Positions 1 to 39,342 of a stretch of DNA of 39,342 nucleotides are shown here, one piece after another. The notes under the pieces were generated by a model. That model saw nothing but the letters and a program-made list of their open reading frames with translations. It was not told where the DNA came from and did not search any database. Source of the DNA: an uncultured Atopobiaceae bacterium (GTDB lineage Bacteria; Actinomycetota; Coriobacteriia; Coriobacteriales; Atopobiaceae); the NCBI GenBank assembly GCA_947625235.1, contig CANQNP010000010.1, positions 1-39,342 of the forward strand, written 5' to 3'. A program made the translations under genes and the position numbers. Every line of letters begins with the position of its first letter. The stretch's first letter is position 1.

Positions 1-75
1 GAACTCAACAGCGGCTCGAGTGTCGACGCCTGCGACGACGCGCTCTGGAGCCACGGCCTGCCGACGCTGGCGTAA
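1..75 (+). CDS. XRE-like HTH regulator, 3' end only (cut by window start)
   Basis: The first 75 bases encode the last 24 residues of a protein, ending SHGLPTLA and a TAA stop. They are nearly identical to the end of the complete gene at 17140-17598, so this is the 3' end of a paralogous XRE-like regulator whose body lies upstream of the window. Whether that copy is intact cannot be seen. It sits just ahead of the lipoprotein gene at 260, as the paralogue sits ahead of the lipoprotein remnant at 17784. Confidence 0.75.
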   Translation, partial: ELNSGSSVDACDDALWSHGLPTLA

Positions 76-186
76 GTTGACGGGCGATGCGGCCCGGTTC
101 ATTCGCGCTGCCGCGGAGAACCATCCAGTTCAATGTGCAAATGAGTGAGCAGCTCGTGCAAGGGATTCGCAGACGGTTTTGGGTTG

Positions 187-201
187 TGAGCCACCAGCTA
201 A
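187..201. promoter_or_regulatory. Candidate operator palindrome upstream of lipoprotein 1
   Basis: TGAGCC-ACC-AGCTAA is a degenerate version of the 6-3-6 palindrome that is perfect at 8470-8484. It lies about 60 bp upstream of the lipoprotein start and is repeated at 17711-17725. The role as an operator is inferred from recurrence only. Confidence 0.4.
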
Positions 202-259
202 TGAAATGGGGATTGCCTGCTACTTGGTTGACGTTGTTTCCCTAGGAGAAAGGTGTCCC

Positions 260-1162
260 ATGAAGAGATCCGGTGTTTTGGCAAGCGCTCTCTGTGCAGG
301 TTTCCTCGCACTCGCACTCTGCGCGTGCGGACAGAGTGCGCAATCTGTGAGCGACAGCCAAACGTATGCGGACGAGGAAGAGGAGTACGTCGAAGACGTT
401 GAGGAGGAGCCGGTAGAGGAGCCGGAGGAAGAGCCGGAAGAGGAGAACAGTTCGTCGTCCCAGAGTGTCTCCGTCAAAACCTCTACCGATAAATACACGC
501 AGTACGTGAGGAACTACGTGGGACAGAACGCCGCTACGTTTGGCTACTCATCGCTCGGTGGCGATCGCCGAGATCGCTATGGCGGAGGGAACATCCCGCT
601 CGTCTTCGTCACCGAGGACGGCGAGTACTTCGACTTCACGGACGAGGAAGCCCTCAAGGATTACGTGGTCTATGCCCAGAATGAGGCACCCAACACCGAG
701 TTTAAGATGGGCTTCCAGACCGATTCGGATGGCGAGGAATACGATAACCTCACGAGCTGGGTGGGCCTTGACGAGATCGTCCTGAATGTGAAGAAGGTGG
801 GTGCGCCAGACGGGAGCGCCAAGGCGAACACCGCCATCACCCCGGGAGACAAGTACAACCGCTACGTGGGGGACTACGTGGGCCGAAACCTCGCGTCATT
901 TGGCTACACCTCGCTTGCGGGAGACAGGCGCGTCTATGTGGGCGGAGGAAACATCTTGCTCAACATCACCGCGGAAGACGGGAGCTGGGTTGATCCGAAT
1001 GATGAGGAGGCGCTGCAGGATTACGTGGTCACCGGGCAGAGCGTGAGCCCCAACACGCCGGTAACCGTCACTTTCGACACCGATAGCCAGGGCAAGGAGT
1101 ACGACTCCCTCGGCCAAACGAGCATCGAATCCATCAACCTCACGGTCCGCAGTGTGGGCTAG
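260..1162 (+). CDS. Lipoprotein with two tandem ~105-residue domains
   Basis: This is a 300-residue predicted lipoprotein. A basic-hydrophobic signal peptide ends in a lipobox, LCAC, with C23 as the likely lipidated cysteine. An acidic linker follows (about residues 35-65, almost all E, D, P and V) and then a Ser run. The remainder is two copies of a ~105-residue domain, each opening DKY-x-x-YV and containing FGY-x-SL-x-GDRR, a GGGNI strand, an acidic DEEAL-x-DYVV segment and a hydrophobic end before VG. The second lipoprotein at 10223 carries the same pair. I do not recognise the domain. The start was chosen because AGGAGAAAGG precedes this ATG; an upstream in-frame start at 179 lacks signal-peptide logic. 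The first bases are shared with the long direct repeat. Confidence 0.85.
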   Translation: MKRSGVLASALCAGFLALALCACGQSAQSVSDSQTYADEEEEYVEDVEEEPVEEPEEEPEEENSSSSQSVSVKTSTDKYTQYVRNYVGQNAATFGYSSLGGDRRDRYGGGNIPLVFVTEDGEYFDFTDEEALKDYVVYAQNEAPNTEFKMGFQTDSDGEEYDNLTSWVGLDEIVLNVKKVGAPDGSAKANTAITPGDKYNRYVGDYVGRNLASFGYTSLAGDRRVYVGGGNILLNITAEDGSWVDPNDEEALQDYVVTGQSVSPNTPVTVTFDTDSQGKEYDSLGQTSIESINLTVRSVG

Positions 1163-1177
1163 GCACGAAAGACGAAT

Positions 1178-1223
1178 AGGGGAGCTTCGGCACACCTTGG
1201 TTGGGGTGTACCGAAACTCTCCT
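1178..1223. terminator. Long imperfect hairpin after lipoprotein 1
   Basis: A 19-base arm (1178-1196) and its near-complement (1205-1223) flank an 8-base loop, with three mismatched positions. It starts 15 bp after the lipoprotein stop codon. It has no T-tract, so it may be a 3' stabiliser or a Rho-type end rather than a classic intrinsic terminator. Confidence 0.5.
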
Positions 1224-1242
1224 CGTGTTCGCATTGTCTATT

Positions 1243-1346
1243 GGATGGCGAAGAAATGTGGTTATCACACGGGATCCAATTGCGGCTCCAGCTTTGGCGC
1301 CTGTGGTGATGCATTGTGGAGCCATGATCAGCGGACGCTGAGATAA
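1243..1346 (+). pseudogene. Frameshifted C-terminal fragment of an XRE-like HTH gene
   Basis: Two reading frames together match the end of the HTH gene at 17140-17598. One frame gives RRNVVITRDP, like RRDVVIAWEL in the intact gene. After a shift near 1278 another gives GDALWSHDQRTL, like DDALWSHGLPTL. No N-terminal part is present. This is a relic of an additional member of the same family, more diverged than the copy at 1-75. The remnant's stop codon lies inside the stem of the terminator at 1345. Confidence 0.65.
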
Positions 1347-1373
1347 GGCCCGGGATCTAAGACCCCGGGCCTT
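1345..1373. terminator. Bidirectional GC-rich terminator hairpin
   Basis: AAGGCCCGGG and CCCGGGCCTT form a perfect 10-bp stem around a 9-base loop. The A/T ends of the arms give short U runs in both directions. It lies 24 bp beyond the end of the minus-strand immunity gene (1398) and after the plus-strand HTH fragment, so it can end transcription from both sides. Confidence 0.8.
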
Positions 1374-1397
1374 CTACGTTGAACTCTGGTAATTTTC

Positions 1398-1775
1398 CTA
1401 GAGGACGATTTGTTGTGACGCAACTTCTTCAAGACGCTCGTCGACGAAACGCACCGCAATTCCCTCTTCGGGATCAAAACGATACTCGCAAAGGAGATAG
1501 ACGTCGTGATGATCCTTGTCTCGTCCTATGAATAGTTGAGTTGGCAGCACATAATTCAAGATGTCATTCTCGCGAATGAACTTGGCATCGCTTGGGCTTT
1601 CTTGTAAACAATACGTGCGAACATCAGTCTTCGAATTGTTTACCGCGTTCCAAGAATCAAGAATGGAGTGAAGCGCATCCTCTTGGATGGGGAGGACATC
1701 CTCGCCCTCGAATGCATCGAAAACAATTTCGAGTTTCAGCTCACGGCCCCAAAGTGGTTTTTCAACAAAGCTCAT
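1398..1775 (-). CDS. DUF6985-like immunity protein for the adjacent nuclease
   Basis: This 125-residue cytosolic protein has no signal peptide or membrane segment. It has an N-terminal strand pattern FVEKPLWGRELKLEI, and the C-terminal EYRFDPEEGIAVRF followed by QQIVL resembles the end of DUF6985 proteins, which often accompany polymorphic toxins. Assignment is from recognition, not a search. Its ATG overlaps the toxin stop codon as ATGA, with GGAGGA just upstream inside the toxin gene, so translation is coupled. It is the last gene of the minus-strand operon that starts at 8393. Base composition is much lower in GC than the flanks (for example 27 G/C of 60 at 1561-1620), which suggests recent acquisition. 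The likely role is to bind and block the nuclease at 1772-2371. Confidence 0.72.
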   Translation of the reverse strand: MSFVEKPLWGRELKLEIVFDAFEGEDVLPIQEDALHSILDSWNAVNNSKTDVRTYCLQESPSDAKFIRENDILNYVLPTQLFIGRDKDHHDVYLLCEYRFDPEEGIAVRFVDERLEEVASQQIVL

Positions 1776-2371
1776 GATTGTCCTCCAAAGGGATCGTAGC
1801 CGTTAGCGCACTGGGTTTCTTTGATGCCACCACAATGTTTGAAGTACTCATGTATGCATGCTGGTACGAGTTGAACAGTGTGTCGATCCTGGCATTCGTG
1901 GAAGTCGAGATTGTTATCCTTTTTGTATTGTTCTATATCTCTCCACGTCCAATCATCTTTACCACCGTGCTTTTCGCGATTCCAGACTTCTGCCATCGCC
2001 TTATAGCCGGGAATCCTGTTTTTCCATCCCTTTTCTGACATAGTGTCTATTTGGGCGGTGCACACAGACACCTTGCTGAAGTCGGGGTATGCGTCTTTGT
2101 AAGGTATGCTGTCAACGCCATATCGCGAAAGCGCATCGGCCACTTCCTTACCCCTGTCGGTCGTCACATCTGGGCGACAAGGCGATTCAACCTCTGGGCC
2201 CACCCAAATGCCAGGCGTTTTAATCGCTTGGAGATATCTCTCTACGTAGGGAGTCGCAAAGCGATCCTTCACTTCGCTTGGGTCGAATCCAAGTACCTCT
2301 TTCGAGAACTTGGAGGCGAAGTCACCGATCTTGTTCTTGACGTCGTTGAAGCCACTCTTGTGCAGATCCAT
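1772..2371 (-). CDS. HNH/EndoVII-type nuclease toxin
   Basis: This 199-residue protein has a C-terminal nuclease signature. DFHECQDRHTVQLVP (from about residue 156) is followed by IHEYFKHCGG, giving H158, D162, H174 and H179 in the spacing seen in HNH/EndoVII-fold toxin domains (LHH/GHH/WHH-like). The N-terminal ~95 residues match nothing I recognise and contain no signal peptide, LXG, WXG or RHS repeat. I chose the ATG one base after the upstream ATPase stop because AGGAGGA lies 10 bases before it. A longer start at 2419 would add 16 residues and overlap the ATPase gene by 47 bases. It is followed directly by a coupled immunity gene. It probably cuts DNA or RNA in target cells or in the host under attack; the target is unknown. 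Confidence 0.8.
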   Translation of the reverse strand: MDLHKSGFNDVKNKIGDFASKFSKEVLGFDPSEVKDRFATPYVERYLQAIKTPGIWVGPEVESPCRPDVTTDRGKEVADALSRYGVDSIPYKDAYPDFSKVSVCTAQIDTMSEKGWKNRIPGYKAMAEVWNREKHGGKDDWTWRDIEQYKKDNNLDFHECQDRHTVQLVPACIHEYFKHCGGIKETQCANGYDPFGGQS

Positions 2372-2372
2372 G

Positions 2373-5300
2373 CTAGGCAAGTCCTCCTCGCTCTCTCCAA
2401 TCCTTGAAGACTTCGACATCTTGCAGATCCATGCAGAGGTATTCGGTGATGATGGATTGGATGATCACCCGCTCCACTCGATCGATGAGTTCGGTGGCGA
2501 ACATTGAACGAAGTTCTTCCTTCGCCGAGTCCGTCATATCTCTCGTTTCGGATTTGTGCGCGTGGGCCCAAACTACTTGCTCGCGTACATTCGGGAAGAG
2601 GCCCCGCATCAAAGGACCGGTCTCGAATAGGTTGAGTTTCGGGTGCTTCCGAGATACGTACGAAAGCAACTGCGCCCTCAGCGACGCGTTGAGGTTGAGC
2701 TCGCGCATGGCAAGCCCGAGTTCCCTCAGCTCCGTCTCCTCGGCTTTCTGGTTCAATGCGATGAGGTCGGCGATGCGCAATCTCGTCTCATTCATGCGCG
2801 CGAGCTGCCCATCATCGAGATCTTGCACCTTTGGCTTTTCGTAGCGATAGGGAACCTCCGGGAGGTCGGCATGATCAATCTTGCAAAGCACCGCCTCGAT
2901 CCAATTGTTCTGATAGACCGCGGCGACGCCCCGCGGCAGTTTGGCGAGCTCTCGGATCTGGTCATCGTTGAGGCTCGCTGCATAGCCCACGAGCTTCCGG
3001 TCTTCGAAATCGGGAAGTCGCATGATGATCTTCGTATTCGTGTTTCGGATGACCGACAGGTCCAAGAGGCCTGGCGCCTGGTCGGCGATGATGAAGCCCT
3101 CGCCGTAGGTGCGCATCTCGGCAATGGCGTTTGAGAGCATCTCCACGCTTTTGCCGATGAGGTTGCCGCCGTCAACGGGCTGCTCCGTCGAGGTGCGCTT
3201 GAGGAGGTTGTGGGCCTCTTCCAGAACCGTCAGATGGCGCAATGGAAGATTCGAGCCTTCGCTCGTGGCCATGCGATGCTCTTGGAGCTTCAGGACCATG
3301 AGACCCATGAGGAGCGACTTCGTCTCGCTCGAGCCGACGCGACTCAAATCCACGATGACGTTGTGGTCGAAGAGCTCCTCTTCGCTGAGCTCGTCCTCGG
3401 TGAACACCAGCTTGTTGATGCCATTGCTCAGCGATGCGACGCGCGTGATGAGCGATCCCTTGTAGGCACCCTTGTTCTCTTCATCGTATTCGCTGGATTC
3501 GATGATGGTCCGTATGTTGCGCTCAACATCGCGGAAGTTCGGATAGAGGTCTCTTCCGAAGGGATTCGCGGAAGTGGTGAGATTCCAGCCGCAATCCTCG
3601 TATGACTTCTGGATCGCATCCTTGAGGACGGCGGGCATGGCCGCATACATGGGCCAGCAAACGTTGAAGATCTCGACGAGGCGATCGAGATGTTCGAGGA
3701 TGTGGATGCCAGCGGGGAAGCTGAAGGGATTGACGCGGAGTAACGGCGTGAGATCGGGATTCGTGCCATAGACGCTCACATCGGGATCACTCCCGAAGAG
3801 ATCCTTGTACTCGCCCTTGGCGGGCTCGACGACAAGGAACTTTATGCCCTTGCTTCGTGCCCTCTCGAGTATGAGCGCGGTCGTATTGGTCTTGCCTGCG
3901 CCCGTGCTGCCCGTGATGAAGGTGTGGGACGCAAGTGATGGGAGCGAGAGGTCGACCGAGGTCGGCTCCACGTGGTGCATGTGATAGATGTTTCCGAGCG
4001 AGATGGTCTCGTATCGCGTCAAGTCGTCGTCGAGGACGGACACGTTTCGAGCGAATTCGGCGCATTCGAACACGGGCAAGCCAGCCACTGATTTCTTCGG
4101 GAAGTTCAATGAGTAGGCGAGCTCCTTGCCAGAAAGGCTCGTGGTTGCGGATACGATCTGAGGATAGACGTAATACGAAGAATCCCCCTGAACCACCGAT
4201 GGATTGAGACCAAACAAGGGATGTCTCAGATCGCGCAAGTAAGAGCAGATGTGCTGGGCGACCTCAGCTTCCTCTCCCACATTCCCTCGCCAGAGATTGA
4301 TCGCCGATTCCGAGAGGAAAGATTCTTCGCCTTGGGTGAGCGCAAGATAGCTATGGGCCACGTTATTCGCCACATTCGAATCCTCGCTCACCACATAAGC
4401 GGCGAAGTCCCACATGCCTAAAGCCAAGCTTGTGTCGATGCGCTTCATTTGCTCTTCGAGCTGCTCGAGAGCGTGCTTCACCGTGTAGTTCTTGAAGGAC
4501 TGATTGAATTGCTCGCCCTTGCCAACCGTGGTCATGACGCTCGAAGAACGGGCGAAGTTGAGGCCGAAGTTTGCCCCCATACTCTGGGAGCTTGAAACGC
4601 TTGACGTGGTGGTGAGCGTGCGGCTCAACGCTCTTGAGAGGGTCTTTCCGAGGGTTTTGCTGAGCGTGTTTGAGATCGTGGCGGTCTGGCTCGTGGTCGT
4701 GGACGTGCCACTCCCCGTTGAATGTGATCCGCCAGCGTTGCCGCCGAGAGAAAACGGAAGAAGATCGCTTGTTCCGAACGAAACGCCCCCATACGCCGAG
4801 TCATTCTGGGATTTGCTCGTGCCCTCGGAGTGCCCACGGCTATCGCTTCTACCCCAGCTGGTGCTTTCTGATTCGTTCTCAGATGTGCTATCGCTGGTCC
4901 CCGCCGAATCGGAGATCCCGGTGCTCTGACCGACTTGAGAGCCTATGCTCACACCAAGGTTTACCCCGGCAGTTGCCTGGGAGGAGCGGGCGTTGTTCTC
5001 GTTGTAGGTGTAGCTTGTTTGCCACTCTGCCATCGGTGCAAGCGCAGAGTAGATCTCGCCAAGATGGGTTTGCCGCTCGCGGGCATCATCCACAGGGGTA
5101 GCGAGGAGGATGAGCGTGTACTCTTCTTCCGGACGATTGGGTACGACGCCATCAAGCAGCTTGTCGATGGTCTGGCTTACGAACTTCTCCGACTTCTCGG
5201 TGGGAAGGTTCGAGACCGCCGCGACGGAGTAGGGCGTCCAGCGATCCACGCAGGGTATGCGGCCTTCGCCGATTTCCCTCTCCCATTCGGAGCCGGGGAA

Positions 5301-5822
5301 ATTGCCACGAAGGGCTTCAAGGAGCCGCTGCATGTAGTTGTTCACATCGACGTTGTCGCTGGAGTTCTCCACGTCGGTGACGGCGAGATAGACATCCGTC
5401 GCAACCATCGACCGATGGAATACCAATGCGATGTTGCACTGCGCATCCGAAAGTACCTCGTAGACATTGACGAGCTTATCGAGCGCGTTTTCGTCTTTGG
5501 TCGAGACCCATCTCGTGAGGTGGATGAACCGGACGTTGTGGATTCGGTCAAACGATCCATCGTATTCTGCGTCCTCGTCTACCGGTAAATAGAGCTCATG
5601 GATCTGCGGGAGATAGGCGTTGAAGATCTCGACGGCGCTTGCACCCAGATAGCGCGCCGTCGTCTCTATCGCCTCGGGATCGTCCTTCGAGGGCATTTGC
5701 GATAGATATCTGTTCCGATCCTCTGCGACCTCGTCTAGCTGGGATGGGCTGAGCGCAGATGCCGCCGCGATGCCGTTGATGACCGTATCGCTGGCCTTCT
5801 TCAGTGCCTTTCGAATGCCCAC
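2373..5822 (-). CDS. Large HerA-type (DUF87-like) ATPase with Ser-rich insert
   Basis: This is a 1149-residue protein with a GTG start and AGGAAGGG upstream. Residues 1-275 form an alpha/beta N-terminal region. Residues about 278-435 are extremely rich in Ser, Thr and Gly. The HerA/VirB4-like motor follows: Walker A GSTGAGKT (638-645), a VVEPAKGEYK strand-loop (664-673), VIVDLSRVGSSETK (822-835), Walker B with TVLEEAHNLL (865-874), and a sensor region GFIIADQAPGLLD (909-921). The C-terminal ~150 residues are helical. No membrane segment is apparent. HerA-family motors are hexameric and move DNA or protein chains. The gene is second in the operon, 33 bases after the dynamin-like gene and one base before the toxin start, so it is likely functionally tied to both. 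A DNA-processing defence role is the alternative to toxin handling. Confidence 0.85.
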   Translation of the reverse strand: MGIRKALKKASDTVINGIAAASALSPSQLDEVAEDRNRYLSQMPSKDDPEAIETTARYLGASAVEIFNAYLPQIHELYLPVDEDAEYDGSFDRIHNVRFIHLTRWVSTKDENALDKLVNVYEVLSDAQCNIALVFHRSMVATDVYLAVTDVENSSDNVDVNNYMQRLLEALRGNFPGSEWEREIGEGRIPCVDRWTPYSVAAVSNLPTEKSEKFVSQTIDKLLDGVVPNRPEEEYTLILLATPVDDARERQTHLGEIYSALAPMAEWQTSYTYNENNARSSQATAGVNLGVSIGSQVGQSTGISDSAGTSDSTSENESESTSWGRSDSRGHSEGTSKSQNDSAYGGVSFGTSDLLPFSLGGNAGGSHSTGSGTSTTTSQTATISNTLSKTLGKTLSRALSRTLTTTSSVSSSQSMGANFGLNFARSSSVMTTVGKGEQFNQSFKNYTVKHALEQLEEQMKRIDTSLALGMWDFAAYVVSEDSNVANNVAHSYLALTQGEESFLSESAINLWRGNVGEEAEVAQHICSYLRDLRHPLFGLNPSVVQGDSSYYVYPQIVSATTSLSGKELAYSLNFPKKSVAGLPVFECAEFARNVSVLDDDLTRYETISLGNIYHMHHVEPTSVDLSLPSLASHTFITGSTGAGKTNTTALILERARSKGIKFLVVEPAKGEYKDLFGSDPDVSVYGTNPDLTPLLRVNPFSFPAGIHILEHLDRLVEIFNVCWPMYAAMPAVLKDAIQKSYEDCGWNLTTSANPFGRDLYPNFRDVERNIRTIIESSEYDEENKGAYKGSLITRVASLSNGINKLVFTEDELSEEELFDHNVIVDLSRVGSSETKSLLMGLMVLKLQEHRMATSEGSNLPLRHLTVLEEAHNLLKRTSTEQPVDGGNLIGKSVEMLSNAIAEMRTYGEGFIIADQAPGLLDLSVIRNTNTKIIMRLPDFEDRKLVGYAASLNDDQIRELAKLPRGVAAVYQNNWIEAVLCKIDHADLPEVPYRYEKPKVQDLDDGQLARMNETRLRIADLIALNQKAEETELRELGLAMRELNLNASLRAQLLSYVSRKHPKLNLFETGPLMRGLFPNVREQVVWAHAHKSETRDMTDSAKEELRSMFATELIDRVERVIIQSIITEYLCMDLQDVEVFKDWRERGGLA

Positions 5823-5855
5823 AGTGAACCCTTCCTCTCCGTGCTCAATGCGGCT

Positions 5856-8393
5856 TTATCGATCAATCCATGCCATCGCGTGCTCGGCATCGCCCAATGC
5901 GGAGTTCAGCTGTTGTTGGTTGTTGGAAATGCGGTGTAGCTGCTTGTTGATCGCGTTTGCCGATGAAAGATCGGCACGTATGTCCTGGTTGAGGGATCGC
6001 AAGTGCTCCATGAACCAGTCCATGACGCTCAAGAGCCATCTCGAGAATGCTTCGCCGTGAAGGCGCCTCGTTTCGGAAATCGCGTGCTTTATGGTCCAGT
6101 GCATTTGACGATCGAAGGTTTCATCGAGCTTTTCCAGGTCGAGATCTTCGGAGGTCGGCATGTTGAAGGCGCCGATATGGATCCCGCTGATAAACCTCTC
6201 TTTATGTCCCAGATCATGCACTTCGGGTTCGTAAGGCTCGTTGGCAAGCAGGATGCGCGGAAGCTGATCCCAATCGTTTTGCATGGCATCCTTGCTGCCC
6301 TTGGCAACTTGCGCGAGTTTTTCGATCGCCTCCGTCGCCTTGGCCTTCCAGTATATTTTGGAGACATCCTCCACATGTCGATAGGCCCTCTTCGCCTTCT
6401 CGAGATACTGGAAGACGATCTGGTCGTAGAGCAAGGACGCAACTTCCGCGCGAATGTTCTCTTGGAGTTTGTCGACCTTCCCCTTCTCCTGCATTACGCC
6501 AGCAATGTCATTGATGAACTTAGGGACGGCAGAGAATGCGTTGCCGGCATTGTGCTCTTGGGTCGGAGCGGAATCTTGATTGCGAGAGCCTTGCATCACG
6601 GCGCGAAGCCTCTCGTCAAAGGCGTGCTTCTGTTCGTCCAATCCATATCGATCTGCCACTTCGTGGAGGACGGTGGCCTCCGCTTCGTAGAAGTCCTCTA
6701 CCGCGTTTTCCCATTCATCGGCATCAACGGCCTCGTCCATGTACTTTGAATAGCCCGACTTTGCCTCTTCCCAACAGTGCTTTTCAGTGCAGCTGATCTC
6801 GGATCGAACGGCTTCCTCATGCTCCTCAAGAGTCTTGAGCGCGTCATTCAAATCGGCTTCGAGCGACGAGCGGCGGGCTTTGCTTGTCTTGTCGTTCTCC
6901 TCAACGATGATCGAGAGCCCCCTGTAAATCCGAGAGCAGATGTCGTAGGGGGCATAGTGCTCTACGTAACGTTCGACTTCGCGGTGGATCGTATCCATGC
7001 CGCAATCAACCAGTTCGCTTTCCTGGTCAATGTTTGCGAATTCGACATCCCTCGCCTTGATTTGATCCGGTTGTATGTCGAAGCGGTAGAGTTTCGGAAT
7101 GCCTACGTTTGGAGTCTGAGTTACGGATCCAGTGGTTCGCTCTCCGCCCATTGCCCTCAGCGCACGGGAAGCCGAAACGAAGAACACTCCCTGCCCATCG
7201 AGCAGTTTCGGGAAAGGCCTGCCCAGAACGCTTGTCTCGAAACGCATGGAGAAGGAATTCGGAAGGTCTTGCGCTTGCGGCTCGTTGACGATGATCATGG
7301 CGAACCGTTTGTCGATGTTCGTCGAATCGGAGACTTCCTTGCAGAGCTCCATCGTGCGATCCGACGCCATGTCGTCCATGTCGCACACGAAGATCGGCAG
7401 CATGGCGCTCGGTCGCCGCAGAGGCGCAAGAGCATCTCGGCTGTCTTGCCTGGGCAATTCAACGAGGTCGTCGGGCACGTAGAGCATTTCCGCATCAAGG
7501 TTCGAATCCGACGCATCCGGATTATCGAGCGGGATGTCACATTCGACAACCACGTATCCGCCGGCTTCATCGAAAGCGCTCTCAAGTATTGATGCTAGCT
7601 GGGCCAGTAGCCGTCGAGCGACAGATCGCGTGTCGCCTTCTTCGGCATATCGATCCATGCTGAGGAGCCACGACTCTAATTCGGAGATCCAGCCGCAATC
7701 ATCCGCGGGTGATTTGACGAATAGAGCCGAGTCTTCGACCAAGCCCGATTCGTCGAAATCGAAAGAAAACGAGGCGTCCTGATGTGATACGCGCATGCGC
7801 CCCAACTGCGCATCGTGTGTTCTGCGAATGCGAATATACGTTTTGGAGAGCAACGGAGGAGAGTCCGGGATCAAGTCGCAGCCGATGAGGGCGTTGGCGA
7901 ACGCCGCTTTTCCGACGTCCGCATGTCCAAGTACGCAGAGCGTCGTGGTAGAGGAAAGGCGGATTTGATCGAGCAGGCCCTCAGCCCAGTCATCACCCTC
8001 CGACTCCATCGAATCGAGACGTGCCGTGGCCGCATCCATATTTCGGACAAGTTGGGAAAGAACTTCCTGGGCTTCGGGAAGGCGACGAGGCGATCTTTCC
8101 AAGGTGATGCGATCGTGGTAATCGCGCTCGCGTAGAGACTCGAGTTCTTCGAAGTCGCTATCAGTTCCCTCGAAAACGATCCGCGGCATTTCAGTGGCGC
8201 TACCGAATTCGTCGACGATGATATCGAGGATCGTCTTCGCCTTGAAGGCGAGGACCCCTTGCTTGATGGCTGTCTCAAGGAGGCGAACCTTTGGGTGGTT
8301 GCCGGGCCCGATCTCCATCCAACTACCGTGTTCAAGCGTGTAGAAGGAATTGCTCTTCAGATAGGGGTTGCTCACGATCTTGATGGTTGCCAT
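5856..8393 (-). CDS. Dynamin-like GTPase homologue with altered P-loop
   Basis: This is an 845-residue protein. Residues 1-105 form a distinct N-terminal domain beginning ATIKIVSNPYLK. A dynamin-type G domain follows: CVLGHADVGKAAFANALIG (153-171) and DLIP, then a beta strand MLPIFVCDMDD (331-341), MIIVNEP near the expected G4 strand, and FFVSASRALRAM as a G5-like segment. The P-loop reads GK-A rather than GK-S/T. The rest (about 460-845) is long helices with predicted coiled coils, as in bacterial dynamins, without a clear membrane paddle. The start has GGAGGGG upstream and opens the four-gene operon with the ATPase, toxin and immunity genes. Dynamins remodel membranes, and some act in phage defence. 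Its role here is inferred from context only. Confidence 0.75.
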   Translation of the reverse strand: MATIKIVSNPYLKSNSFYTLEHGSWMEIGPGNHPKVRLLETAIKQGVLAFKAKTILDIIVDEFGSATEMPRIVFEGTDSDFEELESLRERDYHDRITLERSPRRLPEAQEVLSQLVRNMDAATARLDSMESEGDDWAEGLLDQIRLSSTTTLCVLGHADVGKAAFANALIGCDLIPDSPPLLSKTYIRIRRTHDAQLGRMRVSHQDASFSFDFDESGLVEDSALFVKSPADDCGWISELESWLLSMDRYAEEGDTRSVARRLLAQLASILESAFDEAGGYVVVECDIPLDNPDASDSNLDAEMLYVPDDLVELPRQDSRDALAPLRRPSAMLPIFVCDMDDMASDRTMELCKEVSDSTNIDKRFAMIIVNEPQAQDLPNSFSMRFETSVLGRPFPKLLDGQGVFFVSASRALRAMGGERTTGSVTQTPNVGIPKLYRFDIQPDQIKARDVEFANIDQESELVDCGMDTIHREVERYVEHYAPYDICSRIYRGLSIIVEENDKTSKARRSSLEADLNDALKTLEEHEEAVRSEISCTEKHCWEEAKSGYSKYMDEAVDADEWENAVEDFYEAEATVLHEVADRYGLDEQKHAFDERLRAVMQGSRNQDSAPTQEHNAGNAFSAVPKFINDIAGVMQEKGKVDKLQENIRAEVASLLYDQIVFQYLEKAKRAYRHVEDVSKIYWKAKATEAIEKLAQVAKGSKDAMQNDWDQLPRILLANEPYEPEVHDLGHKERFISGIHIGAFNMPTSEDLDLEKLDETFDRQMHWTIKHAISETRRLHGEAFSRWLLSVMDWFMEHLRSLNQDIRADLSSANAINKQLHRISNNQQQLNSALGDAEHAMAWIDR

Positions 8394-8469
8394 TGAGTCC
8401 CCTCCGTCATCGTCGATACATCCCGCATCATCTTAGACATCCAAGCAAGTCCAATACGCTCGGATGTCT

Positions 8470-8484
8470 TTAGCTCTCAGCTAA
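8470..8484. promoter_or_regulatory. Perfect palindrome TTAGCT-N3-AGCTAA between divergent operons
   Basis: A perfect 6-3-6 inverted repeat lies 77 bp upstream of the dynamin-like gene and about 100 bp upstream of the LRR gene on the other strand. It is therefore placed to control both. Variants recur at 187, 16133, 17126 and 17711. The binding protein is not known; the XRE-like regulators of this region are candidates. Confidence 0.5.
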
Positions 8485-8584
8485 TGAATCGCGAGTCATC
8501 GCCACGTAGGGTGTGATCGACATATCAGCCGTCCGCCAGGCGATGGGTGTGCCTTGGCGCGCGGCTCGCTGCGATGGGGGAGCG

Positions 8585-10168
8585 ATGGACGAGCCACTTT
8601 CAGCTTTTGGGGGACCACCTGAGGAAGAGACGGACGCAGGCATTGCCGGGAACTCGGGCATCTGCTGCCCTGAGTGCGGCACGCTCAACCCTCCCACTGC
8701 TCGCTTCTGCAATGGGTGTGGCATGAGACTCGAAGAGCCCGAAGAGATCGTTCGGCCGAGCGGCCAAGAGACCTCGGACACGATGGCGGAAGAGGATCAC
8801 CCTGAGCCGGATGAACCGCGAAAGGACGCCCTCGCTGCTGGCGAGATAGAGGTGGAGACCGAGGTCGCGGAGTCCCTTGAGACTGAAACCGCCGATGGGG
8901 AGACCACGGACGATGCAAGGTCCGGAGTCGTTACAGGCGCCGACGAAGAGATCGCGACGGATGGCGTAGAACCCCCTGAAGGCGCAATGCCGCCCGATGG
9001 CACCGTTGCGGAGCCCAGCGAAGAGCCCAGCGAAGAGCCGGGATCCTCGTCCGGCGAGACGGTCACCCCCATCGAGATGCTCCGCCAGTACCGGACCGTG
9101 ATCATCGTCGCGGTCGTGGCTCTCGCGGCCGTCATCATCATCGCGGTCGCGCTCCTCTATAAGCCCGGCGTGATCGTCGTTCCGCAAGGCGCGTCTGACT
9201 ACGTCGGCCAAACCGCTTCGGATGTGGCTGGCATCTTCGAAGAGCTCGGCTTCGAGGACGTCATGGTCATTGAAGTTCCCAACACAGCGGGAGCGAGCAC
9301 CGGCACCGTCATGCGCATCTCGATCAAGGGAGATGCGGAGTTCCAGGCTGGCGAGAGCTTCCCCAAGGAGGATCGCGTCGTCATCACGGAATACGGAGTC
9401 GCGACCGACCCCTCTTCCGCGGCTAGCACGGCAGTTGAGGAAGAGGTCGAGCCTGAAGAGGACGCCACCGAGCAAAGCTCCGGAACCTCGAGCGATGCGG
9501 GTAAGACGGGGGAAGAAGACGGGCTCCAGTACGCCATCGACGACGAGGGCAACGTCACCATCACCAAATACGTGGGCAGCGATTCGTATGTCTCCATCAG
9601 CTCCGAAATAGACGGCCATCCGGTGACGAAGATCGGCGCGAACGCCTTCGAGGGTTGCGCGAACATCGAAGACATATCCATGTGGTCGGATATTGTCGAG
9701 CTCGGTGCTTCGGCGTTCAAAGGATGCACGTCCCTCGCGTCCATCAGCTTACCGAGCTCGCTCACCGTCATTCCCGATTCCGCCTTCGAGGGTTGCAACT
9801 CGTTGGAAGAGGCCTTGATCTGGGGCGATATCACGAGCTGGGGGAAGGCATGCTTCAAAGACTGCACGGCACTCACCGAAATTGACATCTCGAGTAGCAC
9901 CGATCGCATCGGCGACTCCGCTTTCCAAGGATGTACTGCCCTCGAAGACGTCTTCTTCTGGGGATGCAAGACCATTGGGGCGAGCGCTTTCCAGGGCTGC
10001 ACCGCGCTCACCGACGTCGATATCCCAAACGAGACCACGTCAATCGAGAGTAAGGCGTTCGAAGGCTGCACCAATCTCGGGACCGTAATCGTGTGGCCCG
10101 ATGAGGACGAGATCACCATCGCTCCAGATGCCTTCGAAAACTGTCCGAAGCTCAACTTGATCGCGTAA
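8585..10168 (+). CDS. Zinc-ribbon, TM, PASTA-like and BspA-type LRR membrane protein
   Basis: This is a 527-residue protein. A cytosolic zinc ribbon (C28xxC31, C42xxC45) is followed by an acidic low-complexity linker (50-160) and one membrane helix (about 170-192). Outside comes a PASTA-like domain (about 200-270: YVGQTASDVAGIFEELGF), a second acidic linker, and about seven BspA-type leucine-rich repeats (345-520) of the pattern AFEGCTSLASISLP. The topology is cytosolic N-terminus and extracellular repeats, as in cell-wall or host-ligand sensors. The PASTA-like part resembles residues 40-110 of the lipoprotein encoded next. The start was picked at the ATG preceded by GGGGGAG; in-frame upstream starts exist at 8513 and 8543. 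The gene runs with the lipoprotein gene at 10223, 54 bp downstream. It is probably a sensor or adhesion component, not an enzyme. Confidence 0.85.
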   Translation: MDEPLSAFGGPPEEETDAGIAGNSGICCPECGTLNPPTARFCNGCGMRLEEPEEIVRPSGQETSDTMAEEDHPEPDEPRKDALAAGEIEVETEVAESLETETADGETTDDARSGVVTGADEEIATDGVEPPEGAMPPDGTVAEPSEEPSEEPGSSSGETVTPIEMLRQYRTVIIVAVVALAAVIIIAVALLYKPGVIVVPQGASDYVGQTASDVAGIFEELGFEDVMVIEVPNTAGASTGTVMRISIKGDAEFQAGESFPKEDRVVITEYGVATDPSSAASTAVEEEVEPEEDATEQSSGTSSDAGKTGEEDGLQYAIDDEGNVTITKYVGSDSYVSISSEIDGHPVTKIGANAFEGCANIEDISMWSDIVELGASAFKGCTSLASISLPSSLTVIPDSAFEGCNSLEEALIWGDITSWGKACFKDCTALTEIDISSSTDRIGDSAFQGCTALEDVFFWGCKTIGASAFQGCTALTDVDIPNETTSIESKAFEGCTNLGTVIVWPDEDEITIAPDAFENCPKLNLIA

Positions 10169-10222
10169 CGGGAACTCGACGCCACATCACATCTGCCACC
10201 ATCAAGGGAAAGGCACGCGACC

Positions 10223-11245
10223 ATGAAGAAGGCAATCGCCAAGAGCGCCGTGGCTCTCGCCACGTTCGTCCTGCTCTCCGGATGCCAGGCAACCACGAGC
10301 ACGGGCGTCGTGTTTCCAAATGCGAGCACGTCCTACGAGAACCTGCCCTTGGAAACCCTCCAGGCAGAGTTCGAGGGCATGGGGTTCACCAACGTGAAGA
10401 CGAGCGAGACCGCGAACAAGCTCGGCATGAGCCACGACGGTGAGGTCATCGGCTTCGACATCGATGGGTCGAGCGAGTTCGATGAGGGCGCCGAGTTCAG
10501 CCCGGACGCCGCGCTCACCATCGAGTGCTACGGACCCTACGTGACGCCCGTGACGATCAGCCAGTCGAGCGATATCCACAAGCAGTACATCAAAAACTAT
10601 CGCGGCATGAACGCGGCCTCGTTTGGCTACACGTCGCTCGGCGGAGACAGGCGCGATTACTACGGCAACGCGACCATCAAGCTCGTCTTCGTCACACCCG
10701 ACGGCGAGGTGGCCGACTTCACCGACGAGGAGGTGCTCAAGGACTATATCGTCTACGACCAGAACATCGAGCCGAACACCGAGATGAACATAGCTTTCGA
10801 AACGGACGACGACGGCGAGGAGTATGAGCACCTCGAAGCGTGGACGGGGTTCGACGAGATCGTCCTCGACATCAAGAAGATCGGCGAGGAGGATGGCGAG
10901 CCCATCGCCATGACCCCCATCAGCCAAGGTGATAAGTACAACCGCTACGTCGGAGACTTCGTGGGGCGCAACCTCGGCAACTTCGGCTACACCTCATGGG
11001 GCGGTGACCGTCGCTTCTACGTGGGCGGAGGGAACATCAAGCTCAACATCATCACCGAAGATGGCAGCTTCGTGGATCCCGAGGATTACGACTCGCTCAA
11101 CAACTACGTCGTCACCTCCCAAAGCGTCGCGCCCAACACGCCCGTCACGGTCACCTTCGGTACGGATGGTAACGGCAAGGAATACGACAACCTCGGGAGA
11201 GCCAGCATCGACGCCATCGACGTCAACGTGAAGCGAGTCGGGTAG
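10223..11245 (+). CDS. Lipoprotein with PASTA-like N-terminus and two tandem domains
   Basis: This is a 340-residue lipoprotein. The signal peptide ends LLSGC with C21 as the lipid anchor. Residues about 40-110 contain LETLQAEFEGMGFTNVKT and resemble the PASTA-like domain of the preceding LRR protein. Residues 120-340 hold two ~105-residue domains homologous to those of the lipoprotein at 260, with FGYTSLGGDRRD and the second domain opening DKYNRYVGDFVGRN. AAGGGAAAGG precedes the ATG. It converges with the kinase-like gene, leaving only 10 bases between the stop codons and no terminator hairpin. It is likely an outer-face partner of the LRR protein or of the kinase ectodomain. The two lipoproteins probably arose by duplication. 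The function of the repeated domain is unknown. Confidence 0.88.
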   Translation: MKKAIAKSAVALATFVLLSGCQATTSTGVVFPNASTSYENLPLETLQAEFEGMGFTNVKTSETANKLGMSHDGEVIGFDIDGSSEFDEGAEFSPDAALTIECYGPYVTPVTISQSSDIHKQYIKNYRGMNAASFGYTSLGGDRRDYYGNATIKLVFVTPDGEVADFTDEEVLKDYIVYDQNIEPNTEMNIAFETDDDGEEYEHLEAWTGFDEIVLDIKKIGEEDGEPIAMTPISQGDKYNRYVGDFVGRNLGNFGYTSWGGDRRFYVGGGNIKLNIITEDGSFVDPEDYDSLNNYVVTSQSVAPNTPVTVTFGTDGNGKEYDNLGRASIDAIDVNVKRVG

Positions 11246-11255
11246 GGAGGGCCAC

Positions 11256-12779
11256 TTACAGCTCGACCGTCTCGCTCAAAAGCGGGCCGTCGCCGTAGTA
11301 CTCCCAGGCGAGGAGCTCGACTTCGACGGGGCTCGTCACGTTGTCGAGGCGGATGAGCTCGTAAACGGTCGTGTGGGCGTTCGGACGAAGGTACGTGGAA
11401 CTGCTGCCGAGGTCATAGTCCGGGCTACCGGTGGGCTTGAGTTCCACACCATCCTGGAAAGCGCGAACCCAATACTGACCCGAGAAACTCGTCGTCTCGC
11501 TCGTCTTGTTCGTGTACTCGAGGGTCACGAGCAGTGCCGGCTCGTCTTGGTAGTCCTTGACCACCTCGAACGAGGCGAACGATGCCGTTGGCTTGGGGAG
11601 CGAGGCTTCCGTTCCCTCGGATGGGGCGACCGTTGCAGAACCGTCGTCCGTGGTCGAATCGCCGCCCTGCTCGTTGATCTTCTCGATCCCGGCCTCTCCC
11701 GAATCTTTCAGCCCCTCGAGGATCTGGTCTCCGAGCGAGGCACCGAGCTCGTAGAACGCTCCATACGCGCCGTCTCCGCCCTCCACGCTCTCGGCGTAAT
11801 CGAAGTCGATGTCGTCGAGTATCGAGCTCTCCGATTGCTGCGCAGACATCGCCCCGGGTATCCACACGAAGATGGCAAGGCAGGCGATCACCGCGGCAAG
11901 GCAGATGGCCGCGCCCACGAGCGTGCGCTTCACGCGTCTTGCGTGCTCGGGCGTTGATTGCTCGAGCGCGTTGCGCACATCGTCGGCGAATTCAGAGGCC
12001 GTGCGTTGCCGCTTGCTCGGCTCGAACGCCGTGGCATGGTGGATTACCTCGGCAAATGGGGGAGGAACCACGTTCGAATCGTCCAGCAACTCGTCATAGC
12101 GCGCATCGTCGGGATACGCTCCCGTGAGCATGAATCCGAGCAGCTTGCCGAGCGCGTAGATGTCGCTTCTGCGGTCCGTGGCCGCAAATCCGAATTGCTC
12201 GGGCGCGGCGAAGCCCCACGTGCCAAGCACGTGGGTGTCGTGGCGCTTCTGCTCCTTTGAAGCCGAGGTGTCTCCGGTGATGCGGGCAATGCCAAGTTTG
12301 ACGAGCACCGCGCCATCGGGCGAGAGCATCACGTTTCCCGGAGTGATGTCGCGGTGCACCACGCCCACCTCATGCAGGGCCTGCGCAGCTTCGGCCACCT
12401 CGCCGCACACTCGCGCGGCATGCTCAAACGTAAGCGCGCCCTCGCGATTCACCAGGTCTTCGAGGCTCTCACCCTCCACGAAGCTCGTCACCGCAACGAC
12501 ATCGCCGGATGCTTCGCGGAGATCCACGAGCGTGGGGAGGTGCGGGGACTTTGCGCGAGCGAGCCGCGACCAAGCCTCGTAGCTCACGAGGTTCGCCGGC
12601 ATGACCTTCCTGAGGTAGGGCCCCTCGTTGCCCTTCCACACGACCTCGGTGAGCTCGCCTTGGCGAGAGGAGATCACCCGCTCGACGCGATAGGGCCCCT
12701 CCGGACCCCCTTTGCTCGCCGAGGCGCGCTCCGATCCGTGGATGAGTCGTGCGAAGATGTCGCGCTTGCGTGGAGGCAT
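11256..12779 (-). CDS. Ser/Thr kinase-like membrane protein lacking DFG, with DUF5067 ectodomain
   Basis: This is a 507-residue protein. The kinase fold spans about 28-275: YLRK58 as the likely beta3 lysine, catalytic loop VHRDITPGNVML (141-152) with D144 and N149, GTWGFAAPEQFG as the activation/APE segment, and SDIYALGKLL. The glycine-rich loop is absent (VISSRQGELTEVV). The metal-binding DFG is also missing: the sequence reads VLVKLGIARI where families have VKLIDFGIARI, which fits an in-frame loss of three codons. A membrane helix follows (about 286-308), then an acidic linker and an extracellular DUF5067-like domain (400-500: VTLEYTNKTSETTSF, AFQDGVELKP). It lies 6 bases after the XRE-like gene in one operon. 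It is probably a pseudokinase or very weak kinase that relays an external signal. A decayed copy lies at 17848-18500. Confidence 0.85.
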   Translation of the reverse strand: MPPRKRDIFARLIHGSERASASKGGPEGPYRVERVISSRQGELTEVVWKGNEGPYLRKVMPANLVSYEAWSRLARAKSPHLPTLVDLREASGDVVAVTSFVEGESLEDLVNREGALTFEHAARVCGEVAEAAQALHEVGVVHRDITPGNVMLSPDGAVLVKLGIARITGDTSASKEQKRHDTHVLGTWGFAAPEQFGFAATDRRSDIYALGKLLGFMLTGAYPDDARYDELLDDSNVVPPPFAEVIHHATAFEPSKRQRTASEFADDVRNALEQSTPEHARRVKRTLVGAAICLAAVIACLAIFVWIPGAMSAQQSESSILDDIDFDYAESVEGGDGAYGAFYELGASLGDQILEGLKDSGEAGIEKINEQGGDSTTDDGSATVAPSEGTEASLPKPTASFASFEVVKDYQDEPALLVTLEYTNKTSETTSFSGQYWVRAFQDGVELKPTGSPDYDLGSSSTYLRPNAHTTVYELIRLDNVTSPVEVELLAWEYYGDGPLLSETVEL

Positions 12780-12785
12780 CGCACG

Positions 12786-13289
12786 CTATCGGCGCATCTT
12801 CGAGTGCCCGCGACCCTCCTTGTAGAGGGTCTCGTATCCCTTTTCGTGGAGCTTCTCGTCGACCTCTTGGTAGCCCTGGCCGCGCTCGATCCCGAAGATG
12901 ATGATCGCGTCCCGCGCCTCCTTCGGCCAGAGGCGGGAGTAGCCCGCGCGCGAGAGCAACTGTTGCGTCTCCTCGAGGTCCAGGGGAAGCGCGAGCGCGA
13001 TCAGGATCACGCGGTCCCGGTCGCAGCCGCGCGTTCCGGAGAACACCTGGTAGCAGTGCGTGCCGTTGAAGCCGCAACGGTTCTTCACGTCGGTCACGCT
13101 CACCCCGTGGCGCACGAGGGCCTTGTTGAGGTACTCGGTGAAGCGGAGGTCGAAGGGGGGAAGCTCGTCGAGGTAGTCGTCGATCGAGGCAGCGTGCCTC
13201 AGGCGCTCGAGGAGCTCTTCGGTGTGTGGCGCCTCGTGCGCGGCGGCATTCGTCGCATTTGTGGAGCTCGCTCTTCTTGTCGCGCCCAT
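12786..13289 (-). CDS. XRE-like helix-turn-helix regulator
   Basis: This is a 167-residue cytosolic protein. The HTH-like core is about 56-90 ([19 protein letters not shown], then [12 protein letters not shown]). A helical tail with [15 protein letters not shown] and [12 protein letters not shown] follows, and the C-terminus is basic. The same layout occurs in the protein at 17140-17598 (GYQIFTGKRHGSRDKL, LDEASRLLELGGH), so the two are paralogues. The start at 13289 has GGAG 5 bases upstream; longer frames reach into the rplS promoter and are unlikely. It is first in an operon with the kinase-like gene. Such small regulators next to kinase genes may be phosphorylation targets or may control the cassette. 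Binding site unknown; the TTAGCT palindromes are candidates. Confidence 0.75.
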
Positions 13290-13404
13290 GGCATCTCCGT
13301 CCTTGCAACGGCCCCTCGCGGCAGTTAGAGTAGCAAAGTTGCAAAAGCACCCCACGTACCGTTCGGCGTGCCGTCGGGACCTCTGGGCAACCGAAAGAGG
13401 AAGC

Positions 13405-13746
13405 ATGAACGTGATCGAAGAGATCGAAAAGCAGCAGCTCAAGAGCGATGTTCCGCAGCTCGAGCCGGGCGACAACGTGAAGGTGCACTATCGCATCCGC
13501 GAGGGCGACCGCGAGCGCATCCAGGTCTTCCAAGGCGACGTCATCCGCATCGCCGGCCACGGCGCGCGCGAGACCTTCACCGTGCGCAAGACGAGCTTCG
13601 GGGTGGGCGTGGAGCGCACGTTCCCGCTGCATAGCCCCAAGATCGCGAAACTCGAGGTCGTGCGCCACGGCCAGGTGCGTCGCGCGAAGCTCTACTACCT
13701 GCGCGAGCGCTCCGGCAAGTCCGCGCGCATCCGCGAGCGCCGCTAG
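13405..13746 (+). CDS. rplS: 50S ribosomal protein L19
   Basis: The 113-residue product matches L19 over its full usual length: [20 protein letters not shown] near the N-terminus, then [41 protein letters not shown] and [15 protein letters not shown]19 sits at the 30S-50S interface. AAAGAGGAAG lies just before the ATG. The gene is divergent from the XRE-like gene at 13289, so the 115 bp between them must carry both promoters. It is followed 23 bp later by rnhB, the common actinobacterial order. Confidence 0.98.
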
Positions 13747-13769
13747 TCGCCCTGAGGTCGGGAACGTCC

Positions 13770-14618
13770 ATGGAGCCGGGTCGTCTGCCAGGACGGCCCG
13801 GCTCCTCGCATGGCGATGGCTTGGCGAGGCCCTCGGTGGGCGCCATCGAGCACGAGCTCAGGGATGCCGACCCTGAGGCGCTCGCCTCGCTTCTCGAGCG
13901 CCACGCCACCGACCCCCGCAAGGGCGTCCAGACCGCCCTCCGGCGCGCGAGGCGCCGACTGGCACGACTCGAGGAGGACCGCGCGCGCGTGGCGACCCTC
14001 TACGAAAGGGCTCGCGAGCTCGCGGGTCCGGGGCTCGCCCTGGGCGTGGACGAGGTGGGGCGCGGCTCCGTCGCCGGCCCCCTCACGGTCTGCGCCGTAG
14101 CCCTGCCCGAGGAGCCCCACATCCTCGGCCTGAACGACTCCAAGCAGCTCACGCCCAAGGCACGGGAGCGCCTCGCGACGCAGATCCGAGAGGTCGCCCT
14201 CTGCGTTGGGCTGTGCCATCTCCCTCCCGAGCGCATCGACGAGGTGGGGATGGGCCGGGCCATCCGAGAGGCCATGGCGATGGCGATCGACGACGCGATC
14301 GAGGGCATGGACGGGGAGCCGGGCGCCGTGCTCATCGACGGCAATCCCGTGCACGTGCACCCTCGGGAGGTCTGCGTCGTGCGGGGCGACGCCACCGTGG
14401 CGCCCATCGCCGCCGCCTCCATCGTGGCCAAGGTGGCCCGAGACGCCCTCATGGTGGGGCTCGATGGGCGCTACCCCGGTTACGACCTGGCACGGTCGAA
14501 GGGGTACGCCTCCCCGGCCCACATCGCCGCCATCCGCGCGCGCGGCCTCTCCCCCATACACCGGCGGAGCTTCTGCCGCAACTTCGTGGCGGACGAGGGG
14601 CAGCACACGCTGTTCTAG
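13770..14618 (+). CDS. rnhB: Ribonuclease HII
   Basis: RNase HII cleaves RNA in RNA/DNA hybrids and removes misincorporated ribonucleotides. Visible motifs are GVDEVGRGSVAGP (the DE-x-x-GRG active site), LNDSKQL, LIDGN and GDATVAPIAAASIVAKVARD. The N-terminal ~80 residues (DPRKGVQTALRRARRRL) are the extension common in Gram-positive RNase HII. With the ATG at 13770 the protein is 282 residues. A GTG at 13836 preceded by GGCGAGG would give 260 residues and may be the true start. It lies 23 bp after rplS and converges with the DUF4143 ATPase gene. In related genomes yraN would be expected close behind; here about 14 kb of other genes intervene. Confidence 0.96.
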   Translation: MEPGRLPGRPGSSHGDGLARPSVGAIEHELRDADPEALASLLERHATDPRKGVQTALRRARRRLARLEEDRARVATLYERARELAGPGLALGVDEVGRGSVAGPLTVCAVALPEEPHILGLNDSKQLTPKARERLATQIREVALCVGLCHLPPERIDEVGMGRAIREAMAMAIDDAIEGMDGEPGAVLIDGNPVHVHPREVCVVRGDATVAPIAAASIVAKVARDALMVGLDGRYPGYDLARSKGYASPAHIAAIRARGLSPIHRRSFCRNFVADEGQHTLF

Positions 14619-14703
14619 GCTGCGATGGAATCCCCGGGTAGCGACCGTGGCACCCACCTCGAAGCGAGCGCGGGGCTCCTTGAGCGAGCTCGGCATCGTC
14701 CGC

Positions 14704-15888
14704 CTAGATTTCTAGATCGCCCGAGAGAAACGCGTCGAGGGGACACTCATGGCTTCCCACCACGAGCGTTCGCGCCTGAGGGAAGCGGAGGAGGAACGCC
14801 GTGAGGCCGTCGGTGCCCTTCACCCGACCGCTCTTCACCTCGATGGCCGTCACCTCGCCATCGCTCTCCACGACGAAGTCGACTTCCTTCGCCTTGCCGC
14901 GCACCATCTCACGCCACCAGAAGACCTCGAGCTCGCCCGTGTAGCTTCGGTTCAGCAGGTAGGCGCCGACTGCGCTCTCCACGAGGTGGCCCCTCAGCTC
15001 GGGATCCGTGAGCAGCGTTGAGCGCCTGCGACCGAAGGCCGCGCTCATGAGGCCCGTGTCGTGCACGAGGAGCCTCGGGGAGCTCGACCGCTCGCGAATG
15101 AGCTTCGGATCGTACTTGTGGATGCCGCTCATGATGCCGGCGTTTCCCAAGATGGAGAGGTAGCGCGCGATGGTCTCGGTGTTGCCGCGATCGTCGAGCT
15201 GGCCGAGGATCTTTCGATAGGAGATCTCTTGGGCGGAGTAGGGCGCGCCGAGCGCGAAGAGCCTGCGCATGAGCTCCGGCTTGCGCACGTCGGCGAGCAT
15301 GAGGGCGTCGTTGGCGATGCTCGGCTCGATGACGGAGTTACGCATGTAGTTGAGCCAGCGTCGCGGCTCGCCTATGAGTGGCGCGGCGCCGGGGTAGCCG
15401 CCGTAGAGGAGGAAGTCGTCGAGCGTGTAGCCGAACGCCTCCCTGCACTCGTCGAGAGTCCAGTGCGTGGATTCGACGAGCTCGAACCTTCCCATGAGCG
15501 ATTCGCGGAGCCCCTCCTGGATGAGCGTGCTCGAGGAGCCGGTGAGCAGCACCTTGAGCGGAAGGCTCTGGGCGCTGTCCTCGTCCCAGAGCGTCTTCAC
15601 GATGGCCGACCAGTTGCGCACGTATTGGATCTCGTCGATGACGAGCAGGGCAGGGTCGTCGCCATCTGCGAGTTGGCGCGCCCGATACCAGTTGGCGCGG
15701 AGCCAGTCCGCGTCCGATTCGTGCTTCGTGGCCTCCGTGAAGAGGTGGGGGATGGAGAGCTTCGCCAACGCTTGGCGAACCGCCGTCGTCTTTCCCGTCT
15801 GCCGGGGGCCGACGACGATCTGGATGAAGCGACGCGGCTCGGAAACCCGGCTCGCGATACGCGCGACGATGCTTCGCTCGAAGGCCAT
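14704..15888 (-). CDS. DUF4143 family AAA ATPase
   Basis: This is a 394-residue soluble protein. An N-terminal AAA_14-type ATPase domain carries Walker A GPRQTGKT (27-34) and Walker B LLVIDEIQ (81-88). A C-terminal DUF4143 domain contains EVDFVVESDGE and AIEVKSG, a PD-(D/E)xK-like arrangement. Length and domain order are normal for the family. Its cellular role is not settled, although such genes are common and multi-copy in Coriobacteriia and are often found near mobile or defence genes. It converges with rnhB. The leader just upstream of the ATG contains a 29-bp sequence repeated exactly at 24611-24639, where the rest of the gene is missing. Confidence 0.88.
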   Translation of the reverse strand: MAFERSIVARIASRVSEPRRFIQIVVGPRQTGKTTAVRQALAKLSIPHLFTEATKHESDADWLRANWYRARQLADGDDPALLVIDEIQYVRNWSAIVKTLWDEDSAQSLPLKVLLTGSSSTLIQEGLRESLMGRFELVESTHWTLDECREAFGYTLDDFLLYGGYPGAAPLIGEPRRWLNYMRNSVIEPSIANDALMLADVRKPELMRRLFALGAPYSAQEISYRKILGQLDDRGNTETIARYLSILGNAGIMSGIHKYDPKLIRERSSSPRLLVHDTGLMSAAFGRRRSTLLTDPELRGHLVESAVGAYLLNRSYTGELEVFWWREMVRGKAKEVDFVVESDGEVTAIEVKSGRVKGTDGLTAFLLRFPQARTLVVGSHECPLDAFLSGDLEI

Positions 15889-15894
15889 ATTTGC

Positions 15895-15923
15895 TCGCTA
15901 TCTCGCAAAAATTGGGAGCTAGC
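15895..15923. repeat. 29-bp dispersed repeat, copy 1 (leader of DUF4143 gene)
   Basis: An identical 29-bp sequence, from TCGCTATCTCGC to GGGAGCTAGC, occurs at 24611-24639 in the same orientation. Here it is the immediate leader of the minus-strand ATPase gene. The flanking bases contain further AGCTAGC half-sites (15917-15924 and 15942-15948). Confidence 0.9.
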
Positions 15924-16236
15924 TACCAAATATAGCATGTGCTAGCTGACAAAACGATCTTCTTGAACAAGAAGCGAGCAGTTTACGTTACCCCGCTTGC
16001 GGGTGCCGTTCGGGCAGCGGCATAGTTACGTTTCGGTATGAAACTCGCATGGTGGGCATCTACGACCATTCCACGCTTCCGGGGTGTTTGTTGGCGCTCG
16101 TTCGCCATGCTGTGGAGCATGTCCGCGAACTGTGAGCTGGGAGCTAATGAGGTGCCAGCTGGCGGCTCCTAGCATTCCAAGTGGGTAGGGGAGACGTGGG
16201 CTCTAGGCTCCGCTTCGGAGCAGGGAGGTCGATGAC
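15924..16236. other. Intergenic stretch upstream of the membrane peptide and mazEF
   Basis: No gene longer than a few dozen codons is convincing here. The stretch begins with the AGCTAGC-rich leader of the DUF4143 gene and has one operator-like palindrome at 16133-16147. It ends in the ribosome binding site AGGGAGG of the small membrane peptide. Composition is mixed, which may mean it is made of old gene remnants. Confidence 0.5.
16133..16147. promoter_or_regulatory. Candidate operator palindrome TGAGCT-GGG-AGCTAA
   Basis: Ten of the twelve arm bases are paired, and it is one base off the perfect palindrome at 8470-8484. It lies 90 bp upstream of the small membrane peptide and about 270 bp upstream of mazE. 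A weaker AGCT-GGC-GGCT element follows 22 bp downstream. Confidence 0.42.
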
Positions 16237-16317
16237 ATGCTCTTCTTCGGGATCGTGCTCGCGGTGCTGCTCGCACTCTTCGCGTTCTTCCTCTGGCCAG
16301 TGCTGCTCTTCGTGTAG
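16237..16317 (+). CDS. 26-residue single-span membrane peptide
   Basis: A short frame encodes an almost wholly hydrophobic peptide starting MLFFGIVLAVLLALF and ending WPVLLFV, enough for one membrane helix and little else. AGGGAGG lies 8 bases before the ATG, which supports real translation. A second ATG six bases earlier is in another frame. Size and composition resemble type I toxin peptides and small membrane regulators. No antisense RNA or antitoxin could be confirmed. It lies upstream of mazEF with a 98-bp gap. Confidence 0.45.
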   Translation: MLFFGIVLAVLLALFAFFLWPVLLFV

Positions 16318-16375
16318 AAGCGCGAGGGATTCTCGGTGGCAACCGGGCTTGCTGCAGGGCGACATACGCGAAACA

Positions 16376-16392
16376 TCTATACTATGTTTAGA
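16376..16392. promoter_or_regulatory. mazEF promoter -10 and probable autoregulatory operator
   Basis: TCTATAC-TAT-GTTTAGA is an inverted repeat with 6 of 7 positions paired, and it contains a good -10 element TATACT (16378-16383). No clear -35 is seen at the usual distance. It ends 23 bp before the mazE start, a normal position for MazE-type autorepression. Confidence 0.55.
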
Positions 16393-16415
16393 CATGATCA
16401 CTGTGGAGGCGTGTG

Positions 16416-16709
16416 ATGACGGAAACCGCGAGAGCAACACTCACGAAGTGGGGAAACGGACAGGGTTTGCTCATACCGAAGCGCGTCTGTGAGAACCTGG
16501 GCCTCGGAGTAGGTGATGCGGTGCTTATCACCGCTACCGAGGAGCGGATCACGATCATCCCGCTCAAGGAGCGCGCACATCGCACGAAGATCGTCGACTT
16601 GGACGAGCTTTTCGAAGGCTATGAGGGCGGATACGAGCCTCCAAGTGACTGGCCTTCGTTCGGAGACGAGACCTCATGGGGCGAGCCAGTTGGCAAGGAG
16701 ATCTGGTGA
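16416..16709 (+). CDS. mazE: MazE-type antitoxin (AbrB/SpoVT swapped-hairpin)
   Basis: This 97-residue protein has an N-terminal MazE/AbrB DNA-binding fold: ARATLTKWGNGQGLLIPK, then LGLGVGDAVLITATEERITI. The acidic C-terminus (LDELFEGYEGGYEPPSDW) would wrap the toxin. The ATG at 16416 has GGAGG 6 bases upstream; a GTG one codon earlier is less well placed. The toxin gene overlaps its last codon. It neutralises the MazF RNase and represses the pair through the operator at 16376-16392. Family identity is clear from motifs; regulation is inferred. Confidence 0.9.
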   Translation: MTETARATLTKWGNGQGLLIPKRVCENLGLGVGDAVLITATEERITIIPLKERAHRTKIVDLDELFEGYEGGYEPPSDWPSFGDETSWGEPVGKEIW

Positions 16710-17044
16710 GCGTCTACGAGCAGGGCGATGTGATCATCGTCGACTTCGAGCCGTCACGCGGCCATGAGCCTCGGAAGAGTAGACCCGTGCTCGTGGTGAG
16801 CGCGTTCGCGTTCAATATCCGCTCCTCGCTTACCTTCGTGGCACCGATCACAAGCATGCACAATGGCTATCCGCTCCACGTGCCCATCGCTGACGTCGAT
16901 TCAGCGGGAGTGGAGGGCGACATCTGCCTCGAAGCCATCGCCGCAAAAGACCTGGAGGCACGCTCGAGCAGGTGCGTGGGAAGGCTGTGCACGAAGGAAC
17001 TCTGCGAGGTCCTCAATCTCATCGCCCCCATCTTCGGACTCTGA
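16706..17044 (+). CDS. mazF: MazF-type endoribonuclease toxin
   Basis: This 112-residue protein has the MazF/PemK opening YEQGDVIIVDFEPSRGHE followed by RKSRPVLVVS, and later VAPITSM. These are the conserved strands and the catalytic Arg/Thr surroundings. The C-terminal helix ends LNLIAPIFGL. A GTG start overlaps the mazE stop as GTGA with AAGGAGA just before it, so synthesis is coupled to the antitoxin. MazF enzymes cut mRNA at short specific sequences; the site recognised here cannot be read from sequence. Confidence 0.9.
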   Translation: MSVYEQGDVIIVDFEPSRGHEPRKSRPVLVVSAFAFNIRSSLTFVAPITSMHNGYPLHVPIADVDSAGVEGDICLEAIAAKDLEARSSRCVGRLCTKELCEVLNLIAPIFGL

Positions 17045-17125
17045 GGGCCTGCTATGCAGGGCGGACGGCTTTAGCGAATCCGCAGGATGGCGTGGTAGCT
17101 CCGAGCTGCCTCTCACGAGCATTTA

Positions 17126-17140
17126 TTAGCTGGAAGCTGA
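17126..17140. promoter_or_regulatory. Candidate operator palindrome at the start of the XRE-like gene
   Basis: TTAGCT-GGA-AGCTGA has five of six arm pairs and ends on the first base of the ATG of the XRE-like gene. A weaker related element, GTAGCT-CCG-AGCTGC, lies 31 bp upstream (17095-17109), about three helical turns away. This arrangement would suit self-repression. Confidence 0.42.
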
Positions 17141-17598
17141 TGAAACCACAGCTACTGCGCCCCATCATCAATCGCAAGCTCAAGCGAGTGGAGGATGATG
17201 GGCGAATGGCACGACTGCTTTCCGCGGGGAGCCTCGACGAGGCTCTGGATCTGGTGTGCGTGCCTGAGATGACCATGGAGACGTGGTTGGGCCAAAAGCT
17301 CGGAGAGAAAGGCGTCGTGCGGAGCGCAGCGATTCGGGCGGCTCGCCTCAATCCGACCTTCGGCTACCAGATCTTCACCGGCAAGCGCCATGGCTCGAGG
17401 GACAAGCTCCTCAGGCTCGCCTTCGGCATGGGCCTCTCGCTCGACGAAGCCTCACGCCTCTTGGAGCTCGGCGGCCATAACCGGCTTGACCGCGCATGTC
17501 GCAGAGATGTGGTCATCGCCTGGGAACTCAACAGCGGCTCGAGTGTCGACGCCTGCGACGACGCGCTCTGGAGCCACGGCCTGCCGACGCTGGCGTAA
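17140..17598 (+). CDS. XRE-like helix-turn-helix regulator (complete paralogue)
   Basis: This 152-residue protein has an N-terminal helical region, an HTH-like core around 60-90 (SAAIRAARLNPTFGYQIFTG) and then HGSRDKLLRLAFGMGLSLDE. The tail is RRDVVIAWELNSGSSVDACD. It is paralogous to the product at 12786-13289, which also has YQ-[VI]-F-[ST]-G-[TK]-R, RD-[RK], L-[DE]-E-x-x-x-LL and an R-D-x-[VI]-I segment. The last 75 bases match the window start, so at least one more copy exists upstream. A GGAAG is the only Shine-Dalgarno-like sequence before the ATG, so the start is uncertain. It lies between mazEF and the decayed cassette, as its twin lies before the lipoprotein gene at 260. Confidence 0.7.
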   Translation: MKPQLLRPIINRKLKRVEDDGRMARLLSAGSLDEALDLVCVPEMTMETWLGQKLGEKGVVRSAAIRAARLNPTFGYQIFTGKRHGSRDKLLRLAFGMGLSLDEASRLLELGGHNRLDRACRRDVVIAWELNSGSSVDACDDALWSHGLPTLA

Positions 17599-17792
17599 GT
17601 CGACGGGCGATGCAGCCCGGTTCATTCGCGCTGCGGCGGAGAACCACCGAGTTCAATGTGCAAGGCGAGCGAGCAGCTCGTGCAAGGGATTCGCAGACGG
17701 TTTTGGGTTGTGAGCCACCAGCTAATGAAATGGGGATTTCCTGCTACTTGGTTGACGTTGTTTCCCTAGGAGAAAGGTGTCCCATGAAGAGA
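17524..17792 (+). repeat. Long direct repeat, copy B
   Basis: This is the second copy of the sequence at 1-268. It covers the end of the XRE-like gene, the spacer and the ribosome binding site with the first codons of the lipoprotein gene. After the codons MKR it joins the last codons of a lipoprotein like that at 10223-11245. Confidence 0.95.
17711..17725. promoter_or_regulatory. Candidate operator palindrome, copy inside direct repeat B
   Basis: This has the same sequence as 187-201 (TGAGCC-ACC-AGCTAA). Here it precedes only a lipoprotein gene remnant, so it may be a relic or may still bind a regulator. Confidence 0.38.
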
Positions 17793-17837
17793 GCCAGCAT
17801 CGACACCATCGACGTCAACGTGAAGCGAGTCGGGTAG
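17784..17837 (+). pseudogene. Lipoprotein gene collapsed to 17 codons
   Basis: The start codon and ribosome binding site equal those at 260, but the fourth codon on matches the end of the lipoprotein at 10223-11245 (ASID-x-IDVNVKRVG). Signal peptide and both domains are gone. The junction lies in AGAGA, present in both parents, so a short-homology deletion or recombination joined a 260-type start to a 10223-type end. Confidence 0.85.
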
Positions 17838-17847
17838 GGAGGGCCAC

Positions 17848-18500
17848 TTACGGCTCGACCGTCTCGCTCGAGAGGGGCCGTCGTCAAAGTAGTCCCAGGC
17901 GATGAGCTCGACCTCGACGGGATCCGCTTCGTTGTCGAGGCGGATGAGCTCGTAGACGGTCGTGCGGGCGTTCGGCCGAAGGTTCGCGGAAACGCGGCCG
18001 AGGTCGAAGTCCGGGCTTCCGGTGTGATCGAGCTCCACGCCGTCTTGGAAGGCGCGAACCCAACACTGGGAAGAGAAACTCGTCGTCTCGCCCGTCTTGT
18101 TCGTGTACTCGAGCGTCACTAACAGGGCTGGCTTGTTCTGGTAATCCTTGACCACCTCGAACGAGGTGAACGGTGCCGTTGGCTTTGGAAGCGGGGTTTC
18201 GGCTCATTCGGATGGTGTGGCCGTTGCAGAACCGTCGTCCGTGGTCGAATCATCGCCCTGCTCGTTGATCTTCTCGATCCCGGCCTCTCCCGAGTCCTTC
18301 AATCCCTTGAGGATTTGGTCTCCGAGCGAGGCGCCGAGCTCGTAGAACGCGCCATACGCGCCATCCCCGCCCTCCGCGCTCTCGGCGTAATCGAAGTCGA
18401 TGCCGTCGAGTATCGAGCGCTCCGATTCCGGCTCGGGCACCGCCTCGGTGAGCTCGCCTTGACGCGAGGAGATCACCCGCTCAACGCGATAGGGCCCCTC
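17848..18500 (-). pseudogene. Decayed copy of the kinase-like gene
   Basis: The stretch to about 18440 matches 11256-11850 (the ectodomain and acidic linker of the kinase-like protein). The next ~60 bases match 12640-12700 (its N-terminus). Membrane helix and kinase domain are missing. A one-base loss near 17870 shifts the frame at the C-terminus, and a TGA at 18204-18206 interrupts the linker. Divergence from the intact gene is moderate, so the copy is not very recent. Confidence 0.85.
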
Positions 18501-18711
18501 CTTCGGCCAGAGGCGGGAGTAGCCCGCGCGCGAGAGCAATTTTGCGTCTCCTCGAGGTCCAGGGGAAGCGCGAGCGCGATCAGGATCACGCGATCCCGGT
18601 CGCAGCCGCGCGTTCCGGAGAACACCTGGTAACAGTGCGTGCCGTTGAAGCTGCAACGGTTCTTCACGTCGGTCACGCTCACCCCGTGGCGCACGAGGGC
18701 CTTGTTGAGGT
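18501..18711 (-). pseudogene. Decayed copy of the XRE-like regulator gene
   Basis: This matches 12920-13133, the middle of the intact regulator gene, with a single-base deletion near 18541. The join to the kinase remnant falls in CCTCC, present in both parents. At 18711 the similarity ends, and about 20 bases equal to 14624-14644 (just after rnhB) follow. No start or stop of the gene remains. Confidence 0.85.
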
Positions 18712-18763
18712 AGATGGAATCCCCGGGTAGCGAGATGGACGCGAGGCCGTCTCGCCGGCGTGG

Positions 18764-18796
18764 CCTGAGCCTCCCTGACGTGGCTAGAGGCTCAGG
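18764..18796 (-). terminator. Hairpin at the end of the PRD regulator gene
   Basis: CCTGAGCCTC and GAGGCTCAGG form a perfect 10-bp stem with a 13-base loop. On the minus strand the arm nearest the gene ends just before the stop codon, so the last codons are in the stem. No clear T-run follows. Confidence 0.5.
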
Positions 18797-20724
18797 ATTA
18801 TGTGGAGCAGGCGTTGGGCGAAGTCATCGTAGTCCGTGCACCCGATGAGGCTCATGACGTTGCTTTGATCGCCAAGCGTCTCGAGAAGGCTATCGAAGAG
18901 CAGTCTGAATGAGGCGCGATCCATCTCGCCCATTCCGATGAGCATGATGACATTCACTTCTTGCTCGCCCCAGAGCATAGGCCTGTCGTTCACCACGAAC
19001 GACAGGAACGAGCGATAGGCCGAGGGCGTCATGGAATGGGGTGCGGCAAGTCGGTTGCCAAAGGCAGTGGGGGAGAGCGCTTCGCGGGAAAGCACGTCAT
19101 CTCGAAAGCTCGGTGCGCAAAAGCCGAGGTCGACGCAGTCGCTCACGAGCTTCGTGATCATCTGCTCGGGGGAATCCGCGTAGAAGTTGCGTTTGAAGAG
19201 CTGCGGTACCAGGAAGTGGTGCAGTGATCCAAGCAACTCGTGAGAGCGCTTACGCCCCTGCGCATGGCGCACTGCCTCCTCAAGCTCGACGAGGTCCCGG
19301 TCGGAGATGAACGGATCGACGACCACCACGGATCCCGCATTAGGGGCGTCGATAGCAACGGGCGAGATCACGATGTCCGAATCCAGCTCATTCAGATTCG
19401 CGGTGACGACGGATGCGACATTCACGATGGTGATGCGATCTCCCAGGCGCCTGCGCACACGTTCGAGCGAGTCCTGATGGAGGTCGTGGTATCCGAGGTA
19501 CAGGAACGTGCAGGTGATGCGTAGGGCGTTCAGCGGCTGGCTCTCGAAATAGCCGCCGATGTGGAACGAGAGGAACGCGATCTCGTCCTCGTTGAGGGAG
19601 ATGCCAAGGCCCTCAGCGAATTGGTTCGCCATGAAGACGGCCATATCGTAATAGAGCGGGTAGCGTCGCTTGGTATCGTGGGTGAGGGGGTTGCGCACAT
19701 AGGATCCCTGTCGCGCGCGCTGAATCAGGCTGTTCACATGAATGGCGAGGCGGACTGTGAAGCTCTCGTCGAAGGGATCGAGACAGTAGGTGTCCTCAAG
19801 GTTGTGGACCGCCTTCTCGGAGATGGAGATGGCCCTTGGGTCGATGAAGTCGCTGAGGTTGTCCTCGTTCACCACCAGATTCGACACGTTCTTGCTGTTC
19901 GAGGCTATGACAAGGGCGAGATGGTACAACTCCTGCGTGAGGACATCGCTTCCCGCGCTGCCATCAAGTCGGCTCGAGGTACGCGTTTCCGTCTCCTTCT
20001 TCCAGAGGAGGGCGTATGCGGCATTCCAGGCCGAGGTTCCTTGTATCGCGGATAGGTCCGAATCGGGATCGAACGTGGTCTCGATGTCCGCGCGATCGGT
20101 CATGATCACCACATGGAGCACTATGTTGTTGAGCTCGTAGTCATTGCAGGTGAGGCCATTGTTCGAGAGGGCCTGCTCGACGTCGCGTGCGATGGAGGCG
20201 GCGTCGTAAGGTTGGGACAACATGCTCGATTTCGCGAACTCGAGGAAGTTCTGCGGAGACCCGTTCGCGAGGAGGCTCGCGATGAGGCGACGTTTGTCGA
20301 GCTCATGCCCCACAAGTTTGATTCGGTCGCGGACACGGGTGATCTTGAGTCCGAAGGGCTCCACGAACTCGCGAGCCTCGCGGAGCGCTCGGGTGAGGGA
20401 GGAATCCGAGATGTGCATCAGATCGGCGAGATCGTAGATGTTGATGGGATCGCGCACACCGATGAGATGGCGGATGAGCTCATCGCGATAGCTGGCGGTA
20501 CTGCTTTCGCTCACCTTGCCGAGCTTTCGCTGGGAGGCGCGGAGTCGGTAGCCCTGCGGGGAGGACTCGATGGGACCATCGTCGTCTTCAGCGGCGGCAT
20601 TGAGTCGTGAGACATAGTTGCGCACCGTGCGAGATGTCACGCCGAGTGCCCGGGCGAGATCCGCAGACGATGTCCACGCACCGTGGGATAAAAGCGATAA
20701 GAGCCGCGTTTCGCCGCTCCCCAT
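18784..20724 (-). CDS. LicR/MtlR-type PRD transcriptional activator of the PTS operon
   Basis: This is a 646-residue modular regulator. An N-terminal winged HTH (about 5-60: SSADLARALGVTSRTVRNYV) is followed by a second HTH region (95-125) and two PTS regulation domains with phosphorylatable histidines (H204 in NNIVLHVVI; H329 in RLAIHVNSL; H388 in AFLSFHIGGY). An EIIB-like domain has C405 (RITCTFLYLG), and a C-terminal EIIA-like domain has H563 (LAAPHSM). This is the MtlR/LicR layout, so control is DNA binding modulated by PTS phosphorylation, not RNA antitermination. I prefer the ATG at 20724 because GAGGGG lies 8 bases upstream; a GTG at 20733 is possible. It is divergent from the PTS operon at 20956 and probably activates it. 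Confidence 0.92.
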   Translation of the reverse strand: MGSGETRLLSLLSHGAWTSSADLARALGVTSRTVRNYVSRLNAAAEDDDGPIESSPQGYRLRASQRKLGKVSESSTASYRDELIRHLIGVRDPINIYDLADLMHISDSSLTRALREAREFVEPFGLKITRVRDRIKLVGHELDKRRLIASLLANGSPQNFLEFAKSSMLSQPYDAASIARDVEQALSNNGLTCNDYELNNIVLHVVIMTDRADIETTFDPDSDLSAIQGTSAWNAAYALLWKKETETRTSSRLDGSAGSDVLTQELYHLALVIASNSKNVSNLVVNEDNLSDFIDPRAISISEKAVHNLEDTYCLDPFDESFTVRLAIHVNSLIQRARQGSYVRNPLTHDTKRRYPLYYDMAVFMANQFAEGLGISLNEDEIAFLSFHIGGYFESQPLNALRITCTFLYLGYHDLHQDSLERVRRRLGDRITIVNVASVVTANLNELDSDIVISPVAIDAPNAGSVVVVDPFISDRDLVELEEAVRHAQGRKRSHELLGSLHHFLVPQLFKRNFYADSPEQMITKLVSDCVDLGFCAPSFRDDVLSREALSPTAFGNRLAAPHSMTPSAYRSFLSFVVNDRPMLWGEQEVNVIMLIGMGEMDRASFRLLFDSLLETLGDQSNVMSLIGCTDYDDFAQRLLHIILSL

Positions 20725-20845
20725 ACACACCACCCCTCTGCTGTGCGTTCTAAACTATCACCCCTCTTTCCTCCCGTGACGTCGAAACATTTCCTGGGGC
20801 AGGAACGTGAGGTCATCTCGCCGCATTCCTATCGCAGGAAAAAGA

Positions 20846-20851
20846 TTGACA
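20846..20851 (+). promoter_or_regulatory. Possible -35 element of the PTS operon
   Basis: TTGACA is a consensus -35 hexamer in the 231-bp divergent region. No good -10 is found 16-18 bp later, as expected for an activator-dependent promoter. A small AGCC-GAAA-GGCT hairpin (20923-20934) lies in the leader, shortly before the ribosome binding site of the IIB gene. Confidence 0.35.
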
Positions 20852-20955
20852 TCGGAAAAACGAGCCGCTCTGCCAAAGTCTAAGCACGATATAGGGCCCT
20901 CATCAGGGGCTTTCAGAGACGTAGCCGAAAGGCTCCGAGAGAGAGGAACGATGGC

Positions 20956-21276
20956 ATGGCTGAACATGTGACTGTGCTTCTGGTCTGCGGATCGGGCGCG
21001 AGCAGTGGCTTCATGGCGGCGAACATGCGCAAGGCCGCCAAGAAGCGCGGGCTCGATGCGAGCATCACTGCGCGTAGCGAGGCCGAGATCCCGAACTACA
21101 TCAACGACGTCAACGTGATCATGGTCGGTCCGCACCTCAAGTACCTGGTAGATGACCTTAAGGAGAAGTACGCCGACCGTGAGGACCTCACGGTCTTCCT
21201 CATGAATCCCAAGTACTACTCCATGCTCAATGGCGAGATGGCCATTGACGACCTCGTGAAGCATCTCGAGAAGTAG
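20956..21276 (+). CDS. celA: PTS IIB component, lactose/cellobiose family
   Basis: This 106-residue cytosolic phosphocarrier has its phosphorylation cysteine in VLLVCGSGASSGFM, followed by a Rossmann-like pattern (VNVIMVGPHLKYL). It accepts phosphate from IIA and passes it to the incoming sugar on IIC. GAGAGGA lies 9 bases before the ATG; an out-of-frame ATG stands five bases earlier. It is first in the operon IIB-IIC-IIA-GH1, with 9 bp to the IIC gene. Substrate is most likely a beta-glucoside; family membership alone does not settle it. Confidence 0.92.
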   Translation: MAEHVTVLLVCGSGASSGFMAANMRKAAKKRGLDASITARSEAEIPNYINDVNVIMVGPHLKYLVDDLKEKYADREDLTVFLMNPKYYSMLNGEMAIDDLVKHLEK

Positions 21277-21285
21277 GGGAGTCCC

Positions 21286-22590
21286 ATGGAAGCTCTCATC
21301 AGTTGGCTTGAAAACAGCTTCGCGCCACGCATGAACAAAGTGGCGCAGAACGACTACATCACGTCCATCAAGAACTCGGTCATGCAGTCACTGCCCCTGA
21401 TCTTCCTGGGGTCGGTATTCTCGCTGCTCGCCATCCCCATGGACTACTTCGAGTGGTGGCCCAACTTCTGGACTCCCCAGGGATGGACCTTCGGCCTCGT
21501 GTCCCTCATGGTCGCCTTCCTCATCCCCTTCAACCTGCTTGAGATCAAGGGGTTGCAGAAGATGCGCATCAACGGCGGCATAGCCGGCACCATCCTCTTC
21601 CTCATGTCGCTCAATACGCAGTTCGTGGCAGACCAGACGGGAGCGCTCGGTGGCGAGACGATCGCCTTCCCGGGAATCACCTCCATCGGCGGCCTCGGCC
21701 CCGGTGGTATGTTCGTCGCCATCATCATGGGCATAGTGGCCGGGTGGGTCGTGAGTCTCTTCGGGCACTTCTCGTTCTTCAGCGAGGACTCCGTGATGCC
21801 CGACTTCGTGAAGGCATGGTTCGACTCGATGCTGCCCATCGGCATCATCGTCATCGTTGCGTGGATTCTCACCGGCAGCTCCTACCTCAACCTCAACCTC
21901 TACCAGATCATCGTCGACTTCTTCATGCCGCTCCAGGACATCGCGAACTCGCCGGTGGGCTTCGTGCTCATACTCTTCATCTACTGCTTCCTCTATTCCA
22001 TGGGCATCTCCTCCTGGGTGCTTACTCCCATCGTGTCGCCGATCATGCTCAGCAATGCAGAGACCAACATCGCGCTCGCGCAGGCCGGCACGGCGAATTT
22101 CCAGAATCTCGCCATCTTCACGGACGCGACGGTGTATTCCACCTACCTTTGGATCGGCGGCATCGGCTGCACCTTCTCCCTCGTGCTCATGATGGCCTTT
22201 ATGGCAAAGTCGGCCCAGCTCAAGGGTCTTGGGCGCGCCTGCATCGTCCCGGCGATCTTCAACATCAACGAACCGGTGGTCTTTGGCACCGTGGCGTGGA
22301 CACCCATCATGATGCTGCCCATGTGGCTGAACGGCATCATCCTCCCGTTGGTGACCTACATATTCACCAAGTGGATTCCCATCGCTCCCATTCCCGACAT
22401 GCTCTTCAACATGTGGTATTGCCCGTTCCCCATCGCTCCCTGGCTCACCACGGGTTCGCTCATGGCCATCGTGCTCATGGCGGCCATCTTCGCCATCTCG
22501 TGGCTCATCTGGTTCCCGTTCTTCAGGACCTATGACAAGCAGCTCGTCGAGCGGGAGGCTGCCGAGGAGGCCGAGTTCGAGGAAGTCTAG
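21286..22590 (+). CDS. celB: PTS IIC permease, lactose/cellobiose family
   Basis: This 434-residue integral membrane protein has about ten hydrophobic segments. It has the family N-terminus (FAPRMNKVAQNDYITSIKNS), a central GISSWVLTPIVSP and the conserved NINEPVVFG loop for sugar binding. It moves and phosphorylates the disaccharide with help from IIB. The C-terminal tail is cytosolic and acidic. Length is typical. It is the second gene of the operon, followed 28 bp later by IIA. No defects seen. Confidence 0.94.
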   Translation: MEALISWLENSFAPRMNKVAQNDYITSIKNSVMQSLPLIFLGSVFSLLAIPMDYFEWWPNFWTPQGWTFGLVSLMVAFLIPFNLLEIKGLQKMRINGGIAGTILFLMSLNTQFVADQTGALGGETIAFPGITSIGGLGPGGMFVAIIMGIVAGWVVSLFGHFSFFSEDSVMPDFVKAWFDSMLPIGIIVIVAWILTGSSYLNLNLYQIIVDFFMPLQDIANSPVGFVLILFIYCFLYSMGISSWVLTPIVSPIMLSNAETNIALAQAGTANFQNLAIFTDATVYSTYLWIGGIGCTFSLVLMMAFMAKSAQLKGLGRACIVPAIFNINEPVVFGTVAWTPIMMLPMWLNGIILPLVTYIFTKWIPIAPIPDMLFNMWYCPFPIAPWLTTGSLMAIVLMAAIFAISWLIWFPFFRTYDKQLVEREAAEEAEFEEV

Positions 22591-22618
22591 GAAGACCAAC
22601 CTCGGGAAAGGTAGAGAA

Positions 22619-24467
<1,849 letters not shown>

Positions 24468-24498
24468 GAGAGGCACACCTTCAGAAATCGCGGATGAG

Positions 24499-24530
24499 AG
24501 GGCGGGTCCGCCGTGAGGCGGGCCCGCCCT
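24499..24530 (+). terminator. Terminator of the PTS/GH1 operon
   Basis: A 14-bp GC-rich stem with one mismatched (wobble) position and a GTGA tetraloop (24513-24516) starts 31 bp after the GH1 stop codon. A short T-containing tail follows. It isolates the operon from the MntA-HepT genes. Confidence 0.8.
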
Positions 24531-24583
24531 TCCCTACGTGTCCCAACGGTGGCCGTGGTAGCCGCTACGACGCGTGCGCATGG

Positions 24584-24639
24584 TTACTTGAGCGAGAAGT
24601 CCATGTTTTTTCGCTATCTCGCAAAAATTGGGAGCTAGC
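24584..24639 (-). pseudogene. 5' remnant of a second DUF4143 ATPase gene
   Basis: On the minus strand the 29-bp leader of the ATPase gene (identical to 15895-15923) is followed by an AT-rich stretch and ATGGACTTC, resembling ATGGCCTTC of the intact gene. A stop follows after six codons. Nothing of the ATPase domains remains. Confidence 0.55.
24611..24639. repeat. 29-bp dispersed repeat, copy 2
   Basis: Identical to 15895-15923. Here it is fused on its right side to an unrelated plus-strand reading frame, so it marks a recombination or deletion boundary. Confidence 0.9.
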
Positions 24640-24651
24640 ATCACCACCCCC

Positions 24652-25002
24652 ATGGCCATGAAGATGATGGTTACGCAGGTGGCGAATGAAGGGCGCACAC
24701 CCTTCGATGGGCTGTTCGGCGCACCTGCCACCCTCGAGCTCGCTGAGGACGTTCGACGCGACATGGTCTACGCGGAGGCTCTCGAGCTCGGCCTCATCAC
24801 CGAAGAGCGGGACGGCGACGATCCGACGCGAATATCCGCTTCCGTACTCGAGGAGCTTGGGGTTTCACCTGAAGAGGTTGGCCAACAAGTTGCTAGTGCG
24901 TGTTCGATGATTGCGGTCGGGGGAGAGCCTGACGGGAAGGCGATGGTAGTATTCGAGCCATGGATGACAAGGTATACACGATTGAAGAGCTCCGGGCCAT
25001 AG
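24652..25002 (+). CDS. Unrecognised small protein, possibly a gene fragment
   Basis: A frame of 116 codons runs from an ATG just after the 29-bp repeat to a stop 43 bp inside mntA. The middle (residues about 20-80: LELAEDVRRDMVYAEALELG, then SVLEELGVSPEEVGQQ) looks like a genuine helical protein with normal codon use. There is no good ribosome binding site, and the end overlaps mntA in another frame. It may be the tail of a gene whose front was lost at 24640. I recognise no family. Confidence 0.35.
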   Translation: MAMKMMVTQVANEGRTPFDGLFGAPATLELAEDVRRDMVYAEALELGLITEERDGDDPTRISASVLEELGVSPEEVGQQVASACSMIAVGGEPDGKAMVVFEPWMTRYTRLKSSGP

Positions 25003-25253
25003 TCTTGCCCCTCGCCGGCAAGCGCGACATCGTGCATGTGAGTGTATTCGGCTCCTACGCGCGGAACGAGGCCGACGAACGTTCGGATATCGACCTTCTC
25101 GTCGACAGGGAAGGCGGAAGGCTTCTTCGCGTCCTCGGCCTCGGAACCGAGGTGGAGGAGGCTACGGGCAAGTCGGTAGATATTTACGACGTATCCGAGC
25201 TGCTCCCGGGTGAGTTCCGAGATGCCGTGCTCGCCGAAGCGGTGGCGCTGTGA
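24960..25253 (+). CDS. mntA: MntA-type nucleotidyltransferase antitoxin
   Basis: This 97-residue minimal nucleotidyltransferase has the full GSx10DxD motif, from GSYARNEADERSDIDLLVD. It is the partner of the HEPN protein encoded next, with stop and start overlapping as TGATG. In characterised MntA-HepT pairs this protein inactivates the toxin by adding AMP to a tyrosine of the HEPN motif. The C-terminal DIYDVSELLPGEFRD is typical. The ribosome binding site is weak. Confidence 0.88.
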   Translation: MDDKVYTIEELRAIVLPLAGKRDIVHVSVFGSYARNEADERSDIDLLVDREGGRLLRVLGLGTEVEEATGKSVDIYDVSELLPGEFRDAVLAEAVAL

Positions 25254-25621
25254 TGACTGCGAAGTCTCCAAAAGGGCGACCCGAAGCTTACGTTCTCAGA
25301 ATGTACGAGCATGCCACCGAGCTCGCATCGCTTGGGAAGTCTGAAAAGATTACGCCAGAGAAGCTCGGTACGGATTCCCTTGTGCAGCTCGCTACGGTGA
25401 AGGTCCCTGAACTCATCGGTGAACAGGCATGGCAGTTGAGAAAGCTCGCCTATGATCTCGAGCCTGATATCGATCTTGCCGAGATTGCCGGTATGCGGCA
25501 CCGTATGGTGCATCACTACGAGGGCATCGATTGGGGCGTCGTGTACGAGGCAACGTTTGAGGATGTGCCAAGACTCGCGGAAGCGCTTGAGGGGATTATG
25601 AGAAAACGCCATCTGATCTGA
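25253..25621 (+). CDS. hepT: HepT-type HEPN RNase toxin
   Basis: This 122-residue helical protein of the HEPN/DUF86 family has the RNase motif RHRMVHHY, which fits Rx4HxY exactly. The Tyr is the AMP-acceptor in known systems. The ATG overlaps the mntA stop; a GTG one codon earlier is possible. The first ~20 residues are basic and probably flexible. All key residues are present, so the pair should be active. Confidence 0.88.
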   Translation: MTAKSPKGRPEAYVLRMYEHATELASLGKSEKITPEKLGTDSLVQLATVKVPELIGEQAWQLRKLAYDLEPDIDLAEIAGMRHRMVHHYEGIDWGVVYEATFEDVPRLAEALEGIMRKRHLI

Positions 25622-25714
25622 AGCCCGATGTCCGCCTGGAAGGCCATGCCCAGAGTTTTGGGGCGCTGGCTCCTGCTCTCACCTCTCTGGCGAAGATGAG
25701 TAGCGAACGCTCTT

Positions 25715-26992
25715 CTAGCTCGTGCTTTCCCCCGACGGCGCGTCCAGTGCGCGGATGTCGCGCGAGGCGAGGGCGACGACGCCGGAGGCGATGCAGATGA
25801 GGCTCGCGAGGGCGAACATGGCGGGCACGCCGATCACGTCGCCCAGCGGGCCGAGGAGGGCCACGCCGATGGGCGCGCCCACGCCCGAGGCGGCGGTGAT
25901 GAGGCCCATCGCGCGCCCGAGTCGCTCGCTTGGCACCTCTCGCTGGACGAGCGTCATGAGGGGCCCGTTGAAGCCCGCCTCGAAGGCGCCCGCGATGACG
26001 TTCAGCACGAGGAAGAGCCAGAAGAGCTCGGGCGGAAGGTAGCCCATGGGAAGGCAAAGCAGCCCCACCGTGAGGTAGGAGAGGGCGATGAGCGTGGCGA
26101 GGTGGGAGCCGCCTCCCCACGCGAGGAGCGCGACCGATCCTAGGACGAGCCCGCCCCCGTAGCACGCCTCCACGATCGAGGCCATGAAGCCATCGCCGAG
26201 GTAGTGCTCGGAGGTGATGAGCGGAAACGTCGCGCCGATGGGTGCCATCGCGGCCCAGCAGATGAGCATGAGCCAGAGGAGCTTGAAGAGCGCGCGGTTC
26301 TTGGCGAGCGCATCCCAGCCGACCTTCAGGTTATGGAGGATGTGCGCGTGCTCGCTCGCCGCGTCGCGCACCGTGGGCACGTGGGCCACGAGGAGCCCGA
26401 GCACGGCGAAGACGGCGCCGAGCGTGTCGAGGAAGAGCGCCCAGGGGAGCCCGAACGTGCTGAAGACGAAGATCCCCAGCGCGGGGGAGAGCATCGAGGC
26501 CACCGACACCGCGAGCTGGTCGAGCATGTTCAGTCGCAGGAGCTGCTCCTCCGGCGCGAGCATGGGCACGAGCGCGAGGAAGGCGGGGGAGTGGAAGGCC
26601 TGCCCCACGCTCCTCGCCGCGGCGAAGAGGACGATGACGCCGAGCGAGATCTCCGTGCCGAGCATCGCGATGCCGAGGATGAGCGAGAGGACGCCGATCG
26701 CGAGGTCCGCGACGATCATGATGGCCTTGCGGTTCAGGCGATCCGCCACGAGGCCTCCCACGGGCGAGAGGAGTCCCGTGGGGAGCATCGAGCAGATCAT
26801 CATGAGCGAGAGCCAGCCGGCCGATCCCGTGCTCTCCGTCACGTGCCAGACGATCGCGTAGCCCGCGGCGCTCGAGGAGATGATCGAGAACGCCTGCCCG
26901 GCCCAGATGGCGGCGACGACCGCCACCCAGTGCTTCGCAAGGGGCTGGCCGCTCGAGGAGAGGCGCGGGGATGTGCTCGTGGGTTTCGCCAT
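25715..26992 (-). CDS. MFS efflux transporter
   Basis: This 425-residue membrane protein has about twelve hydrophobic segments. The MFS loop motif after TM2 is visible as GGLVADRLNRKAIMI, and AQAFSIISSSAAGYAIVW fits TM1. It resembles macrolide- or drug-type exporters (MefA/MFS_3-like); substrate unknown. The start is the ATG at 26992, since the frame further upstream overlaps the terminator of the DUF853 gene and has arginine-rich, non-protein-like content. It follows the DUF853 gene on the same strand but is separated by a terminator. Confidence 0.88.
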   Translation of the reverse strand: MAKPTSTSPRLSSSGQPLAKHWVAVVAAIWAGQAFSIISSSAAGYAIVWHVTESTGSAGWLSLMMICSMLPTGLLSPVGGLVADRLNRKAIMIVADLAIGVLSLILGIAMLGTEISLGVIVLFAAARSVGQAFHSPAFLALVPMLAPEEQLLRLNMLDQLAVSVASMLSPALGIFVFSTFGLPWALFLDTLGAVFAVLGLLVAHVPTVRDAASEHAHILHNLKVGWDALAKNRALFKLLWLMLICWAAMAPIGATFPLITSEHYLGDGFMASIVEACYGGGLVLGSVALLAWGGGSHLATLIALSYLTVGLLCLPMGYLPPELFWLFLVLNVIAGAFEAGFNGPLMTLVQREVPSERLGRAMGLITAASGVGAPIGVALLGPLGDVIGVPAMFALASLICIASGVVALASRDIRALDAPSGESTS

Positions 26993-27058
26993 GGGAATAG
27001 GGTAGCCGAGCGCCCGATGCCGGATATGCACGCGCGAGCGCCCCGAGGGGCGTGCAAA

Positions 27059-27095
27059 GGGAGCGGGATCCGCCAACGCGACGGGTCCCGCTCCC
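27059..27095 (-). terminator. Terminator after the DUF853 ATPase gene
   Basis: GGGAGCGGGA and TCCCGCTCCC form a perfect 10-bp stem around a 17-base loop, 22 bp past the minus-strand stop codon. On the minus strand CTTT follows the stem. Confidence 0.75.
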
Positions 27096-27117
27096 TCGCT
27101 TACGGTGATGTGCGCTG

Positions 27118-28695
27118 CTAGTGCAGGATGTTTCCGAGGATGCCGCGGGTGATCGCGTCCTCCACGCCGCGTCCCACGCCCTTGCCCACCGATCCGCGAA
27201 GCATGGAGCCGAGGAGGTTCATGCCCTGCTTCATGGCCTGGGTCTTCATCTTCTCCATCTCGCGCTCGCGTGCGCGCTCCTTGCGCTCGGCCCTCTTCTC
27301 CGCCTCGCGGGCCGCCTTGGCCTCCGCCTTCGCCTTCTCCCTCTCGAGCTCGGCTCGCTCCTTCTCGAGCTCTGCGCGCTGGGTCGCGAGCTCCGCGGCC
27401 TCGGCCTCCCTCTTGGCCTCCTCGGCGAGCTTCTCGAAGGCGCTTTCGGGGTCGACGGCGGTGCCGTACTTGCCCATGAGACTCGACTGGCCCTCGGCCA
27501 CCTTCTGCCTCACGTCGGCGGGCGCGGGCGCCATGAGGCACTGCGGAGGCAGGATCTTCGCGTGCTCCACCACCTCGGGACGCCCCTCCTCGTCGAGGAA
27601 GGAGACGAGGGCCTCGCCGGTGCCGAGGTTCAAGATGGCCTCGGCGGAATCGAAGTTCGGGTTTTTTCGGAAGGCCTGCGCGGCGGCCTTCACGGCCTTC
27701 TGCTCGGCCGGGGTATAGGCGCGAAGCCCGTGCTGGATGCGGTTCGAGAGCTGGGAGAGCACGTCGTCGGGGACGTCCGAGGGCGATTGCGTGATGAAGT
27801 ACACGCCCACGCCCTTGGAGCGGATGAGGCGCACGACTTGGATGACCTTGTCCCTGAGCTCCTTCGGCATGCCGTCGAAGAGCAGGTGCGCCTCGTCGAA
27901 GAAGAAGACGAACTTCGGCTTGTCGGGATCGCCCACCTCGGGAAGCGTCTCGAAGAGCTCGGAGAGCATCCAGAGGAGAAACATCGCATAGGTCGTGGGC
28001 TTGTTCACGAGCTTGGTGGCGTCGAGCACGTTCACGTAGCCCTGGCCGTTCGCGTCGGTGGCGAACCAGTCGCTGAGGTCGAGGTCCGGCTCGCCGAAGA
28101 GCGTGGCGGCGCCCGCCTCCTCGAGCTTCACGAGCTGGCGCATGATCGTGGCCACGGACTGGCTCGTGATGTGGCCGTAGTCCATCTCGAAGTCCTTCAC
28201 GTGCTTGGAGAGGTAGTTCAAGAGCGCGCGGAGGTCCTTGAGGTCGATGAGCAGGAGCTGTCGGTCGTCGGCGATGCGGAAGGCGATGGAGAGCACGCCG
28301 GATTGCACGTCGGTGAGCTGCATCATGCGGGAGAGCAGGTCGGGGCCCATGTCGGAGACGGTGATGCGGATGGGGATGCCGCCTTGGCCGTCAAGGCTCC
28401 AAAAGCGCGCCGGGCAGCCCTGGTAGCTCCATCCCTCGATGCCGAACTTCTCGATGCGCTTTTGCATGCCCTCGTTGTCTTCGCCCGGCGCGGCGATGCC
28501 AGTGACGTCGCCCTTCACGTCGGCCATGAATACGGGCACGCCCGCTTGGGAGAAGCCCTCGGCCATCACCTTCAAGGTGACGGTCTTGCCGGTGCCGGTG
28601 GCGCCCGCGATGAGGCCGTGGCGGTTGGCCTTGTCGAGCTTGAGGAAGCAGGGGTTGTCGCCTTGGGCCATCCAAATCTTGTCACCTGCGAGCAT
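27118..28695 (-). CDS. DUF853 (YjgR-like) HerA-type ATPase
   Basis: This 525-residue protein has Walker A GATGTGKT (31-38), FMADVKGDVTG, Walker B VFFFDEAHLLF and a sensor region GVYFITQSPSDVPDDVLSQL. These are features of the DUF853/YjgR branch of HerA ATPases. The C-terminal ~110 residues are a charged coiled coil (Glu/Ala/Lys/Arg) ending in a short Gly-rich tail. The start is the ATG after GGAAAGGACC. YjgR homologues are widespread, single-copy and of unclear function, so this gene is not part of the toxin operon at 1398-8393, whose ATPase is of another branch. It is divergent from yraN; the 285 bp between them show no gene. Confidence 0.9.
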   Translation of the reverse strand: MLAGDKIWMAQGDNPCFLKLDKANRHGLIAGATGTGKTVTLKVMAEGFSQAGVPVFMADVKGDVTGIAAPGEDNEGMQKRIEKFGIEGWSYQGCPARFWSLDGQGGIPIRITVSDMGPDLLSRMMQLTDVQSGVLSIAFRIADDRQLLLIDLKDLRALLNYLSKHVKDFEMDYGHITSQSVATIMRQLVKLEEAGAATLFGEPDLDLSDWFATDANGQGYVNVLDATKLVNKPTTYAMFLLWMLSELFETLPEVGDPDKPKFVFFFDEAHLLFDGMPKELRDKVIQVVRLIRSKGVGVYFITQSPSDVPDDVLSQLSNRIQHGLRAYTPAEQKAVKAAAQAFRKNPNFDSAEAILNLGTGEALVSFLDEEGRPEVVEHAKILPPQCLMAPAPADVRQKVAEGQSSLMGKYGTAVDPESAFEKLAEEAKREAEAAELATQRAELEKERAELEREKAKAEAKAAREAEKRAERKERAREREMEKMKTQAMKQGMNLLGSMLRGSVGKGVGRGVEDAITRGILGNILH

Positions 28696-28980
28696 CGAGG
28701 GTCCTTTCCTTCGCACATGGCCTGGGGGCTTGCACGGCCCCAGTGTGAAGCATCGCCGACGCGCGTGAAGCCCCCGTGGAGCCGAGCATCAACGAAAAGT
28801 GGCCTTCGGCGTGCGCGGTTGGAAGCCTGCAAGGTGCTTTGCGGCCCCTGAGCTCGGATTTCGAGGAGCCGGCGTGGCGTTTGGGGGAGGAGCCGGTCGG
28901 CCCCCGGTCGGTCGGGGCGCAGAGATTTGCAAGGTCTCTTTGAGACGCTTGGGCATCCCCAAGCGAGAGGAAGGTCTTTC

Positions 28981-29607
28981 ATGGATGCCGTGATGGAGAA
29001 GGACGCGCTCGAAGAGGCAAGGGAAGCGCTCGAAGGCGAGACGCCACGCGACGCGTTGCCCGTCGAATGCGCGCAGAGGGCGAAGGAAGTCGAGGCGGGC
29101 GAAGGAGGCGAGGCCGAGGCCGAGGAGCGGAAACCGGAAGCGGGGCAGGCGTACCTGAGCGTCGAGGAGATGCAGGCGACCGATGGCATCTGGTGGCGCA
29201 CCTATCAAGAGCCCGATAAGCCCCTCGAGGACTACACGACGCGGGAGATTGGCGTTTTCGGCGAGTTCCTCGCGGCGCGCTACCTCGCGCACCATGGCTA
29301 CGAGGTGCTCGCCCAGAACTGGCGCACGAAGTTCGGCGAGGTCGACATCATCTGCCGCTACGAGGACGGCACCATCGTGCTCGTGGAGGTGAAGACGCGC
29401 CTCGTGCTCTCCAAGGACCGCGACGCCATGCCAGAGCTCGCCGTGGACGCGAAGAAGCAGAGGCAGTATCGAAAGCTCGGCCTCGTCTACCTCATGCAGC
29501 ATCCCGACGTGGATGCGCTTCGCTTCGACGTGATGGCCATCAACTTCATCGACCGCCATTCCGCGCGCCTGCGCCATCTCGTGGGCGCCTTCGATTGCGA
29601 CTTCTGA
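28981..29607 (+). CDS. yraN: YraN family (UPF0102) nuclease-fold protein with long acidic N-terminus
   Basis: This is a 208-residue protein. The family domain is the C-terminal ~120 residues: GVFGEFLAARYLAHHGYEVL, FGEVDII with D122, and VLVEVKTR with E136 and K138, the PD-(D/E)xK nuclease core. The first ~85 residues are an added Glu/Ala-rich region not found in typical YraN proteins of about 120 residues. AGAGGAAGG lies before the ATG, which supports the long start. Its stop overlaps the comM start as TGATG. It restarts the conserved block after the accessory region. Confidence 0.9.
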   Translation: MDAVMEKDALEEAREALEGETPRDALPVECAQRAKEVEAGEGGEAEAEERKPEAGQAYLSVEEMQATDGIWWRTYQEPDKPLEDYTTREIGVFGEFLAARYLAHHGYEVLAQNWRTKFGEVDIICRYEDGTIVLVEVKTRLVLSKDRDAMPELAVDAKKQRQYRKLGLVYLMQHPDVDALRFDVMAINFIDRHSARLRHLVGAFDCDF

Positions 29608-31172
29608 TGCCCGGGCACATGAACGGGCAGCACGGCGAGAGGCCGCCCGAGCGCTTCACGGTGCACGGCGCGACCCTCTCGGGCATCGACGCGGTGAGCG
29701 TCGAGGTGGAGGTCGACTTTTCGGGTGGCATCCCCGGCATGACGATCGTCGGCATGCCCGATACGCAGATCCTCGAGGCCCGCTCGAGGGTGAGGTGCGC
29801 GCTTCGCGCCGCGGGGTTCGAGATACCGCGCAGCCTCGTGACCATAAACCTGCGACCGGGGGACGTGCGAAAGACGGGTACGTCCTTCGACCTGCCGATC
29901 GCGGTGGGCATCCTCGCGGCCAATGGGCAGATCCCCGTCGAGGGCCTCGAGAAGTGCCTCTTCATCGGCGAGCTCGGCCTCACGGGAGACCTCTGTCCCG
30001 TGCACGGGGAGATGGCCTTCGCGGGGCTCGCGGCCGAGCGGCACCTCGTCCTCGCGGGGCCGGTCGATGCACACCTCGCGCGCACCGTCGGGGCGCGCTT
30101 CGCCTCCCTCACGCACCTACGCGAGCTCGCGCAGGGCGTGCTGGCCTTCGAGGGGCAGGAGCGGCGCATTCGCGAGGACAAGCCGCAGAAGCCGACCCTG
30201 CCCTTCGATTCCGCGGTGGATTTCGGCGACGTGATCGACCAGGAACAGGCGAAGCGCGCCTTCGTGATCTCCGCCGTCGGCGAGCACGGCCTCCTCATGC
30301 ACGGACCACCCGGCTCCGGGAAGACGATGCTCGCGCGCTGCTACCCGAGGATCCTCCCGAAGCTCGATCGCGCGGGCATGCTCGAGGCGGCGCGCATCCA
30401 CTCGGTGGTGGGCCTGGACGTCGATTCGATACTCGCCGGAGAACGCCCTTTCCGAGCCCCGCACCACTCCATCTCCACCGTGGGGCTCGTGGGAGGCGGC
30501 AGGCCCGTGCGTCCGGGGGAGATTTCGCTTGCGCATGAGGGCGTGCTCTTCTTGGACGAGCTCCCGGAATTCACGAGCTCCACGCTGCAGGCGCTTCGCC
30601 AGCCTATGGAAGACGGCGTGGTGCGCATCGTGCGGGCGGAGGGCACGTTCGCCTTTCCCGCGCGATTCCAGCTCGTGGCGGCGGCGAACCCGTGCCCGTG
30701 CGGCCATCTCGGGGATCCCGGCAAGCGCTGCACGTGCTCGCCGGAGAGGATCGCCCGCTACCAGGGCCGCGTGGGAGGTCCGCTCATGGACCGCATAGAC
30801 CTCGCGATCGACGTCGCGCGCCCGTCCTCGAAGGACATGATCCGCGGGCGGCAGGGGCTCACGAGTGCGCAGATGGCGGAGCAGGTGGAGGCGGCCCGGG
30901 CGTTTCGCGCGGCGCGCCTCGCCCGCTCGGGCGAGGGGGCCCGCGCGCGTTCGCTCGAGGGCCTTGGCTTCGGGAGCAAGGCGCTCGACTACCTCGAGCT
31001 CGTGTCGAGGCGGCTTCTTCTGGGCGGACGGGCGCTCACGAAGGTGGCCAACATCGCGCGCACGATCGCCGACATCGAGGGCCATATGCAGGTGGAGCCG
31101 GGAGACGTCTCGGAGGCGTGCGCCTTCAGGTCGAAGCAAAGCCTTGGGGAGGGGGCGACGTATGCCGCTTGA
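29607..31172 (+). CDS. comM: ComM/YifB family Mg-chelatase-like AAA ATPase
   Basis: This is a 521-residue protein. An N-terminal ChlI domain carries IPGMTIVGMPD and VTINLRPGDVRKTGTSFDLP. The AAA core has Walker A GPPGSGKT (233-240), GVLFLDELPEF, and a zinc-binding CPCGHLGDPGKRCTC. The C-terminal Mg-chelatase lid carries LGGRALTKVANIARTIADI. ComM is a hexameric helicase that helps branch migration during natural transformation. The ATG at 29607 overlaps the yraN stop; an ATG at 29619 is an alternative. The dprA start lies inside its last codons, so both are coupled and a recombination role fits. Confidence 0.95.
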   Translation: MPGHMNGQHGERPPERFTVHGATLSGIDAVSVEVEVDFSGGIPGMTIVGMPDTQILEARSRVRCALRAAGFEIPRSLVTINLRPGDVRKTGTSFDLPIAVGILAANGQIPVEGLEKCLFIGELGLTGDLCPVHGEMAFAGLAAERHLVLAGPVDAHLARTVGARFASLTHLRELAQGVLAFEGQERRIREDKPQKPTLPFDSAVDFGDVIDQEQAKRAFVISAVGEHGLLMHGPPGSGKTMLARCYPRILPKLDRAGMLEAARIHSVVGLDVDSILAGERPFRAPHHSISTVGLVGGGRPVRPGEISLAHEGVLFLDELPEFTSSTLQALRQPMEDGVVRIVRAEGTFAFPARFQLVAAANPCPCGHLGDPGKRCTCSPERIARYQGRVGGPLMDRIDLAIDVARPSSKDMIRGRQGLTSAQMAEQVEAARAFRAARLARSGEGARARSLEGLGFGSKALDYLELVSRRLLLGGRALTKVANIARTIADIEGHMQVEPGDVSEACAFRSKQSLGEGATYAA

Positions 31173-32160
31173 GGAAATCTTGCGCCACATCCCCGAGGAG
31201 GAGGGCCATGCGCCCTGCCCTTCTGATGGCTGGGAGGTGCATCCGGGAGACGACCTCTGGCCCGAGATGGTCACCGATGCCGCGCGCGTGGGCGACGTCA
31301 TCTACGGCGTGGGCGATCCCTCGCTCATGGGCGAGCCGTGCCTCTCGATCATCGGCGCCCGGCGCGCCACGCCCTATGGCCTTGCCATCGCCAAGCTCGC
31401 GGGGAGGATCGCCGCGGAATGCGGGCTCGTGGTGGTGTCGGGAGGCGCGCTCGGTTGCGATGCCGCGGCCTCCCGCTCCGCGATCGCCGCGGGCGGGAAG
31501 ACGATCCTCGTCGCGGGAAGCAGCGCGGAAAACGTCTATCCGAAGACGAACCGCGACATCTTCGCGGAGGCACGCGCGCACGGCTGCGTCCTCTCGCTCG
31601 CGCCCTGGGGCACCGAGCCGCATCGATTCGCATTTCCCGTCCGCAACCGCCTCATCGCGGGCCTCTCGAAGGCGCTCGTCGTGTGCGAGGCATCGATGCC
31701 GTCGGGCACCTTCTCCACCGCGCAGGCCGCAAGCGACCTCGATAGGCGCATCTACGCGGCGCCGGGCTCCATCTTCTCCCCCTATTCCCGGGGGACGAAC
31801 TGGCTTCTCGAGCAGGGCGCGACCATCATCGTCGACGAGACCTCCCTCGAGCTCGCCATCTCCTCCGACTACGACGTCGCGCGTCTCGTGAGGCAGCAAT
31901 TCGAGGATCCGGAGCGCGGAGAGGTGCTGAAGGCGCTCATTGCCGAGCCGAAGCGCGCGGACGATCTCGCCGAAGCGCTCTCCATGGAGGTGATCACGCT
32001 CCTGAGGACCCTCGCCGACTACGAGGCCATGGGGCTCGTCGCGAAGCTTCCCGATGGGTGTTACGCTCCCACTGAGGCGGCGCTGCTCGGCGCCGAGGAT
32101 CCGAAGGCGAAGAAGAGGCAAAGGGCACGGACGGGAGGTGGCAGGGCGAAGCATGGATGA
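31162..32160 (+). CDS. dprA: DNA-processing protein DprA
   Basis: This is a 332-residue protein. The Rossmann-like core is seen in IIGARRATPYG, VVVSGGALGCDAAASRSA, VRNRLIAGLSKALVV and IYAAPGSIFSPYSRGTNWLL. The C-terminal ~70 residues are a winged-helix domain (LAEALSMEVITLLRTLADYE). DprA binds incoming single-stranded DNA and loads RecA. GGGGAGGGGG precedes the ATG, which overlaps comM by 11 bases. The trmFO start lies within its last codons. Topoisomerase I often follows dprA in Gram-positive genomes; it is absent here. Confidence 0.95.
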   Translation: MPLEEILRHIPEEEGHAPCPSDGWEVHPGDDLWPEMVTDAARVGDVIYGVGDPSLMGEPCLSIIGARRATPYGLAIAKLAGRIAAECGLVVVSGGALGCDAAASRSAIAAGGKTILVAGSSAENVYPKTNRDIFAEARAHGCVLSLAPWGTEPHRFAFPVRNRLIAGLSKALVVCEASMPSGTFSTAQAASDLDRRIYAAPGSIFSPYSRGTNWLLEQGATIIVDETSLELAISSDYDVARLVRQQFEDPERGEVLKALIAEPKRADDLAEALSMEVITLLRTLADYEAMGLVAKLPDGCYAPTEAALLGAEDPKAKKRQRARTGGGRAKHG

Positions 32161-33487
32161 GGTCACGGTGATAGGCGGGGGCCTCGCCGGCTCCGAATGC
32201 GCGCTCCAGCTCGCGAAGCGCGGCGTTTCCGTGCGGCTCGTCGAAGGGCGCCCCGCCGTCTCGACGGGAGCGCACCATACGCCCTGGCTCGCCGAGCTCG
32301 TATGCTCGAACTCGCTGAAATCCGAGCGGCCCGAGAGCGCCGCGGGGCTCCTGAAGCGCGAGCTCGAGGTGCTCGATTCTCGGCTCCTCGCCATCGCGCG
32401 GGCGCATCGCGTGGAGGCGGGCGGCGCGCTCGCGGTCGATCGCGAGGGCTTCGCCCTTGAGGTCACCCGCACCGTGGAGGAGGAGCCCCTCATCGTCCTC
32501 GAGCGGCGCGAGCAGGTCGATCTTCCCCGAGAGCCCACCGTCATCGCCACCGGGCCCTTGACCTCGCAAACCCTCGCCCGGGCGATTGAGGGCGAGCTCG
32601 GCGGGAGCTCCCTCGCGTTCTTCGATGCGGCGGCGCCGATCGTGGACGCCGAGACGATCGATCGCACGATTGCGTTCTCGCAGAACCGCTACGAAGGGGG
32701 CGATGCGTCCGGGGACTACCTCAACTGTCCCATGGACAGGGAGGAATACGAGGCCTTCATCGACGCGCTCCTCGCGGCCGATCGCGTGATCCTTCGCGAC
32801 TTCGAGACGAAGGACCTCTTCAGCGCCTGCCAGCCCATCGAGGAGGTGGCGCGGGCCGGGAGGGACGCGCCGCGCTTCGGCGCGCTCAAGCCCGTGGGAC
32901 TCGTGGATCCGAGGACCGGGAGGCGCCCGTGGGCGGTCGTCCAGCTTCGCGCGGAAAACGCCCAGAGGAGCGCCTATAACCTCGTGGGCTTCCAAACCAA
33001 CCTCACCTTCGGCGCGCAGAGGCGGGTGTTCACGATGATCCCCGGGCTCGAGCACGCGGAGTTCTTCCGCTACGGCGTGATGCACAGGAACTCCTTCGTG
33101 GATTCGCCGCATGTGCTCGAGCGGGGCTTCAAGGTGCCCGGGAGGCGCCTATGGCTCGCCGGCCAGCTCACGGGCACCGAGGGCTACACGGAGGCCATCG
33201 CCTCGGGGCTCTTCTGCGCCCTGAACGTCGTGTCGCAGTTGCGAGGCCTTCCCGAGCCCGCGCTTCCCCCCACCACGGCCTTCGGCTCGCTCGTGGCGTG
33301 GGCGACGGATCCCGAGACGGCGCACTACCAGCCGCAGCACGTGAACTTCGGGCTCATGCCCCCGCTTTCGAGCCCCATCCGAAACAAGCGCGATCGCCAT
33401 GCCGCCTTCGCCGAGCGCGCAATGGCCGACCTCGCCAGCTGGAAGGCGAAGCACGCCGAGCTCTTCGAGGGGGCCGACGCATCGTGA
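32153..33487 (+). CDS. trmFO: Folate-dependent tRNA (uracil-54) methyltransferase TrmFO
   Basis: This 444-residue flavoprotein makes ribothymidine at position 54 of tRNA using methylene-THF. Visible are the FAD-binding VTVIGGGLAGSECALQLAK, the conserved ELVCSNSLKSE with the catalytic cysteine, SACQPIEEVA, and the C-terminal FAD contact LAGQLTGTEGYTEAI. Full length. Its ATG overlaps the dprA stop by 8 bases, and its stop overlaps the xerC GTG, so the genes form one tightly packed transcript. Confidence 0.96.
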   Translation: MDEVTVIGGGLAGSECALQLAKRGVSVRLVEGRPAVSTGAHHTPWLAELVCSNSLKSERPESAAGLLKRELEVLDSRLLAIARAHRVEAGGALAVDREGFALEVTRTVEEEPLIVLERREQVDLPREPTVIATGPLTSQTLARAIEGELGGSSLAFFDAAAPIVDAETIDRTIAFSQNRYEGGDASGDYLNCPMDREEYEAFIDALLAADRVILRDFETKDLFSACQPIEEVARAGRDAPRFGALKPVGLVDPRTGRRPWAVVQLRAENAQRSAYNLVGFQTNLTFGAQRRVFTMIPGLEHAEFFRYGVMHRNSFVDSPHVLERGFKVPGRRLWLAGQLTGTEGYTEAIASGLFCALNVVSQLRGLPEPALPPTTAFGSLVAWATDPETAHYQPQHVNFGLMPPLSSPIRNKRDRHAAFAERAMADLASWKAKHAELFEGADAS

Positions 33488-34443
33488 ACGGCGCGTCTCG
33501 CGAGAAGGCGATTGGGCGCGCGGGCATCGACGCGGTGCGCGGCCATGCGGAGGAGTACCTCGGCTATCTGAGCGGCGCGCGCAACGTGTCGGCGCACACG
33601 GTGAAGGGCTATCGCGCGGACATCGAGGCGTTTCTCGGCTGGTGCGAGCGCAAGGGCGTGGACCCGCTCACGATCACCACGCCCGAAGTGCGCGCGTGGC
33701 TGGGCGAGCTTCGCCGCGCGCGCTACGCCGCACGGACCATGAACCGCAAGCTTTCGGCGCTCCGGGGCCTCTACCGCTGGATGGTCGAGCGCGGCCTCGC
33801 CACCACCTCGGCGATGTCCATGATGCCCGGGCCGAAGGTCGGGCGCCATCTTCCGAAGGTGATGGGCGATAGGGAAGTGCGGCAGATGCTCGCCGCCACG
33901 GACGGCGAGGGCCCATGGGAGGTCTTCGATCGGGCGCTCGTGGAGTTCCTCTACGCCACGGGCGCGCGCATCCAGGAGGCCTCGAACGTGAACCTCGAGG
34001 ACCTCGACCTCGAGCGCGGATCGGTGCGCCTCTTCGGCAAGGGTTCGAAGGAGCGCCTCGTGCCGCTCTACCAGAAGGCGCGCACCTCGATCGAGCGCTA
34101 CCTCGAGGAGGTGCGACCCGAGCGCGCGCTGAGGACGCCCGAGGACGCGCGCCCGGGAAGCGAACGCGCGCTCTTCCTCTCGCAGCGGGGGAGGCGCATG
34201 AGCGCGGCGGCGCTCCGGACGCGCTTCGAGCACGTGGTGGCGAAGGCGGGGCTTCCCCCCACCATCACCCCGCACACGATGCGCCACACCTTCGCCACCG
34301 AGCTCTTGAACGGCGATGCCGACCTGCGGAGCGTGCAGGAGCTGCTCGGCCATGCGAGCCTCTCCACCACGCAGATCTACACGAATCTCTCCATCGAGCG
34401 CCTGAGCGACGTCATGCGGCAGGCGCATCCGCGTGGAGAGTGA
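33484..34443 (+). CDS. xerC: Tyrosine recombinase XerC
   Basis: This 319-residue tyrosine recombinase has a SAM-like N-terminal domain (VSAHTVKGYRADIEAFLGW) and the catalytic set R (ATGARIQEASN), K (GKGSKERLVPL), HxxR (PHTMRHTFATELL), H (LLGHASLSTTQ) and the nucleophile Y in IYTN. The GTG start overlaps the trmFO stop (GTGA). Placement between trmFO and rpsB marks it as the housekeeping chromosome-dimer resolvase rather than a phage or integron integrase. A small hairpin follows. Confidence 0.93.
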   Translation: MNGASREKAIGRAGIDAVRGHAEEYLGYLSGARNVSAHTVKGYRADIEAFLGWCERKGVDPLTITTPEVRAWLGELRRARYAARTMNRKLSALRGLYRWMVERGLATTSAMSMMPGPKVGRHLPKVMGDREVRQMLAATDGEGPWEVFDRALVEFLYATGARIQEASNVNLEDLDLERGSVRLFGKGSKERLVPLYQKARTSIERYLEEVRPERALRTPEDARPGSERALFLSQRGRRMSAAALRTRFEHVVAKAGLPPTITPHTMRHTFATELLNGDADLRSVQELLGHASLSTTQIYTNLSIERLSDVMRQAHPRGE

Positions 34444-34449
34444 ATGAGG

Positions 34450-34466
34450 GCGCCCAGAGCGGGCGC
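34450..34466 (+). terminator. Short GC hairpin after xerC
   Basis: GCGCCC-AGAGC-GGGCGC followed by TTTCCC lies 6 bp after the xerC stop codon. The stem is only 6 bp, so it may be a weak terminator that separates competence/recombination genes from the rpsB operon. Confidence 0.5.
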
Positions 34467-34488
34467 TTTCCCATATACTTTCGGGATT

Positions 34489-34529
34489 GTGCCGACCCTC
34501 GGCACCGTTCGGGGCAGCGGTTCCGAACG
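34489..34529 (+). promoter_or_regulatory. rpsB: Two consecutive hairpins in the rpsB leader
   Basis: GTGCCGA-CCC-TCGGCAC (34489-34505) is a perfect 7-bp stem with a 3-base loop. It is followed at once by CGTTCGG and CCGAACG (34506-34529) with a 10-base loop. They lie in the 195-bp gap before rpsB. A structured leader used for S2 autoregulation is plausible but not shown; DNA-binding or terminator roles are alternatives. Confidence 0.45.
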
Positions 34530-34638
34530 AACCATTTCACACGCGCGCGGACTCGTCGGCCGCGGTGCCCGAAGACCCACGTACTCCGGGTGGAAGGCGA
34601 GGTTGAGGCGCGCGGAGGCCTAACCGATGGAGGTAACC

Positions 34639-35520
34639 ATGGCCGTCAAGATCAACCTCAAGACCCTTCTCGATGCCGGCTGCCATTACGGCCACCAGAC
34701 GCGTCGCTGGAACCCGAAGATGCGCCCGTACATCTTCGGCGAGCGCAACGGCATCTACATCCTCGACCTCAAGCAGACGATCCTCGACGCCGACAAGGCC
34801 TACAGCTTCATCAAGGACACGTGCGCCAAGGGCGGCACCGTGCTCTTCGTGGGCACCAAGAAGCAGGCCCAGGAGCAGATCAAGGCCGAGGCCGAGCGCT
34901 GCGGCATGCCCTACATCAACAACCGCTGGCTCGGCGGCATGCTCACGAACTTCGTCACCATGCGCTCGCGCATCACGCGCATGGAGGAGCTCGAGAACAT
35001 GGTGGAGACCGGCGTGATGGAGACGCTTCCCAAGAAGGAGCAGGCGCGCCTCACCAAGGAGCACGAGAAGCTCGAGCGCAACCTCGGCGGCGTGCGCGAA
35101 CTCCGCGCCCTCCCGCAGGCCATCTTCGTCGTGGACACCAAGCGCGAGGAGATCGCCATCAAGGAGGCAAACCGCCTGCACATCCCCGTCGTGGGGCTCA
35201 TCGACACGAACTCCGACCCCGATGAGGTGGAGTACGGCATCCCCGCGAACGACGACGCCATCCGCTCCGTCGCGCTCATGTGCGAGCTCATGGCCGACGC
35301 CGTGCTCGCCGGCAAGGGCGAGGAGCAGATCACCGAGGCCGAGATGGCCGCCGGCGCCACGACGCCCGCGGTGGAGACGTCCTCCGAGATGGAGCTCCAG
35401 GTGTCCGACGAGGAGCCCCCGAGGCAGGAGGCCATCACCCTCGCCGAGCTCCTCGCCGAGAGCAGGAAGGACGAGGCCGAGGTCGCCGAAGAGGGCACGG
35501 AGGAACTCCCCACGGTCTAG
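34639..35520 (+). CDS. rpsB: 30S ribosomal protein S2
   Basis: This is a 293-residue S2 protein: LLDAGCHYGHQTRRWNPKM near the N-terminus, YILDLKQTILDADKAY, INNRWLGGMLTNF, and VVDTKREEIAIKEANRL with IPVVGLIDTNSDP. The last ~50 residues are an acidic extension typical of Gram-positive high-GC bacteria. I start at the ATG preceded by GGAGG with 5-base spacing; an ATG at 34627 would put this site inside the gene. It opens the rpsB-tsf-pyrH-frr-uppS-cdsA block. Confidence 0.98.
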   Translation: MAVKINLKTLLDAGCHYGHQTRRWNPKMRPYIFGERNGIYILDLKQTILDADKAYSFIKDTCAKGGTVLFVGTKKQAQEQIKAEAERCGMPYINNRWLGGMLTNFVTMRSRITRMEELENMVETGVMETLPKKEQARLTKEHEKLERNLGGVRELRALPQAIFVVDTKREEIAIKEANRLHIPVVGLIDTNSDPDEVEYGIPANDDAIRSVALMCELMADAVLAGKGEEQITEAEMAAGATTPAVETSSEMELQVSDEEPPRQEAITLAELLAESRKDEAEVAEEGTEELPTV

Positions 35521-35596
35521 CACCGCGCCTCGCGCCCGCCATCCCTCGGCGGGCCCCATCATCTGAACCACGATATCGAGAAGGAAGGCACCATCC

Positions 35597-36466
35597 ATGG
35601 CCCAAGTGACCGCACAGCTCGTGAAGCAGCTCCGTGAGATGACCGACGCACCCATGATGGAGTGCAAGAAGGCCCTCGTCGAGGCCGACGGCGACCTCGA
35701 CGCCGCCGTCGACGTCCTCCGCAAGATGGGCACGATCAAGGCCGCGAAGAAGGCCGGCCGCGCCACCAACGAGGGCACCGTCGCCGCCTACATCTCCGAC
35801 GACTACCAGAAGGGCGCGCTCGTCGAGGTGTCCTGCGAGACCGACTTCGTGGGCACGAACCCCAAGTTCAAGGGCTTCGCAAGCGACGTCGCGCGCGTGG
35901 CCGCCGAGTGCAATCCCGCGTCGGTCGACGAGCTCCTCGCGCACCACTTCAAGGACGAGGACACCGTGGCCGACGCCCTCACCGAGATGATCCACACCAT
36001 CGGCGAGAACATGAAGATCGCGCGCGTGTGCTGCGTCACCGCCAAGAAGGGCGCGCTCTCGAGCTACGTCCACGGCGGCAAGCTCGGCGTCATCTGCGAG
36101 TTCGAGTTCGAGAAGCCCGAGACCGCCGAGGCCCCCGATTTCAAGACCTTCGCGCACGACGTGGCCATGCAGGTGGCCGCCGCGAACCCCGTGGCCGCGC
36201 GCCGCATCGACGTGCCCGACGAGACGATCGAGCACGAGAAGGCCATCTACAAGGCGCAGGCCGCCGATTCCGGCAAGCCCGAGGCCATCCAGGAGAAGAT
36301 GGCCGAGGGGCGCCTCAAGAAGTTCTTCCGCGAGAACGTGCTCACCGAGCAGGACTTCATCAAGGACACGAACACCACCATCAAGACGCTCGCGCAGACC
36401 GTCTCGAAGTCCTGCGACGACACGATCGAGGTCGTGGGCTTCGAGCGCTTCGACTTCGGCGCCTAG
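35597..36466 (+). CDS. tsf: Translation elongation factor Ts
   Basis: This 289-residue EF-Ts recycles EF-Tu by GDP exchange. The UBA-like N-terminus LVKQLREMTDAPMMECKKAL and the core motif SCETDFVGTNPKF are clear. The C-terminal coiled-coil and dimer-type region EIVEHEKAIY-like sequence (ETIEHEKAIYKAQA) and FFRENVLTEQDFI are also present. AGAAGGAAGG precedes the ATG. It follows rpsB after 76 bp and precedes pyrH by 12 bp. Confidence 0.98.
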   Translation: MAQVTAQLVKQLREMTDAPMMECKKALVEADGDLDAAVDVLRKMGTIKAAKKAGRATNEGTVAAYISDDYQKGALVEVSCETDFVGTNPKFKGFASDVARVAAECNPASVDELLAHHFKDEDTVADALTEMIHTIGENMKIARVCCVTAKKGALSSYVHGGKLGVICEFEFEKPETAEAPDFKTFAHDVAMQVAAANPVAARRIDVPDETIEHEKAIYKAQAADSGKPEAIQEKMAEGRLKKFFRENVLTEQDFIKDTNTTIKTLAQTVSKSCDDTIEVVGFERFDFGA

Positions 36467-36478
36467 GAAAGGGCTTAC

Positions 36479-37210
36479 GTGGCGGATTACGTCTACAAGC
36501 GCGTCCTTCTCAAGCTCTCCGGCGAGGCCCTCATGGGAGAGGCCGGCTACGGCATCGATCCCAAGGTGCTCGAGCACCTTGCGAGCGAGATCCGCACCAT
36601 CCACGACGACGGCGTGGAAATCGGCATCGTCGTGGGTGGTGGCAACATCTTCCGCGGGATGGCGGGCGCGGCGAGCGGCATGGAGCGCGCCCAGGCGGAC
36701 TACATGGGCATGCTCGCCACCGTGATGAACGCGCTCGCCCTCCAGGACACCTTCGAGCGCGCCGGCATGTATTGCCGCGTGATGAGCGCCATCGAGATGC
36801 GCGAGGTGTGCGAGACCTACATCCGCCGTCGCGCCACCCGCCATCTCGAGAAGAACCGCATCGTCATCTTCGCGGCCGGCACCGGGAACCCGTATTTCAC
36901 GACGGACACCGCCGCGGCGCTGCGCGCGCTCGAGATCGAGGCCGATTGCCTCATGAAGGCCACGAAGGTGGACGGCATCTACGACAAGGATCCCGTCACG
37001 CATCCCGACGCCGTGCGCTTCGACACCATCACGTACCTCGACGTGCTCACGCGCGACCTCAAGGTGATGGACGCCGCGGCCACGGCGCTTTGCCACGACA
37101 ACAACCTGCCCATCCTCGTCTTCAACATCGACGAGCCGAATGTGTTCAAGAAGGCCCTCACCGGCGAGCCGGTGGGAACCACCGTCCAAGGGGAGGAGTC
37201 TGCGCGATGA
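36479..37210 (+). CDS. pyrH: UMP kinase
   Basis: This 243-residue bacterial UMP kinase makes UDP from UMP and ATP. Motifs are [26 protein letters not shown], the Asp-rich [32 protein letters not shown] and [14 protein letters not shown]. The GTG start is preceded by AGGAAAGGG. Its stop overlaps the frr start as ATGA. Normal length and order for the block. Confidence 0.98.
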
Positions 37211-37752
37211 GCGACGTGATGGATGAAACCAAGAAGCGCATGGAGAAGTGCCTCACCGCACTCCAAAACAACTTCTCGCGCGTGCGCACGGGTCGCGCGA
37301 ACCCGCACGTGCTCGACCACGTGATGGTGGACTACTACGGCCAGCCGACGCCCATCACGCAGCTCGCCGGCATCCGCGTGCCCGAGGCCACGATGCTCGT
37401 CGTGGAGCCGTGGGACAAGAGCTCGCTGAACGCCATCGAGAAGGCCATCCGCACGTCCGACCTCGGCATCAACCCGTCAAACGACGGCGTGTCCATCCGC
37501 CTGCCCTTCCCCGCGCCCACGGAGGAGCGTCGCCGAGAGCTCGCGAAGGAGTGCCGCCAGATGGGCGAGGAGGCGCGCGTGGCCGTGCGCAACGTACGCC
37601 GTGACGCGAACGCGCACATCGAGCGCGACGAGGAGCTCTCCGAGGACGAGGTGCGCCGGGAGCAGAACAACGTCCAGCGCATGACCGACGAGTACATCAA
37701 GAAGGTCGACGAGGCCACGAAGGCCAAAGAAGCCGAGATAATGGCGATCTAA
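37207..37752 (+). CDS. frr: Ribosome recycling factor
   Basis: This 181-residue RRF has the conserved [39 protein letters not shown]-type sequence ([12 protein letters not shown]), and the helical arm [20 protein letters not shown] with [10 protein letters not shown]. It splits post-termination ribosomes with EF-G. The ATG overlaps pyrH, with GGGGAGG upstream inside pyrH. The uppS start codon directly follows its stop. Confidence 0.98.
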
Positions 37753-38538
37753 GTGGATCCTCGCGAGGAAAAGCTCCTTGCGTACTTCCGCGACTCGCAA
37801 CCGGACATCTCCCTTGCGGACGTGGACCTCGCGCGTCTGCCGTCGCATATCTCGATCATCATGGACGGCAACGGACGCTGGGCGAAGCGGCGTGGCCTCG
37901 ACCGCTCCCAGGGCCACGTGGCCGGAGTCGATTCGCTCAGGGAAACCATCACCGCGTGCGTGCGCCTCGGCGTGGACGTGCTCTCCGCCTACGCGTTCTC
38001 CACGGAGAACTGGAAGCGGCCGCGGCGCGAGGTCGACCTCCTCATGGACCTCTTCGCGAAGACGCTCGTGGCCGAGCTCCCGCTCTTCCACCAGGAGCAC
38101 GTGCGCCTCGAGCTCTGGGGCGATCTCGAGGCGCTTCCCGCGAAGACCTACGCCACGTTCTGCCGCGGCCTCGACGAGACCTCCGGGTACTCCACGATGA
38201 CCCTCGCGCTCGCCGTGAACTACGGCTCGAGGGCGGAGATCGTGCGGGCGAGCCGCTCGCTTGCCCGCGACGTGGCTCGGGGGCGCCTCGGTGTCGAGGA
38301 GATCACCGACGAGCTCTTCGCGAGCAGGCTCTATAGCGCCGACGTAGCCGATCCCGAACTCCTCATCCGCACCTCGGGCGAGCTCAGGCTCTCGAACTAC
38401 CTCCTCTGGCAGCTCGCCTACAGCGAGCTTTACGTGACGGATGTCCTCTGGCCGGATTTCGATCGCTGGGAGCTCCTGCGTGCCATTCGCGCGTATCAGG
38501 GACGCGAGCGGCGCTTCGGAGGCGTGGGACGTGGCTGA
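37753..38538 (+). CDS. uppS: Undecaprenyl diphosphate synthase
   Basis: This 261-residue cis-prenyltransferase makes the C55 carrier for cell-wall synthesis. Motifs are ISIIMDGNGRWAKRRG with the catalytic Asp, AYAFSTENWKRP, LALAVNYGSRAEI and LIRTSGELRLSNYLLWQ, then YVTDVLWPDF. The GTG start abuts the frr stop without a gap, and its ribosome binding site is weak, so coupling to frr is likely. Its stop overlaps the cdsA GTG. Confidence 0.97.
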   Translation: MDPREEKLLAYFRDSQPDISLADVDLARLPSHISIIMDGNGRWAKRRGLDRSQGHVAGVDSLRETITACVRLGVDVLSAYAFSTENWKRPRREVDLLMDLFAKTLVAELPLFHQEHVRLELWGDLEALPAKTYATFCRGLDETSGYSTMTLALAVNYGSRAEIVRASRSLARDVARGRLGVEEITDELFASRLYSADVADPELLIRTSGELRLSNYLLWQLAYSELYVTDVLWPDFDRWELLRAIRAYQGRERRFGGVGRG

Positions 38539-39342
38539 GGCGAGGCAGAGGAGTCGCCTCACTCGGCGAAGCGAGGGCGGCGCGGACGGCAGGCGCGAGG
38601 GTGCGTCCACGTCCGCGCAGATGGCGCGCGGCCGCAGGAGTCCCCGTTCGCTCAACGCGACGCCGAAGCGCTCCCTCGTCGAGCGTCGCGAGGAGCGCGA
38701 GATCAAGCGCGCGGCGGGCGAGCTCAAGGGCCAAAAGGTGCGCGGCGCCGCGGAGCGCACGCTCACGCGCACCTTCTCCGGCGCCATCTACGCGATCACC
38801 ATGGTGGTGCTCGTCTCCATAAGCCCCATCACCACGACGATCCTCACGGCGGCGATCGCGTGGCTCTGCTGCTCGGAGTTCTTCCGGCTCACGCGCCTCA
38901 TGGGCCGTGCGCCCTTCGAGTTCCTCGGACTCGCCGGCGCCATCGCCTTCCCGGTGGCCGCGTTCATCGATCAATCGCTCATGAACTGGGTGCTCTACGT
39001 GCTCCTCTTCGCGAGCGGCATCTGGTACATCTTCACGCCGCGCGCCTCGATCTCCGACGTGGCGGTGACGGTCTTCGCGCCGCTCTACACCGGCTTCCTC
39101 ATCTCCTCGATCGTCTCCATCCGCATGCTCGACCCGGGGAGCACGGGTGCCCTCATGACGCTCGGCGTCCTCGGGAGCATCTGGGCAAACGACGCGGCCG
39201 CGTACTTCTGCGGGAGGCGTTTCGGCCGCACGAAGATGAGCCCGAGGATCAGCCCGAACAAGACGTGGGAGGGCTTCTGGGGCGGCTACGTGGGCGGCCT
39301 CATCCTGTGGATCGTGATGTACATCGTGGGGCTTCCCGGCAT
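38531..39342 (+). CDS. cdsA: Phosphatidate cytidylyltransferase (3' end outside the window)
   Basis: The frame from GTG at 38531 is open to the window end (270 complete codons). The first ~80 residues are basic, soluble and Arg-rich. Hydrophobic segments follow (from about residue 85: FSGAIYAITMVVLVSISPIT). The CDP-diglyceride synthase signature is visible in NDAAAYFCGRRFGR and SPRISPNKTWEGFWGG. The enzyme makes CDP-diacylglycerol for phospholipid synthesis. The start overlaps the uppS stop by 8 bases; an in-frame ATG at 38621 would remove part of the basic extension. Confidence 0.93.
   Translation, partial: MAEARQRSRLTRRSEGGADGRREGASTSAQMARGRRSPRSLNATPKRSLVERREEREIKRAAGELKGQKVRGAAERTLTRTFSGAIYAITMVVLVSISPITTTILTAAIAWLCCSEFFRLTRLMGRAPFEFLGLAGAIAFPVAAFIDQSLMNWVLYVLLFASGIWYIFTPRASISDVAVTVFAPLYTGFLISSIVSIRMLDPGSTGALMTLGVLGSIWANDAAAYFCGRRFGRTKMSPRISPNKTWEGFWGGYVGGLILWIVMYIVGLPG

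What the first reader, a model, noticed from the sequence alone, without database searches (positions are those of the whole stretch)
1398..8393. Four-gene operon: dynamin-like protein, HerA-type motor, HNH-type toxin and coupled immunity gene
Seen: four minus-strand genes with gaps of 33 bp, 1 bp and a 4-base overlap, ending at a strong terminator. Known: HNH-type toxin domains with DUF6985-like neighbours belong to polymorphic toxin systems; HerA-family ATPases translocate DNA or protein; dynamins remodel membranes. Inference: the motor and dynamin-like protein handle, export or activate the nuclease, or all four form a nuclease-based defence module with self-protection. I know no named system with this exact set.
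Basis: partly seen in the sequence, partly recalled or inferred. Interest (0 to 1): 0.82.

Follow-up and report, generated by a model that had tools for sequence, protein, structure and literature searches.

The report
Motor that reads toxin address tags
Many gut and other bacteria carry a little-noticed four-gene cassette in which a constant pair of proteins, an ATP-driven motor and a dynamin-like protein, is joined to a swappable toxin and its antidote, and the tail of the motor appears to recognise a short address tag on the toxin; what the machine does with the toxin is not yet known.

Summary
In detail: four minus-strand genes with the stated spacing. Homologues show a widespread polymorphic-toxin system that I could not find described. 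A dynamin-like gene lies directly upstream of the ATPase in 78 of 81 loci, mostly Actinomycetota and Bacillota (two exceptions are contig edges). Toxins vary (colicin-type DNase, DNA/RNA endonuclease, LHH), as do their neighbours (DUF6985, YezG-like, SUKH, PoNi). The ATPase is a HerA/VirB4-type motor. Its last ~165 residues form a helical domain of two related types, A and B, that swaps independently of the core. The type tracks a short address at the toxin N-terminus, not its catalytic domain: nearest-neighbour prediction is right in 72 of 73 loci, across at least 11 changes of type on the core tree. In 16 of 36 B loci a second cargo, metallopeptidase-like where examined, bears the same address. 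Between the window and its sister, divergence jumps at residue 984. Two corrections: this window's dynamin has lost the three GTPase motifs tested, and hydropathy shows no membrane segment in the four proteins, nor was a secretion partner identified. Recognition of cargo by the motor tail is well supported; export to neighbouring cells is my best guess, not shown.

The parts
5856..8393 (-). Dynamin-like protein, 845 aa; long helical stalk; GTPase motifs G1, G3 and G4 lost in this copy
   Evidence: model pLDDT 81.4; best PDB matches SynDLP and BDLP; Dynamin_N at E 0.001 in 48 of 51 aligned sequences, not in this one
2373..5822 (-). HerA/VirB4-type ATPase, 1149 aa (GTG start), Walker A GSTGAGKTN, Walker B TVLEEAH
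   Evidence: VirB4 4ag5 Z 32.6 over model residues 592-989; HerA 4d2i Z 27.6
4503..5012 (-). Ser/Thr/Gly-rich disordered insert in the ATPase (residues about 271-440), variable in length among relatives
   Evidence: most of it with pLDDT below 40
2376..2879 (-). ATPase C-terminal helical domain (residues 982-1149), type A: proposed cargo receptor
   Evidence: two types, swaps independently of the core; differences from the sister species become dense at residue 984
1772..2371 (-). Toxin, 199 aa, colicin-type DNase/WHH nuclease; residues invariant in 20 aligned relatives (H158, E159, D162, T165, H179 and others) kept
2270..2293 (-). A-type address in the toxin N-terminus (LGFDPSEV, residues 27-34); a weak form of the family motif
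   Evidence: score 5.6, above all 36 B toxins (maximum 4.0) but below 10; background ORFs above 5.6 were not counted; conserved in the sister species
1829..2101 (-). Catalytic domain of the toxin (Colicin-DNase, residues 91-181)
1398..1775 (-). Probable immunity protein, 125 aa, DUF6985; overlaps the toxin gene by 4 bases
1345..1373 (-). Hairpin at the end of the operon (possible terminator, weak T-tract)

Best explanation
This is a polymorphic-toxin system built on a constant core: a HerA/VirB4-type motor, presumably a hexamer, and a dynamin-like partner. The C-terminal helical domain of the motor is a receptor that binds an address at the N-terminus of its toxin (type A: one to three copies of an F-D-P-D-K-R-I-like motif; type B: an N-F-K-E-I-K-P-E...E-A..F-W segment). 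The motor then unfolds or threads the toxin. The dynamin-like scaffold shapes or tethers the membrane at that place. The nuclease is passed out of the producer towards competing cells, and the immunity protein protects the producer. Shown by sequence evidence: gene linkage, swapping of toxin and immunity genes, and co-variation of receptor domain and address. Inferred: oligomer state, physical binding, threading, the membrane role and export.
For: Linkage in 78 of 81 loci; in the window's family the same 12 of 140 genomes hold the near-full-length ATPase and the dynamin in single-sequence searches. Toxin matches at E 0.01 (of 74): Colicin-DNase 30, Endonuclea_NS_2 17, LHH 5, Ntox15 1, others. 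Next-gene matches (of 71): DUF6985 25, YezG-like 16, SMI1/KNR4 12, PoNi 2, Tdi1 1. C-terminal types at E 1e-10: A 42, B 38, other 1. A-address regex in 23 of 37 A and 0 of 36 B toxins; B-address regex in 27 of 36 B and 0 of 37 A. Nearest neighbour of the toxin N-terminus gives the right type in 68 of 74 (shuffles: mean 35.6, maximum 50), and in 72 of 73 when only toxins with an unlike catalytic part count; the toxin C-terminus does so in 46 of 74, within the shuffles. On the core tree the type needs 11 changes, 8 forced by supported branches; 7 of 8 independent pairs agree, none is contrary, p 0.016. The B profile hits, among 4,199 ORFs, only its 34 training toxins and 16 second cargos, all 16 in B loci 0.9-1.1 kb downstream; the one scanned is metallopeptidase-like. 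Core 95%, Ct 37% identical with toxin changed (L077/L079); core 95%, Ct 93%, catalytic part 20% (L100/L101). EssC of T7SSb is a precedent for a motor whose C-terminus selects cargo (PMC10327511, PMC9436818, passages).
Against: No membrane segment by hydropathy in the window's four proteins, and no known secretion pathway identified. The window dynamin has lost its GTPase motifs, and 4 distinct loci (L093, L098, L119, L147) have a split dynamin ORF. Orphan immunity genes, a common mark of attack by neighbours (recalled), are nearly absent in the family for the one immunity family tested (2 of 11 bearing genomes, both with an in-frame stop). The receptor domain and the toxin N-terminus are adjacent in DNA, so part of the co-variation could be hitch-hiking; the distal second cargo is the main argument against this. 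Within type A the toxin N-terminus also follows the core (partial Mantel 0.33), and within type B the catalytic part also follows the tail (0.36). A and B tails join into one cluster at E 1e-6, so the two types are variants of one domain. The window's own address is weak. The sister comparison is a mosaic: residues about 74-143 are also diverged.
Confidence: 0.5

Rival explanations
1. Intracellular defence: the motor holds the toxin through its address and releases or activates it when phage DNA or membrane damage is sensed, killing or arresting the infected cell. The immunity protein keeps the toxin silent in healthy cells. The dynamin acts as in the antiviral dynamins.
For: HerA motors with SIR2 or DUF4297 partners, entitled anti-phage complexes in part, are among the best structural matches. 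PADLOC hits of the ATPase are HerA and mad8, and relatives' dynamins give weak LeoA/LeoBC hits. The proteins look soluble. Distribution is patchy (22 of 140 genomes), and a variant lies on plasmids.
Against: Known HerA defence effectors do not come with cognate immunity genes (recalled). Many toxin and immunity families are those of T6SS, T7SS and colicin warfare. Addressed cargo includes a second, unrelated protein. No partner protein of a PADLOC HerA system was matched among the proteins scanned.
Confidence: 0.3
2. Addiction or stabilisation module: toxin and immunity protein act like a toxin-antitoxin pair that keeps the element in the host; the motor and dynamin serve the element itself.
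For: Variants lie on plasmids typed conjugative in Escherichia coli and Lactococcus and on a Treponema plasmid; immunity and toxin genes overlap or nearly touch.
Against: An addiction pair needs no 1,100-residue motor, and the motor's tail matches the toxin address. Whether the other loci are chromosomal was not examined.
Confidence: 0.1
3. Co-variation of motor tail and toxin N-terminus is only linkage: recombination exchanges the end of the ATPase gene together with the adjacent start of the toxin gene.
For: The two regions are contiguous in DNA; the sister comparison shows divergence on both sides of the stop codon (27 of 105 bases behind it).
Against: The B-type address also occurs in 16 second cargos further downstream, all in B loci; one distal A-type second cargo is seen (L147). 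The catalytic part, next in line, follows much less over all loci (partial Mantel 0.76 for the N-terminus against 0.20).
Confidence: 0.1

Closest known systems
Type VIIb secretion system, EssC and its variants
   Same: FtsK/HerA-superfamily motor whose variable C-terminus matches toxins encoded directly downstream, usually with immunity genes (PMC10327511 and PMC9436818, passages read)
   Different: One motor domain, no membrane segment by hydropathy; partner is a dynamin; YukC 0 of 12 genomes, WXG100 above cut-off in 1 of 12 and at E 0.001 in 2 of 12
HerA anti-phage complexes (SIR2-HerA, DUF4297-HerA)
   Same: Motor fold; effector enzyme encoded beside the motor (fold)
   Different: Effectors are polymorphic toxins with immunity-type genes and a swappable address; dynamin partner; Ser-rich insert and C-terminal receptor domain
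VirB4 ATPase of type IV secretion
   Same: Highest-scoring solved fold of the motor domain, Z 32.6; also an alignment over 580 residues to TrwK/VirB4, but at rmsd 14.8
   Different: No T4SS component noticed among the recurrent neighbour clusters printed (judged by reading)
[quoted passage not shown] 2012, PMC3482391, passages read)
   Same: Constant trafficking part, variable toxin tip, linked immunity gene
   Different: A dynamin plus HerA core is not among the secretory routes in the passages read; 'dynamin' has 0 occurrences in the text held (first 300,000 characters)
GAP1/DO-GTPase and other NTP-dependent conflict systems (Kaur et al. 2020, PMC7159879, passages and section 29 read)
   Same: Constant GTPase-centred core plus variable effectors, some joined by adaptor domains; one divergent ATPase relative (L058) lies beside GAP1-M and DO-GTPase2 genes
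   Different: The paper sees no sign of secretion of the primary effectors in most of its systems; 'dynamin' has 0 occurrences
Eleos/LeoABC and bacterial dynamins
   Same: Dynamin fold; weak PADLOC LeoA/LeoBC hits in relatives
   Different: Different partner genes; no LeoA/LeoBC hit for the window protein

Membership tests
Polymorphic toxin system | Variable C-terminal toxin domain on a conserved trafficking N-terminus | tested here: met
   (for example L100/L101: Ct 93%, toxin N-terminus 73%, catalytic part 20% identical)
Polymorphic toxin system | Cognate immunity gene next to the toxin | tested here: met
   a short ORF within 60 bp in 71 of 74 loci; 31 hits to immunity or SUKH families (YezG-like 16, SMI1/KNR4 12, PoNi 2, Tdi1 1) and 25 to DUF6985, of 71; neutralisation itself untested
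Polymorphic toxin system | Toxin is delivered to other cells | not testable with these tools
   needs competition assays
Type VIIb secretion system | EssB/YukC and WXG100 partners in the genome | tested here: not met
   YukC 0 of 12 genomes, WXG100 above cut-off 1 of 12 (7 of the 12 are at least 90% complete); control Bacillus subtilis rings in both
Type VIIb secretion system | Motor selects cargo through its variable C-terminus | tested here: inconclusive
   co-variation found; binding not testable here
HerA anti-phage system | HerA motor fold | tested here: met
HerA anti-phage system | Match to a described HerA system with its partner protein | tested here: not met
   no partner protein matched among 4 window proteins and 9 of relatives; NCBIfam HerA_antiphage far below cut-off
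Type IV secretion system | Other VirB components beside VirB4 | tested here: inconclusive
   none noticed among the recurrent neighbour clusters printed, judged by reading; no family search for VirB proteins was run
Dynamin GTPase | G1, G3 and G4 motifs | tested here: not met
   lost in the window copy; G1 in 48 of 51, G3 in 48 of 51, G4 by the strict pattern in 35 of 51 aligned
Dynamin superfamily | Dynamin fold with helical stalk | tested here: met
   SynDLP 6.4e-12, BDLP 1.2e-10

The most novel reading that the evidence does not exclude
A new kind of protein-delivery machine of bacteria, in Actinomycetota and Bacillota with a two-dynamin variant on plasmids of Escherichia coli, Lactococcus and Treponema: a soluble HerA/VirB4-type motor with a built-in address receptor, working with a dynamin instead of a membrane channel, exports interchangeable toxins and metallopeptidase-like proteins into competitors.
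Probability: 0.4. Interest if true: 0.95.

Novelty: new variant of a known kind. Interest (0 to 1): 0.8.

Why it matters
If the motor tail reads an address on its cargo, a short peptide could predict the cargo of a widespread bacterial machine, much as EssC variants do in T7SS. One capped scan gave 530 stretches that encode relatives of the motor (E 1e-3; not all need hold the whole system), and the best 80 include cultured species, so the question is directly testable. A dynamin working with a HerA/VirB4-type motor on toxins would link membrane remodelling and protein translocation in a way that none of the papers I found describes.

Tried and rejected
T7SS membership: rejected. VirB4 as part of a T4SS: no VirB neighbours noticed, not searched by family. 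Addiction and HerA defence: kept as rivals. Orphan-immunity test for attack by neighbours: result against my reading (2 orphans of 11, both with a stop; one immunity family only). Regex test of second cargos was too strict and mixed (same strand: B in B 2, A in B 2, B in A 1, A in A 1); the profile test followed it and was designed after seeing and the neighbour clusters. The first attempt to cut the C-terminal domain by regex failed for 62 of 83 loci; one search made the alignment and stopped with an error; one search finished the cut. The E 1e-10 limit that separates A and B was one of three printed; at 1e-3 and 1e-6 they form one cluster. The first catalytic clustering lumped 62 toxins in one cluster, so the 'cross-catalytic' figure there (70 of 74) is weak, which uses a direct similarity limit, is preferred. 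A neighbour cluster in 9 loci reads by eye like an ABC transporter; it lies on both sides and both strands, so I did not count it as a partner. A complex of receptor domain and address was not predicted (no tool on hand). The VIA-align list covers model residues 108-997 only, so the fold of the C-terminal domain is untested.

Rows dropped or changed before the counts: L139 and L149 (ATPase cut by the contig end, 83 to 81 loci; this set includes the viral-contig loci L150 and L151, whereas the 81 of the linkage count are the window and L070-L149); L070 has no downstream ORF; L079, L082, L097, L111, L130 and L151 removed as near copies (80 to 74); L143 (type 'other') left out of A/B tests; L146 and L107 left out of the B profile; for L120 the second ORF was taken as cargo. 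L146's first ORF, 277 bp away, is probably the single RelA/SpoT match and not cargo, but it stayed in the counts.

Papers: searches returned nothing; one search returned one paper (PMC3482391); some searches returned listings (25 of 328, 13 of 13, 12 of 13 and 15 of 50 shown), which I judged by title and start of abstract. None names this gene set there. The library is open-licence PubMed Central only, without preprints. Statements marked recalled come from no call.
Full report
What is there. The window is a whole 39,342-base contig of an incomplete 1.73-Mb genome. Its operon reads, on the minus strand, dynamin-like protein (845 aa), ATPase (1149 aa), toxin (199 aa) and probable immunity protein (125 aa), with gaps of 33 bp, 1 bp and a 4-base overlap. 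Pfam names the ATPase DUF87/HerA, the toxin Colicin-DNase and the last gene DUF6985. A strong hairpin follows the last gene (-28.1 kcal/mol, z -4.4), but with a poor T-tract; the terminator scan does not list it.

Linkage. In 140 genomes of the window's family, 22 hold an ATPase match at E 1e-10, of which 12 cover nearly the whole query; a search with the dynamin finds it in 12 genomes, the same 12, next to the ATPase. Two of the more divergent ATPases of the family (L056, L057) also have a Dynamin_N gene upstream. Over the window and these 80, a dynamin ORF lies directly upstream in 78 of 81. L143 and L149 are contig edges. L148 has two other ORFs with a GTPase-like P-loop there instead (read by eye). 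Named hosts include Streptococcus sanguinis, Bifidobacterium ruminantium, Ruminococcus flavefaciens and albus, Collinsella aerofaciens and Carnobacterium maltaromaticum. A variant with two genes annotated as dynamin family sits on plasmids of Escherichia coli TW10590, Lactococcus cremoris and Treponema saccharophilum, followed by a nuclease toxin. Behind it is an SMI1/KNR4 gene in E. coli and Treponema, and in Lactococcus a short gene annotated only as hypothetical. In the E. coli collection it occurs in 1 of 5,426 genomes by the near search.

Polymorphism. Of 74 first downstream ORFs, 30 match Colicin-DNase, 17 Endonuclea_NS_2, 5 LHH, and single ones Ntox15, DUF6782, Peptidase_C39_2 and NERD at E 0.01; one RelA_SpoT hit (taken to be L146) is probably a neighbour and not cargo. 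Of 71 next ORFs, 25 match DUF6985, 16 YezG-like, 12 SMI1/KNR4, 2 PoNi and 1 Tdi1. By my start rule the toxin start lies 4 or 1 bases before the end of the ATPase gene in 51 of 74 loci. The window toxin keeps the residues that are invariant in 20 aligned relatives, among them H158, E159, D162, T165 and H179.

The motor. The model (pLDDT 75.9) has an N-terminal domain, a disordered Ser/Thr/Gly-rich insert (about 271-440), a motor core and a confident all-helical C-terminal domain (1004-1145). The motor core scores highest with VirB4 (4ag5, Z 32.6, rmsd 3.0, 346 residues), then the DndH C-domain and HerA; Foldseek lists HerA first. No NCBIfam model reaches its cut-off for the window ATPase or for three relatives.

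The tail domain and the address. The C-terminal domain after residue 981 falls at E 1e-10 into two clusters, A (42) and B (38), with one outlier; at 1e-6 A and B join, so they are variants of one domain. Toxins behind A tails carry one to three copies of a short motif such as FDPDKRI near the N-terminus; toxins behind B tails carry a segment such as NFKEIKPENGMT.EAK.FW (read). Fixed patterns give 23 of 37 A toxins against 0 of 36 B for the A motif, and 27 of 36 B against 0 of 37 A for the B motif, with 24 of 74 loci, the window among them, showing neither. A leave-one-out A-motif matrix scores 10 or more in 27 of 37 A toxins, 0 of 36 B toxins and 8 of 3,266 other ORFs. The window's own motif, LGFDPSEV, is weak (5.6), though above every B toxin (maximum 4.0); how many background ORFs exceed 5.6 was not counted. 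Nearest neighbours by toxin N-terminus give the right tail type in 68 of 74 (shuffles: mean 35.6, maximum 50). Limited to toxins with an unlike catalytic part and cores below 75% identity, it is 72 of 73. The catalytic part gives 46 of 74, within the range of shuffles. Partial Mantel correlation with the tail, given the core, is 0.76 for the N-terminus and 0.20 for the catalytic part over all loci. Within type B the catalytic part also correlates (0.36), and within type A the N-terminus also follows the core (0.33).

Independence. On the core tree the tail type needs 11 changes, 8 of them forced by supported branches. Over independent pairs the predicted address goes with the tail in 7 of 8, never against it (sign test p 0.016); with the strict motifs alone it is 5 of 5, p 0.06. 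Near-identical cores carry different tails and toxins (L077, L079 and L080: core 93-95%, tail 29-37%), while L100 and L101 keep the tail (93%) and differ in the catalytic part (20%). Between the window and its 97% sister, core residues 271-981 hold 11 base differences, and differences become dense from residue 984 on. The comparison is a mosaic: residues about 74-143 and the end of the dynamin gene are also diverged.

Second cargo. Because tail and toxin start are neighbours in the DNA, co-variation could be linkage. A profile of the B address from 34 first toxins was run against 4,199 ORFs of the 74 loci. Besides its training toxins it found 16 ORFs (E 1e-15 to 0.024), all in B loci, on the same strand and 0.9 to 1.1 kb behind the ATPase. 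In the two loci listed in full (L099, L140) this ORF lies past toxin and immunity gene. The one scanned against Pfam (L099) looks like a zinc metallopeptidase (DUF6782 and M76, both just under their cut-offs). This is the strongest sign that the address is a cargo label. The test was designed after I had seen recurrent neighbours.

The dynamin-like protein. The model (pLDDT 81.4) matches SynDLP and BDLP. Of 51 aligned, 48 keep G1 and 48 keep G3; the window copy has lost G1, G3 and G4. Against the sister species it still shows overall constraint (dN/dS 0.26 from 56 changes; stalk 0.13, G domain 0.43), so it may act as a scaffold. Four distinct relatives (L093, L098, L119, L147) have a split dynamin ORF; assembly errors are not excluded.

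What it does. Recognition of cargo by the motor tail is well supported by sequence. Delivery to other cells is the best guess because many toxin and immunity families are those of interbacterial warfare and because of the EssC precedent (PMC10327511 and PMC9436818, passages). Against it: no membrane segment by hydropathy in the four window proteins (windows of 1.6 or more in 5 of 255 sequences of the four alignments), no secretion partner identified, T7SS markers absent or nearly so, and hardly any orphan genes of the one immunity family tested. Intracellular defence is the main rival.

Novelty. Nine searches of the open-licence library gave no paper that names this gene set (listings judged by title and start of abstract); subscription papers and preprints were not searched. 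The kind 'polymorphic toxin system' is known; the core of dynamin plus HerA/VirB4-type motor with an address receptor is, as far as I could search, not described.

Noticed in passing
window 1-75 and about 1240-1346: Two similar coding tails (ending DALWSHGLPTLA* and DALWSHDQRTLR*): the second looks like a decayed copy of the end of the same gene, just downstream of the operon. Read by eye.
   Followed up: no
window 179-1162 and 10223-11245: Two similar surface-type proteins (by eye) flank the operon region; a 47% identical relative of the first lies near the operon in L047.
   Followed up: partly
window 11256-12779: Ser/Thr kinase with DUF5067, third gene upstream of the dynamin; ORFs that read like kinases recur near the operon in two clusters of 9 and 8 loci. 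No background rate was measured.
   Followed up: partly
L154, L155, L156 (viral contigs): Divergent ATPases followed by an acidic, Ser-rich protein, a ~525-aa protein and a DnaK-like Hsp70, with a DnaJ-like ORF further on (read by eye).
   Followed up: no
L058: Divergent ATPase beside GAP1-M and DO-GTPase2 genes, components of the conflict systems of PMC7159879.
   Followed up: partly
L065, L066: Divergent ATPases followed by Glu-rich, probably helical proteins and a longer protein with a similar N-terminus, reminiscent of LXG/WXG layouts.
   Followed up: no
L140:13441-13737 and relatives: Small ~100-aa protein behind the second cargo; its cluster spans 16 loci, all B-type; no Pfam match for the one scanned. 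It may be an immunity partner.
   Followed up: no
neighbours of 9 loci, e.g. L104: ORFs that read like an ABC transporter recur near the operon on both sides and both strands.
   Followed up: no
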